Source: Isoetes taiwanensis (lineage: Eukaryota > Streptophyta > Lycopodiopsida > Isoetales > Isoetaceae). From it: DNA of 64,000 nt. A program made the position numbers and the translations under genes. How positions within the stretch are numbered: position 1 is the first letter of the stretch; each line of letters opens with the position of its first letter. The DNA lies in the NCBI GenBank assembly GCA_021234155.1, contig JAJEKV010000014.1, positions 14,868,494-14,932,493 on the forward strand. The letters are read 5' to 3'. Below, in pieces: positions 1-64,000 of this stretch. The notes beneath the pieces were generated by a model, which saw only the letters and a list, made by a program, of their open reading frames with translations, ran no database searches and was not told the origin of the DNA.

Positions 1-63
1 CTTCCTTTTTTAACCCTATTCCTAAATATCCAATATCTTCCTTTTTTAACCTTATTCCTAAAC
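1..63. repeat. Two direct copies of a 27-bp A/T-rich unit
   Basis: The motif cttccttttttaacc followed by a short A/T-rich stretch occurs twice, 36 bp apart, differing at one base. It is a minor local duplication at the window edge; nothing links it to a known element. Confidence 0.7.
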
Positions 64-2990
64 CTATATGATTTGAGTTTAACCTGAAAATGAACACCGA
101 TATAATTCGAATTTAACATACTATTTAATACCAAGATGCTACGTCACACTATGTCGATAATTGGGATTTAAAAAAAAAACACTCCAAACCCTCCTCGAGA
201 AAACCACGTAAGTGCCGACCTCACTTGTGTTTAAGTTTAATTTGACAACAAGCAACTTCCATACTGCGTGGATCGCACGACGCGAAATGAAGGTGTACAA
301 TTTTTATGCCCCAACACAATTCGCTTCGTGTGAGCCGAACGTCCGTACTAACCTCGTTTTTGAAATTTGCAACGTGCATATGGAAATCGAAAAGTCCATT
401 CTCCTACAATCCATGCTTTTATACATTAAGCAAATTCAAATTTCGAATTGTAGGGGCAAGGGAAGCCCGTATTAGGGATGAAGTGAAGATCGGTTAAAGC
501 GCAATTGGCAGCCCTCGAAAATGAAAGTCTGATCTGATACAAAGCTTCAACCTACACATTCAAATTTTGAAATGTAGAAGGTGGTGACGCGCACGCTTGG
601 TATCTGACAAACCAAGAGACACCGTCATGAGTTGCCGGTATGCTATAATGCAAGTGGCATTTTAGAAGCGCCACGTGTTGCATCAGTCTGTCTGACAACC
701 AACAGAATTAAATACATATGGCGCCATGAATGTGCAATCCCCCTTATTCCGGAAGAATATTCCAAGCAAATCTGTAATTATGAGAGTTTGGTATCCTAGG
801 TGGCATGGGAAAAAAGGAGCGGAAATATGACGTGGAATGGCTGATAGGAGGCCATTTTGAGACCCCAAATCCGCCCTAATAACAGATCACTTGTAGGATT
901 AAATCTCTTAAGACCATGCCCATAAACAATGAGCACTCCACGAACTATAGAGATTATGGGCATGAATAAACGCGTGACCATAAGCAAATGCATGTCTTAC
1001 CTCTATATAGCCCTTCCAAGTGTCTACAAAAGATGTGAACTGGGTGCTACCCTCTAGACAAAAAAAAAATGGATTCTACCCTCTAGACAAGAAAATGGAT
1101 TCTACCCTCTAGACAAAAAAAAAAAGGGGGACCTTAATACACATGCAAATTATCACAAAAATAGGATAAGTGCATGTTCTACCTCTCTATTAACCTTCCA
1201 AGTGTTAATGAAATCTGAATTGGGCCATTCTACGACAGCAAAACTAATTCTACTTGCTAGAAAAAAGGCAACCATATAAAAAATCCAAGAAACAGGATGT
1301 TCACATACTTCATGCACCAACTGTCTCTGCACTATAGCAACTGGACAACAGGAATGGGGGGAAGAAGAAGAAGTGTTGGGGATTTGCATTTTAGCAACTT
1401 GTGTTAATAAAAGCAACGGAATGTGGAGGTGCATGCATTTAATAACAGGAATCAAAGCATTTTGGCGGATGATAGAAATGCAATAGGCCACATTAATAGC
1501 AATTTGTTGGACTCATTCTGCAAGTGCATGATCAAAAATTGTAGATGGCCATGTATTTGATCACAGTTATATAGAAAATTGCCTATCCAGACATATATTA
1601 TTAAATGTAGAGATGAAAGCCATTATATTCTTGAACAACAAAATCTGGAGGACATCTTCTGAAGACAATGTAAGAGCTTATAGAAAAACCTTAGTATAAA
1701 TTTGAGCCAGGTTGAGATTGAATTCATATCATTATGATTATTAAGTTTGACGGGATAGCAGATTGCTTCTCATCCAATATCTATAGATTTCATCCTAGAT
1801 CTATGATTTCGTATTGACACAAATAATGGACATGGATCTAAATCAACAGAGTAGAAATTGAACAGGCAACCTCCTAAGTTAATAAGAGACACAGACCTAT
1901 TGCTTCATTTGCTTGTAACTAAAGATTAGGCTCAAGCAGATTAATCATGTGATGGAGCTTTGAAGAGCATTGAAGCTTGTCTATCTGGGAAAAAAGAAAA
2001 GAAAAGAAAGGATTTTAGCTTGAGTGACAGGCGAACCATCAGAAAAACTTATGAAAATTAATTTGTGTAGAACTTGTTTTCCACACCCGAATGATCAACA
2101 CCATGATAATCATCAACTTGAAGAAGATTGCATTTGAACCTGTAGAAGATCAAACTTGACATCAAAATGAGAGATTAGAAAGTGGATTATTGCCCACCTG
2201 TTTGGATACTTTCAAAGCAGGGCTTGTTTTCTAAAATGGAAAGAATAAAAAATTTTGATACAAATTCCCAAGAAATATGGCATAGCTTCCAGATGCTTCA
2301 ATCAGGCACATACAAAGTTGGAGAACAAAATGCAGTGTACTCCTAAAACTAATAAAAGATGAACTTGCCTAGAAATGCTAGTTCAAGGGGCTGGCCAGTA
2401 ATTTATACTCAAAGACTGCAAGTTAGGGTTGTACAACTGAGATAAAAAATAATTCCAATGCCCAAACAACTCTTAAATTTCAATGCCTTGCTGTGAACAG
2501 TAGCTAGTGCATGCAAAATTAAAAGTGAGTAGACGTGAGGATCTGCAACATCATTCATCTTATTAGATCAAAACATGCATGATGACAAAGATATCAATCT
2601 AGCCATAGAGCAATATATTATGTAGTACCTTATAAATTATAGTACCAAATTAGGATCTCCATCTTTGAGAGAAGCGAAAAACAATCCTAATGATTATCCT
2701 TCACAATAATTGTCCTTGCTATGTTCAGTTTCAGAAGTAATTGAAGCTAACCCCTTCTTCAGCTAGCAGAGAAACAAAGGTATTATTTGACATACAAAAG
2801 CTTAGGAGCTTTGGAGCAAGTCTAAATGTTAAAGCGACCTTGAAACAGCTAGAATGTACACATTCAAAACCCCTACAATAGATTAATTCCAGAGAAAAGC
2901 CTATTTACAAAGTCCGCCAAGCAAAAGATATAGATCTTGGGCAGATTCCGACCCTAGAAATAAAAAATGGACACCTGCATTGAATAAAAT
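64..2990. other. Gene-poor A/T-rich stretch
   Basis: I see no convincing coding sequence on either strand here. Open frames are short, lack recognisable motifs and overlap one another. The only structure noted is a tandem repeat near 1.05-1.12 kb and a loose direct duplication of a 'ctacctct...cttccaagtgt' segment (about 996-1025 and 1177-1206). Confidence 0.5.
1048..1115. repeat. Tandem repeat, three units of 25-29 bp
   Basis: The core 'taccctctagacaa' followed by an A-rich run and 'tggattc' occurs three times in a row. Unit length varies because of the A tract, which suggests slippage. Confidence 0.8.
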
Positions 2991-2994
2991 CTTA

Positions 2995-3066
2995 CCATGC
3001 GCATTCTCATCTTCATCTTCACTGAATTTAGGCAGTAACATCTTCCTAAAGGGTTTCTTTCCTTTG
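2995..3066 (-). pseudogene. Possible isolated exon of an unrecognised gene
   Basis: On the minus strand an open segment reads KGKKPFRKMLLPKF followed by an acidic SEDEDENA tract and ends at a good plant 5' splice site (G|GTAAGAT). The basic-then-acidic composition resembles a nuclear or nucleolar protein, but I do not recognise the family. No second exon was found that joins in phase. It may be a relic; neighbouring minus-strand material (allantoinase and PPR pieces) is broken. Confidence 0.25.
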
Positions 3067-3299
3067 AAAGAAACAAATCACAAACCCTACATCTTAGATC
3101 TTAAATCTATCCTTAAGCCGACCTGCAGGCCTAATCAATACCTGAAAGCACGCAAGCACCAAAGGTGTAAGAAGACTGTTTGAGAAGTCTCTTTCGCATG
3201 TTCTGCAGTACTGGTCTTGCATGAATACTTTGAAAGTTAGAAGCATGAAGCAGAAAACGGCTTCCTCCTTGCTTCTCAAACAGGCAAGCTGCATCAAAT

Positions 3300-4192
3300 C
3301 CGATATTATATCCAGCTTGAGTAATCATCACATGCAGTTCAGGATAGCTGATAGATGAATCAAGACCTCAAAATCATAAGACCATAAGCAATCTAAGAAA
3401 AAAAACTACAATTACCTCAACATATCATAGTTATGAAAGTCGATGGAACTCTGAGCTACCAAAAGCAGAGGCTACAAACTCCACGACATTGGCCGATTAG
3501 GTTATGACCAAAAACATAGAGTAGTCTCAGATTACTGTGGCACCCCACCCGTCGTCCATGCTGATCGCAGCAGATGTGCATGCAGAAATTGAAAGGGGAG
3601 AAATCGATATGCTGAAGATTCAAAAGGCAAAATTGAAATCAAAATTGAAATCGTGCCCAAGAAAATTTTTCCAATTTTTCGAATATCGATTTTTTTCCGG
3701 TGGCCAAAAGCCCCAAAACCTTAGGGAAATCGCCTAAAGAAAATTCCAAAAAAGTTTTCCTCCAAACCGAAAAATCCCAAATTAACAATATTGATTATCA
3801 TACTTACAATGTTATTTTTGGTATTGTACTTTTAGACGTCTAGTGCGATTTTGTTGTTTGGATTTATTCATTATTGGTAAATCCTCTGCTTGAATTTGAA
3901 AACTAGCTAGGCTAGCAAAATAATCTTAGTAGGTTGTATTCTTGAGCCATTGATTGACTTTTAATCTACTTGCAAAAAATTATGTCTATTAGAATAACAG
4001 ATTCACAATTGATTTCAAATGACAATCATGAGTCAATTACATAACAGAAAATTCTTTAATCTTGGAGGTGTTGGAGAATGGTTATAGCTTAGCATGCTAA
4101 TGGTACCTACTCTAAAATTCAAATGACGTGAGTTGTAACAGCTTCATTTGTATCTGCTCACAAATATGAACCCTAAGAGCCCTCCAATGCTT
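3300..4192. other. No gene seen; low-complexity A/T-rich
   Basis: Non-coding in appearance. A 100-bp patch around 3.63-3.76 kb is rich in AAAATT(G)AAA and TTTTTCGA words but forms no regular array. Confidence 0.5.
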
Positions 4193-4204
4193 CTATTTGT
4201 TATC

Positions 4205-4560
4205 TGCGGATTGGAACTTAGACTTCATCACCTTCCTCAATGTCCTCAGAGATCGAAGTGCAAGGTAATGTGGGCACGTTTCAACAATGATATTCACTCC
4301 ATGTTCTTTGCATGCTCTAAGTTCAAGATATTGCATAGCATATCGAAGTGCATTAAATATCTTTTCATCTCCTCTCTTATAGCTAGAAATAACAATTTTA
4401 CTGGTAGTTCTTGCAGAATCTAATAAGCAATTTATTCTGCAGTGATCACAAATATAAAAAGCAATTCCACTTTGCAAACTGCCAGGACTAGAGCAAAATA
4501 TTACCTGAATAATGTCAATGGAGTCATCAGCATCAGATGAATGTACTATATAGTCATGGG
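4205..4560 (-). pseudogene. Allantoinase relic (two exon pieces)
   Basis: Allantoinase hydrolyses allantoin to allantoate in plant ureide catabolism and belongs to the amidohydrolase superfamily. The first piece (about 4503-4555) reads VHSSDADDSIDIIQ and ends at CAG|GTAATAT, matching the conserved VHLSDA...LDLI segment of the family with His-Leu changed to His-Ser. The second piece (about 4215-4322) reads NIIVETCPHYLAL, the hallmark VTVETCPHYL block. It then needs a one-base frame change to continue as SEDIEEGDEV, after which a stop interrupts the reading. The metal-binding N-terminal half and the C-terminal half are absent nearby. This is a relic of a broken gene, not a working enzyme. A related cyclic amidohydrolase (dihydroorotase or dihydropyrimidinase) is possible, but the CPHYLAL-SEDI wording favours allantoinase. 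Confidence 0.6.
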
Positions 4561-4569
4561 GCACCATCT

Positions 4570-4984
4570 GCCGCGCCGAAAATTATCTGTAAGGACTTGA
4601 GCATATTTACAAGAGATCAAAGTACTAATACAATCAATGGGAGGTAGATTAGCAAGTCTATGTTTGTTGCGAAGCAGTGACTATTCATTTCAAATATAGC
4701 AAATGATTCCATGCTTGCTTCTAGTGGCTCAGAAATTTAAAATAATGGAATCATCCATAAACAATAAAGAAAGCTGGCAAGATGACATGGAACCAGATGA
4801 TGAGCCTTAATTAACAAAAATAAATGGCCAGTCATTAGTTAAGGCTCAAATACATTACATATCCAATCCCACACTATCCTCCATATTGGCAAACTACTTT
4901 CAAAGGGCATGCCTTTTATTACGACCATAGCATCATCCAAATGATTCGGTACGACCAAGAATATCGATGATACAAGTATAATGT
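4570..4984. other. Spacer between relics, nothing recognised
   Basis: No open frame with recognisable content on either strand; A/T-rich. Confidence 0.5.
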
Positions 4985-6105
4985 TCAATTATAGGAAGGA
5001 TTGTAAAGTATAAATTCCTTCATCTTGTAATGGAGACCAGTGCAGCTGTATGCTGTAAAAATGGATAGAAATGTGAAGTTATCTGCTTCAAAAAGTTCAA
5101 TTGGCATTTTAATAAACATACACCAAGCATCTGCTTCATATCCCCTTGAAGTGCATATCTCGTTAGCAAGGCATTCCATGCCACTAAGCCCCGTCTGCTT
5201 ATTGAGTTGAATATCTGAATTGAATATCCGCTCAGCATCAAACATGCATCCACATTTCCCATGGAAAACACTCAAGCAATTATAATACACAAATCTGGTA
5301 GTGGACTTTGATCCCAGTATCCAAGGCTGCTATATTGCCATAAGCCTTCAGCATGGCAACATAGATTAAAGCATCTGGCTCAAAACCTTCTTCTTGCATG
5401 CAGGCAAATAATTGCATATGGCCAATCCTCCCTCTCCACTCTTGACATATCCAAATATCAGAGCACTTCATGACACAACGTCATGATACATCATTCTGTC
5501 AAAAGGCTGATGGGCATGAATCATACTCCCACATTTGGCATTCATATCTACAAGGGTGCTTCCCACATAAATGATTAACTTGTACCCACGCTTTTCAAGT
5601 TGGGAATGAATAGCTAGGCCATTCTCAAGACGCATTACTTTACCTCAAGGTATATCCATTTTTGTGGCCTCTTCTTTCGATGTGCAACTAGCATGAGCCT
5701 TTATTTTTGCAGTATAAGTTAAGAAATCAGGTGTATAACCCTCATCTTGCATGTGCATAAATAACTGCAGGGCTAGTTCACCCTCTCCAGTTACTGTAAA
5801 TCCAAACATCAAAGCATTCCGTGCCACTAAAATGTGATGCGGCATCTTGCAAAATACACGAAAAGCATGTGCCATGCTCCCACATTTGACGTACGTGCTA
5901 ACAAGCATGTTTGCTACAAAAGCATCCAGCTCAAGTATGTCTTTGCAAGTTGGAAATGGATATCTATAACCTTCTCAAGACAACCTAGTCTTCAAAACCT
6001 TCCCTCTCCTTTTGCACTCTCTACTTTTGCTACACAACTAACACATGCCTTCAGTGTAGCAACATAACATTTACCATTTGGTTCCTCCAAGGGAGTGTAC
6101 GCTAA
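4985..6105 (-). pseudogene. PPR protein relic (PLS type)
   Basis: Pentatricopeptide repeat proteins bind organellar RNA; PLS-type members act mostly in RNA editing. Successive pieces in shifting frames keep clear repeat signatures: LVSTYVKCGSMAHAFRVF followed by KMPHHILVARNALMFGF and GYTPDFLTYTAKIKAHAS (5645-5908). Next comes a GSTLVDMNAKCGSMIHA block (about 5490-5640), then EEGFEPDALIYVAMLKAYG (5280-5471), then KCGCMFDAERIF and ADNFTFLSIFTAYS (4985-5290). Order and spacing fit one gene read on the minus strand, and a further repeat is visible up to about 6.1 kb. Frameshifts and stops break it several times, and no start codon or C-terminal E/DYW domain is present. The 'MQ(D/E)EG' wording is typical of seedless-plant PPR families. 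Not functional as it stands. Confidence 0.8.
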
Positions 6106-6262
6106 TCCCCACCTCTCAGAGCTCGGTTCCCCTATCTAACAGTTGAATCCTGTGTTCAAGGACTCTCCGTCTAGCAGGTATAAAAAAATCGAAGATCGGT
6201 CCGGGGAAATATATCAAACTGTGAAGCGTACAACCAATTTTGCGAGAGAAAGGAACACTTAC

Positions 6263-6360
6263 GCCCTTCATGGCAGTATTCAGCAGCCATCTCGTAGGCC
6301 AATTGACTACAAGCATGTTGGACATGAGCTAGTTTGGCTCTGTATAAATAACCAATTGTC
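6263..6360 (-). pseudogene. Orphan 98-bp exon of an unrecognised gene
   Basis: A minus-strand segment bounded by AAGCAAG|GA and GC|GTAAGTG reads TIGYLYRAKLAHVQHACSQL then AYEMAAEYCHEG without a stop. The exact AG/GTAAGTG bracket and unbroken helical, Tyr/Ala/Cys-rich coding favour a genuine exon. I do not recognise the protein. No partner exon was found in the flanks, so it may be a captured or relic exon. Confidence 0.35.
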
Positions 6361-6364
6361 CTTG

Positions 6365-6976
6365 CTTGAGAAAAGTGTAACCAGCAGAAAGTAAAGAAAT
6401 CCAAACAAAAGTCAGATGTTAAGAATTTATGGTTCCAAAAAACTATGTGAAACAAAAGAGAAACAAACAACCTTTGCATTGTTAAACAAAGAAAAGATCT
6501 ATTCTATTGTGGGTCAAAGCTACAAATGTCAGATTTATCTCATGTGGCAGCAGGAGTAAGAGAAGATCATGACAAACTAAACACAAAGCACATTAAGACC
6601 CTGCAAAATATTTGAGACCTGCATAGCTTGAGTACATGACTGAAACAAATAAGAGTAAACAATATGTATTTTGATACTTTGCCACTGCTATCACATGTTT
6701 TAGAAGACAGGTTATTATACCTTACTGGTGTATTCAAATGACAATTTGACATGCCCAATGTAGGCTATGGCAAAGAACATGAGCGAGCTTTTAGCTGCAA
6801 TAGACAGATTCGAAAAGCTTTTGTGCTGCTTATCATCCTCAACAGGCAAACACTAGCCAAGACTCTGATCTTTGAGCGCTTTGTGTGAATATCCAGCATA
6901 TCCTTCAAAGATTCAAAGTCATTTCTATGTATTTGTCCAGGGGTCAAGCCACAAAGAAAAATATCTAGGTCGTTGA
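6365..6976. other. No gene supported
   Basis: Short open frames only, on both strands, with no motif I recognise. Composition resembles the introns and spacers around it. Confidence 0.45.
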
Positions 6977-7915
6977 AAGCTACTATTTATTCAAGTTGGT
7001 ATTAACGGAAGCTTGTTTCACACACAGTTTGAGAATACTCACCCAGCTCTTGGATCTAGTCGTGTGAAAGCCATCAATGAGGTAGTTGAGAAGAGATGGA
7101 ATTGGTTCCATAAACCAATACATGCAGTTGCGCACATCTTGCACCCTTTATGGCGGTCCCCAACTCAATATAAAGATGTGGAGCTCAACCAAGGATGGCA
7201 TGAATATGTCACCAAGGTATTTGAGGATGGTAATACGCAGCAAGTACTTAATGAACAGCTATGCACATTTAGAAACAATCTAGGATTGTTTGCTATTCCT
7301 GCTGCACGGAAAAGAGAGAGTATGTTAAAGCCTATAGTCTGGTGGGAAGCATATGGATCAGCTACTACTCTGAATCGCAGAATTGGCATTGGCGATCTTG
7401 TCTCAAAAAATGTTCTTCGTGCCCGTGAACTAAATTGAAGCTCTTATTCCCACGATACAAACTAAGCAAATAATAACAAAGTTAAAGTTGAGCCAACTTG
7501 AGAGACTCATCTATTGTAGAGAGAATCTGAAATTGTTAGAAAGTTTTAAGCTTATGCCATCTGCAAGGCAAGTGATAGACGAGATCGATATCACCAAAAC
7601 CGCCACTGATAAACTGCCCATAATCAGGCCAGCAGATAGAGATGTATATTCTCTTTTGTATCATGAAATGAAATGGCAGAGGCAGATCTTCCTCACACCA
7701 GGTCACAATCTCGTGCATATGATTTAGCTTCTTCATCCACTCTTGCAGCAGATATTGACTACCCAGATCCAGATGATACAGAAACTGAAGATGAAGAGGA
7801 TCCGTTTGAGCTACAGGAAGCGGAAGATTATGAAACTGAAATAGAAGATGAGTGCGTTATAGATGAAGATGAAGAAGAAGACGAAGAATCTGATATAGAC
7901 GAAAATGAGGAATGA
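6977..7915 (+). pseudogene. hAT-superfamily transposase relic (C-terminal part)
   Basis: hAT transposases cut and paste DNA with an RNase H-like fold and end in a dimerisation domain. An open frame to 7438 (stop-free from 6977, no clear ATG) contains KRWNWFHKPIHAVAHILHPL, the typical stretch before the C-terminal catalytic block, and KPIVWWEAYGSAT, the conserved W-W/W-E-x-Y-G box. The next block (the ERNWS motif carrying the last acidic catalytic residue) is missing. Reading resumes in another frame near 7470 with LSQLERLIYCRENLKLL, the dimerisation-domain R-x-E-K-L-V-Y-x-x-x-N-L-R-L motif. The original frame then gives an acidic tail of Asp/Glu runs (7743-7915). Deletion plus frame change make it inactive. 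No terminal inverted repeats or 8-bp target duplication were found. Confidence 0.75.
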
Positions 7916-8008
7916 TCTAGTTCTAAACGATGTGTTCTGTAGTTTTAGGTATTATCTACTACAATTGCACAAAGGTATGCTGCCTTACATAATCTTTTGT
8001 GAGGTCAA

Positions 8009-8112
8009 CCAGATCTGAACTTGTACCTAAACCAGATCTGAACTTGTACCTAAACCAGATTTGAACTTGTACCTAAGCTAGATCAGTTCCTATCTTAGAT
8101 CAGTTCCTATCT
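8009..8112. repeat. 23-bp tandem repeat (three units) plus a 16-bp repeat (two units)
   Basis: The unit ccagatctgaacttgtacct repeats three times with a 23-bp period, immediately followed by two copies of gatcagttcctatctt. It lies just downstream of the hAT relic and may be non-coding element debris. Confidence 0.8.
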
Positions 8113-8742
8113 GCTATAATTATAGGAAATTGGCTGCCAAATGTACTCTTTTTTGATGTTGAACAATTTTGAATGGCTGCTAGTATTGTACCTGAGCTAG
8201 ATGAGCTCCTACTTGCTAATACAAATTTTGGCTCTCATGATGTTAGAACTGTTAGTAGTTTTTAATTTCGTTTCGGATGCTGTTCCGACACTTGTCTCGT
8301 TCCGCCGTTTGTCCGTTCTTGAAGTTTCTAAGTCCTCTTGTATATAACAAAGAAGTAACCACAAAAAAAAATAGAAGAATATTGCTAAACAAGACCATGG
8401 ACTTGCCAGTGGTACTGAAAAGAGAAAACGATACAAATAATGCTGGAAACAAATGCTCATGTCGGAAGCCCTTGCACCACGATCTCTACTATACTCCACA
8501 TACCAAAATTGAGATGGCTTTACTTGTTAATCTAAATGCCAAAGAAATAAGTGTAAATAAAACATTTTCGGAGTAGTTATAATTGAAGGCAAGAGGTCGT
8601 CTTTACGTACATTTACAGTAGTGAATGCTAACGGAGATGTCCCAAGCCATTCATTTCCCCTCTGATGAAGACCTGGGTCTGTGATTTACAGTATTGTTAA
8701 CAAATCTAAGAATGCAGGATTTGGAACCAGAATGTAAGTTAC
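8113..8742. other. Spacer upstream (plus sense) of the uL18 gene 3' end
   Basis: No recognisable gene. On the minus strand this is the 3' flank of the ribosomal-protein gene and may hold its 3' UTR. I could not place a polyadenylation signal with confidence. Confidence 0.4.
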
Positions 8743-9111
8743 TTACTTCCTCTTGGGGGGGACTTCCAGATCAAGCCCATGTCTCTGGAGAGCATTCACA
8801 AGGGCTTTCAACTTCTCATGATGGTGTACATGCATGGCCTCTAGTTCCTTGTCGAGGTCAAACTCAGCACGGCTAATTCCTCTGAGCTGCAGCCTCTGCC
8901 ACAATAACTCTGCAATCTTCTCAGCGGCTACTATATTGGCTTTATCCATGAGGGTTTTCACCTTAAGCTCCACAGTTGATGCAACGGCAAGCACCTTCTT
9001 CTGGCGGTTTCCAGGGAAGATTTTCTCATCTACACGAGCACCCATATATCTCCAATTCATTTTGACAGACATGATAATGCGATGGCTCAACTTTGGAATA
9101 CCTGAAGCCAT
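8743..9111 (-). CDS. uL18-family ribosomal protein (L18p/L5e), probably organellar
   Basis: A complete 122-residue frame from an ATG to TAA with no disruption. uL18 proteins bind 5S rRNA or the central protuberance of the large ribosomal subunit; plants have organelle-targeted members of this size. Family features visible: VLAVASTVELKVK (about residues 38-50; the bacterial 'A-S-A-S-T' beta strand), AAEKIAELLWQRLQLRGI (about 60-77; helix with the AAxxVGxLLAxRAxxxGI pattern) and HHHEKLKALVNALQRHGL (about 96-113; the 'YHGRVKALADAAREAGL' helix). A Lys/Arg-rich C-terminus follows. The open frame extends ten codons above the chosen ATG without another Met. No clear transit peptide is visible, so an upstream coding exon is possible. 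A telo-box sits 35 bp upstream, as in many plant ribosomal-protein genes. A Helitron end lies only about 135 bp upstream of the ATG. Confidence 0.72.
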   Translation of the reverse strand: MASGIPKLSHRIIMSVKMNWRYMGARVDEKIFPGNRQKKVLAVASTVELKVKTLMDKANIVAAEKIAELLWQRLQLRGISRAEFDLDKELEAMHVHHHEKLKALVNALQRHGLDLEVPPKRK

Positions 9112-9145
9112 CACTCGCAGGTTTTGCCAGGGTTTAACCAACAGG

Positions 9146-9154
9146 AAACCCTAA
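9146..9154. promoter_or_regulatory. Telo-box upstream of the uL18 gene
   Basis: The exact AAACCCTAA motif lies 35 bp above the chosen start. Telo-boxes in this position are a known feature of plant translation-apparatus genes. Assignment rests on motif and position only. Confidence 0.5.
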
Positions 9155-9246
9155 AAATGAATCATCATCAAAAATAAAAAATTTCTTATCTCAAACAAAA
9201 GAAAGGGCCATGATTCATTTATAAGCTTAGGTTTACCAACGGCCTA

Positions 9247-9430
9247 TCTTCTTTCTTATTTTTTGAGTGTGTTGGTATTTGTGCCAGCCGCATGTAACGC
9301 CGCATGCGGCGTTCCCTTCGTCTTGCGGCCCCCCTCTGGCATCCAGCTTTCCCCCTGCGGGATCCCAGTTGACGAAATTAAATCTTCCCCTTTGCGGCAT
9401 CATAGTTGACGAAATTAAATGGGGTAGGGA
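9247..9430 (+). mobile_element. 5' terminal region of a second Helitron copy
   Basis: Starting at TC preceded by A (9246), about 180 bp matches the 5' terminal part of the Helitron at 12016-16260 in opposite orientation. Shared pieces are TCTTCTTTCTTATTTTT, TGGTATTTGTGC, the GCCGCATG palindrome region, the CCCCCTGCGG tract and the 'gttgacgaaattaaat' segment. No matching 3' terminus (GC-rich hairpin followed by CTAG|T) was found downstream, so the copy is probably truncated. It sits directly upstream of the uL18 gene, so insertion could have replaced or added promoter sequence. Confidence 0.6.
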
Positions 9431-11091
9431 ATTTGAATTGGCTGGCCAGCATTGAATACGAAATCTAGAGTGAAGGAAGGATGGCAGTCTCTCTACGAAA
9501 TTTGGGTTTAGGTTATTGTTGCGCCTCAGCAAATCTGCGGTCTCATTTGCCCATCTCATTGCCGTCTCATTGCAGTAGGCCGGATCAGAAGCAGGTAAAG
9601 CACACAGGACGATTCAGCTTGCTGGGATTGTGCAAAAAACTAACTATTCTTTTTCTTTTGTGTAGCTGTGTAGTTGAAGAACGAGCAGGGCGCCAGCTTG
9701 GAGATGTATTTGTGCTTGGAGGCGCCAGCTTGCTACTCTACGAAATTTCCCAGACCCACGATTCTCGATTCTTCTCTGTCTCATTCTGGCGCTTCAACTG
9801 GTTCTCATTTTGGCACCAAGGCTGGGTTAGATCTTGGAAACGTGAGTAGAGCATATCATTGATAGGCTTGCTTGGTCGGATCTTCTCCAAACTGATGAAG
9901 AAATGTTTATTTCGGAATTCAGAGCATTTGGAGTTGCTTCTGGAGCCAGTCTTCCAGGGTAAGAATTAAGTCACCGAGTTTTATTTTATCATGAGTTTTA
10001 ACTGTTTGTACTTTTCCAACCGAATAGATACAGAAGACCTTGAGTCTAGGTTGGAGTTCCTCTTTCGCTTCTCCTTCTTTGGTGGCCTCTTCTTGCCAGA
10101 GCTCTTCCTCCGTTGAAACATTTCCAGGTGTGAATTTTTTCCCACAGGATAAATTGCGGAGCCTTGCCGGCCAATTGACAGAGGAAACAGATCAGGCTCC
10201 TGAATTGAATGCTTTTTCTGACATGCAAAGACATGCAAGGAATTGCTGAGAAGGAATTGCTGAGATAAGTAAAGTCAACACAATAAGCAATTGCCGACTT
10301 CTTCTATTTCGTATAGAGCCTTTGAATGCATATATTCACTTTAAACTTCAAACAATATCTGGAACCATTAAGACATCACTAATCATTTGGCCTTTGAAAG
10401 ACCAAATCGATGTTGACAAATTGACCAAACAAAGTTTTGTTAGAAATCATAGCATTCATTCAATTCGACATCGGCATTCCAGAATTCAATTGAACAAGTT
10501 TGTCGCCTGATTAAATCCGTCTGTATGTTTTAATAAAGTGAATTTGCAACTGTGTAATATCCGTTTGCCATCGAGTTACAAGGATTTTCTTGCTTCTACA
10601 TGTCCTTTCCTTATTTTGCCCCTTCATCCAATTGCCATAACAAAATAGTTAATTGATCTTAAAATAGTTTACACAACAAGACCATGGTGTTTCTAAGCAT
10701 ATGATATAAAACATTGCTAGCAGTTAGATTATAGGAATCAAGTTGGAAACAGTTGTGTAGGAGCTAACGACATATTAGAATGAATTTTTTTTTAAGAGAA
10801 TGATAATGAAAAATGTATGTTAATTTTTTTTTTAGAGAATGATAATGAAAAATGTATGTTATTTTGCATGGTTAACTTGAGTTTTTGTCCTTTGATATAT
10901 TTTGATGGAGTTTGTACCTTAGATATTTGAGTCCATAACACCATGGTGTACACTTATTTGCGTATTAGTAATCTCAAGTGCAAGTACCACTATCTTAACA
11001 TATATAAATTCTTATCGGTAAGATGCCTTTGGCATATTCGGTTGATTCTCGCCACGTATTTCCGGGGGAGGGGGGGGGGAATAGAGAAACA
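9431..11091. other. Probable Helitron-2 interior or spacer
   Basis: No gene recognised. The first 100 bp still resembles the other Helitron copy. Open frames such as 9481-9849 have no family features. A 39-bp A/T-rich unit is tandemly duplicated at 10784-10861. Confidence 0.4.
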
Positions 11092-11565
11092 AGAAAAAAG
11101 CCAGAGAAAATGAAGTCAAAGAAATCTTCTTTTGGCTTTGGCTATGGCGGCTACTGTCCGGCAACGGCCTCCATTCCATCTTCTGGTTCTCATTCCTGTC
11201 TGCCATAGTGAGATATTTGCTCCGTTTATATTTCCTGTCTTCGATTAGAACAGTGTTTAATCTGTATTGTTTACTTTTGAGCAGAATGATTCATTCCTTT
11301 TCCTAGTTTTTTGAGGCAGACCAGATTGATGAAGAGATCTAGAGCTCATGACGAGTTTTCTTCTTCTTTGCGGGCAGAAACGGGCTGGAACGGAGAGCTA
11401 GGAGGCCATTTCTCTGCAAAAGGTCAGAGAAGCGAGAGGGAAAAAGCCAGAGAAATTGAAATCGAAAAAAATAAATGCTAGGATGTGTTGAAGAAATCTT
11501 CTTCTTTGGCTACAACGGCTATTGTCCGCCAACGGCCTCCATTCCGTCTTTTGGTTCTCATTCCT
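11092..11565. repeat. Direct duplication of an approximately 115-bp segment
   Basis: A segment running from 'aaaaagccagagaaa' through 'gaaatcttctt', 'ggctatggcggctactgtccg' and 'caacggcctccattcc' to 'ggttctcattcc' is present at about 11092-11193 and again at about 11440-11564, with roughly 85% agreement by eye. It belongs to the accessory DNA between the Helitron-2 start and family X. Confidence 0.7.
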
Positions 11566-11581
11566 TGTTTTCCGGAGAAAA

Positions 11582-12015
11582 AAAATAGCAATGAGAGGAT
11601 GATGATGCAGGGGACATCATCAATTATGCTGATGATGAAGAGTTTCATGAGGAGACACCCACTTACATTCCTCCCATAGATGGCAGCCGACCTTTCTTTC
11701 AAAATCACATTCCTCTAGATATTCAAGACCATGGATTTCATATTAGATAGTAGGAATTCTTGAGTTATTATTTGTCATGCTTGAACTTGCTAGTTGGATG
11801 AATCTTGTGTTGCAGATCTCCATGTGCAGAGCACAGCGGGCGAAGGAGAGAGGGATGTCTCTCCTCCACCTCCATTCTCTACTTTTACTTCTTTGGATGC
11901 AGGTTCTACAGAAGGATGCACTGTTGAGGAAGTTGCTCCTCCGATTTGTTGATGTTGAATGGATGAAAGCACAAACATGGTGGATTGTTCATAGCCTATC
12001 TGTTAGTTTAACCAA
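11582..12015 (+). repeat. Family X copy 1, left part (interrupted by Helitron)
   Basis: About 430 bp aligns with 18979-19420. Shared words include aggatgatgatgcag, 'caagaccatggatttcatatt', 'tgaatcttg(t/c)gttgcag', 'aggagagagggatgtctctc' and a final 'ttagtttaaccaa'. Both copies contain an apparent intron-like GT...TTGCAG segment, so this is duplicated genomic or DNA-transposon sequence and not a processed retrocopy. The copy stops exactly at the Helitron terminus and resumes at 16261. Confidence 0.75.
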
Positions 12016-12026
12016 CTAGAAACGTG

Positions 12027-12045
12027 TGCCCGGCAATGCCGGGCA
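12027..12045 (-). repeat. Helitron 3' terminal hairpin
   Basis: Perfect 9-bp inverted repeat TGCCCGGCA / TGCCGGGCA around one base, seven bases from the CTAG terminus. This is the expected geometry of a Helitron termination hairpin. Confidence 0.85.
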
Positions 12046-12099
12046 TTATCATGAACGTGTAAGATGGATAGATGCAATCGAGTTCTTATATGTAACAGA

Positions 12100-12680
12100 A
12101 TGTCATAGATGTAATATGTAACATTTATGGATATGCTCCTACAAACTTTCCAATGGCTCACATTTGCACATAAAGAGGCATAGAAGAATCGCATCTGTTC
12201 GCACTAGTGCACACTGCCTCAGAATTGAAACAGGCAAATGGGACCATGGGGAATGTGCAAGGTATGTCAATGCTGCTAGGTGGGAGCCATTGAAGATGAA
12301 TGCTATACTCCATAGCTTCATCCAGTGTTTGCGACTATTTGAGCATGATATGATGACTCAATTACACCTTATGGACTGCTAAATGTGCTCCTGCGAACAC
12401 CAACAGTAATGGCATTATCATCCTATATCTTGGAGGTTCTCGATATGCAAGATGAAATATATTTTGCGTCATCATATTAATAAGTACAAATATACAAATG
12501 TACAATCTACCAGCAATTCTGTTATTGTTAAAGCTTTTCCCTTCAAAACCCTCTGAGGTGGGGGTCTTTTAATCTTACAAAGTATAGTTTTGTTGTGCTC
12601 TTTTCCTTATATTGGATCCCATAGATCCACTGGTGCCCGTGGATGATAGAAGTCAACTCAGTTCAGTTCAATTTAATTCT
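12100..12680 (+). mobile_element. LINE 3' fragment inside the Helitron
   Basis: The coding part (RTSAHCLRIETGKW, then a broken stretch) matches the C-terminal region of the LINE at 16574-18475 (RTSAHRLCIETGRW). The following untranslated part matches that LINE's 3' UTR ('ccctcaaaaccct..g.ggggt.ttttaatc', 'ggatcccatag', 'cgtggatgata'). It ends in a short cagttcagttcaa tail. Frameshifted and truncated; inserted in, or captured by, the Helitron. Confidence 0.75.
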
Positions 12681-12699
12681 TACTGATTATGCATTCGTT

Positions 12700-13720
12700 A
12701 AAAACATTCCAAAAGGTTTATAAGGGAGCATTAGTCGTATGTGAGGATGGTGGTAATGGTACTTGTATATTTATAGTGCTTTGGTTTTATGGAAGTGCAT
12801 AAATGTAATTGATGCATTATATATCTAGCTTCCATCTGACCAAAATTTACAATGTTTAACGTCGGCATCGTAAAGGGTGGTTGAGTGTAATCCTACATGG
12901 GGTACTATGTACAATCATATTGTAAGAATGAACCAATTTGATGAATACTATCACCCAGCATCAAAGGCTTTGTTTCGCAATGGCAGAGATGTTAGAATGA
13001 TTCCTTGAATGTAAAAAGACCATGAAGTTAACAATATACATCTAAATTAAAGAAATGTGTTGATCTATATAGATCCGAGATATAAGATTTTGTTGCATAG
13101 ACATAATGGACACTCAATAAATGTGGTGGAAAATGAGAGTAAATAATGTTTCGACTTGTATGATTTTCGAAGATCAAAACAATTCATGAAATACCCCAAA
13201 CTTATAAACTTACAAATTAAATACAGTAGGTTAACAAATCCGATACAAATGCCACTCTTATTCCATATAAAACGTCAATTCTCCTACGAAACAAAAGAAA
13301 TTGACCACCGGAGTACTGCTCCCTCCCTGTATATAACATCTAAGGAATCTGCTAAATGGACCTCCTTGGCTAGTGATTTGCATCGTACTGCCATATAATA
13401 TTCCACATAAGAATAGTTCTTTACGATTATTGTGATCTGCTACATATTAAACCCAAAGAGGTATTTAAATGCATACCCTTGTATACGATCATATTCTTCT
13501 TTGCATTATTAATGTCTCACATCATGTTGGATAGTTTTCACTGCATAGCATGGACCAATGCAGTTTCGGCTTGTTAATGCATTTGTACTAATCCAGGCAA
13601 AGCCATGCGGGCACTGAAAGGGTTCTGCTGCAAATACACTCCACATCCAGCTGCAACAGAGGCTTGTGTACATTACGTCTTCTAGGAATATTGCTTCTAG
13701 GAATATTGCTGTCACTGCAA
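12700..13720. other. Helitron interior without a recognised gene
   Basis: A/T-rich, with no coding similarity recognised on either strand. Confidence 0.45.
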
Positions 13721-13728
13721 CTAAAACA

Positions 13729-13845
13729 TGTATCCGAATAAGCCAAGGGTTATGCGAAAAGTCACTAAAACGAAAATGTGTATCCGAATAAGCCAAGGGT
13801 TATGCGAAAAGTCACTAAAACGAAAATGTATATCAGAATAAGCAA
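13729..13845. repeat. 50-bp tandem repeat (about 2.3 units)
   Basis: The unit tgtatccgaataagccaagg plus the following gttatgcgaaaagtcactaa sequence is repeated with a 50-bp period at 13729, 13779 and, in part, 13829. The first two units are nearly identical, so the duplication is recent. Confidence 0.85.
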
Positions 13846-14633
13846 CTTCCTTGGGCAGCAAGATAGAGTAGCTTATTAGAAGAATCAGTCCATTTTCTAA
13901 CAAATTATGGTCAGCTTCTTTCACGTCTTGTGTAGATTTGTCAGATTGCCAGTCTACAATGGATAAGCACATGTCTAGAAAGCCAAGATCATTTTCTGTC
14001 ATCTTCACCTGGTTGCCTTGACAACCTTCAAATTTTTATGCTCCATGCGTTCACAATATATGATAGGATTAGATGTTAGAATAGTGACACCATCACCAAA
14101 GTAATATACCCAGAGTTCAATTTCTAACTTTGCAAGCAGAAGTATGTCATGTATAGAACCAAAACACTTCAAATTTCGTGGACCTTATTAGAAGTTGGTG
14201 GGTCATATCGACTGGCTAATTTGCGCATTGAGCAAGGAAAAATGAAGAACATAAGGTGTTGTTTTATACGTGGAAACCCAATTGCAAACATCCTTCTGCC
14301 CAAACAGGACTTCCAACTGCTTGGTGTATTAAGACATCACTTGTCTGAATTCCTAAATACTATTAAGGGAATAATGAAGGCTGTAAATATTTCAGCATAT
14401 TGAGTGGCATATCAGTGAGTAGATGTTTGAATGCTTCTAAAGAAGGTATAGGGAAAAACGTCCTACAAACAATAAGAATAGAAGCAAGATCAACCAAGTG
14501 CTCCATGAATGCATTTAAAGGCAATGTTGATCGTGACAAAATTATCTAATTTCTTGATTTACATAGAAACTTCAAATGGTGTATTTTAAGAAAGATAAAA
14601 TGCCACAATGTTTGCGATGGAAGAAAGATCTGG

Positions 14634-15720
14634 AAATGCCTGTAAGCAACCAGCGAACTGCCTATCCATCCTTATCTAATTCCATAGACTATCCTAAACA
14701 TCCCATTCAATATAATTTAAGAATCAAGATGCGATGCAAAAACCTGATTTTCGCTACTCCATGTATTGAAGCAAAGCTATCTTATCTTATGGCTTACTAC
14801 CTTTCAAAGTCGGTTGTAGAAGCAAGATCAATAACTTGAATATCTCCTGCAAAACCACAAAACACATGATGCTAAGCAAAGCCAAAAGTATTCAACAAAG
14901 CATATCTCAGTTTATATTCTTATAAAGAAGATAAACCAGTTTGGATGAACATACCTCTTCTCTTTGCTGAAATTCGGGCCTGTCAAGCAGTAAACTGCAT
15001 AAAGTATGGAGCATTTATCAGTCATATGCAGCAGTAATCTAGCTTTTCGTATGGAAACAATCCAATCAATGCTGCCACTTTTCAAGATAGAACATACATC
15101 AGTTGCAAGAAAAGAAATCAGCTTTCATTACCCAGGCCATTACTTTGATCTCTATTATACTACTAAGGTAAAAGCTGGAAAACACTTTTGCAAATGCCTG
15201 TAAGCAACCAGGGAACTACCTATCTGTCCTTATCTGATTCCATAGACTATCCTAAACATCCCATTCAATATAATTTAAGAATCAAGATGCGATGCAAAAA
15301 CCTGATTTTTGCTACTCCATGTATTGTCTACTTCATGATTTTTGCTATCTTACAGTAATTTTATAATGAAGTAAAGCTATCTGATGGCTTACTACCTTCC
15401 AAAGTCGGCTGTAGAAGCAATATCAGAGAACAAAGGCCGGCTCCAGAAGCAAGACCACAACAAAAAACCCTGAGAAAAGAATGTTCTTTAGTATTTTTGA
15501 CAAAAGCTGGAAAATACAAAAGCTAGAAGCAGATGCAAAACTATCTTAGAGTCATTCTTGAATGATGCAAAGCTGGTACAGTGCTGTCTTACAGTAATTT
15601 TATCATGAAGCAAAGCATCATTACGGCTTACTACCTTCCAAAGTTGGCTGTAGAAGCAAGATCAGAGAACAAAGGCCGGCTCCAGAAGCAAAACCAGAAC
15701 AAATAACTCTGAGAAAAAAA
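14634..15720. repeat. Internal direct duplications of the Helitron
   Basis: Two sets are interleaved. A block of about 150 bp from 'aaatgcctgtaagcaaccag' through 'gactatcctaaacatcccat' to 'gctactccatgtattg' occurs at about 14634-14785 and 15190-15340. A second block from 'ggcttactacctt(t/c)caaagt(c/t)gg' through 'caaaggccggctccagaagc' to 'ctttagta' occurs at about 15384-15490 and 15628-15735, with a shorter third start at about 14790. The arrangement suggests stepwise segmental duplication during replication of the element. Confidence 0.8.
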
Positions 15721-16184
15721 ATCTCCTTTAGTACAATCTGAACATCCAATCCATGCCGGAATTGATGGCAAGTTGTGCAGCTCCTTTATTTGGGCGATGG
15801 CGACGATGATGGCGAGCTGTGCAGCTGTAAAGGGGACCAGAGCTACTGCTGCGGTATGCTCCTTGGAGATGATTCAGGTTGCCTGTATGTAGATTTCAAG
15901 AAGCACTTGGAGATGATTCGGATGCCTGTATGGTGTCTGATAAGAGTAAGAAGATTCGATCTGCTTCCAATCGGTACTGGTTTTTCCAATCCCGACAGCA
16001 TGAGATGGGCGCCAAAGGAGAAAGCTGAGCTCAAAAAAATTCATATAGAACGAACCCATCGGAATTTTTCCTTCTCTAGGATTTTCTCATTCAATGATTT
16101 CGGCCCATTCAAATTTGCATTTAATTCCATCAACTGGAACCGCAGGGGGGAAGTTGGATGCCGGAGGGGGGGCTGCAATATGAA

Positions 16185-16220
16185 GGGAACGCCGCATGTG
16201 GCGTTACATGCGGCGTTCCC
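16185..16220. repeat. Perfect 15-bp-stem palindrome near the Helitron 5' end
   Basis: GGGAACGCCGCATGT, a six-base loop, then its exact reverse complement. It lies about 40 bp inside the element's 5' terminus. The second copy at 9.29-9.33 kb keeps a shorter version built on the same GCCGCATGCGGC core. Confidence 0.85.
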
Positions 16221-16260
16221 TTGCACAAATACCAAGATGCTCCAAAAATAAGAAAGAAGA

Positions 16261-16410
16261 TGCAATGGACATCCTCGAAGAAGTATTGACTGCAGTGGAT
16301 GATCCAGATGTTCAGTTTCTGTGCAAGATTGAAGGGTATTTAAGGCGAAGTGAATCATGCACGAGCTATACTCCTCTCTAAGCTCTGACAACAATAGCAA
16401 CTTTGTGTCT
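16261..16410 (+). repeat. Family X copy 1, right part
   Basis: Continues family X after the Helitron: 'tgcaatggacatcctcgaag' through 'gtggatgatccagatgttca' to 'agctatactcctctctaag', matching 19424-19545. In one frame it reads AMDILEEVLTAVDDPDVQ, parallel to AVDTLEETLTAMDDPDVH in copy 2. This may be the C-terminus of a protein that I cannot identify. Confidence 0.7.
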
Positions 16411-16573
16411 GGTCATCCCAACACCATGGGGCATGATCTAGAGGTGCCCTTGGTTGGTGTGGATCTCCTTCTATGTTACAGTTATAAACTCTGGTTGCTT
16501 CTATGGAAAGCAACATTGCAGCTTATTATCATGTAAAGTTTAAATGCTTCTTAAGTACTTTAGGTTGCTTCTA

Positions 16574-18475
16574 TAAAGCATTCAAGAAGGCTTCCCTCCG
16601 CAGTGGACCACTAGTAGAGTTGTGACCATATACAAGGCAAGCGACCCTCAATGCCCAGCCAACTATCACACTATATATGGTCAGCTCTCTATTTGCAAAA
16701 CTGTTGGCTGGCATCCTTGAGCAGCGGCTGATGATATGGGCAAAAGAGGCAGAGGTGCGTGCTCTAACAAAGGCAGGCTTTCGACCCAGGCATTCCATCA
16801 TTGATCATATCTTCACTCTGCATACGCTAATTGAGGATAGCCGCCAGCAAAATCTGTACTGTTGTTTCGTGGATTTCGCAAAAGCTTTTGATACAGTTCC
16901 CCGGGACAAGTTATGGGACAGATTGCGGCAGCTAGGGACCGTTGTTGACTTGCAGAACGCAATATACAGGCTATAGAAGATATGCACAGGACGTCTCACA
17001 TCATCAGGACAACCGGTAGTCAGTAGTATTGGAGTATGTCGGGGTTGTCCCCTCTCCCCCACACTCTTTGGCCTATACATTGATCAGCTGGAAGACTGCC
17101 TTTCTAAACACGGAGGTACGTGCGCCCATCTCATGTATCACATAATCCGGCAACTCATAAATGCTGACGATGTAGACCTCCTGGCCTATACTCCAGAGGA
17201 GGTGCTGCTAGTTTCGTCATCCCGTCATCCAAGGCTTCCCTCATTCACTTACTAGGGGCAACATGTGGAGGTGGCTCCGACCTACAAGTATTTGGGGATC
17301 GAGTTCTCTACTACCATCCACTGGGATGCTGCCATCAGGTTGCATGTCACGGCGGGTTGGAAAGCACTATATGCCATGTAGAGCAACAGCCACAAGGCAG
17401 AGTTATATGCCTGGGGCCACCAGTCACACCTATTTAGGGCCTTGGATTGAGCCAGTTCTCCTGTACGGGGCAGAGGTGTGGGGTCCGGTGATATCTCTCA
17501 CCAATTGGAATGACCTCGAGCAGGTGCAGAAAGCCTTCTTGGCACGAGCCCTTGGGGTAAATCCACAGTTCCATACCAAATCCTACTCCAAGAGATAGGT
17601 TTTCTACCCCTTCAAAAAGCTGCATTCGAACGCCATATTATTTACTTCCAAAAGGTGGTCGCTATGGGTGATACACGTTTGTCCAACCTTACTTTGGTCG
17701 TAGCAATGGGTCCCCAACATCTCAAAGCCTGCTGGAAAGACAAGCAAGCTCCGTAGTTCTCACGTTGGGATGTACAGGCAAACAGATGCGTACAGGTACG
17801 AACAAAGAAGGATCACAATGCACTAAAGTTGTACCTCGATGCTAGTTTCCTTTGCAAGCTCCGGGATGCAGATGCTCTGACACATGTTAAGATGGCACAC
17901 TATCAGCAGCAAGTCAATCCTATGCTCACGAGAGGCCCGCACCAATACTTGTGCACCCATTTGCCCATGAAAAAGTGCAGACTTATAGCTTTCATTCGCA
18001 CGAGTGCACATCGTCTTTGCATTGAGACAGGGCGTTGGACTCAGGGAGCACGAGAGGATAAGCTTTGTCAGTGTTGCCACCAGGGTGCCATTGAAGATAA
18101 ATGTCATGCCCTTCAGATCTGCCCGGCATTTGCCCATATCCGAGCGCGGTATTTTCGGTTTAGTTGTGCCTGACTAGCCACTGCATGAGTTATTGAATAC
18201 GGCGTCCGTGGGATTGTTGGGGTCATAAGTTCAGGAGGTTATGGATACACGGACTCAGTTGTGTCCTCCGAGACAGTACTAAATTGTCCTATACAATTGT
18301 ACAGTATACCAGCATACTTGTTACTCCTAAGGTTTTTCCCTCAAAAACCCTTTGGGGCGTGGGTTTTTTAATCCTGACAGTAATACGCTTATTGCTCTCT
18401 TTTTGTTTGGGTCCCATAGGCCAATTGGTCTCTGTGGACGATAAAACATCTATTCTATGCTATTCTATTCTGTGA
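16574..18475 (+). mobile_element. 5'-truncated LINE with RT-domain remains and 3' end
   Basis: A non-LTR retrotransposon broken by frameshifts and stops. Reverse-transcriptase landmarks run in order: a degraded Y-x-P-I stretch, KAGFRPRHSIIDHIFTL, CCFVDFAKAFDTVPRDKLW (about 16855-16915), RGCPLSPTLFGLYIDQLE (about 17040-17095; motif B') and INADDVDLLAY (about 17158-17190). The last is the YADD catalytic box with Tyr replaced. Downstream come APTYKYLGIEF, WDAAIRLHVTAGWKALYAM and a C-terminal region with RLCIETGRW and C-x2-C spacing (CQCCHQGAIEDKCHALQICP; zinc-knuckle-like, about 18065-18125). The 3' UTR ends in a TATTC-type microsatellite tail. The endonuclease domain is missing. The CCFVDF-KAFDTVPR lineage is common in seedless-plant genomes. 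Inactive. Confidence 0.85.
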
Positions 18476-18769
18476 AAAGCAATATTGGTTTGCCTCTAAT
18501 GTAATGTTCACATGTCACTTGTTGAAATTCCATTGTATATAAGTGTTGCTAATTTTATTTTTTCTATTGGTCTATGTTTATGCCGCGGGTACATATCATA
18601 TTTTTTAGAATTGTCAATGGTCATAAGATCAAGGATGGGGATTCTTTTTTTTTAATTCTTTTTGTAGAGCGATTAGGATGGGTAGAGCATTCGAGTTCTT
18701 GGATTCAGATTGCTTGTTAGCCATGGAATCAGTCCACTGAGGTTCAGAACTTGATCACTTGCACTTGCA
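18476..18769. other. Spacer between LINE and family X copy 2
   Basis: A/T-rich with poly-T runs; nothing recognised. Confidence 0.4.
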
Positions 18770-18839
18770 GTGTGTATTCTGTGTTCTTGCAACCACGCTT
18801 ACAGTTATCAATATTCGTCTCATCGTTTACTTGGTGGGG

Positions 18840-19147
18840 TAATTATATGTAAGGCATTGAAAGACATGCGTCTACATTGCTTTGAGGGAATGCTTGAATA
18901 CTGCCTAAAGGACACGGGAAAACTTCATTATAGGAATCATATGAAAGATGTGATCGCCGAGCAGCTTGAGCGTGGACAAAATAGCAGCATGGAGGATGAT
19001 GATGCAGTGGACATCGCCGATTATCCTGACGATGAAAAGTATCATGAGAAGACACCTGCTTTCATTCCTCCTATAGATGGCGGCTATCCTTGCTTTCAAG
19101 ATTACATTCGTCTAGTTATTCAAGACCATGGATTTCATATTGGATAG
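18840..19147 (+). pseudogene. Possible HUH/Rep-type transposon protein fragment in family X
   Basis: An open stretch reads ALKDMRLHCFEGMLEYCLKD then TGKLHYRNHMKDVIAEQLER, followed by an acidic segment and a stop at 19145-19147. The 'G-M-(x)-x-Y-C-x-K-D-x-G-x-x-H' wording resembles the Tyr-x-x-Lys motif region of HUH replication-initiator proteins carried by some eukaryotic DNA transposons, but I recognise this only loosely. No HUH motif upstream is preserved. The stop is followed by a plausible GT...TTGCAG intron-like segment. It could equally be a fragment of an unknown plant gene. Confidence 0.3.
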
Positions 19148-19560
19148 TGTGAATTCTTGAGTTTCTTAAGTTTTGTCATGTTTGAATTGTTAATTGAATG
19201 AATCTTGCGTTGCAGATTCCTATGTGTAAAGCACAACGAGTGAAGGAGAGAGGGATGTCTCTCCTCCACCTCCATTTCTCTATTTTTATTTCTTTCGATG
19301 CAAGTTTTGAAGAAGGACGCGTTGTTGAGAAAGTTGCTTCTCCGATTGGAGGGCCCTTTTTATGTTGAATGGATGATTGCACAAGCTTGGTGGATTGTAC
19401 ATAGCGTATCTATTAGTTTAACCAATGCAGTGGACACCCTCGAAGAAACGTTGACTGCGATGGATGATCCAGATGTTCATGTTCCTGCGTGGGATAGAAG
19501 GGTTTAGAGGCAAATGGAATCATCTTCAAGCTATGTTCCTCTCTAAGGTCCGGCATAGAC
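18979..19560 (+). repeat. Family X copy 2 (uninterrupted reference copy)
   Basis: This is the longest uninterrupted copy. It contains the segment interrupted by the Helitron in copy 1 ('ttagtttaaccaatgcagtgg') and ends around 'ctatgttcctctctaaggtccggcatagac'. Partial copies in the opposite orientation lie at 41048-41205 and 45800-45945. The internal GT...TTGCAG segment (about 19148-19215) looks like an intron. Confidence 0.75.
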
Positions 19561-19640
19561 AGGTGGCCTTGGGGGTGCACATTTAAAGAGACCCTCCATA
19601 CATGTGAATGCACGAAAGAGGGTCCTTTTTAGGGGTGATC

Positions 19641-19656
19641 CGTACATATATGTACG
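19641..19656. repeat. 16-bp perfect palindrome
   Basis: CGTACATATATGTACG. Isolated; the TGTAC words recur in the array at 24.3-24.7 kb, but no link is shown. Confidence 0.7.
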
Positions 19657-19659
19657 AAT

Positions 19660-20350
19660 TGGCTAAGGTTTATTTTTTGGGAGAGGATAGGTCCAATGGT
19701 CCCCAAACACACATATATGTCAGGAGGGGGCAAAATAGTATACTTGAGACTTTTCAAGAAAAAACAAATTCGAGGTCTTCTCCCATTTCCCCCCAGATCC
19801 TCTGTTCTTCGAGATCGAGCCGGCCGAGGAAACTGTGGACATGCCCCATTTTCATAGCTGCAACTTAGGTCAAACCATCTGCCGGAGGTGATCTTCTTTA
19901 TATAGGGATGTGTCTATGTCAAAAGTCAGATTTTGTGGGCCAGGTAGCAATTAAGGGCCTTGTTGGAGTAAAGTAATCAGGATTGCAGCACAGATATATC
20001 AGGCAATACTGATAATGTGGGCATGTCTCTTGACACTTGCCAAGTTGCAGAGAGGATATGCTATGCAGGAGAAGGCACTGTCTTCGCAGTTGCTCGACCA
20101 TATTTTGATGCAGGTATTTAGTATTGTCTCTTCAATCTGTATGTTTCTCAGAAGCTCCTCTTTCTGAAGTGATTTGCCGAATTTCAACTATCTTTTTGGG
20201 TTTTGTTAGATGCATGCACATATGTCAGTTGCCTCAGATCAGATCCTGTGTATTCTAAACAAAGTGCACCCTGGACTACCATAGTCTTCGGATTCGTCGA
20301 TCCTATAGCCCAGATCGTATGTTGGGGCCCCTGGACACCTCTTGTTTCGC
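19660..20350. other. No gene supported
   Basis: Open frames are short. A segment at about 19995-20105 (plus) reads without stops as DTCQVAERICYAGEGTVFAV and ends at a GTATTT that could be a donor site, but it has no family I recognise. Confidence 0.35.
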
Positions 20351-21008
20351 TTATAGTCATTTTGATTGGAGGCGCCTATGATTTTGAAATATGAAATACG
20401 ATTTCGCGTAAGGTTTTGAGGGAATATCGAACCTCTATACGACTTTGCCTAAGATTTTAGAATATGAAATATGGGAGCTCGAATCTCTACCAAAATGATT
20501 CAATGTCCTAACTAAGACTACTTTAACCGATATACCCAGTGAGCTAATGCGATTATTTTTTATGTTGAATAAATATTTTTTTTATAACAACTTATTCGAT
20601 TGTTTTAGGGATATATGATCTATGGTTTCAGGAATTGTTATTTTTACATCCATATCAAATCCCCCTGAAATCCCCTGTTATTTTATAGTCATTTATGATT
20701 GGAGGCGCCTATGTTTTTGAAATATGAAATACGATTCCGCGTAAGGTTTTGAGGGAATATCGAACCTCTATACGACTTTGCCTAATGAAATAGGGGAGCT
20801 CGAGCCTCTATCAAAATAAATCAATGTCCTTACTAAGACTACTATAACTAATATACCCAGTGAGGTAATGCGATTATTTTTTTATCTTGAATCTATGTTT
20901 TTTTTTTTATAACAACTTATTCGATTGTTTTAGGGATATATGGTCTATGGTTTCAGGAATTGTTAATTTTACATCCATATTAAATCCCCTAAAACCCTCT
21001 ATTATTTT
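20351..21008. repeat. 332-bp tandem duplication
   Basis: Unit 1 (20351-20682) and unit 2 (20683-21008) both run from 'ttatagtcatt' and 'gattggaggcgcctatg' through 'cgtaaggttttgagggaata' and 'aacctctatacgactttgcc' to 'tcgattgttttagggatata' and a C-rich end. They differ by scattered substitutions and small indels. The unit end ('ccccctgttatt...gctacatatt') recurs near 27.72 kb, so the unit derives from a dispersed repeat. Confidence 0.85.
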
Positions 21009-22550
21009 GCTACATATTGTTCACAACATCAAGACATTGCTATAGGTATGACAAAATTATTTATTCTCTAGCCGACCATGTTAAGCAATTTCCCTTGTTT
21101 TTGATATTTCCTTCTTCATGTTGCCTGCATAGCAGATGCAACTATCTCAGAAGCACATCATAAGTGAAACATTCTGCTCTAAACTATGGTGCTCATTTTA
21201 TTATAAGAGAGGCAAGTTTATGAGACATAATCCCTTGTACAGTTAAAACTAGCCCACAATATGGTGCATTAGGTTTTAATTCTCTTATAGATCTCAGTCT
21301 AACTTATGTGTTTTGCACAAACAGTTTTGTGAAAGACATCAACAAAGCCAATCAAGATGGTCTGAGCTTCACTTCACTTTGCCCTTCATTTCTTAATCAA
21401 AAATATCACTCCCCTCTTTGGTCAGCAACGAGGATCATTCTTTATGACTATGATTTATAAGGAAAATACATCTTGACGTTGTTCGGCATATGTTATTCTG
21501 CATATGGTACATTGATTCTCACTCCTGAATTTTGGAAAGCTCTTTAGTCTATTTGTAGTTACAATTGACGAGTTGTGCATTTTACTGCAGACCTACATCT
21601 TTACACTAAGCAAGAAAGGTGTAATTGGATGAACACTAGTATAAGTGGTGCGTTTAATTACTGTTTTAAGTGCTGAAAATGAAGAATGCTTAAATTATAA
21701 AACTAGATAAGGGCACTGGTGGTTGCACTATCCTTTCTATGATTTAGTGCCTCTTTAGATTTACAATTATTATGATCTGGGAATCATAGTCACTATCCCG
21801 TCTTGAGCAGGTTAGGAGAGATCAAGAAAGGAGGTAAGATTACTTTGGTACAGATGGTATAGCAAAAGGATGCAGTGAATTTGGAATTTACATGCTCTAT
21901 ACAGTCTGCTAGTTGAATTTGGCTATGCATACGGGCCTTTGTTTGCATCAAAGTTTGCATTGCTTCCCTCTTTAATCTAAAAAATCTGTAGCTGCTTTGC
22001 TTTTCTTGCTCTTTTCCGGTGAAGAATCTGTGTTGTCCAGCTCTGGTAGGTCCTTTCGAAATTTAGACATATGTATTTACAAGGAATAGATGGTTTGGAA
22101 TAAGCTCAACTAGTGAGGATGGTAAGAAAGTGAGTTGAGGCTGGAAAGACAAAAGGCTTATAGTTTCTGCAATGGCCAAAGATTAACTGTTCTAGAGTAA
22201 TGATAATTTGGGTTATCCCCTTTTTTTTTTTTAAGCCTGTATGGAAAATCAAATAAACGGGTCCATAATATCCTACATTGCATGAAGACCTTTCAATTGC
22301 ATAAGTGAATGGAATCTAATTTGGCAGTGCCTGGGTTCTTCCTTGGAATTCTGCTCGGATTAGTTATTAGAGAATAGAAACTGCATGGAAGCTAACTTAG
22401 GATTCGAATAATGGTTCTATCAAGGATGCCTCTTGTGCGATTTACGAGTTACCTCTTGGGGAAGAGCCAATAGAGAAAATGGGGAAAAGATGCCACAGGT
22501 TTTGGGACGATGTTCTGGCTTGCTAAGAATTAGATAAACTTGCTGCAATA
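21009..22550. other. Long A/T-rich stretch without a supported gene
   Basis: No coding motif, RNA gene or repeat of note recognised on either strand. Confidence 0.5.
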
Positions 22551-24250
22551 CTACAAGAAAAAAAAATAGCAACGCGGAGGATGGCAGCCTGGGATTAGTT
22601 CATAATATTGTCCTTCAATGACACTAGTGCCAGCAGAGTATTCATTTCCATAGTCATCAATTGAATCTTCTTCCAATGCATGCTTTTCCCTGGTGCACAT
22701 GAGAACATAGTATGAAACACCTTCCACATTGTCTGGTGCTACAAAAGACACAAATACATCTGAAGCGACCACGGTGTCATCTAAACCGACCTCGTCCTCG
22801 CATACAAAACATCCACATCATTTTTCAGCTTCAACACGAGGCAATATGATCGTGGGCTCCAACTTTTTAGAGACCATTCTCGAATGTTTAATGTTCTCAC
22901 AATTCAACCAATTGAAGTTCATGCAAGCATCACAAAAGCCACGAGTGTGGTGGTGCATAGCAACTTTGTTGGATCTGCTTTGGGTTTATAGTTGACCTGA
23001 GAATGTATCTGCTTGAGTACCGGGTAAAGTCTTGCAATTGAATGCTTTGCTGCTTTGTTCACATCTGTTTTCCAACCTCCCAAAACACCCTTTCACAATC
23101 CGATTCCTTGGCCCTTAAAAGCTGCACAAGTTTTGTTTTACACTTTTATCAGCGGCATGCCATTTTGTTTTCTCTGCTTTCGCTCTCAAGCCACAACTTT
23201 GCTATACCAGCCCTCGCCATCATGTGTGCCTTTCCATGGCAGATCAAAGAAATTCCATATCACTTTCGAATTTTATTTTCAACATGGTATCTCTGATTCC
23301 ATACCATGCCCTACTTGATTTGAATTGAGATGCACAACCATCGACCACATATAATGAAGGTTTATGTGTCCACCTCCATTATTCTTAAGCCACCCCAAAT
23401 GTAATTTAAAACCATGTTGCACAAAATGAGTATCATGCTTCTTGTCATCACGAAACATAGAAATGCCTTTGTTTTTTAAGCTTACCTTCTATTTTCATCA
23501 TTGAAATATGGACCAAAATACTAATTTGATCAGGGATTCCAATGCTCGGATTGCACTTACGTCCCTGGTTTCAATGTATAGTTCTGCAAAGTCAACAACG
23601 GACAACACACTAGGAGTTTCTCAACACATCTTTTTAAGTTTTGTTTGCTCTGCCGATTAATGTCTTTGTAAAGTTATGATCGTAAACTTAGCAAGCTGAT
23701 TTTTCATATGTTCTTTAACAAAGCGGATGCTTTGTCATTACGATCAACTAATCTAAGCCTTACGGATGTACCTTTTTGGATGGCTCATTGACATATGCAT
23801 ATACTTGCCCGGTCCACATTACGAATTCCATCTTCCTCGTTTGGACGGATGTCTAATTTCTTCACTCCACATTCATCACATTCACCTTTGATGCATTTTA
23901 GTTTATGCCATTCATCGAGTCACATATTTTCAAAGCTGTTGACCTCCACAAGATACTAACATTATCAAAAGTCTTCTTGTTTGCTTGACATACTCCATTG
24001 TTTTCTTTGGGATGCCACGGACAACTGCGGCGGCAAGTGCAATTAACATGTAGGGATCTCCTCATATCATTGAAGGCCTTTTACGTACGGATCTGCTTGC
24101 TCATGTTTGACACAACAACATGTGTTTCTCTCCTTCAATTTCCTTATGCAATCGGGTTTCGGATACTTTCGAGCGGTCGAAGGCGAATTTTGGTATCGGG
24201 ATTACGATATACAAGCTGTTGATAAAGCTCGGTTGCAATAACAAAAGCAT
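22551..24250 (-). pseudogene. Decayed transposon-type protein with a zinc ribbon
   Basis: Minus-strand pieces in changing frames. Near 23.83-23.90 kb a stretch reads CIKGECDECGVKKLDIRPNE, a C-x5-C-x2-C zinc-ribbon-like knuckle followed by basic and acidic residues. Downstream are poorly preserved segments. At 22.56-22.77 kb a cleaner end reads VEGVSYYVLMCTREKHALEE then a Gly-rich SAGTSVIEGQYYEL. The layout (Cys cluster, long helical region, C-terminal 'V-x-G-x-Y-Y-E' strand) recalls large uncharacterised transposon-borne proteins of plants and animals. Stops and frame changes are many. I cannot assign a superfamily and saw no terminal repeats. Confidence 0.35.
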
Positions 24251-24329
24251 TAAAGACCATGTTAGCAAAATGATGTCGGCAACCCGGATGCCAAAGAGTA
24301 TTGAACTATACTATTGTACAATTAATGTA

Positions 24330-24680
24330 TGTTCTATGTACATAAAATGTCCATCCAAGCGGTTCAGCGATGTTATTGTACATCTAATGTACATCTAATG
24401 TACATCGGTACATCTAATGTACGATAGCGGTTCAGCGATGCATTCTTGTACATACATCAATGTACATCGGTGTACATCTAATGTACATCTAATTAATGTT
24501 CCAATATTAGTGCATCACATTAATGTTACAATATTAGTACAACTAATGTACATATGTATGATTTGTTTGGCTTCATTACCTGAAAGTATACTAAAATGTA
24601 AAATGATGTAATTTTGATATTCAAGTACATGTAAATGCAGCTGCATGGACATGTAAGTGTTAATGGATGTACATCTAAAA
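24330..24680. repeat. TGTACATC(T)AA-rich irregular array
   Basis: The word gtacatctaatgtacatc and close variants repeat with spacings of 10-50 bp, together with 'gcggttcagcgatg' twice. The pattern is irregular, unlike a CRISPR array or satellite, and directly abuts the MITE. Confidence 0.7.
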
Positions 24681-24769
24681 AGTACCTAATAGCACATCAC
24701 TGCAAGATTTCTGCTACTATGTAAACAATGTAAAAATGTAAACAATGTAAAATGCAATACATTTCATGA

Positions 24770-25214
24770 AATACACAATTACCATTAACATTAATTAAAA
24801 CAAACCATTGCATCAAACACATTTGAATTAAAATCCCCCTAAAACCCCCTTTGGTTTGGGTGCATATTCACACGGGGGGTTACTCAAGAACCTTGAGAGG
24901 TGTGGGATGGGCATATTTGCCCTTTATTCCAAGATCTGGACCGTACATAGGGATCCTCGTTTGTGGGGTATGCATGTACAAGTTTATGTATATTGTATAT
25001 TAAAATTTGTAAAATACTATAAGGTTTGAGAGAATGTACTTAATGGTGTTAATTTTGTACATGTATTATAAATATATTTTTGGGGCTCTCGCTGCTTTAC
25101 GTAACCCCTCGTGTGAATATGCACCCAAACCAAAGGGGGTTTTAGGGGGATTTTAATTCAAATGTGTTTGATGCAATGGTTTGTTTTAATTAATGTTAAT
25201 GGTAATTGTGTATT
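24770..25214. mobile_element. MITE with 114-bp terminal inverted repeats
   Basis: Left arm 24770-24883 and right arm 25101-25214 are inverted copies that agree at all but one position by eye. They begin AATACACAATTACC and run into a CCCCCTAAAACCCCC tract and 'tgcatattcacac'. The 217-bp middle is A/T-rich and non-coding. No convincing target duplication is visible at the ends, so the exact borders or the superfamily cannot be fixed. Near-identity of the arms indicates a recent insertion or arm homogenisation. Confidence 0.82.
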
Positions 25215-25238
25215 GATTGTTATCTCGAAAAAAATTTT

Positions 25239-25253
25239 GGGCCCTTCGGGCCC
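25239..25253. repeat. GGGCCC-TTC-GGGCCC hairpin
   Basis: A short GC-rich palindrome in A/T-rich DNA, 24 bp outside the MITE. It resembles a Helitron terminal hairpin, but no CTRR|T end follows on either side. Confidence 0.55.
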
Positions 25254-25259
25254 TAACAA

Positions 25260-27840
25260 AATTGAACATAGGAAAACCGTGACACAGCTTCAAACATGCA
25301 GGAAGCATGCAAAATAGATTTTTTTACTTGTTGAGATGATGCAAGAGTGTAGATGCCTGTGTTTCAAAGGTGCGCCAGGCGCAATTGGAAACCTTAGAAA
25401 GTGTTTCCATCTCGAGACAATGTGTATCATTGGTCTTATGCATTATTAGAACAAATATAGGAGTGATATCATACAACTTTAAAAGCAGTGCGAGAATTAG
25501 TGTTATAAGATGTAAAATAATTAGTATTTTATGGGTAGGCGTGCTTGACCAACTTTGCCTTATCTACGCTATGGAACCTTACACCCCTAAGTTTTAGGTT
25601 TCAAAAAGGATGCCTTGTCTTATTTCTTAGACTACAAAGAACAATATCGCAATTGCAAGCTTTTCGACCCTAAACCCATTTGGGCAAATAACAAACAAAC
25701 AAGTTTCTAAAGCTCGTTACCTTGGCGGGGAGTTAAACCACGCCCTATTTTTCATTAACAACACTAATACAACAGACAGAAGCGGCCATTGGATTTTGAA
25801 AACCATCCCTTTCTTGTAGTCAGAACAACATCAAGTTGAATTTCATACACATGCATAAGCGTAAGTAAAGAGTAAAATTTACAAATACAAAGAGATTCAT
25901 CCCGACACCCAAAGCCTCGGCAAAGATTTCTTTTACAGAAGTTACTTACACGGGGATTTTTTTAAAATACTAAAACTCAAAAAATACTATGCTTTTTGCT
26001 AAAATATAACTGCAGCAAGATGGCCCAAATAAGGGCTACTAAGATCCAATCCACTATATGACTCAGAATGTGAAAACATTAGGGCTATTCCCCCAGAATT
26101 TCAGAATCAAGCAACTCAAAATGCTTAGATCTATTGTTCAAATCCTTATCTCTGATCTTACCAATTTCCTTGGACTTGTCTAGGACATACTACGAGTTCT
26201 TTGAGAACAAATGGATAAGTAATTAGTGAAGATTCTAAAACACAATGCAATTTCTGGCAATCATTTATATTTGCTTATAGCATGCACCAACCGGATGGTA
26301 GCAATTTATGTGTCGTCTCTGCATCATTATCCCAAAAATAACAAACATTTTCTGAACTAGGAACAAAATGGATGTTTTGGTCTTGGTTTGAAGTCTGAAA
26401 GTCAGATAAAGAAGTTATTAAACACAGCCAGATCTATACTATCACATGCATTGGGCCGGTTAAATGCTGCGAGAATTCAAACAACTTAAAAGAAGGACCA
26501 TTATTCTGTCAAACAAATAAAAAAAGACCGCGAGTGATAATGAAGATGTACTACGTATAAAATTGTGCGAGATCAAGTCTTGTCGCATTTAAAACAGCAT
26601 CTGCAAATGCTTTCAGGCCAGGAATGAGATGGCCATGGCGTCATCATGAAGTTGTACTCTGTATAAAAATTGTGCGAGATCAAGTCTTGTCCCATTTAAA
26701 AGCGACATCACGGAAATGCTTCGGGCCGAGAATTAGGCGGCCATGACCAAAAATTGCATACCATATCTGCGTCTATGAGAGCATTTTTCGACTCAAAATG
26801 GTAGCGAAGCGGCCTTTTGCTTGGCCATATTTTTCTTGAGAAATACTTTCCACGCTTCTCATTTCAAAATTGCTGCTATATCTTCAAAGATATAATTCTT
26901 CCGGATGCCACATTTTCCCACGGTGAAATTTGTTTTTAAAGCATTTCAAGCATTGAATCAATGAAATGGTACCTTAGTGCAATTATTTTCCGCGATAGAG
27001 AATTTGGAGGGATTATCTGATTAAATTCATCGGTATACACCGCAGGGCAAACAAGGTATCATTATTGTAGTAATTCTACGAAATACAATACAACAAGTTA
27101 AATTACAGATCGTTAAATAGATAGAAATTATGATAGAGGAAATTGATATGTTTTACTTACCTAACGATGGCGCGATTGAGCGGTGTTGAATGGGGACGAT
27201 TGTTCAATTGGAATCAAGCGTATGATAGAGGGGATAAGATCCACTAACTTTTAATATATCCATCGCTCTTTTTTTTTACGCAACCCGGCTCTTTTAGCCT
27301 CTAATTTTTTCCTTGCTTGCAATTTCAAACCGGATGGGGACTTCATCGCAAACTTCCAACTAGATTTCTTTGGATATCACCAACTCCAACTAGTTTGGGT
27401 AAGATTTGTTGGTGCATACCTGATTTGATCTACAGCTCTACCGGCCCAAAGGCCCAAGACTCCTCCCGATTTATGACAGAAACCCTATTTGGGGTTTGCT
27501 CGACCACTGCATGTCGAGAGGAAAACAAAAACATGTTATAAAGTTTAAGCTATTAAATGAAATAAAAAAAATTAGGGTTAAAACCATTGGAATGTGAAAT
27601 TTAACACTCAAAAACAAGGTAAGCACTCTAGAAATACCATTTCGTACACCTCATCAAATACAGCACCAAATCATAGAAAAACCTTAGTAAAAATCGTACA
27701 AAAACATAAAAAAAAACCCCCTGTTATTATGCTACATATTCATTAACAGGTCACTCGGAACAGAACTAGAATGTACAGAAGAAAGTCATGAAAGAATTTT
27801 GGAAGAAAACATAATCTCCAAAACTGAATTGATTCAATTA
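25260..27840. other. Accessory DNA without a supported gene
   Basis: No intact or clearly broken gene recognised. A roughly 105-bp segment containing 'ttgtgcgagatcaagtcttg' and 'catttaaaa' is tandemly duplicated at about 26536-26745. Confidence 0.45.
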
Positions 27841-27852
27841 CAAGAGCAAACC

Positions 27853-28257
27853 TGTGAGATATCAAGGTATTGTATTGCTTGTGTTCTCCTCTTCATGACA
27901 TCTCTAACCTTTGGTGAAACTTTGGTATTGTCAAGCCAAAATTCACGAACCTGACATTTGATTGAATCATCGATTCTATTTTATCTTGGCATCCTTCCTG
28001 CCAAAGCCCATACATTTGCTCCACTTAATGACATTATCTTCCTTCTTGCTGCAGCTTTGGATTAATTTCTTGGGTGTATCTTTAGCAATTTTGAAGAAAC
28101 ATTCTTGTTTATATCTCCTTTTTTTCCAACAATCATTGATAGCGATTGAATGTTTTGCAGCCAATTTATCTTTGCTATTAGCGGACTTTACTTCTTGAAG
28201 CCCATCTTTCAAGTTTCGATCATTGATTTCATAACAATAACCCGGAAGGATTTCCAA
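27853..28257 (-). pseudogene. Decayed exons of a transposon-type protein (same family as 37.4-38.2 kb)
   Basis: A minus-strand segment reads EFWLDNTKVSPKVRDVMKRR and, a few residues on, AIQYLDISQ before a GT. A counterpart inside the 7.7-kb element reads NTRVSPYKKDVRKY and then, one frame over, HPIHLLEVSQ before GTAAGTA. The shared N-T-(K/R)-V-S-P-x2-(K/R)-D-V and L-(D/E)-(I/V)-S-Q blocks at the same exon end show common ancestry. The upstream piece (27976-28257) is Lys-rich and broken. Function unknown. Confidence 0.4.
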
Positions 28258-28259
28258 TT

Positions 28260-29636
28260 ACAGGTTGAAAAAAGAAAAAGCACGTCATCTTGCAACAAGC
28301 GAGCACAAAAACTAATCTTTGATCACGGATGAAGCGTTTACCCGGCAAGCGAGGATGCAATCCACCGACACTGTCAAACTTATTTGCTTTATTTGTTTTG
28401 TGGCATAACAGCGGCCAATGTCGGCATACTGGCGCTTAGAACCATCACTTCCATTGGAATTCTCACCCTCCATGAGCAGATTGAAATTGATTTGTATTTC
28501 TTGTAGATTCAATTGGCATGTGTTTGCTTACGGAATTCGTTCGGTGTTAGATCTGTGAAAGGGGAGAATTTGAGGAAGGGAGGGGCGGATCCATTGAATT
28601 GGTTCGGTGGTTGATTGGTTAACCAAAAATTTTGGGGAACCTTTGTCGGGGGATGATCTTGCAATCATTGCATATCTGACACAAAACGACAAACCATAGT
28701 ATCTTGATGTACATCTAAAATGTACCCCAAAAAAGCACAAATTCGTCCTTCAATTCAGTATGATGTACGTACACCCTTTCATGCTTTTACCCCACATCCA
28801 AAATTTACAAGTTCTTGGGCCTCAATTATGAAAAAAGTGTATGGAATGATGAGCGAGGGATCAAGCAAACCTTCATGAGACAATTTGTGGTCAAAATGAT
28901 ACTCAAATTTAGTTAATACAAACCCAATGCATGTTCAATATCTAGAAGAAATTTTAACAAGTTCTAGGTATGATAGGCATAATCGTAATGAACCATTACT
29001 TGAAATCATATTAAACACTGTAGCAAATATGATTAAAGCCCTATTCGTTGTATATTGAACCGAAACACAAAGACATGACATTATGATTCAATTCAACAAC
29101 TTGCAATCCGATACCTTTGTTTAAGGAGGCGGATCGACTAGATCAACATTAGCCACAGATCACTATGTCTTTAGCCCATTTAGACGGGATGGGCCTAAAC
29201 TGACGCAGTAGATCATGGTCATTCTATTCTCAAATACCACTAGGGATAATTTTATTCGTCCAAATGGACTAGCTAAACTTGGTCAAATATTTCTTCAACC
29301 ATAGAATTATTGCAATACCTTTAAAACAGGACCGATCATAACCAATATAATTTAGGTTAAACTTCCCCTTTAACCTATGCATCATCAAATATATAGCTAC
29401 ATTACACATATTATATTAATCAATTTTTCACATTCCCCTTTTAACACTGTATGTATAATATCTGTCTCAAAATTCTTCTATAACATCTAGAGCACCAAAT
29501 CGTACTTGTGACATGATAAATTTGTGAAACTGCAACATTTAAAAAAATGATATCATCTACTTGTATCAGAATTGCTTACAACATCTTGAACACCTAACTG
29601 TGCATGTACCTTGATGAACCTATGCGCTGGTAATGT
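28260..29636. other. Flank of the copia relic; possible decayed LTR
   Basis: On the minus strand this lies 3' of the copia RNase H region, where a 3' LTR would be expected. I could not find LTR ends or a polypurine tract with confidence. No other gene is seen. Confidence 0.35.
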
Positions 29637-30742
29637 TTAGGTAAGAATGTCAGCTATCTGATCTTTTGTACTCTTGTATTCTACTGTAATTAATTTCTTT
29701 GCAACCATGTCACATATGAAGTGCACATGAAGCTCAATATGCTTTGTTCTCTGATGGAGAACTGGATTTCTAGTGATGGTCAAACAACTCATACTGTCTA
29801 TACATAAAACAGTAGGATTCATTTGTACTGCACCTAAATCGTTTAGCAATCTTCTTGTCCACACAATTTCGCTTCAAGCCAAAGAGGTAGGGTTATATTA
29901 TGCTTCTGCTGTAGACATCGCAATGCATCCTTGTTTTTTACTTCTCCATGCTATTATACATCCTTCTGCAAGCTTTAAAACATAACCTGATGTAGGTTCT
30001 CTGGAATCCATACCTTCCAAATCTGCATCTAAGTATGTTTCTAAATTTACATTGTCATTTGAAAAGGTTATTCCAACATATTGTGTACCTTTTAAAAATC
30101 TCAGAATTCTTTTTGCTGCATGCCAATGTGATTTTCCAAGGTTATTAGCTAACCTGCTCAATAAGTTTATAATGTATGAAATGTCAGGTCTGCAACAATT
30201 AGCTACAAACAATAGGCAACCTATTAATTCTTTATAAAGATATAACATATCATCTCATTCATCTCTGCTGCACTCTTTGGACGCATTTCTTGCGAGAACT
30301 TTTGTCCAGCTGCCAATTGAGAACCTACACAATTATATTCGTAATCCAAACTTTTTAAGCATGCCTTGAATATTCTTTGCTTGTGTTAACACAAGCCTCT
30401 TATGCTCTCTGTTCCTTACTTACTTCCATACCTAAGAAGTTCTTCAATTCACCTAGATCCGTCATTTTAAACCTTCTGTTCAGAATGCCTTTGCAAATAT
30501 TTAGGCATTTCGCATCATTAGCAACCATGATATTATCATCTACACACAAAACTATAACGGAAAATTGATCCTTGTCTCTAAATATATAGAGATTTCCATT
30601 ATTTTACATTTTTATAAACCCCTTCTTTAAGGAAGGTATCCATACAAAAATACCACTGACGAGGGGATTGTTTGAGCCCATAGACTGCTTTTTTCAATTT
30701 CCAAACCTTATTCTCATCTTTCTCAGAACCTGGCGCGCATGA
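29637..30742 (-). pseudogene. Ty1/copia pol relic (RT and RNase H), left of a nested insertion
   Basis: Read on the minus strand from the right: KVWKLKKAVYGLKQSPRQW (about 30650-30705), the copia RT signature; VLCVDDNIMVANDAKCL (about 30510-30560), the YVDD catalytic box with Tyr replaced by Cys; and MTDLGELKNFLGMEV (about 30430-30475). Then come LIGCLLFVANCCRPDISYII and HWHAAKRILRFLKGT (29.9-30.25 kb), and RNase H with GMDSREPTSGYVLKL, KKQGCIAMSTAEA and, one frame over, TKHIELHVHFICDMV and KSTKDQIADILT. Stops and frame changes make it inactive. Its upstream part lies beyond the insertion, at 38454 onward. Confidence 0.88.
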
Positions 30743-30936
30743 GGGTGTAAAATCGCTAGTGGGGTACAACTTTTGGCGAAGCGTTTAAGCACTTTAAGTC
30801 TTTGAAACTTCATGGGACGTCGAAGCGATCACACCCTTCTCCCTCCTTTTCCCACAGGCGAAAAACTCAGATCGGTGTTTCAGGTGTTGATGATGGAGGC
30901 ATGGGCAGCGGATGATTTTCACACCATCGAGTTGCA

Positions 30937-33578
30937 TTGCAATTCGGGGTGAAGCCCCACGAGGAAGAAGCTTGGTTGGAAAATAATGTCCGCGGATCGA
31001 GATTGGGATTCTGTTTGGACAAAGAAGTTGAACAAGGGAAAGATAAAATGGCACTGCGTGCAAAGGAGCATCTTCAAGAGAAGTTGGAAACACTCTGTAG
31101 AAAAATCTACAAGAATTGTCACAACAAAAAGTAAGAAAGCAAGCGGCCCCTTGCTTTTGCGTTTGAAAATTGCACTAGATCAATACTTGCACCCGAGGAA
31201 CACAAAGTAAACTGGGCTGCATTTTCGCGTGCAATGTCAAAGATACCACAACAATAGACAAGTAAAAACAGAGGCGGATGTTGTAGCACATGTTAGGAAA
31301 ACTGAAATGAAGGCAAAGCCAAAGGTGGTCTTTGGATCAAATGAGATCGGTGCATGTGATGAAAACATAAAAACCTTAGAGAATCAAATCTGAGGAGATT
31401 GGAAAATCAGTTTTACTTATCACAAAGAATGGAAGCGATAGGAAGTGAGCTGAAAGGCAATGAGAAGGCCTCACGAATTCTGAGAAGAAAATGATGTTGG
31501 AAGAGGCTGAAAAGCAGGTTTAAGACAGGCCACAAATGATTTGGCTACAAAGCGGGGAGGAGTTCAAGCTTAATCCAACATGTGAGTTGGAGGCGAGAAA
31601 TTAAAGATTTGGAGCGGTGTCCGGATGGAAACTTGGCACAGGGAACAAGGTACAAAAAGCAATGAACCCTACACTGTTAATGAGCGGGTCAAACGTAAAC
31701 TCAAACTTGAGGAGGAGTTAAAAGTTCTCGAAGAAGAACGAGAGACTTACGCATTTCTACATAAACAATTTGTGGAAGCTGAAAATGGATACTCCCTGCA
31801 ACATTTAGCATCTCTACTATTATCTGAGATAAGTTGCTAGTGGAAGATCCATTTTATACATGTTCGGCATGTGGTGCGGAATTGACTAAAGCTTACGAGG
31901 TTAAGTTTAGCACTGAATTGCCAACATGAGTATCATATAGCTTGTTGTTCATTGTTGAGAGGAGGACAATGTATTCATGGTTGCCCCGGAAAGGTGCGGA
32001 GGGTGTATTTGGCGAGCTAGGTTTTGGCCATGTTGCGGAGTGCTTCAAATAGTACACCAAAAAGGATGTGTTAATCCAGATCACGCAATTGAGGTCTCAC
32101 CGTTGAGGGGTTCAAGAAGGACAATGGTGCCATTTGAAGATGCACAACACACCGCAAAGTCCTATAGAGTTCTGATCAATTGTGGTGATTTGAATGCAAC
32201 AATGAGAACCACCACCACCGGTCAAGAAGCTGTCCAAGAAGCTATAGAAGAAGGCGTAAACACGGACACCGGTTGTAAACACGGCACCAATTGTGGAAAA
32301 AACAACAGACCGATTGTACACCTTTGAAGCACCTAAGGAAGTTGAGGGAGTAATTCCATCGGATGAGGGCAACTTGGGTGAATATTTGGCAAAAGGAAAG
32401 GGCGAGGAAAAGAACAAAGAGGGGTAAGGCTGGAGGATAGCAAAGAAGTTGTTCGGACTACAAGAAAGAGAACAAGAAGTAGCTATGCAAAAGATGCGAG
32501 AGAAGCGGTCTCAATCATGACACCACACATATCGAAGTGTGTTCAAGAAAAAAATGAGAACCAGGCCCTCAAGTTTTAGGTGAGCACGATCTTCAACAAG
32601 TGATTGCTGCCATTAATAACCCCGGAAAGGGGTATGGGCATTCTTTGCGCCAAGAAGGCCACAACTTAGTGTTGCTTAAAACATTGAATATTATTGATTT
32701 TCTTTTGTTGCATTCTTTGTAGGATTACCGGTTGATTCTGTTAGGTCGAGGAGAATCCTAGCTGTTGATCTGAAAGGTTTCCACATTCAACCCATTTTTC
32801 ATTTTCATCTTCATCTATTTATTCATGTAGTAATTCTGTTGTGTAGGTATTCGGGGATGTTCCAACGTACTAAGTATTGATTTGGCAGCAAAAGATAAAC
32901 TCATTGTATTGGATTTAAATGGTGTGTTGGTAAAAACTTTTGGTGCAAATGAACACATACGCTTGGAAGCAGGATTGACAATGACATACACTAGCAGAAA
33001 GAAAGTGATATTCAGACCAGAAGTAGTGTTCTTCTTGAAGACTTTGTTACAGAAGTGTTGTGTTGGTATATGGTCATCAATGCAACTCTCTAATGTGGAA
33101 GATGTTGCAAAGTACTATGTCAGATTTGAGGGACATATTTCAATTTGTATGGGGGCGGGGAAAAATGTATGCGAACCGTTTTTCACCACCCTAACAAACC
33201 TGGCTGTCCAGTCATGATGAAGCCACTTGGGAAAATACATGAGTCATACCCAAGATTCAAAGGTAAGACTTTGCTTCTTGATGATTCATTATACAAGTCT
33301 TACCTTAGCAGTCCCTGGAAATTTCTGCGGGGGTTTTGCATTCAAGATGGATGTCCATGATGAAGTGCTACGGTACTCACCCCAAAGATAGAAGAAATCT
33401 TTGCGAGGCCAAAGGCGAGGAAAAAATGAAGTTCTTGGTGAAGAACACACACGGATACAAGCCTTGGCCTAAGGCGGATAGAAAGATTATGAAGCTATGC
33501 TTGGAAAGACTTTTACGGAAAAGCGATTTGCAGATTCTGCGGGTTTGTGAAGGAGGAATTGGAGAAGGTTTATGGTGA
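30937..33578 (+). pseudogene. Decayed gene: coiled coil, Cys/His cluster, FCP1/NIF-like phosphatase
   Basis: Pieces in changing frames, in order: a Lys/Glu-rich helical region (30.95-31.85 kb, for example RKLKLEEELKVLEEERETYA); a Cys/His cluster with DPFYTCSACGAELTKAYEVK (about 31.85-31.91 kb) then CIHGCPGKVRRVY in another frame (about 31.97-32.01 kb), which could be a PHD- or RING-like finger; a charged linker; then, after a TTGTGTAG acceptor, AAKDKLIVLDLNGVLV (32882-32930). The last is motif I of HAD phosphatases with D-L-N-G-V in place of D-x-D-x-T/V. VIFRPEVVFFLKTLL, VGIWSSMQ and NVEDVAKYY follow, typical of the NLI-interacting-factor/FCP1 family. HESYPRFKGKTLLLDDS (motif III-like DD) is one frame over. 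The second motif I Asp is Asn, so even the ancestor may have lacked phosphatase activity. Probably a captured host domain or a transposon gene. Confidence 0.6.
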
Positions 33579-33579
33579 T

Positions 33580-34265
33580 GGCGATTGTCATTCTCCATGA
33601 TTATTGGCATGTTTGTCATTTATTTAGGCCAAGGAATCCTACACTTTTTCATGTACCATCTTTATCTTAATTTAAGAATGTTTTGCTATATTGTTTATGT
33701 AGTTCAATGCGGACTTGTCTATAATTTTTTGCTATATTGTTTATATATACTTCAATCTTGTGAAAGGGATCTTTGTAAACTTATCAAGTGCTTAAAACAA
33801 TTGCACGCAAGTGCTAGATGCGGTATGAGTGTTAATGGCGGAATCTTGCTTATTGTCATGCAGTGGTGATTACTTTTATGTAGTTGCTTAACGCGACTAA
33901 GGTCGCGATGCTTATTGTTAAGCTATATAAGCTGTTTAAAAGTAGCTGTTTATTGCATAAGTGCTTTCGTGTGTTCGGTGCTTACTCAGCAGCTTTCTTG
34001 AAACCCGATTAAAATGCTTAGTGTTTGAAACTAATGAAAGAGCTAAACCTTTGTTACATTCAAGCGAGAATCTGAATGGACCGCCACGAGATTCGAACTT
34101 CATAAATTTGATAGATAGACAAAAATAACATTTCATAGAAGAATAAGAAGAGATTTCAATGAAACAAAGTTAGAAACAAAGTTACAAAAAAGTTTGATGG
34201 AAACAAGATTTTTTATAAAAAAAAGTCCCTTAGGCCAGTGTACACAAAAATCATATACAAAATTT
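33580..34265. other. Interior of the 7.7-kb element between the convergent genes
   Basis: A/T-rich, with many 'ttaagcac' and 'tgctta' words and a GCGACTAAGGTCGC palindrome near 33.893 kb. No gene recognised. Confidence 0.45.
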
Positions 34266-34395
34266 TTACAAAATTTACATTACGAGGCCGGTGTCTTCTT
34301 GAAAGGGGGGTGTCTTCTTCATCAAGGGGGTTGTCTTCTTCATCAAGAGGGGTGTCTTCTTCAAGGGGGTGTCTTCTTCATCTTCATCTGCTTCT
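34266..34395. repeat. Imperfect tandem repeat 'gtgtcttcttcatcaagggg'
   Basis: Four to five units of 20-30 bp. Read on the minus strand they give a Lys/Thr-Pro-Leu repeat within a short frame (34275-34511) that may be a slipped tail of the convergent gene. Confidence 0.75.
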
Positions 34396-34515
34396 GCATC
34401 TTCATTCTCCATCTGCAACAAATGAAAATGGAATATTAAACAAACGAAAAATTGAAAACAGAAAGCAAATGAAAATGCATTACCTTTAAGGACCGCCCTG
34501 AACTCCTCCAAGTCG

Positions 34516-34575
34516 GCTTCCTCTTCTTCCTCTTCCTCTTCCTCTTCCTCTTCCTCTTCTTCTTCTTCTTCTTTC
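34516..34575. repeat. CTTCCT/CTT microsatellite
   Basis: Runs of cttcct then cttctt; on the minus strand a poly-Glu-type tract. Confidence 0.85.
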
Positions 34576-34599
34576 TCGGACGAATCCTCTTCTCCCGAT

Positions 34600-35700
34600 T
34601 AGCCTATCCAACCTGCTGACCACAGCCCGGTGACATACTCCTGCGAATTCATTTCCGATTCCTCATTTTTGATTCCTCATAGGAATCAGAAGATGAGAAT
34701 GGGAGAATCAAATCCCTCCTCAAAGCGGGAGGCGTGGGAGTGGGCAGGAGAGAGGAGGCAGCAGTGGGGCGGGGAGAGGAGGGAGGCGGCGAGGCGGCAA
34801 GAATTTCCGGCCGGCGGGGAAGAGTGGAGGGAACACCTCTTCGGCGCTTAGTAAGCGCCTCTTGAGGTGACCTCCGGCTCCCTCCGATCTTGCTCGCTTC
34901 ATGCGGAATGGGCGGAATGCGGAATGGCGGAAGAATTGGGAGGTAGAGTCGCGAGCTTGTGAGGAATTGCGGGCGTGAGCTTGTGAGAAGAGCTTACGGC
35001 TTAGGAAGCCCTCTTGCTTAAATCACATTGCTTAGCGGCGTCGGTATCACGATAAACCTCACAGCGCCGAGAACAATTAATTCGTAACGGGCTGCAATGG
35101 CCCCATTATGACCGGTCGAATTGACACATGTCACATCGAGGAAATGCCTTGACAATATAATTTTGCCAAGAATGTTGGGATAGTGATGGTACCAAAATAA
35201 ATAATTGAACCTTATTCCAATGTCACAAATCTACATTCTTATAAACAACAATTTAATCTTCATTTTCAATGCGTGTCCATGCACACCACCCTTGTGCATC
35301 CTCACTATTGTTAATATATATAAAAATATGTGCTTACGTGCTTAGGTCTTTGGAACAACAAATCACTTGAAAAGAATAACATCAATTTAGTTAAGTGTCA
35401 AACAATTACATTGTTATTGGGAGACCTGGCCATAATTTTTTCATGGGTCTCTGTGAAATTACGTACATAATCATTGCCTTCTATTTTTTCCATATCAATT
35501 TTAGGATATCTTACCACATGGGCATTGCCGCGGAGGCTTCGGGTTGTTTAGTGAGCAACATATACTTAAAATTACCCAAGAATTGATAATACAATCCACT
35601 TAAGATAACCTCATGCACTCCAAATTTTTGCCCCCATCCATCTTTGTATGAATCTTCAAGTGTGCATTTGGGTTACGTGCACTTGAGGATGTAGAAGTCC
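34600..35700. other. Interior of the 7.7-kb element; G/A-rich patch then non-coding
   Basis: A purine-rich patch (34.69-34.83 kb) made of gggag/gaggagg words has long frames on both strands that are compositional artefacts. The remainder shows nothing recognisable. Confidence 0.4.
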
Positions 35701-38240
35701 CACCCCCTCTGAATTGTCTACCTCGCATTCTTTGCCAAAATTGTCACCTATCTCTACCAAATTCTTGATCCATTCATTGGCTTGTTCAAGAGTCTCCTTT
35801 TTCTTCTCAACTCACGGTTTTAAGTCGGTTACCTCCCACTTTCCAAATCTACGTATTGATGCGGGGAGTCCCAATTATGATCCATGCAAAGCGAGCGAAA
35901 CATGGCGGGCATCTATGAGCAAGCTTTGTTTGGTCTACTCCTTTGGCAGGTCGATCTGATGAATCTTCTTTGTGCCTTTGAGTGTTTCAATTTCATATTC
36001 TTCCATGTTTGCCACAACAAAGGTTCAATTTCCCAAAAATATCTTTTGATCTCATCTGTTTCATCATTTGGTAGCTGGCTGAAATATGTTACATGAAATT
36101 TTACAATATCTTTAGCATGCCTCGGTTGCACACCATTGGGTTTGAGTTGTTCCTTACTTAGCGACCTCTTGATAACACACTGCACCATCATGCTTACCTT
36201 TACCATGGCGGTGGCAAAGTAGTTCCACACTATTTCCTTGTCATTGATTGTGAAGTACACGCCTAAGAAAAAAAAGGTTTTCGACTTGAATTGTGATGAG
36301 CAGCCATCACTCCAAACCCAATGCTTCTCATACTCTATTTCTGTTCCTTAAGCCATGCAACATGCTTTTTGTAGGCGATGTTCCACAAATAATGAGTCAT
36401 GCACTTTATCATCGAAATGTAAAAGTGAATCTCTTTTATGATCTTCCTACCATTATTGAGTCTATTCTGATCTGCTCCAACCTTGTGTTCTTTTTCTCTT
36501 CTTTGGGCCGGTCTTCTTAAATGCGTTGCGGGGAACGAGGAATATCGGCACTTTTGTCATGTCTATATGTTATGTGAACAAGTATAGAAACTTAGTGCGT
36601 ATGCGGTGCATTATTTGGGGCTCATTACGGATCTTGATCTTTGTAATTTTTACGCAAAGTCAATAATTGGATACAATTGTATCTTCCGGAAATGATGACA
36701 CACTGCTTGTTTAAACCGATTGGCACTGCCAATGTGCTATGTAATTGTGTGGAACAAAATCTGATATTACCTTCTTCACTTCCTCTTGAAACTCTTTGGG
36801 ACTTCTCTCATACGTACTAATCTCAAGGCGGGGTTTGTACCTCAAAGCCTTTCTTGGATCCCTGAATTCTCGTCACTGGTCCACGAGGTTGCTTTTCAAA
36901 TGTCTTCCAAGTAACTAGTCTTGAACCCATGCCATCCATTTCTGTGGACATTTTCTAATTCTATCCAACCCACATTTTTTACACGCCAACATCAGCGGTT
37001 ATGATCAAACCACTCCTCATCATCACCTTTCTTTGCGGACCACTTGTCTCCATAAATCAGCATTTGCACTTGATTGTATGCTCCTTGGCTGCACATTACG
37101 GGCGGGGCCACAAATCTCCACGATGGCGGTTGCAATTGTCATGAACTCCACCCGATTTTCTCGGGCTGTTCAATCCTCGCATGATGTATTCAAATTTCAA
37201 GTGGTAAATGCAGCGGCATGTATGCCTCTCCGCGATCCTCCTTACAAAACTTCGGTTTCAACCTCTCAAAAGTCGCAATGCAATTTTGATATGAGGATTC
37301 TCCTCTCTAAACCCGAGGTAGAATTGCAAGCTGCAGGAAATCGTGTGAATGCCAAATAAATGCTACATATAATGAACCCTACAACATAGGATGAATACTT
37401 ACTTGGCTGACTTCAAGAAGGTGAATTGGATGTTCCATCTTTATTCTGTCTACGATACATACTTCCTCACGTCTTTCTTGTATGGAGAAACTCTTGTATT
37501 TTTCGTCGAACTTGATACTTGACTTCTCTATTGTGATCTAACATGCTATCCATCCGCTTCCTCCTCACGAACATTGACCAAGGTCCTTCCCTTTGTTAGC
37601 TTGCACCCTTCTTTGAAAAGCATTTGAAATTGTTTTTACGGGGATCTTGAGCAATCGGCCACTGCAGCTTGATTCAATGGCTTGACACCATTTGTACCTG
37701 CTTTGCTGCCATTATCGGGGTGGACTTCCTTGCCACGAAGCATGTCATGATTCCTCTCAAACTTATGTTCTTGCATTGTTTCCTTCAAATTCTTCACCAT
37801 TTGCTCGGCCATAGTAACACGCTTAGATTTCTTTATAGAAGCAATTGGTAAATCCCTTGCCCTCAAAGAAGACCATCAAGGATCGGCCTTTGTCATTGTC
37901 ATCAACGTTTGTACTAATTTGGTTGAATACTTCATAAATTTCTCCTGAAATTTCTCTTATATTCTTGGTCACTCGGTCTCAATTTCTTATTCGTCTTTGA
38001 AGGCGAATCTTTAGAAGGGGAATTCTTCTTCATTGCTACCTTCTTTGCATACAATCTACGCCTCGATCTCTCTTCCTTTTTGCATCAATGGCTCGTAGAA
38101 TTGAGCGGGGAGAGGAATTGGGTTTCATCTATCGGTTTACATTGTATTGCAAAATTGGTGAGGGCAAATTTCTTTGAATTTCGGTTCAGGCAATTCTTGG
38201 AAACAATTAGTCCCTCCATTTTGCTTGAATTCAAGATGGG
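35700..38240 (-). pseudogene. Long decayed coding stretch of unknown transposon protein
   Basis: On the minus strand the region keeps protein-like segments interrupted by stops and frame changes. Examples are KKSKRVTMAEQMVKNLKETM (37.8 kb), NTRVSPYKKDVRKY and HPIHLLEVSQ ending at GTAAGTA (37.40-37.49 kb), NQVQMLIYGDKWSAKKGDDE (37.03-37.09 kb) and the longest clean piece (35913-36260), which includes HVTYFSQLPNDETDEIKRYF and EPLLWQTWKNMKLKHSKAQR. It begins near the right terminus and points inward, as expected for the main gene of the element. Exon-like GT/AG boundaries suggest it had introns. A relative lies at 27.85-28.26 kb. No known transposase motif was recognised. Confidence 0.4.
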
Positions 38241-38453
38241 TTAGCCCGCCATCCAGGAATATGGCGGGCTACAGGCATTCATGTTTTCGGCACCAAACAT
38301 GTTCATGATTCTCTCAGCATGTCATTTGACGGGCGCGCACCCTACATGTCAATACTTCAATCACGCACGTCGTGTTTAAAACACACCGATTTTAAGCACT
38401 TGTAAGCGGCGTCCGGACGGTGATTTCTGCTACCCAGTACCGATTTTGCACCC

Positions 38454-38570
38454 ATGAATATTTCTTTATCTAAGTCTGCATTCAAGAAGGTTGTACTCAC
38501 ATTCATGTTCAGATTTAGAGCGTTTGCAAATTGATTGATGGCTTCTCACAGAGGTGAGAAAGTAGAGAGG
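38454..38570 (-). pseudogene. Ty1/copia pol relic, right of the nested insertion
   Basis: Minus-strand reading gives ALNLNMNVSTTFLNADLDKE followed by IFM, the copia 'QMDVKTAFLNGDLEEEIYM' block, which belongs directly upstream of the RT pieces at 29.6-30.7 kb. It stops being recognisable after about 38.57 kb, so the 5' part of the element is lost or unreadable. Confidence 0.8.
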
Positions 38571-39012
38571 CATTACCCTCACTTACTTGGCACGTCGTCA
38601 TACATAAGGTTCAATGATACACACAATTTGGTCCTCTAAAGAGGAAGCATATCAAAATGTAGTCTCATATTGCACTTAGTAGACTCAAAACTATTCCAGG
38701 CATGCAACTTGCAATAGTATTAGGAGACGTAGCAAGTAAACATGCTGGAAACCTTACACGAGACCATGTCTACTCCATAAAATGCAAAGATAAAGAGATG
38801 GAACTTTTGACAATTGATATTAGATATCTGTAGATGCATCAAAGGCAGGAAGCGTACTAAGACCAGTTTCTACAGGTTAAAAAACCTATATCGTGGTGGT
38901 GCTATTGCTATGTAAAGAAGAGCAATGCTGATCAATCTACTTGGCCGCCAACCAAGGAAGCCATAAAAATGTTTTTTTTCAAGCAATCTCTATTTCTTTC
39001 AGTCGAATGAAG
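38571..39012. other. No gene seen
   Basis: Possibly further decayed copia sequence; nothing specific recognised. Confidence 0.4.
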
Positions 39013-39074
39013 CTAGACCGATTGGTCTCCGTGGACGATAAAAGTACCTTCCTTCCTTCCTTCCTTCCTTCCTT
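39013..39074 (+). mobile_element. Extremely 5'-truncated LINE 3' tip with (CTTC)n tail
   Basis: 'gaccgattggtctccgtgga' plus 'cgataaaa' matches the 3' end of the LINE at 18.4 kb ('gccaattggtctctgtggacgataaaa') and is followed by seven CTTC units. This is the same family end with a different tail repeat. Confidence 0.7.
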
Positions 39075-39357
39075 AATCATGGTTGTTATTGCTTGATTTT
39101 CTTTCTTTTGAAATTCAGCTCTCTCTTCCTCAAAGGCATTTGCACTAGACTTTCTGGATTTGTGTTGGAAATCACATTCCAACACTCCATTTCTTCCAGA
39201 ATGTCTTGCATTTTTCAGCAACCTATGATAGCATTTGTTCTGTTTCTTCATATTTTTCAAGTCCATTTGAAAAGTGGCCATTTTTGGTGATCGATTACTT
39301 AAGGAATCAACATTGCATTGACTATGGCAAAAGCTGACAAAGGACGACAAGCTTTAT

Positions 39358-40956
39358 TGTGACGCTCCCCGAATCCATATGATGCTCCCATCGTATAAAT
39401 ACGGGAAATTCCCCTCCCATGGCGAATCCATCACAACGGAAAGGCCCTCCGTCTGACTCGTACCACTTGTGATGGCCAAGTGTCCGGGTGAAGGACACGG
39501 AGGTGTCATTCGTCCCATGCCTTCTATGGGAATCCTATATAGCGGAAGCGTACATACATGTTAGCACCTAGCAACAATACTAAATAATAATATATACCAC
39601 CATGAAGGGTGGCCCATCATCATCAATACAACTAACAACAGAATACCAACATAACAAAGGAAATACACCATAACTAAGGGCTCTACCCCGGGCTCAGACT
39701 CCATGGGGTTGACTGACGGTCAGGGCCTCAAGATAACAACAGACAGAGGTATAACATGGCATTGGCTGGCATAAGACAATGGCTAGGGTAGTCCACTCCA
39801 TCCGCCCCTCCTGTGCACACTTTGCAGATAGGTTGAATCATGCTATGACGTGCTTATAGCCCTCCGAAGACGCAATCCCAAGGAATCACCCTTCGGGACT
39901 ACTCCGGGTTAGATCTCCCGGTCCGATGAGGCAGGTCAGAGAGGCATCTCCTTCCCAAGTATGACGGATCCCTGGGTGTGCTAGAGAACACGTGCCCCCT
40001 CAGTGACCCCCGCATCTGTACCCGACTTACTCTCCTAAATCTAAAGGTCAGCTCACCAACCCGTTCGAGCCCAGGGCGGCCATATAGGCTCCCACCCTCC
40101 GGCCCAGAGAGTGTCAAACCCATACCCGGTCCACACACGGTGACCGGCTATAAGCCTAGCACACTATAGGAGTCCCGTAGCCGCGCTAGGCAAGACCCCA
40201 CCCCCGATTCACCCTCATACTCGTTATCTGGTGCTGAACCACATCATAGCATCCACAGCCAGGTTGGCTCTTGTGCACAGGCCGCATTTACTGGGTTTTA
40301 AGGGTTCTATCTAGGAGCATCTCTAATTCTAGATGACCTTTAGGTCGCTACCCCCTTTTTACCCATACAACACGGGAGGAACAGAAAGAAAGCTATCCTT
40401 ATACATCCATCCATCCATAACTTCGAATAGAATGTAAAATAGAGATTAACCATGCATCTATTCATACAAGGGTTAATCCTAGCTACCTTCTGAGCATACA
40501 AGGGTTAGTCCTATGACTATCTAGAAATCCAAGCTATCTACGCACTAACCGGGATCAAGCTAGGTCCACTATTGCTCGGGTTCTCCATCCTTCTGGCTGG
40601 AACAAGGTGGAACAACAACTCCTTCTCCATCAACCTCCCCCAATTCGAATTGGGGCAAATGGGGGTACAAAACCCCAATTTGGGTCCCAAGTTAGCAATC
40701 CTCACTTGCCCAATCGATTTGGGCCAGGTGGCAACTCTAGATTCGTTAATATTAGCTAATTTGGTATTTTAGCCCTTTTTAATATTAGGTTAAGCCCTAA
40801 ATTCGAATTAGGGGTTTGGGTTAGGTTTCCACTTTAATGATTAATTATTAACATAGCTAACCTTAGCTTATGAATAATTAATGCGCCATTAATTATTCAT
40901 AGTGACGTGTCATGTATTTATACTTAAAAAGGCATATAAATACGTGGAACGTCACA
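39358..40956 (-). mobile_element. Solo LTR (1.6 kb) with TTTAT target duplication
   Basis: Bounded by TGTGACG and CGTCACA inverted ends and flanked by TTTAT at 39353-39357 and 40957-40961. The interior aligns piecewise with the LTRs at 51951-53458 (same orientation) and 54374-55874 (opposite), for example 'ctcagactccatgg', 'actccatccgcccctcc', 'ggctcttgt(a/g)ca...ggccgcatt' and 'gatgctcccatcgtat'. No internal domain is attached, so it is the product of LTR-LTR recombination. Orientation is inferred from the family's primer-site side. Confidence 0.88.
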
Positions 40957-41047
40957 TTTATTCACAAATAAAAAAAACTATAAACTACAATGCAAAGACA
41001 TGACTATAACCCCAGCGGACAAACCACTCTAACTGAGCATAACTGCT

Positions 41048-41205
41048 TGTCGATGCCAGAGCTAGAATAACATAGCTCGCACGTGATTCCCTTTGCCTCT
41101 AAACCCTTCTATCCCGCATAGAAACATGAACATCTGGATCATCCATCGTAGTCAATGCTTCTTTGAGGGTGTCCACTGCATTGGTAAAACTAACAGATAG
41201 GATAT
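41048..41205 (-). repeat. Family X fragment (right part, opposite orientation)
   Basis: The reverse complement matches 19395-19555, including the Helitron target junction in unoccupied form ('ccactgcattggtaaaacta' on the plus strand). Confidence 0.75.
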
Positions 41206-41209
41206 GTTC

Positions 41210-42466
41210 AATCTACCAGGTTTGTGTTTTCATCCATTCAACATAAACAAGGTGTTGCGCATGAGGGGTTGCCCTCCGGTGGCCCAAGAGTGTGTCTTCG
41301 TGGGTTCTGTTTCGTTCTTTGGTGTTGGGTCTTGTTTGCTTTGTGTGGAGCCATATAAATGCTATGAATGCAGGTTGTCATTTTTCTTAGTCCAAGAAGG
41401 CACTCATTGTTGCAGGTTGTCATTGTGCTTATGACATGAACGATCAGTTACTTTTACATCTCTAAAGAATGCATGGAGAAATTGGACAAGAAATGAGATA
41501 ATACAAGACTGTAGGAAAAAACTTCATAGGTAGTCAAACTTTGCAACTACACTTGAATCTCTTCATATATAGACATGAGTAAGCACTTGAGCAGATATTA
41601 GGAGTGTAGTTGTGATTGCTTTAGAAAACTCTGAGCGCAAAAATCATGGAAAATATATGGGGGATGGGGCAAGTGTATTTTAGAATCTAGGAAAATCATG
41701 ATTTGAATTGGATGTTCGCGTTGTATAGGAGTTCATTGATAGTATTCCTACCTTACAAAGAGCTACCTTGAGAGACATGTACATGTTCAGAAAGAAGCAC
41801 GAGAGGGTGAGACTTGCCAAATTTCTATGACTATGACTATGTTAGTAGCTCATACTTTTTCACGAGCTAGAACAAACGTGCCTACCTCATCCTTTTTTAC
41901 AAGCTAGAACAAACCTGCCTGCTTCTTGTGATTTCAAGTCAATCCCCCACTAGAAAAGGGGCAGCATAGGCCCGTCTTATAGCCATTAGGCCTTCAAAGA
42001 GTCCTTGCCACAAATTAACATGACATCTTTGGCACAAGGTGGCATGTACACTCAAGCATCTTGACAAACCCATGGATGTTGCATTTTATTTTTTATGAAG
42101 AGCATTCCAACTTCCCTCAGAGAAAAGGTGCCTATGAGAAGGTAGATGATTTGATAAATTATCCTTTATCTTAGGCTTATCTATGCCAAATCCTTGTTCA
42201 TAACAATGTGTCTACTAGCTTTCTCTTGATTATATGAATGAACCATCAAATGAAAATCACGTTCATTGGGTGGCATGGATGGAAAGTGGCCCACTTAGCA
42301 CTTGTCCACATGTTGCTTATAATTTGAAGCCTGCTGCAATTTCTATATTCATGACCAAATTACCTCCGTCGATATAAGACCTTTTGTTGCCCATATTTTA
42401 GTGCTTTGCTGTTATTTGTAAATTGCTAGAAACAATGACTATTGTGGGTGCGGGATTATGCTATAG
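41210..42466. other. Spacer before the nucleoside-transporter relic
   Basis: No recognised gene; upstream exons of the transporter were looked for and not found. A 38-bp segment ('ttatttgtaaattgctagaa' plus 'acaatgactattgtg') here (about 42412-42447) is repeated in the intron at about 42573-42608. Confidence 0.4.
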
Positions 42467-43079
42467 ATTTGTTTTCTATTTGGGCGTTGACACTTCCAAT
42501 TTTTCTTGGATTCTTGGCTGAAGATACTGGCAAGCACAAGTTAAGCACATTGTAAGTGAATGATATCTTGTTGTTATTTGTAAATTGCTAGAAACAATGA
42601 CTATTGTGTTTCTTTTTTATGTCATACAGGTATGTTGTTCTATTTGTTTCTTTTTTATGTTATATAGATATGTTGTTCTATTAGCTAATGCGTTTAACTT
42701 AGAGGACTTTATTTCACGATATCTTCAATATCTTCCATTTATTGATTCTACTAAGTTGACACCACATGTGGGTTTATTCTGTGCCTCAATGTTGCGTTTA
42801 CTCTTGATTCCTATTTTTTACTTTGCAGGCAAATATGGGAATCAAAGTTGGATGCTGTTGTTGTATTTGCTTCTAGGCTTGTCAAATGGATATCTCGTTG
42901 TTTGCATTCTAATGGAAGCACCAAAAGGCTACCAGCTAGGACATCCAAAATCCATAAAGTCGACAACTATAGCTATTGAACAAAATGCTTTAGGAAACAT
43001 CTTAACATTTTTCATAAGACTCGAAATATTTTTTGGTGTCATCCTTGATTGGTTGTGGTTCATTGGTAAAAAATGGTAG
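42467..43079 (+). pseudogene. Equilibrative nucleoside transporter relic, C-terminal two exons
   Basis: ENT (SLC29) proteins carry nucleosides across plant membranes with eleven helices. Exon one (42467-42551) reads WALTLPIFLGFLAEDTGKHK, matching the ENT 'LTLSIFPGFLAED' segment, and ends at GTAAGTG. Exon two (from about 42668, in phase) reads YVVLLANAFNLEDFISRYL, MLRLLLIPIFYFAGKYGNQS, LGLSNGYLVVCILMEAPKGY, EQNALGNILTFF and finally GVILDWLWFIGKKW with a stop. These are the last four membrane segments and the conserved ENT terminus. An extra 17-codon stretch between PKGY and EQNALGN is unusual. No upstream exons (N-terminal seven helices) are nearby, so it is a fragment, though its exons are unbroken. 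It could be part of a gene with exons outside recognition. Confidence 0.72.
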
Positions 43080-44242
43080 TTTTGATGCCATAATAAACAA
43101 AGCTAGACCATCCCAGATCTCCATCTGTCATATTCAATGATCCTTCTTTCCCCAGGTCTCGAGCTTTGATTTCGTTGTTTCTTCATCTGGCGAACTTTAA
43201 ACAGTCAAATATTTTAAAACGAGTGAAACAATACTCTCTTTTGGAAACCATCTAAAGATTAACTTGTTATTGTTGCTAAAACGTCAGTGATGTCCCACGC
43301 ATGGATGGATTGCTTCAATTGATTGCTAGTAAATAAGCATGGAATCAGCTTTTATGAAAAACTGTTGCTAAATTTTGAAATTGTTAATTTTACCAAAAGA
43401 TGGCATTATATTTCTCTTATGATCCTTGCTTTAGTCTTCCCTAAACAAGATTTGTTGACCACCTTCGAGATTTGCTTTTAACAGCAACATTGGCAGAAAA
43501 GTCAAATAAATACTGGAGAATGATGTTCTGTTAAATAACATTTCAATGTTGCTAAGCTCATTCCTCCTTGAATAAGCAGACTAGACCTTAATAAAATATA
43601 GCTCGCACCAATTCTAATGCATCCGGGAGCCTAAAACGAGAGGTGGGAATTTACAAGATGAAGAAATAAAATAGAATGCCAGATCAAATAGCATTCACAC
43701 ACAATCATATAAATTTGTAAGACAACGATTTAAATTAATACGAGGTTGAAAACTAAGTTACCTTCTTTAGAATAGTTATCCGCCTTGAATGCAAAATGGA
43801 CTCAAGTCTTTCGTCTTCGAGCTGCACCAAATCCTTGGGCTTCACCTAATCCTCCTGTTTCCCTACAACATCCAGCAAATCCAATAAGATTATTGTTGAT
43901 GGAAATCAATAACATGCAAGACATCACGTTTGATGAACTCAGCAAGTCAAGATTTTTCATATAGCTAGGCTGACCAAAACAATGAAGCTGTAGCAGATCA
44001 TATAGCAAGTCTAAAACAGTTCCAATTCTCTGGAAGCTTATCATTCCAATGTGCAAGGACCAAAAAAGGTTGGTTGTTAAGGCTCTGAATGTTTTGGCCT
44101 ATGTTATCAAGGGTGTAGGAAAACAGTTTCATATTGAGGGTGTAATTTGAGTGATTTCTACCATCAACCAGCCAAAAAATAAAGCCGCAAGACCAGCGAC
44201 CAATACATGAATAACCCTGCTATCCTCATTTATATCTAACTG
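43080..44242. other. No gene supported
   Basis: A/T-rich. A minus-strand frame at 43802-44056 has no recognised motif. Confidence 0.45.
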
Positions 44243-44930
44243 TTAACTCTGACAGTAACCTTGGTTGGTAGAACAAGATAGATACTGAAAACAGCAGCAG
44301 AAACTTGTAAGCGCATATCCTGCAATAATAACATTCCATGACATGATGTTTTTTCTATGCATATCGTCAAATAATTGCCGAGCATTGGTTATGCTTCCGC
44401 ACTTGATGCACATGTCAATAAGTGCAGTACCGACAGTAACATTCGATGCATGTCCAGTTTGCTGAAGTGAATCCATTTTCCATATTCTAAAGATGCTGGA
44501 GCATCACATGCATGTAGAACATTGACAAAAGTGATTCCATTCATCCTCAGGCCTATTTTATACATGTCACCAAAAGGCTCATTGTTGCATGCCAGTTTTG
44601 ATTATGGGCATATCCTGCTATCATTGCATTATATGATGCTATATTCCATGCAGATAATTTATCAAACACTTGGCGTGCATCATCTGAACTGCCACTACTG
44701 GAATACATGTTACTACGCACTTCCTATGAAGACATCTATTCCAAATCCAGCACTTACAACATAAGCATGAATGTACTTTCCAAGTCCCAATAAGGCAATT
44801 AGTTCACTATATGCATTGATAATACAACGGAATATAGCATCATCTGGCCTTATGCCTTCTTGTTTCATCCCAAAAAAATCCTAGCGCATAAAGAACATCT
44901 CTTTCTAAGTGGATAAGGATTTCTCTTCTG
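44243..44930 (-). pseudogene. PPR protein relic
   Basis: Minus-strand pieces show GTALIDMCIKCGSITNARQL then FDDMHRKNIMSWNVIIAGYA (44243-44476). Upstream in another frame are KIGLRMNGITFVNVLHACD, DDARQVFDKLSAWNIASYNA then MIAGYAHN, and GIRPDDAIFRCIINAYSEL (to about 44.87 kb). These are PPR repeats in correct order with at least two frame changes. Start and C-terminal domains are missing. It lies next to a peroxiredoxin relic on the same strand. Confidence 0.78.
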
Positions 44931-45047
44931 TAAAGGATACTCTATTCAAAACAACATGCGTGCTATGTTATGCATAAGTTTAACTCTTACATGGTGCTGA
45001 GAGCATTTAATGCTGCATCAACATGAAGCTCAGGATGATACTGGTCG

Positions 45048-45720
45048 TTAAAGATCATTTGCACAATTCCATACGTCAATCACATATAATACGCCGTCCG
45101 GTAAAGCTCCAAAAAATTCACCAGGTATTTTCCATTGCTTGCGTATGCTATCTCTGCTATCACTGATCAGCATAAATGGTAACTCATGCCTGCTAACAAA
45201 TGCCTGCCAAAAAATATATATTTCAACAAATGGACGCTACTTCTGACTAGCGTTTAAAAGAACAACACTTGACCTTGTGTGTTTTCACGCTATTACCACT
45301 TACTTATACCTATCATACATACGCTTCTTTGAATTTCTCATATGAATCGTGAAACGCATAAACCTTGTGAGAAAATATATACTCGGCAAAGACACATGTA
45401 AATTTGTATATTAGATAGAATGATATGAAAACCGACCTCTCTAGTGCACCACAGGTGTTATGCGCGGATAGAAATATCGCTGTGAGGTTTCCCCTTCAAA
45501 TCTGAGAGGTTCACAAAGATGCCATCTTGGTTTCTTAATCTCAAATCCGGGGCAAAATCACCCCGAGACACCTGCCAGGATCCTTGATGCAGAGGTCGAA
45601 TATTAAAAACAAAGAAAAACAAGATCTTTGCGATTCTTGGGTTAGCCGGGTTTACCGGCAGTGACCCCAGAAACAACGATGGCGACCGCCGATTTCTGAA
45701 CAACAGCGAGGTTTGTAGCA
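45048..45720 (-). pseudogene. Peroxiredoxin Q relic (multi-exon)
   Basis: Peroxiredoxin Q is a thiol peroxidase of plastids. Minus-strand exons in order: a leader piece (about 45655-45720) reading NLAVVQKSAVAIVVSGVTAG, plausibly a transit-peptide segment; after a CTGGCAG acceptor, VSRGDFAPDLRLRNQDGIFV then NLSDLKGKP (45500-45600). Next, in a shifted frame, comes YFYPRITP, and the peroxidatic-Cys site P-G-C-T-R-E is recoverable only by allowing a one-base insertion at about 45.45 kb. Then follow AFHDSYEKFKEA (about 45.32-45.36 kb) and, after GGCAG, AFVSRHELPFMLISDSRDSI and WKIPGEFFGALPDGVLYVID (45048-45203). Layout and wording match PrxQ. Frame breaks at the active site make it a pseudogene unless the assembly is wrong there. 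Confidence 0.72.
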
Positions 45721-45799
45721 GTTTCTAGCATATTTTAGGTATATTCCAGCATATACCTAGGATATGCCACAAACCCACATAAACAAGGGTTTGCCCCCT

Positions 45800-45945
45800 A
45801 AGGGGCAACCCAACAAAAAGGGCCCTCCAATCGGAGGAGCAACTTTCACAACGGCGCATCCTTCTTCAGAACTTGCATCCAAAGAAATAAAAGTAGAGAA
45901 TGGAGGTGGATGAAAGACATCTCTCTCCTTCCTCAAGCGGCGACT
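45800..45945 (-). repeat. Family X fragment (middle part, opposite orientation)
   Basis: The reverse complement matches 19235-19375 ('ggagagagatgtct', 'cctccattctctacttttat', 'agaaggatgcgccgttgtga', 'ggagggcccttttt'). Confidence 0.7.
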
Positions 45946-47525
45946 TGATAGGTCGATATACCGGAAGCCCTAATTTATGTAGATGCACAGATAATCAAGA
46001 TCTCCAAAAAAGGGCTAGTAAAGTGGAAATGATAGAACATGCAACCAACTGCTTCACGTGGCGTCGATGACCCTTATGAGTAATCTGCATCATTGGGGTC
46101 CCAAAATACTCAAAGGTTGACCTACACTCCTAAACCTTCTAAAAAACTTCATCTAGTGGTAGCTAGATATCCATGGAGCCTTGTTTGACATGTAACTACT
46201 GAAGATAGGACACAATAGTTGCCAACATAGTGGACAACAATAAGAGAGGAGTTACTCCTTTCCTATTGTTGTATACCACGTTGGCAATGGCCTTTATGAC
46301 ATGAGATGAGGTGGTTGGAGATGACAAGCCTTTGCACATCACTCAAAAACGAACATCCTTGTGCCATTGGTGTCAAAGGACCTCCAAGGCGTAGAGGTTG
46401 AAATAGTTGGAGGGGCAGAAGAGGGAGCCACTCTAGGCTACTGCAGAGGGAGAGGGGGGAGAGAAAGAAACTTCTCGGCCCTGAAGAACCTCCAGCTTGC
46501 ATTGGATGTAACATTTGTCCAGAAGGTACTCCATTATGTGAGGGTTGCATCATCCGAGAGATACCACACGATAAACTTGTTCCGAGGAAACATGCATTGG
46601 GGGTGAAGCATATGCCATATTATTCTGAACAAGAGCTACTTATTTGATTTTTTGAAGGGCCTCCAATACAACTGACTTAGGAGAGCACCCAACAAGCACA
46701 TATGACAACAACTCGCTCGAGGAACCTCCAACACAACACGTGGCGAAGCTGCCACTAGCCAAGAAGAACTGCCACCAGAACTTCCAACATGTATTAGAGG
46801 TGTCAATTGCCCAGAGTAACATTCAATAAACACGAGAGACATTCCCTCTTTTCGGTTGTTATCTATCTATCTATTATTTGCTTTTGAAAGAAATGTAACC
46901 AAATAGTATTCATTTAGCAAAACTTAGTTTGTAATGATGTATTTTGTTTGCAAATGGCTTTCTCTTGGTCATGAAGAAACATAAGTGGGTCTTCTTTTGG
47001 TGGCAACTAGGAGATTGAAGTGCTTGAGGAGATCCTAGGTCGCATGCTCCAATGATGGGGGGTTTGCCCTACATTTTAATTCTAGCCATCCTCTAAATGT
47101 TATTCCTGATTTTTCTTTGCACATAGCTAATATGATGTAGCCCACATTCGATTCCTTTGTGGAGGGAGGGGGGCATGTAAATGAGTAGTATTTTGTTATC
47201 TAGATGAACCAAGACAAATGTTTTTCTCCTCCTCCCTCTTTTTTATTTTATTTTTTATTTTTTATGACTTGTAAGGAATTTGAGTAAGCTAAATAAATAA
47301 ATATCAAATATTATTGCGTTTTATTCAAGTTTTGTTGTTAGCCGTCGATCTATAGAATATTTTGTTGTTTGCACCAGATCAGTAGACACAAACATTTTCA
47401 AGCAAAATGCACATCACACTTTCAATGGTGAAAAACAGACCAATGGTTGGTTCCCCAAAAATACAAAAAATGCAAACAATGGATTGCCTGAATGAATACA
47501 GAGGCCAGGCCTGCCATTCATGCCC
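45946..47525. other. Accessory DNA, no gene supported
   Basis: A region at about 46.3-46.85 kb has Gly/Ser/Thr/Glu-rich frames on both strands that may be retroelement debris, but no domain is readable. A short TATC run lies at 46.86 kb. Confidence 0.4.
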
Positions 47526-47529
47526 ACTG

Positions 47530-47690
47530 CTCCAACGCAAATCGGCTCCATGGCCGCTGCTTCAGGGCAAATCGGCTTCAGTGCAAATCGGCCTCAAAGG
47601 CCTTAGTGGCTTAAGGGCAAATTGGCTTCAGGGCAAAGTGGCTTCAAGGCAAATTGCCTTCAGTGGCTTCACGGCATTCTTCAGGGCATT
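47530..47690. repeat. Degenerate 15-17-bp tandem repeat 'ggcttcagggcaaatc'
   Basis: About nine diverged units of gg(c)ttca(g)ggcaaat(c/t)(g) in a row. The overlapping frame (47407-47724) is a by-product of the repeat. Confidence 0.75.
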
Positions 47691-47699
47691 CCTCAGCTC

Positions 47700-49788
47700 C
47701 AAATCAAAGCATTCGAGCCAGTAACAACTCCAAATCGGTTCCATTTGTCGCACAGACCAGATTCGAAATCGATATGAGAGAACTGAAGGTCCGCTTCCGA
47801 CCGACATATCCTGCAACAGATTTCAGATTTCGCTGCTTACCTGCTCGACCCATGCCAAAATCCGACAGAAACTGCCCGCCCGCTTCCTCCCGCCGAATCC
47901 GGCATATCCACGCCCAGCAGCTGCTCTCCTGTCCGTTGTCGGGAAGTTCCTCGGAACCCTTGTAACCTGCTGGACAAAATCCAGATTTAGCTGGATAGAT
48001 TTGAAATGGTAGGAAGAGATCCGGCTGAAAATTAGAGGTTTTCTTGGTATTTCCGGATGAACTGAGGCCCCTGTGTTGGAGCTTGCCGGGATAGGTATGG
48101 GACTGTCGGAATGATGCTGATTAAGCCTAAAAAATTTCCCGAACCAAGGCTGTCAGGCCGCCTTCACATGGTTTCCCATTTGGGACCTTTGAAATAGACC
48201 TAAAAATTGTCCACTCAACCCACCCAAAATTAGAACATTCCCCCTTAAGACAATTAAGCTCCTCAAAATGGCCTAAATATACCCTTTTCCATACAATACC
48301 ATACCAAAATCATAATCCCCACCATTGCCAAAATACTCTCTCCAAATATGACACGAATTGGGCAAACTATATCCAAGTTTGCATGTTGGGACGTTTTTGG
48401 AAATGTATTATTTCATTTCTTTGGACTGGATATATTTTAAATATTCTATTCTATTTATTTATTTAGATTTCAAGATCTGGCAATCATAATTCATTAATCC
48501 TGGGATTATCTTGGGTTTCAATGGCCATGATTTAGACTTAGAGTGATTTAGCCATAGAGCTATGCTTTAGATCATTTTTAACCTACTAGCGCACTTTTAC
48601 CCTATCATATGAAGTTTAGAAATGCAGGTATCATTTCTTTAATGCAAAAACCAAGTTGTAAACATGTGGGATGCTTGTTTATAATAAGGGATGTGCATAT
48701 ACATGCATCCTGGTATAGCATCTTGGTATACCGGATTTTTGAAAACGAAATTTTGGCCCTCTCCTATACACAATTTTACCCCAAATAGGGGCAAAGCCCC
48801 CCTGCAACAAAACTCTTATTGTTGCATATACTACAAACAAAAGTGAATCCTTGGGGTTCTAGAGCCTTCTAGGGAGCATAGACCAACTAGTTCTAGACAC
48901 CATGACAATAATATATAAACAAGGCTTCATTGCGCATAATGTTTTGGGCCACACTGTCCCACCCCCATTCCACCATGGAGACTTGTTGCTGACAGATCTT
49001 TCCCTTTGCCTTAGATACAATAACCCATGAACATTTCAAATCTTCTGATGTTTTGGACACAAGAAAAACACCGCGAAGTTTCTAGAATACCAAACAAGGT
49101 AATTCGTTTGGAACTTTAGATTAGTTAGATAGTACTATTTCATCCAATATAGCACCAAAAAGCCGCAAAAAGCTAGTAAATATTAAACATCCAATGGACT
49201 CCCTTTGCTCATATGTTCATTGCAGAAGCAAAAATCAAGTGCAATGTCATAAACGGTCCCTTGATCTTAACAAAATTTAGATTGTCGTAAAGCACAGGTT
49301 GAAATTCTTAGCCTTTCATATTAAAATTTATTTTTTGGTGGTTTTCGGCGAATTTATGGTGAAAGCACTTAGAGCTATGCCATAAACACCAAAATTTCAA
49401 CCCTTGGTAGCTTACATCAGCTAGCGGCCTGGGTGTGAAGTGTTTCCAAGGAAACACCACTTGGAATAGAATAGAATAGAATAGATTTTTAACCCTCTTG
49501 TGTTGCTACGCCGTTTTCCCACATGAAACCCCTCTAACCAGGCAGAAACAAGGAGAATATAAAGGCACTTAGACCCGATATAAACAACTATGAACTTAAC
49601 ATACTAAATTTGAGAGCATGTCAGATAAACCTACCCACATTTCTTGTTTCGGGCCTGCAGATCCAAATCAAAATATACGGGTGCACCGTTATAAACTTAT
49701 AACTACCTTCTTGATCTTACAAATTTACAAGATTATGCAGTTCGAAGCCAACACAAATCGTTTTAGCAAATGGATCTAGGAAGAAATC
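47700..49788. other. No gene supported
   Basis: C-rich and A/T-rich stretches without recognised coding content. A (GAATA)n run at 49464-49486 follows a GTGTTTCCAAGGAAACAC palindrome. Confidence 0.45.
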
Positions 49789-50121
49789 TTATGTTGCAGG
49801 TATGATAGTAGTATGAACCCAGGCAAGGATGAGAACCATACCTAAAACACCGCCTGTGATGAGCGTAGAGCTGGATATGGAAGTTCCAGGAATGGCAGAT
49901 TGGATCGATCTGTTAGGCGAGGACAAAAATTGCAGCGCAACCACCAGACTGAGGGGCAAAAGAAAGAGTGCAAGAGGCATCAAAGAAATGGATTCCGGCG
50001 GTTCTTCTTCTTCTACCTCCGCCGGAGCAAAAAGCGAAGGCGCTGACAAAACAAAGATCAGAATTACCAGAATCAAGAGCGGCATTGCGGGAGACGGCGA
50101 CGAATTATCCATCTTTACCAT
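49789..50121 (-). CDS. Small membrane protein, unrecognised family
   Basis: An intact 110-residue frame from ATG to TAA. It has three hydrophobic segments: about residues 12-32 (AMPLLILVILIFVLSAPSLF), 46-66 (LMPLALFLLPLSLVVALQFL) and 86-106 (TLITGGVLGMVLILAWVH). A Glu/Pro-rich loop (EVEEEEPPES) separates the first two and a Ser-rich loop the last two. The first segment could be a signal anchor. A plant-like 5' leader of about 120 bp precedes the start, and a G-box lies about 245 bp upstream. No frame damage is present, unlike almost everything around it, so I take it as a functional gene. I do not recognise the family; it reads like the small plant transmembrane proteins of unknown function. 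The stop codon lies directly after a CCTGCA sequence, so a spliced longer C-terminus is possible. Confidence 0.65.
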   Translation of the reverse strand: MVKMDNSSPSPAMPLLILVILIFVLSAPSLFAPAEVEEEEPPESISLMPLALFLLPLSLVVALQFLSSPNRSIQSAIPGTSISSSTLITGGVLGMVLILAWVHTTIIPAT

Positions 50122-50365
50122 GCTTGATCTGCGTATTCCGACGCAAAATTAGGGAGCAATTCGAAATGCAAGAAATGCCGCTCCAAGATCTGGATTGATG
50201 ATGAAAGCTCGGAAAACAGAGTCGTTCTGCCTAAATTTAAGAGCGCCGGAAAGAATCAAAAGGGGAAAAAAAACAAAATTGGCGCAGGTGGAAACAGAGG
50301 CATGCTTGGAATGGACGCCATAGCCACCGCATTCCGGCGTCCGAGGAGTACTTTTTGTGTGATGA

Positions 50366-50371
50366 CACGTG
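50366..50371. promoter_or_regulatory. G-box (CACGTG) upstream of the membrane-protein gene
   Basis: The context tgaCACGTGgca is a full G-box/ABRE-type core about 245 bp above the ATG at 50121. bZIP and bHLH factors bind such sites in plants. Function here is inferred from position only. Confidence 0.4.
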
Positions 50372-50883
50372 GCATGTTAAGATAGGCCCCACAACCCGCG
50401 TCTTTACAATGTTGTTTAATACCACATATGTATATATCGAAGTTGGTGGGTTGTTTTTGTTGCCCCTTTGTCATCAACCCACTTTAGTCGTGCCTTGTCT
50501 CTGTCTTCATCCTCCAGATAGCCTAGGTAGCTTCTTATGTTACCATTTTTCTTTATTAGTAAGTCATTTGTCAAAATCTCTTAGTCTTGGAAATATCATC
50601 ATTGTCTTCCATCCTCTATGCAGCTGTCGCCTTTTTTCTTCATTAGTAAAATCTTTTGGTGTTGGAAATATCAAGGTGGTGATCAAGATGCAAGATCTCA
50701 TCAGCCCATATCCACTAAAAGCAAAGTACCATCCTTTTGATAGGTGTTGCCATCGGCAAGATCGAATCGAATCCCAAATTGGTAAACCGATCCACACCCT
50801 TTGGATTCCAACACAGGAAATTTCTGAAGAATGATATAGTAGCTTGACAATAAAAACACCATTTCATTCTTGTGCTCCTCCTT

Positions 50884-51228
50884 CTATTCCTTCTCTGCAA
50901 TTCTCTTTCTCTTTGCTGCTTTCTTCCTCTTGATCATTTTCTTTTGCTGACGCGCTAGCTCCTCTGATAATGGCTGGTCCATCTCATTCTCCTCCTCTTC
51001 GCCATTGCCCTGATCCTCTGGGTTTTCTTGATTATCAGGGTCCTGAGGTTTTTCTTGCTGGTCTTGATGCTGTTGGTCCTCCTCCTCAGCATCTGGGTTG
51101 GGGTTAGGGTTTTCTTTTTGTCTGGCTCGCTCTCGAGCCTCCCTGGCCTTCTGTTCTACTGCAAGAACTTGGACGCTGGTGGAGCCGTCTGGCATAACCA
51201 CTCGAGCAGTTTGTTTGGTGCGGGCCAT
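50884..51228 (-). CDS. H3-tail ORF: histone H3 N-terminus fused to a charged non-histone protein
   Basis: An intact 114-residue frame from ATG to TAG. Residues 1-9 are MARTKQTAR, identical to the histone H3 N-terminus including the K4 context. Residue 10 (K in H3) is V, so the K9/S10 region is absent. Residues about 22-40 form a basic/acidic helix (VEQKAREARERARQKE). Residues 41-85 are rich in Asn, Pro, Asp, Glu and Gln. Residues 91-114 are strongly basic (KKMIKRKKAAKRKR), a likely nuclear-localisation or nucleic-acid-binding tail. No histone fold is present. A TATA-like box lies about 105 bp upstream. It sits directly in the leader of an LTR retrotransposon, where gag would normally start. 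If made, and after Met removal, the product would display an unmodified-H3K4-like tail. Role unknown; chromatin-reader binding is an inference. Confidence 0.72.
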   Translation of the reverse strand: MARTKQTARVVMPDGSTSVQVLAVEQKAREARERARQKENPNPNPDAEEEDQQHQDQQEKPQDPDNQENPEDQGNGEEEENEMDQPLSEELARQQKKMIKRKKAAKRKRIAEKE

Positions 51229-51331
51229 GTTTTGAAATAGGTCAATCGCCTTCCGAGCGCCTAAAAATCGCTTTCTTGGCCGGAGAGCAGCTAGCTGGAG
51301 AAGAAAGATGAAAATGAAGAATCCTAAGGAT

Positions 51332-51340
51332 CTATTTATA
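51332..51340 (-). promoter_or_regulatory. TATA-like box upstream of the H3-tail ORF (element A)
   Basis: TATAAATAG on the minus strand, about 105 bp above the start codon. Element B has TATAAGTAGA at almost the same distance (about 98 bp), followed by related sequence with a 'gcgattttagg' word. An internal promoter is suggested. Confidence 0.5.
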
Positions 51341-51451
51341 GGTCTGGGAGTTTTAGGTTTGGACCTGCAATTTCATGTTATACCATTATGTAAAATATTA
51401 GTGTTTGCTAGATTAATACATTAGGTTTTTTCAGGCAAAAAATACTCTACC

Positions 51452-51740
51452 ACTCACATAGTGCACGAGAGGCACTTTCAAAACTTTTGAAAAGGCCCTG
51501 GGCGCACTCTGTGAGGGGTTACTCCTTTTTGGCTTTAAATTTTAGTTTTCTATAAAGTTTCTTAGTGTTAGAAGATACTTTCCTAGCTTAAATTCAAATA
51601 CTAAGCTACCTTGAGCTATCAGATTATTCTAATTATGTATCTATCTAGGTCAAAATTGATCAACCACTCACACAGTGTGCGAGACCCTTGTTCAAATTTT
51701 TTGAAACTGCCTTGAGCGCACTCTGTGAAGGGGTTACTCC
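51452..51740 (-). repeat. Two palindrome-bearing repeats, period 215 bp (element A leader)
   Basis: Units at 51452-51525 and 51667-51740 each pair a CTCACA(C/T)AGTG(T/C)(G/A)CG arm with a GCGCACTCTGTGA arm around a loop containing 'ttcaaa.nttttgaaa'. The same architecture recurs downstream of the H3-like ORF in element B. Confidence 0.7.
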
Positions 51741-51936
51741 CTAATAGCCAAAATTTTTCAGGGTTTCTACTATTCTTCCTAACTTAACATTATCCTACTT
51801 TACTGTTCTGAGGATTGGAATTTTTTTTTCCCAATTTTTGAGGTTCATGCTTGGGTTGTCATTCCCAAGGCTAAAGGTCTACTGTTAGTCCTAACAGGGA
51901 AATGATCAGTGCCCGATCTTAGTCTACCAAGATCAT

Positions 51937-51949
51937 GGCTCTGATACCA
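51937..51949 (-). promoter_or_regulatory. Primer-binding site (initiator-Met tRNA) of element A
   Basis: TGGTATCAGAGCC on the minus strand, one base inside the LTR end. TGGTATCAGAGC is the classic plant complement to the 3' end of tRNA-iMet. Confidence 0.92.
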
Positions 51950-51950
51950 C

Positions 51951-53458
51951 TATGACGTCCCCTACTTCTTCTACGATGCTCCCATCGTATTGGAAGACAG
52001 AGTTCATCCCCCTGGCAGCCAAACTGCCAGATGCCATCCACCTGACACCAATCCTTTAGCAATGGATCGATGAGGAAGAATGGATGGGTCATTTGTTTCG
52101 TCTTCCCTCGGGACCGTCTTAGCTGCGGAAGCGTGAGTAAACGTAAGCACATGACATCAAATAGAAATAGAGTCATCTCGAAGGGTGACTGCACCATAGC
52201 ATACATGTATAAACACATCAACAATATCATCATCACAGGGAAGATCCTACCCAAGACTCAGACTCCATGGTGTGGACTAACGGCTTGGGTCTCCAGAAGT
52301 CATTGCAGACAGAATTCATAAGAGTGGATTGGGCTGGCATAGGACATCGTTGTTGGGTAGTCCGCTCCATCTGCCCCTCCCAGTGTACATTTTGTAGAGT
52401 AGGTTGAGGAGTCTAGGGACTGGACTGTAGCCTGCCAGGTACACAGCCGGGGTTTCATCTCCCCAGCCCCGATGAGGCAGGATGGGGATCACCCCCTCCA
52501 GAGGCATGCATGCGCATCACAGGCGGCTAGAGGGCCACTGCCCGTCTTCGACTTAAACCTCATTTGAGGTGACACATCACCCGAGAGGTGTCGAGCTCAT
52601 GCCTTGCCCACACGCAATGGCAAACCATTAAGCCTAGCCCGCTGAGATTCCTGGTAGGCTTTACACACCAGAGGGACCAATCAGTGATGGGACAAGTCCT
52701 CCTTATTCCACCGGTCTAGCCCCGCCACTCACAACCAGGCGGGCTCTTGTACATGGGCCGCATTAATTGGGAATTAATGAGGTTATCTAGAATCATCTGC
52801 TACTGACGATTTCAGGACCTCTACCCCCCTTCCCACATACACCAGAGAGCATAGAATGGAACATCGTCATCATAAAAGAACTGAGATACTGAATAATATT
52901 TAATCTATCTACCTAAACATGCATGGTTAGGTTCATTCGTTAAGGCTGGTGATCTTAGGATCTATAAGGCTGCTAAGACTGATCTACCATACTATCCTAG
53001 CTCATTGTCGGGCTGAAAGTCGGCTTTGCACAACGGAATCATAGGTTACCGGATCCTTGGCTTGCTCCTACGTCCATGCCTTCGTTCGGGCTGATTGCAG
53101 CTGCTCCTGAGAGATCTGTTGTGCAAATGCGGCTTAACTGCGCTGGCAATACGGACTAGCAGCTTGGCTTGGCCGGAATGGTCCAAGGAAGCCAAAATGC
53201 GAAAATGAAAAGGGTTTGGGGTTTTCCCTTTTGTTCCTTTTACATGACCTTTTAGGTTTAGGTTAGAAGGGACCAATGGGGCTCTGCTATTTGGCAAAGG
53301 GGTTTAATTGCATATGTTTAATATACATGTGCAACATACGAGGTTGCCCCCTAGGCGCAACTCTTTATGGCTCTCAAGTACTTGTCATGGTGACATGTAC
53401 GCATGACGTGGTAGTATAATATACATATTCAGACCGTATATTATGCTTGAACGTCATA
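51951..53458 (-). repeat. 5' LTR of element A (1508 bp)
   Basis: Plus-strand ends are TATGACG and CGTCATA, the same inverted ends as TGTGACG/CGTCACA in the solo LTR with one base changed at each side. It aligns piecewise with the LTR at 54374-55874 in reverse orientation (for example 'ctctggtgtgtaa(a/g)gcctacc', 'gagacccaagc', 'gtctgagtcttgggtagga' in sense). It inserted into, and cut off, the LINE fragment to its right. Confidence 0.85.
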
Positions 53459-54373
53459 CCTGTTCAAGGGCGCCGACATCTCAAAGCTTCCTGAGAAAGC
53501 AGGCGTCAAGATATTGCCTTAAGCTATGGCAATCCGTGTCTGTTTGCACTTGTATGCATCTGTGCTCCTGAACATTCCATCTGGCCAACCATTGAGCTCT
53601 CTTGTCTTTCCAGCATGCCTTCAAGTGTTGCGACTCCATTGCCACTATGTGGGCCAGGTGAGGGGAGATGAGAATCATCCATACTAACCATTTTTTAAAA
53701 ATAGACGATATGGCGGTCAAGGGCTGCCTTCTGAAGAGGGAAGAAGTCTGTTTCCTGTTACAAGATTTGATATGAGACCGTGGACCTCACCCCTGGCGCC
53801 CGTGTTAAGAAGGCTTTTTGCACTTAATCTAATTCATTCTAGGTGGCAAGAGACAACACTAGCCCCTAGACTTCAACCCTATATAAAAGGACAGGTTCCA
53901 CCAAAACCCTGAATAGGTGCGACTGATGAGCCCAGTCATATAGCTCCGCTCTATGGTTGTTGTTCTGCATTGCATAAAGTGCCTTCCAGCCTGCTGTCAC
54001 CCGTAGCCGAATGGAAGTGTCCCAGTACATGGCAGAAGGACACTCCACTTCCAGGTACTTATAACTTGGTGTCATCTCTATATTTTGTACGCGATAACTG
54101 ATGGAAGGGATCCTTGGCTGGAACGATGACGATATGAGGACCACCTTAGTCTTTTCCAAATTGACGTGCATGACCATCGCCTGGCAAAATGTATCCAAGG
54201 CAGCAAGATGGCATTGGATGTCCGCCGAGGTGTAGGCTAGAAGGTCCACATCAGTCGTGTATATTAGTTGTCTGGCAACCTGGTGCAACAGTTGAATCTC
54301 GTCCCCACCATTGTCGGCAAGCCCCCACTCGAGTTGAACCATATGGAGTCCAAATAGTATTGAAGAGAGAGGG
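53459..54373 (-). mobile_element. LINE fragment trapped between two LTR elements
   Basis: Minus-strand reading starts at LFGLHMVQLEWGL, just inside the border with element B. It passes through YTTDVDLLAY (the catalytic ADD site changed to TTD), LEKTKVVLISSS, TPSYKYLEVE, IRLRVTAGWKALYAM and AELYDWAHQSHLFRVLVEPV, and in another frame HLKACWKDKRAQW to YLDACFLRKL. It matches the LINE at 16.6-18.5 kb throughout. The part before LFGL and the 3' end are missing, cut by elements B and A. Inactive. Confidence 0.85.
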
Positions 54374-55874
54374 TGTGACGTTCAAAGACAAAGATATCTG
54401 GTCCCGGGGCGTATCATCTTTAAGACCGCCACGCTGCATTACCGCCGGCCCCAATCGGCGGTAATGCGCCCGACGTGTACCCAAGCAAGGGCGCCCTAGG
54501 GGGCAGCTTGCAATGGTGCACACACTTAGCAATGTGCGCACTTTTAGACCTTTAACCCATTAAAGGTAGACCAAGGGTCATGGAAACCCTAAACCTAACT
54601 GATAGCCTACATAAGGCACCAAACCCTAACTTTCCCTTTTTCGCCCTTAGACCTTCCGAGCTCCGATTCGCGCGCCCGAGGAGTCAATTCCAACTCCCAC
54701 GACCGCCCGGGCGCCTGCCTTGTCGGATCATCTTTTCCGACCGCATCCCCGGCGTAAGCGTAGACATGGGCTTCGGATCGAGAGGAGTGAACCAGGATCG
54801 TATTTGGTCGATTGAATAGCCTAAACCTTATTCCAGCCTCGAACCCAAAGAGGTTTAGCCTATTAAATCACCCTTAGTAGCCAAGCGGATCCCGAGATTG
54901 ACTCTAACTAAAGAACCTAACTCTATGAATTAGATTAGTTCTTATTTACTTATGTTGATATGATGGACGGATGTATTCTGTGGACTCATTGTATTGGGAA
55001 GGGGGATAGAGACTTAAAGCTTAGTAGATGATGCTCCTAGCTAGTCCCTCTTAGTGCATTACTAGTTTTCGCCACAGGTATGTGAGCCCACACGGGTTGT
55101 GGGTGAAGGGGCGGACCGGGCTTAGAATGAGGTTCGTGTTCTGACCCTTGACCGATCCCTCTGGTGTGTAAGGCCTACCGGGGATCAGAGTGACTAGGTC
55201 TAATGGCTTGCCACTGAGTGTGGATAAGGCATGGGCTCGACACCCGTGGGGTGGAGTTCACCTTCCAATGGGTTAAGTCAATAAGGGCGGTGGCCCTCTA
55301 GTCACCTTGGGTCAAGATGTAGATCTCTCGAGGGAGTGATCCTACACCGCCCCATCGGGATCGGGGAGATGTAACCCGTGAATAGCCCCTTTGGCTATGC
55401 ACCGTGAAGCAAGGGCCAGTCCCAACACTTTTCAACCTACTCGCAAAGTATGCACGGGAGGGGCGGATGGAGTGGACAACCCTAAGCCATGTTCTTATGC
55501 CAGCCCAATCCATTGTCATGATTACATGCCTCAAGACCGAACGGAGACCCAAGCTTGTCGGGCCATCCCCCGAGTCCGAGCCTTGGGTAGGAACTTCCTT
55601 GTATTGTGCCTGATCTTTGTCTATGCAGATGTTGATGTGCCACCCTTCGAGGTGGATATATATGATGTTATGTTATTGACGTGTATGTTTACGCCCGCAG
55701 CCTAGGTAGGCCCCGAGGGAGACGGGTAAAATGACCCCTTCACTCTTCCCATTTGTGGACTCTAGACGGTCCACATGATATGTGGAGGGCCCCAGACGTT
55801 GTGGGCTGGTGCGGGGATGAACTCTCGCTTGTATACGGTCGCGGGCATCATGATAACAGTAGGGGGACGCCACG
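54374..55874 (+). repeat. 5' LTR of element B (1501 bp)
   Basis: Begins TGTGACGTTC and ends GGGGGACGCCACG next to a degraded primer site. It contains an early GCATTACCGCC/GGCGGTAATGC hairpin. Similarity to LTR A (reverse) and the solo LTR runs along the whole length, and its first 640 bp are repeated at 63383-64000 in the same orientation. Confidence 0.85.
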
Positions 55875-55875
55875 G

Positions 55876-55886
55876 TGGTATCGAGC
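55876..55886 (+). promoter_or_regulatory. Degraded primer-binding site of element B
   Basis: TGGTATCGAGC, differing by a deletion from TGGTATCAGAGC, in the same position relative to the LTR end as in element A. The following 'aatgttcttgg...gcactgacca' matches element A's leader. Confidence 0.75.
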
Positions 55887-56079
55887 AATGTTCTTGGAGA
55901 CCAAGTGCAAAGCACTGACCATGCTCCCAGTAGTACTAACTTGATAGGATCCTCAAACCTCGAAAAGTGGGAAAATGTTTTCTCATTTTTGTAGTTTGTG
56001 CTAAGCTAGTAACAGTTAAGTGAATTGGAACTTAATAAGATTAAAAGACTAAAAGACTTAAAAAGACTAAAAAGACATC

Positions 56080-56089
56080 TATAAGTAGA
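56080..56089 (+). promoter_or_regulatory. TATA-like box upstream of the H3-like ORF (element B)
   Basis: TATAAGTAGA, 98 bp above the ATG at 56178, matching in place the TATAAATAGA of element A. Confidence 0.45.
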
Positions 56090-56177
56090 CCTAGAACCCC
56101 CCCATTTCTACGTTCCTCTTTGGAAAAATCGCTCCCCCTTGCTAAGGCGATTTTAGGGCGCCCGACCTCCGATCAAC

Positions 56178-56428
56178 ATGGCGCGCACCAAACAGACTGC
56201 TCGACTTCCTCGACAAGGCGAAACAGCCAAAGGCCAAGGAGGCCGAAGGAGATACAAGAAGAGGAGAGGGCAGAACGAGAGCAGGAGACCAAGGTTCAAG
56301 AAGCAGCAGAGCAGAAGCTGGTCCAACATTTTGAAGACTTGACAGCTTGCACTGTTCATGCAAAGCGAGTAACCCTCATGAGGAAGGACATGCAATTAGT
56401 TAATTTAATTAAGGGGGATCCCCAGTAG
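56178..56428 (+). pseudogene. H3-derived ORF: H3 tail plus out-of-frame H3 alpha2-alpha3 end
   Basis: The ATG frame begins MARTKQTAR, the exact H3 N-terminus, then turns Gly/Arg-rich and stops after 54 codons. In the +2 frame the same stretch reads QEAAEQKLVQHFED and VHAKRVTLMRKDMQLVNLIK to a TAG at 56426-56428. These correspond to the end of H3 alpha2 and to L2-alpha3 (in H3: QEAAEAYLVGLFED and IHAKRVTIMPKDIQLARRI). The alphaN, alpha1 and most of alpha2 are absent, replaced by a Glu/Arg-rich stretch similar in character to residues 22-40 of the element A protein. The ancestor was thus probably an H3-derived protein with tail and C-terminal fold retained. One frame break separates them here. 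Programmed frameshifting is not supported by any slippery site I can see. Confidence 0.72.
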
Positions 56429-56572
56429 ATATGTTGTAAATAATCAAAAATTTTGTTAATACAAGATAATTTTGAGTAGTTTATGTGTCAAATCTTGCTT
56501 AATTAGGACGAGTTAACAAGTAGTAGTTTTTGTTTTAGTAAAATAGGACATTTTCAAACCAAAAAGTGTGAT

Positions 56573-57242
56573 GTCTCACACGTCGCGTCTGGTCAAGAAA
56601 CTAAAGTTTAATTTTTGAACGAGGCGCTACCTGTGAGACCTTCATACTTAGACCATGTCCAAACTAGACCAAAACAAGCTCCAAATCGACCAAGTAAGGG
56701 GTCGATTCTGCCTGATTTATTGAGTCTGTTAGCCCTACACCCTTAGTTCACTTACATTGGACATGTTTTGATCCAAATGGGACCCATGTCTCACACGTCG
56801 CGCCTGGTCAAGAAACTAAAGTTTAGTTTTTGAACGAGGCGCTACCTGTGAGACCTTGCCCAAAGTTGCCTAAACAAGCTCCAAATCGACCAAGTAAGGG
56901 GTCGATTCTGCCTGATTTGTTGAGTCTGTTAGCCCTACACCCTTAGTTCACTTACTTGGACATGTTTTGATCCAAATGGATCGATGTGTCTCACACGTCG
57001 CTACCTGGTCAAGAAACTAAAGTTTAGTTTTTGAACGAGGCGCTACCTGTGAGACCTTGCCCAAAATTGCCTAAACAAGCTCCAAATCGACCAAGTAAGG
57101 GGTCGATTCTGCCTGATTTGTTGAGTTTGTTAGCCCTATACCCTTAGTTTACCCAAATTGGACATGTTTTGATCAAAATGGGACTGATGTCTCACACGTC
57201 TAAAGTCCAGCTTTTGAACGAGGCGCGCTACCTGTGAGACCT
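56573..57242 (+). repeat. Four-unit repeat array, period 200-215 bp, each with a palindrome
   Basis: Units start at 56573, 56788, 56988 and 57189. Each opens with a GTCTCACACGTCGC arm and closes about 65 bp later with CGCTACCTGTGAGACC, its imperfect complement. The loop contains 'gaaactaaagtttagttttt' and 'gaacgagg'. The rest of the unit ('caagctccaaatcgaccaag' and on) is highly similar between the first three. The fourth unit is truncated in the loop. It resembles the two-unit array in element A in arm sequence and period. It is not a CRISPR array; the units are too long and share their whole length. Confidence 0.88.
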
Positions 57243-57673
57243 CCAAACTTTGAACCTCCATAACTTGAGCTACAGAGCTCCAAATCGCCTGAAATTTGTT
57301 GCAATAGGACCGTTAGACAGCCTAGAATCCATTTATGACCTCAAATTAGGCTAGAAATGTCAAACCCCAGCCCAAAATGACCAAAATTTCTCAAACCCTT
57401 GAATTGTTTTTCCAAATTGTGGTTTGTTTGTAAATAGAAGCATACCCCATTAGTAGCTATAAGTATTGCTTTTTGCCTCGAAGCTGATGCCTTACTCCTA
57501 GATAGAAGTGCTCAAGAACACCCCTTTGTAAAGTCATCTAGACCTCAAAGATAGCAACCCAAGTCCAACTGTTGGTACATCACCTCTGCCATGCCCAAGG
57601 CATAAACCTTGACCTAATTTTGTGTCCTTCTAATAGAGTTTGACTTATATAGCAGCCACATTGACACTCCCTA
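57243..57673. other. Spacer after the repeat array
   Basis: No coding or structural feature recognised. Confidence 0.4.
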
Positions 57674-58195
57674 TTGCCCAGAATACCTAGAAAGGAGCTA
57701 GAGTCTAGAGCTACCCAAGTCACTCCATGTGTAGACATTCGACTCCTCCAAACCAACTATGCTAGGACCTTAGAGTATCTCTCAAACATCATGGAGGTTT
57801 TGCAAAACAAACCTCGCTTTCATGCCATACCACATGTCCTAATGTCCATAGACTTGTAGATTATAGATATGTCTTCAGAATGCTTTCGAGCCATCTTGCT
57901 TGCTTATAGAGCCCAGAATGTTGTAGGAGAGCCTTCAAGTAGACCCTTAGATTCTAGGATATATGAAGCCGTTGCTCTCAAGCTGAGGGACAGAGCCACC
58001 CAAGATTTAGAGGCGCAACTTCTTGAAGACATCAAGGTCCCAACCGATGTACGCATGGATATAAGGAGAGGAGACCGAAAGGCGGCAGACCCAAGAGAGG
58101 GAAGCACAACGACAAATACCTCAACCGACAAACGAGTAGAACAGACACCACCAACCTATCATCAATCTTCATCAAATGGGAAGGATATTTGGTAA
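57674..58195 (+). pseudogene. Element B internal ORF relic, unknown (about 173 codons with one stop)
   Basis: A single frame runs from 57674 to 58195 interrupted by one TAG (57857-57859). It reads helical in the first part (DIRLLQTNYARTLEYLSNIM, SECFRAILLAYRAQNVV, YEAVALKLRDRATQDLEAQL) and is Ser/Thr/Asn-rich towards the end. Position and composition would suit a gag-like protein, but there is no zinc knuckle and I do not recognise it. Confidence 0.35.
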
Positions 58196-61100
58196 CCAGC
58201 GGCATCAAGAATTTTCTAGATGTCAACCTTCTGGGCTACCACGCCCATGAGCTCACATCGTAAAAGAGGATCTCAATGCCTTCACCGACTCGACGCACAT
58301 GAGTTTCAAATGGAAGAATGCAAGGCAACAAAATACAGTGTAGGAAGACGTTAGACATCGATGCCGCATTAGCATCACGAGGTAGGGCCAGAGGGCATAA
58401 TCTTCCGTCGAGGAGAGAAGTCATGGCTACACAGAGCATATAGAAACCGGAGGGAAGACCACCACCACCTTGCAGCCCGCCAGCCTCAAGCTAATGTCAT
58501 GAAACGCCAACAAAAGGAGCAACCAAACTAGGCAATCACAAAGCACCCACGGCGACCGTGAGACGAAGTTTCCAGCCTCCCCTTGCACCAAAGGAGAACT
58601 TTCATCGGTTCCAAAAAGTAGGAGACCATGAGAGGGAGGAGACGATATCAAGGAGGAGAATATCCCACTTGAACAAGAATTCCCACCCAAAAACACCTAG
58701 AAACCAAAGGAAGGACGACCTTACTACGCCGCCCAAGGAGTAACGAGACTCGAATGGATAGGACCCAAAGGATCTAAGGAGACCACCTAGCCAGCAGGTA
58801 CAAATCACGCAAAAGGCCACCAAAAGGAGCTATGATAGGTGCAATGGAGATGATCACACTTCCGTGCACAAGAGATGCACTCTGAATGGAGCAAAGCCCA
58901 AGCAAATGTGTCGTGACTCGAGAAATTCAACCCGCGGAGGAATGACAAGGCATGCCTACCGACCACGATCATCTCGAGTCAAGACATTCAAGAATGCCCG
59001 ATCGCGAAACGGCCGGTGATCCTACTCAAGTGATCAACGGCACCGCACATCGGCAACACTTGACCTAACTTATGACACGAGTGGCCTCAACAATAGAAGG
59101 AGGAACGACCCGACATCAACGAGCCAACTAAGAAGGCAACATCTCGACGACCATAGCTCCACCTTGTGGTAATATAGGGTGATGCCCTATGACACGGGTA
59201 TTAGATGGAGATGCACTTACGAAAGGCACTGCGACGAGGAAATATGCCTTCAACAACTAGGTGATGGCTTCGTCAGGTACTCCTACCAGTAATTAGAAGA
59301 GAAGAAGCCAATCACATCTCCGACATGGGCACATCAAATGCCCAAGGTAGAAGCATTCGGCACCTTAACGACAAGGATAGCAACTGGAAGCACCTTCAAA
59401 GAAAAGAGAGTTCAAGATAACAGCCGTGCTATCCAACGACAAGAGTATATCTAAGGCGTGTACTTCTTCAACTCAAGGGTAAAGTCGCGCACATATAAGG
59501 ATCCATCATCCCAACAATGGAGCCATCGTGGAGGAGAGCCATGATGCCTTACTTGCCGTAGAGAGACCGACATGCATAGAGGGACAAAGGCCGTGAATCG
59601 AAAGCTGGAGAAGTGCTAGCAACCGACTTCTTCCACGCAGCTCCCTAGAGGCAACGGGGAGGATCAAAACCGACGAAAGCACAATCTAAGCCACCGGAAG
59701 GTACCTCAAGACAGAAGACAAAGATAGCACGTGGAACATGACAACGCCCAAGCCATGTGATCGAGGGATCAAACAAGGAAGTTTGGAAACTTCGATGGAG
59801 AAGCAACCAAGCGAGGCGAGCCGATGACTTGCACGCTGGACTTGCATGCAACTTGGTGAACCCAAGGATGGATGATTCAAAGAACAATCATAGAAGAGCA
59901 CAACTCCGAGGAGTATAGCCAAAGGAATCGCAAGACGACCTCAAGAGACGCCTTCAAATAGCTTCAAGTATCATGAAGGGGGGAACAGTTACCGCCCGAG
60001 AACAGGATCAGGAAGCAAACCGAAATGTCGAAGCATCAACGACCACCACACCTTTAGTTAGAATGTGATGCAAAGCGTGTTGTGCCATAGCCGACAAACA
60101 TCGGAGGGCCCAAGTACATCAACAAGTTACCCCGGAGTACGAGCTGACGTACAAATAGGAGGATATGGATCGTCAACACCATTGCACCGGGAGGAACACC
60201 GATGACATTGCCAAGGAGTAGGTGTGCAACTCGGAGGGAGGCACAAGGGGGACCTAATAGCTCTAGTAGTAATTGTAATTATGTGTTATATGCTTTGCAT
60301 ATATAGTTCCTTGTTGTCCCCCTCCATAGCGTAAATGATCAAAGGAAGAGATGTCGCAATTTGCGTGGGTGAAGCAATCAACATCCTCAACACTCTTGGG
60401 CAACAAGAGGACTCGATGTATGAGACGTCGATGGAGTCGAAGAAACAATATCGGATACAGAGTCGTCCTTTAGCCGCCAAGACAAAGAGTTCAAGATGAA
60501 AGATTTTTTTCAACGGCGCCACCTTCAGGCTTTTGAAAAGCGGCATGGAAGATTTCAAGTGATCAACTACACCATCAAGCCACTAGCAATGAGAGGTTTC
60601 TAACGAACAAAGTCAACCTCTACATCAAAGAGGAGCCACCGTCAAGGAGACTGAAGTATCGAGCGACTCGGAAGAACGCCACCTTGCTACTTCAAGGTGC
60701 AACGAAAGTGGATGAGCTTCTAGCAAGGTCAAGGATCTAAGGCCATGGGGCCTAGTAGGTTAAATGTAGGGATGGTAACATCCATATTGGGATTAGAAGG
60801 CATTGTTAGATATTCTCGCCGAAAGGATTGCCCCAATATTGAGCTAAGCGTCAAGTATTGGGAAGGAAACGCATAGGAGTAACTAAAATTATACACGATT
60901 TTTAACAGACATCCAATATATTGAAACCACTTGGTGAGATTGATCTCCTCACTAAGAAGGAATCATTACTAGGATAATTGTTGACCATGTATAAATCTAG
61001 TACCCCCAAAAGAATAATCTAACCGAAAGAAAAGAAGTAATCTAACAAGACCGACCAACTTGTTACGATGACATCAATTCGATTGGTAGGAATATTCCAA

Positions 61101-63370
61101 GAGTTTAAATAACTAAGAAAGGGGGAATATCTAGAATATAAAAGAATAGTACATGTAAGGTACATCTAAAATAAGAATTATAATCAAATAGTCTTTGAGA
61201 CAAAAGAATTGTCACAAGACAAACCAGGGATAGAATCGCTCTAACTAAGTAGGTAACCCATAAACTATATTGAAATAAAATGATAACATAACATGTGCAT
61301 CCATCCTAGAGCTGTTATATATGTATAGCCATATAAATAGTAAACTAATGCCAAGTAAGCAGCTTGATAAACCCTTAAGGGAGAGACAGATATGACGTTG
61401 TGTACACCACATTGAAGGTGACCATTTTTCTTTTCAATTAAAAGTGGAGGGCTCAATCTTAAGGATTGAACGTATCACCGAATTGACTCAATTCAGAATA
61501 GAGTTCACTCCGCAATGGCCGGCTGTAATAGAGCATAAATAGATAGATACCTTAGGCTCAGAGTCTTCAACGGCGAGACCATTTAGAAGCATTCACACCA
61601 AATTTATGGAGTAAACTATGGGAGCAACGAATCACCCTCCTTCAAGTCATCTCCAAATTACTCAAGCCATTAACGTGGGATGCATTCTAGCCTAGGTAAG
61701 GCGCACATGCATTATAGCTTTAATGTGTTCATAGATAAGTTAAATATAGATCCTAATAATTGCATAGAATTCCCATCAGGTATCGTAGAGTACATGTATC
61801 ACAATGGAAATAAGCAACAACAACGTATAATGAGGTAGCATGTTAATTAATCCTTCAAAGAAATGCAAATTCCTCTCAAGGATAGCTTGAAAGACCTCTA
61901 GTCCCTATAAATATAGATAGAAAATAGAATCTTATACACTTAAGTGCATCTAGGGATATACTCCATGGGTAATGCAGGACTCAAGGAAGAGAATAAGAAG
62001 CACATCTAATTTTGTGTATGATAATTAAAACCTTCTATGTAAATAATAGAATGCAAAAATCGCATATTATTTAAATAATCACATCTAAAAAGTCGCTAAA
62101 TATTATAAAGATTAGAGTAAATATGAATCGCATTTCATCGGAAGTAATGTATCCAAAATTATGATAATGTTAATTCATAAATATTACCTTAGGTAATTAT
62201 ATTAATCGCTATTGCATTAAAGGAGCCAAAGAAAATCGCCTCGCATGTCGAATGATTTGTTTAGATTAGCTCATGTGTAGTTGACATTCCATTTACGCAA
62301 CCTGCTGTATGTGGGTTGCATGCGATGACCGCATTAGCGATGAGATCATTACTGCGATCTCTAGACGGGTGTAATGTCAATGTAGGGCATGACCGCTACA
62401 CAAGGCTTGCAAAGTCTACTCGTCCCACTAAGCAGTGACGCACCCCAGAGAAAGGAGGTCATTGAAGAATGCATTGATAGGAAAAGCACCCTCTAGCCCC
62501 ATATATGCTTTGATAGGAGTGAATTCAGCCTTCACGCCCCATATAACGGAAGGACCTATCCTCCACCAAGTGGGGAACTAAAGGTGTAGCAATGAGCCAT
62601 ATAGGCATTATAGGCTACCGCCTCCACGGCCACCATGAAGAAACATCCCTTCCTACTGAGATTAGCCACATGCATTCATGTAGATAGGTGGGGTGTGGTC
62701 ACCATAACCAAAATTTTATTAATAATTAAATGGTAATTAACGAGTGTTGACTGCGCAGCTTTAACAGAGCGCCCGAGGGCAAGGAGGTCGAATAAGACTT
62801 GCAACACAAATTTTGTTATAATGTGTTGTAAGGAAATGCAAGAGTACCTTTAGAAGTGTAAATTTTGTATGAAATTGATAAACTTTGAAAACTTAAAATG
62901 TTGTATTAAGCAAGGTTACAATTACCTTGTGGATTAAGTTATAAAGTCATAAGTTAATTGGATAATGAAGAATGTTCTAAAACATTACCTTAGAGTAACT
63001 CTAATAATTATGATAGTGGGCAATTGTATATTGTAAAATTAATACAGATTTATAGGCAAGACTTTGCAACAACAAATTTGTTGGGATGTTGCAAGGAATG
63101 AAGAGTACCTTAAATAATAATTGTATATGAAAGTGTTAAATTGTGACAAAACTAAAATGCTGTGATAACTGAGACTAATAAGTACCTTTGTCGCCAGGAA
63201 GTTACGTTATATTTGATAATGTAATGGATAATAATGATTTAAAAATATTATCTTAAGGTAATATTAATAAATGTGTAAGTATTATAGTAGTATAATCGTG
63301 ATGCACGTTGATTGCAGTGCTAGCAAGCAGATTCCAAGGTGGGGACCACGATGCCGGACAACATCATTTC
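58196..63370. other. Element B interior without recognised genes
   Basis: 58.2-60.7 kb is A/C-rich on the plus strand with short, stop-broken frames of Arg/Lys/Thr-rich content. 60.8-63.3 kb is A/T-rich and non-coding. I looked for reverse-transcriptase (xDD), RNase H and integrase signatures on both strands and saw none. Long minus-strand frames in the first half are compositional. Confidence 0.5.
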
Positions 63371-63382
63371 AGGGAGAATAGA
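63371..63382 (+). promoter_or_regulatory. Polypurine tract of element B
   Basis: AGGGAGAATAGA directly before the TGTT start of the 3' LTR copy. It is purine except for one T, and it is in the expected position for plus-strand priming. Confidence 0.65.
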
Positions 63383-64000
63383 TGTTCTGTGGATGAGAGA
63401 TACGTCCCAGACGAGCATCAGATCAAGACTGGCCACGCTGCATTATCGGCCCCAATCGACGGTACGCCCGGACGGTACCTAAGCAAGGGCAATGAAATGG
63501 TGCAATACACTTAGCAATTTGTGCATTTTAGATCTTAACTCCATTAAAGGTAGACCATGGTCATGGAAACCCTAAACTCTAACCGAGAATTTACATAAGG
63601 CACCAACCTTCTGATCCTTTCCCTTTTCGCCTACGACCTTCCTCAACTCCGGATTCGGGCCGAGGAGTCAATTCCAACTCCCACGATCCGCCAAGGCACC
63701 AGCCTTGTCGTGATCATCCACCCATCCCGGGCTAAGTAACAGACATGGACGCCTTCGGATCAGAGGAGGAACTGTGTGGATCGTATTATTCATTGAATAG
63801 CCTAAACCTTTTGTATTCCAAACTCCTCTCAACCAAAGAGGTTTTAATTTTATTAAATCAAATCTTTAGTAGCCGCTGCATCCCGAGATTGATTCCTAAC
63901 TAAAGAACCTAACTCTATGAATCTAGATTAGTTCTTATTTACTTATGTTGATAAGGATGGATCGATACTGTGGGACTCCATTGTATTGGAAGGGTAGAGA
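63383..64000 (+). repeat. 3' LTR of element B, first 618 bp (runs off the window)
   Basis: From TGTT onward it aligns with the 5' LTR start in the same orientation. Matching stretches include 'ccacgctgcatta', 'gcaagggc', 'cattaaaggtagacca', 'ggtcatggaaaccctaaac', 'gaggagtcaattccaactcc' and 'aactaaagaacctaactcta'. Many small indels separate the copies. Confidence 0.82.

Follow-up and report, generated by a model that had tools for sequence, protein, structure and literature searches.

Two LTR retroelements, A and B, lie in the 64,000-nucleotide window (the whole stretch of DNA that was analysed) of the genome of Isoetes taiwanensis, a lycophyte rather than the fern assumed in an earlier, sequence-only reading of this DNA. 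Both contain an ORF starting with the histone H3 tail MARTKQTAR, as that reading had pointed out, on the minus strand at 51228-50884 in A and in a plus-strand frame at 56179 in B. With both strands of the window counted, this 9-mer would be expected by chance ~1e-7 times. The placement that it gave was also confirmed, with an LTR and a primer site upstream of each ATG, the site being exact in A and decayed in B. Each of these ORFs is a defective copy of a histone H3 gene carried by a clan of chromoviruses.

Element A belongs to family F1 and is read on the minus strand. Its 5' LTR (51951-53458) has the decayed ends TATGACG...CGTCATA and is 66-68% identical to the LTR of B and 79% identical to that of a genome copy, L051. 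The primer-binding site (51938-51949) is an exact TGGTATCAGAGC, which we take to be of the initiator-Met tRNA type. The TATA-like box mentioned previously is real: TATAAATA is found at 51333-51340, 112 nt before the ATG, and might act as an internal promoter for the H3 ORF. The ORF (50884-51228, 114 aa) consists of MARTKQTAR and a linker. It is the start of the F1 histone ORF (379-388 aa), truncated after residue 114, and no histone-fold match was found downstream of it. The LTR at 39.4-41 kb was rejected as the 3' LTR of A, being a solo LTR from a related family (39358-40956, minus strand, ends TGTGACG...CGTCACA) with its own target-site duplication, ATAAA.

Element B is read on the plus strand. 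Its 5' LTR (54374-55874) pairs at 77% with a 3' LTR (63425-64000) that runs past the window end. The decayed primer-binding site, TGGTATCGAGC, is at 55876-55886 and is followed by a leader homologous to that of A (0/300 shuffles as good); the coding similarity between A and B just after the tail is weak when taken alone (9/300 shuffles as good). The tail (56179-56205) is followed, in another frame, by the C-terminal half of H3 (alpha2-alpha3, 56246-56428), the middle of the ORF being lost. This half was recognized by Pfam Histone (2.2e-6, 28.4 bits for a cut-off of 26.4), by a PDB H3 match (1.6e-9) and by tblastn (3e-11). No gag or pol Pfam match was obtained in the interior (56500-63430, three plus frames, E <= 0.1), and B, with its LTR pair and long interior without gag-pol, corresponds to a non-autonomous LARD-like element. 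The ORF of A had been described as an intact non-histone protein. This description, and with it a protein made of the tail only, was rejected since both copies in the window are defective (A truncated, B broken) and the longer genome copies carry the whole H3 fold.

In the I. taiwanensis genome, the H3 gene is a regular component of the elements of a Ty3/gypsy chromovirus clan. The order is LTR, primer site, H3 ORF, gag, protease, reverse transcriptase, RNase H, integrase (SH3-like domain and chromodomain) and LTR. The ORF is thus upstream of gag, which is a separate gene, and not in gag position as had been proposed. The LTR ends are TGTGACG...CGTCACA, the primer-binding site is TGGTATCAGAGC and the target-site duplications at two solo LTRs are ATAAA and GAAAG. 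The pol region of an F2 element (L077) contains, in order, RVT_1 (1.1e-25), RT_RNaseH (1.7e-31) and Integrase_H2C2 (7.5e-19); the same order was found in an F1 element (L075), with a nested insert. Pfam Chromo was matched downstream of the ORF in F1 (26.2 bits) and F2 (30.1 bits; cut-off 25.1). All these components, from the LTR and the initiator-Met-type primer site to the integrase and chromodomain, are those of Ty3/gypsy chromoviruses, from which the clan differs by the additional pre-gag ORF with its histone H3 fold (and, in F1, the H3 tail). A nested B-type copy was found among the genome copies examined; none of the motifs M-x-RTK, ART[KR]Q and HAKRVT occurs in the plus frames of its fetched part. 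Since the ORF of B in the window is also broken, these two elements have spread with no functional H3 in cis.

The F1 ORF is composed of the H3 tail (ARTKQTAR), a charged linker of ~280 aa with highly basic stretches and a full but diverged H3 fold. Of 2226 candidates, 150 were scored and 50 F1 copies retained from these, 30 for their top scores and 20 mainly for long frames; they include the near-identical pairs L031/L033 and L024/L025. As one copy (L011) starts out of frame, tail counts per position are of 49. The tail is a family-wide feature, as the sequence-only reading had it: the H3 residue is the majority at 9/9 positions in the 50 genome copies, 20 of which have the exact tail, and K4 is kept in 49/49 in-frame copies. 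The next position (10, H3 K9) is V or M in all 49. Among nonsynonymous changes in the nine tail codons, 30/45 are C>T or G>A. No ARK[ST] site was present in 12 F1 ORFs scanned (two misframed). Of 30 copies, 21 have a primer site with at most two mismatches in the 1.1 kb preceding the ORF (19 of them at 686-743 nt), and 23 have TATAA[AG]TA 80-160 nt upstream (18 of them at 110-113). Beyond the ORF, three copies show 84-93% colinearity. The DnaJ domain encoded by L052 probably belongs to a host gene, and the L051 element therefore seems to stop short of it. No Pfam match was obtained in the 9.6 kb of L054, and L076, downstream of the F1 copy L046, is repeat-rich.

In F2, a near-canonical H3 fold follows a family-specific N-terminal part of ~300 residues; residues 1-9 of the H3 tail are absent, whereas F1 has a majority ARTKQTAR with K9 replaced by V or M. 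The F2-type copies (22 of 135 non-host H3-query matches) were six with long frames and 16 taken from across the list, including two picked for their tie to an LTR. Their linker contains ARK[ST]G in 6/22 copies, AHK[STA]G in 13/22 and neither in 3/22. The view that neither family has an ARKS context was rejected, as ARKS is present in two of the first six F2 ORFs. The LTRs of F1 and F2 align at only ~63%. Around 40 F2 LTR places, a subset of the H3/CENH3-query matches on the contigs concerned was inspected: an H3 match lies 1.58-1.69 kb downstream of seven places and upstream of eight others, 5/8 at 8.94-9.03 kb, one match serving both groups. The 10 kb after the F2 ORF of L071 (L074) gave no gag or pol and a single sub-cut-off B3 match.

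By sequence, the elements of the H3 fold (alphaN and alpha1-3) are present in both families. Pfam Histone E-values in three copies were 7.5e-20, 4.9e-17 and 1.2e-17 for F1, with spans shifted so that they start six codons upstream of the ATG and stop six codons too soon, and 2.5e-41, 5.2e-41 and 3.2e-41 for F2. In alignment A1, the first two rows start a codon too soon and lack the last residue. The F1 copy L040 matched PDB H3 at 8.6e-19. Residues R49, R69, R72, R83, C110, H113, R116, D123 and L126, presumably those of the H3-H3' interface and DNA contacts, are kept in L040 (F1) and L071 (F2). Identity to host H3 over the fold is 74/87 for F2 and 44/87 for F1, with changes including R63P, K79D and F84V, so that the F1 protein may not form ordinary nucleosomes. 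AlphaFold models were poor (pLDDT 51 for F1, six rows; 41 for F2, five rows) and unfit for a fold search. Pooled dN/dS was 0.15 for the whole F1 ORF and 0.13 for its fold, which lies outside the search query, and 0.12 and 0.03, respectively, for F2 (dS about 0.5), apparent values that are lowered by the choice of copies for similarity and long frames. The rows used were the first six F2 and L031, L039, L040, L043 and L046 for F1 (two stops in L046 skipped); a 12-row F1 calculation was left out because L026 and L014 are out of frame. A tree of 17 rows (16 different) does not separate one capture from two.

Because F2 has the fold without the tail, the fold is the feature common to both families, and tail reading cannot be their common function; tail mimicry may be part of the action of F1. 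The explanation that we tentatively prefer, as possible but short of probable on these sequences, is that the elements make an H3 that enters nucleosomes and either dampens silencing or flags sites for their own integrase. The element H3 would pair with H4 and enter nucleosomes, a step that we infer, giving element-marked chromatin. The native K9/K27 tail is missing in both families. F1, in which K9 is V or M and the ARKS context is lacking, would offer an unmodified K4-bearing N-terminus to H3-tail readers, and in F2 copies the linker carries ARK[ST]G or AHK[STA]G in place of the native tail. Such nucleosomes may blunt K9/K27 silencing on element chromatin or, where ARK[ST] is kept, the site could be read by the element's own chromodomain integrase. 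The divergence of the F1 fold, the poor models and the two B-type elements with no functional H3 speak against this explanation. A wider reading, in which the clan would build its own chromatin, with a nucleosomal H3 whose K9/K27 tail is replaced acting jointly with the integrase chromodomain of the same element, each element supplying the signal that it reads, seems rather unlikely at present.

The same linker site bears on an unlikely but serious competitor, in which the element H3, placed in chosen chromatin, mainly guides the chromodomain integrase, any effect on silencing being secondary. Chromodomains are readers of methylated ARKS, one is encoded downstream in both families, and the site occupies one place in the linker of the F2-type copies. 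ARK[ST]G in six of them, methylatable like K9/K27, argues against a simple silencing-blind histone; with the AHK[STA]G copies and those with neither form, it slightly lowered our confidence in the preferred explanation and raised that in integrase guidance. Against the latter stand the lack of an ARK[ST] site in the F1 ORFs scanned, its complete absence from three F2-type copies and the spread of copies over many contigs.

Less probable is a role in packaging, in which a basic histone-fold protein would condense element RNA or cDNA like a nucleocapsid and would not persist in host chromatin. Genome packaging by viral histones is known, the ORF adjoins gag and the F1 linker has its basic stretches, but the nucleosome interface residues kept in F2 and the dN/dS of its fold are more than simple charge needs. 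The proposal of the sequence-only reading, a free H3 N-terminus that sequesters H3-tail readers with the fold being incidental, is doubtful. It is favoured by the majority H3 residue throughout the F1 tail and by subfamily differences at 0/9 tail positions against 11/31 of the next positions (Fisher p 0.043, a difference being a second residue in at least eight copies, a threshold set after looking); however, F2 has no tail and the F1 fold is constrained like the rest of the ORF.

An H3 caught by accident and amplified without function is more improbable still. Captured gene fragments are known in plant LTR elements, and two B-type elements were seen without a working copy, but the low dN/dS of whole ORFs and of the F2 fold at this dS, in two families with such divergent LTRs, speaks against it. 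Host H3 pseudogenes or retrogenes merely beside LTRs can be dismissed for the copies examined: the sequence does derive from H3, but its order and spacing relative to LTR, primer site, gag and pol are constant among colinear copies at unrelated places, its linker and N-terminal parts are common to copies and foreign to host H3, and 15 host-like H3 genes (among the matches listed), 96-98% identical to Arabidopsis H3.1, stand apart.

A CENH3 identity was also rejected. F1 shares with plant CENH3 the MARTK start, a variable N-terminal part and the EIRHFQ and LLIP motifs, but loop 1 is of H3 length, not lengthened, in F1 and F2, and F1 is no closer to the two plant CENH3 compared (38-45% identity) than to host H3 (43-44%). 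With a CENH3 query, no host CENH3 was singled out among 150 scored of 7073 candidates, many of which coincide with H3-query matches. The signal is specific to H3 in the comparison of H3 and H4: first-look candidates numbered 9022 with the H3 query and 69 with the H4 query, and the latter revealed no comparable family in the genome.

The listings of full-text literature searches contained nothing like H3-carrying retrotransposons, and a scan of viral contigs gave 44 pattern matches and no relatives. Ogre/Tat elements with their ORF1 and Bs1 likewise have an ORF between LTR and gag or a host-derived gene; here it encodes a core histone, and purifying selection maintains it in two families. Bracovirus H4 and the histones of Marseillevirus and Medusavirus are also histone-fold proteins made by mobile genetic entities, but the present case is an LTR retrotransposon and H3. 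The H3-tail mimic of influenza NS1 has an ARTKQTAR-like sequence, which is here a true N-terminus joined to a real H3 fold. If the preferred explanation is true, a transposable element took over a core histone rather than merely evading histone marks. The clan would then make it possible to test directly if nucleosome composition can be edited by genomic parasites, provide a natural set of altered-tail H3 folds kept by selection and offer a new angle on a large lycophyte retroelement clan. Automatic annotation may count the element H3 ORFs as host H3 variants.

Two related LTR elements of the window, A (minus strand) and B (plus strand), each contain an ORF that starts with MARTKQTAR (chance expectation about 1e-7 per window) and has the LTR, the primer site and a TATA-like box upstream of it, as the sequence-only reading had stated. 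Homology between A and B was detected in the leader and in the sequence before the ATG (0 of 300 shuffles as good for each). Similarity was weak in the stretch after the tail (9 of 300) and undetectable further downstream (226 of 300). In element B, the C-terminal half of H3 starts 67 nt past the tail ATG, in a frame different from that of the tail (Pfam Histone 2.2e-6, above the curated cut-off; PDB H3 1.6e-9; tblastn 3e-11). No such half was found in element A by the same kinds of sequence comparison.

The genome (1,658,258,908 bases, 1110 contigs) was searched with the ORF of element A. This gave 2226 first-look candidates, a loose count, like those below, which indicates scale and not exact copy number. 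The best 150 were scored; all matched, with open frames reaching 537 aa. Fifty copies of this family, F1, were read from the ATG. Their ORF consists of the H3 tail, a charged linker with acidic parts, basic parts and a tyrosine-rich stretch, and a complete C-terminal H3 fold (Pfam Histone 7.5e-20 to 4.9e-17 in three copies), so the earlier description of a non-histone protein does not hold for the family. Five copies (L031, L033, L039, L040 and L043) are open from the ATG to a common end, at 379–388 aa, L039 having W at residue 9; the ORF is interrupted in many others. Because the genome copies show the full tail–linker–fold ORF, element A is an N-terminal remnant of the F1 histone ORF and element B is a copy that has lost the middle of the ORF and its reading frame. 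Copies L032 and L034 lie close to L031 and L033, an almost identical pair on contig C907. In L032 and L034 the truncated H3 fold is joined at an identical junction to the sequence that follows (EFVIGPQPSFAPYPF), which points either to duplication of the region or to the spread of chimeric copies.

The tail, noticed in two elements, holds family-wide. In the 50 copies sampled, which include two near-identical pairs, 49 were in frame; among these, the H3 residue is the majority residue at every position from 1 to 9 and K4 is retained in 49/49. Exact MARTKQTAR was found in 20 of the 50. The nine tail codons contain 97 base changes, 45 of them nonsynonymous; C>T and G>A changes make up 30 of these 45, a pattern that methylated DNA would be predicted to acquire after insertion. 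Position 10 (K9 of H3) is V in 27 copies and M in 22. Subfamily-diagnostic residues, defined by a post hoc threshold (second residue in at least 8 copies), were found at 0 of 9 tail positions versus 11 of the 31 following positions (Fisher p 0.043).

The gene order of F1 was pieced together from several copies, none read complete with both LTRs. In copy L051, the LTR, exact primer site and H3 ORF are followed by Retrotrans_gag (3.3e-14) and Ty3_capsid (1.5e-12). Gag and protease are present in L053 (copy L040), and three copies at distant places are colinear 3′ of the H3 ORF at 84–93%. L075 (copy L043) contains RT (2.1e-27), RNase H, an integrase zinc domain (3.5e-16), SH3_Tf2-1 (2.6e-20) and Chromo (7.9e-6); this series of domains is split by an apparent nested insertion some 6.9 kb long. 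L075 is linked to the protease end of L053 by a 157-nt stretch at 90%. The integrase match of L053 itself is not safely assigned to F1, because an LTR resembling that of element B (B-type) separates it from the protease. A solo B-type LTR with target-site duplication GAAAG is inserted directly 3′ of an F1 H3 ORF in L054 (reverse complement 436–1992).

A genome query with H3 gave 9022 first-look candidates. Among the best 150, 15 were host-like H3 genes (96–98% identity to Arabidopsis H3.1) and 135 were other matches (71–86% identity, mostly from residue 11–36 to 133–135), many in open frames of 420–500 aa. The first six copies read of this second chromovirus family, F2 (L067–L072), have ORFs of 409–421 aa whose C-terminal part is a near-canonical H3 fold (Pfam Histone 2.5e-41 to 5.2e-41 in three copies). 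Their N-terminal part (residues 1–290) is conserved, starts with MA-x-TK and gave no Pfam match above cut-off; this start recalls ARTK. Each of sixteen more F2-type copies, spread over the list of 135, has a fold of this kind at its end. Three of the sixteen, L091–L093, have neither the MA-x-TK start nor the linker site (see below) and could represent another subfamily.

An LTR (TGTGACG...CGTCACA) and the exact primer site lie upstream of the F2 ORF in L071. L077, adjoining the H3 match of L089, carries on the same strand gag (weak, 1.1e-3), RT, RNase H and integrase, then SH3_Tf2-1, Chromo (4.5e-7) and the 3′ LTR. In L074, downstream of L071, no gag, RT, RNase H, integrase, SH3_Tf2-1, Chromo or 3′ LTR was found. 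Frame 3 of L074 (aa 1755–1809, downstream of the F2 ORF) has a B3 DNA-binding-like match of 29.6 bits versus a cut-off of 30.1. The best 40 of 6503 candidate F2 LTR places were compared with partial lists of H3 matches. Fifteen were at a fitting distance, with the H3 match 1.58–1.69 kb downstream (seven) or 7.2–17.5 kb upstream (eight, five of these at 8.94–9.03 kb); within these partial lists, the other 25 had none at a fitting distance. Three F2 LTR pairs were spaced by 10.4–11.6 kb. F1/B-type and F2 LTRs are about 63% identical over 380–480 nt and the gag-to-integrase stretches 61–71%; F1 and F2 are therefore related families.

In ungapped comparison, the fold agrees with host H3 at 44/87 residues in F1 (L040) and at 74/87 in F2 (L071). 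Both retain R49, R69, R72, R83, C110, H113, R116, D123 and L126, whereas K56, K64, K79 and K122 are present in F2 only. Loop 1 of both families has the length of H3, unlike that of CENH3. In the tree, F1 grouped together (100/100) and F2 grouped with host and Arabidopsis H3 (90/90), on long branches that do not separate one capture from two. Neither family has the host tail with its K9 and K27, and ARK[ST] was absent from the F1 ORFs scanned. F2 has one conserved linker site about 50 residues ahead of the fold, which reads ARK[ST]G in 6/22 F2-type copies (L068, L070, L079, L082, L086 and L090), AHK[STA]G in 13/22 and neither in 3/22 (L091–L093). In histone H3, methylation of K9 and K27 and its recognition take place within an ARKS context; some of the F2 copies may therefore have their own methylatable site.

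Selection was measured as pooled NG86 dN/dS. Values were 0.15 for F1 (linker 0.15, fold 0.13; dS about 0.55–0.58) and 0.12 for F2 (N-terminal part 0.13, fold 0.03; dS 0.47), all still depressed by the choice of long frames. Query bias does not account for the values of the fold in F1 and of the N-terminal part in F2, because these regions lay outside the queries that had retrieved the copies. L071 and L072 differ by a dS of 0.03, which suggests recent movement. An H4 query gave 69 candidates and 43 matches, 16 of them full-length genes at 99–100%; as far as tested with H3 and H4 queries, the element clan carries H3 only.

Purifying selection thus acts on an H3-fold ORF of chromoviruses that also encode gag and pol, and an element-borne, selected H3-fold gene is almost certain. 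Expression of this ORF, pairing of its product with H4 and entry into nucleosomes are predicted; the product could affect K9/K27 marking and interplay with the chromodomain of its own element. A role in nucleosomes, to counter silencing or to mark chromatin, is a tentative reading, and tethering is unlikely to be the main purpose. The published assembly of Isoetes taiwanensis comprises 1658.30 Mb in 204 scaffolds and 909 contigs (1113), with 15.72% LTR elements, and the word 'histone' does not occur in the main text of the genome paper (PMC8566536). In a literature search with subscription papers and preprints outside its range, no title or abstract opening among the papers listed described a retrotransposon-encoded histone H3.

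Several minor features were observed in the window. Three to four tandem copies of about 200 nt (56571–57242) lie directly past the broken H3 ORF of element B; the leader of element A contains a two-copy repeat of a different kind (51433–51732). A 110-aa hydrophobic ORF without Pfam match (49789–50121, minus strand), maybe a host gene, adjoins truncated element A. Reverse-transcriptase-like stretches at 53532–54146, between A and B, and 17200–17813 are 67% similar, and we take both by their look to be probably LINE remnants. A minus-strand ORF at 29898–30248 resembles, by its motif, the end of a Ty1/copia RNase H.
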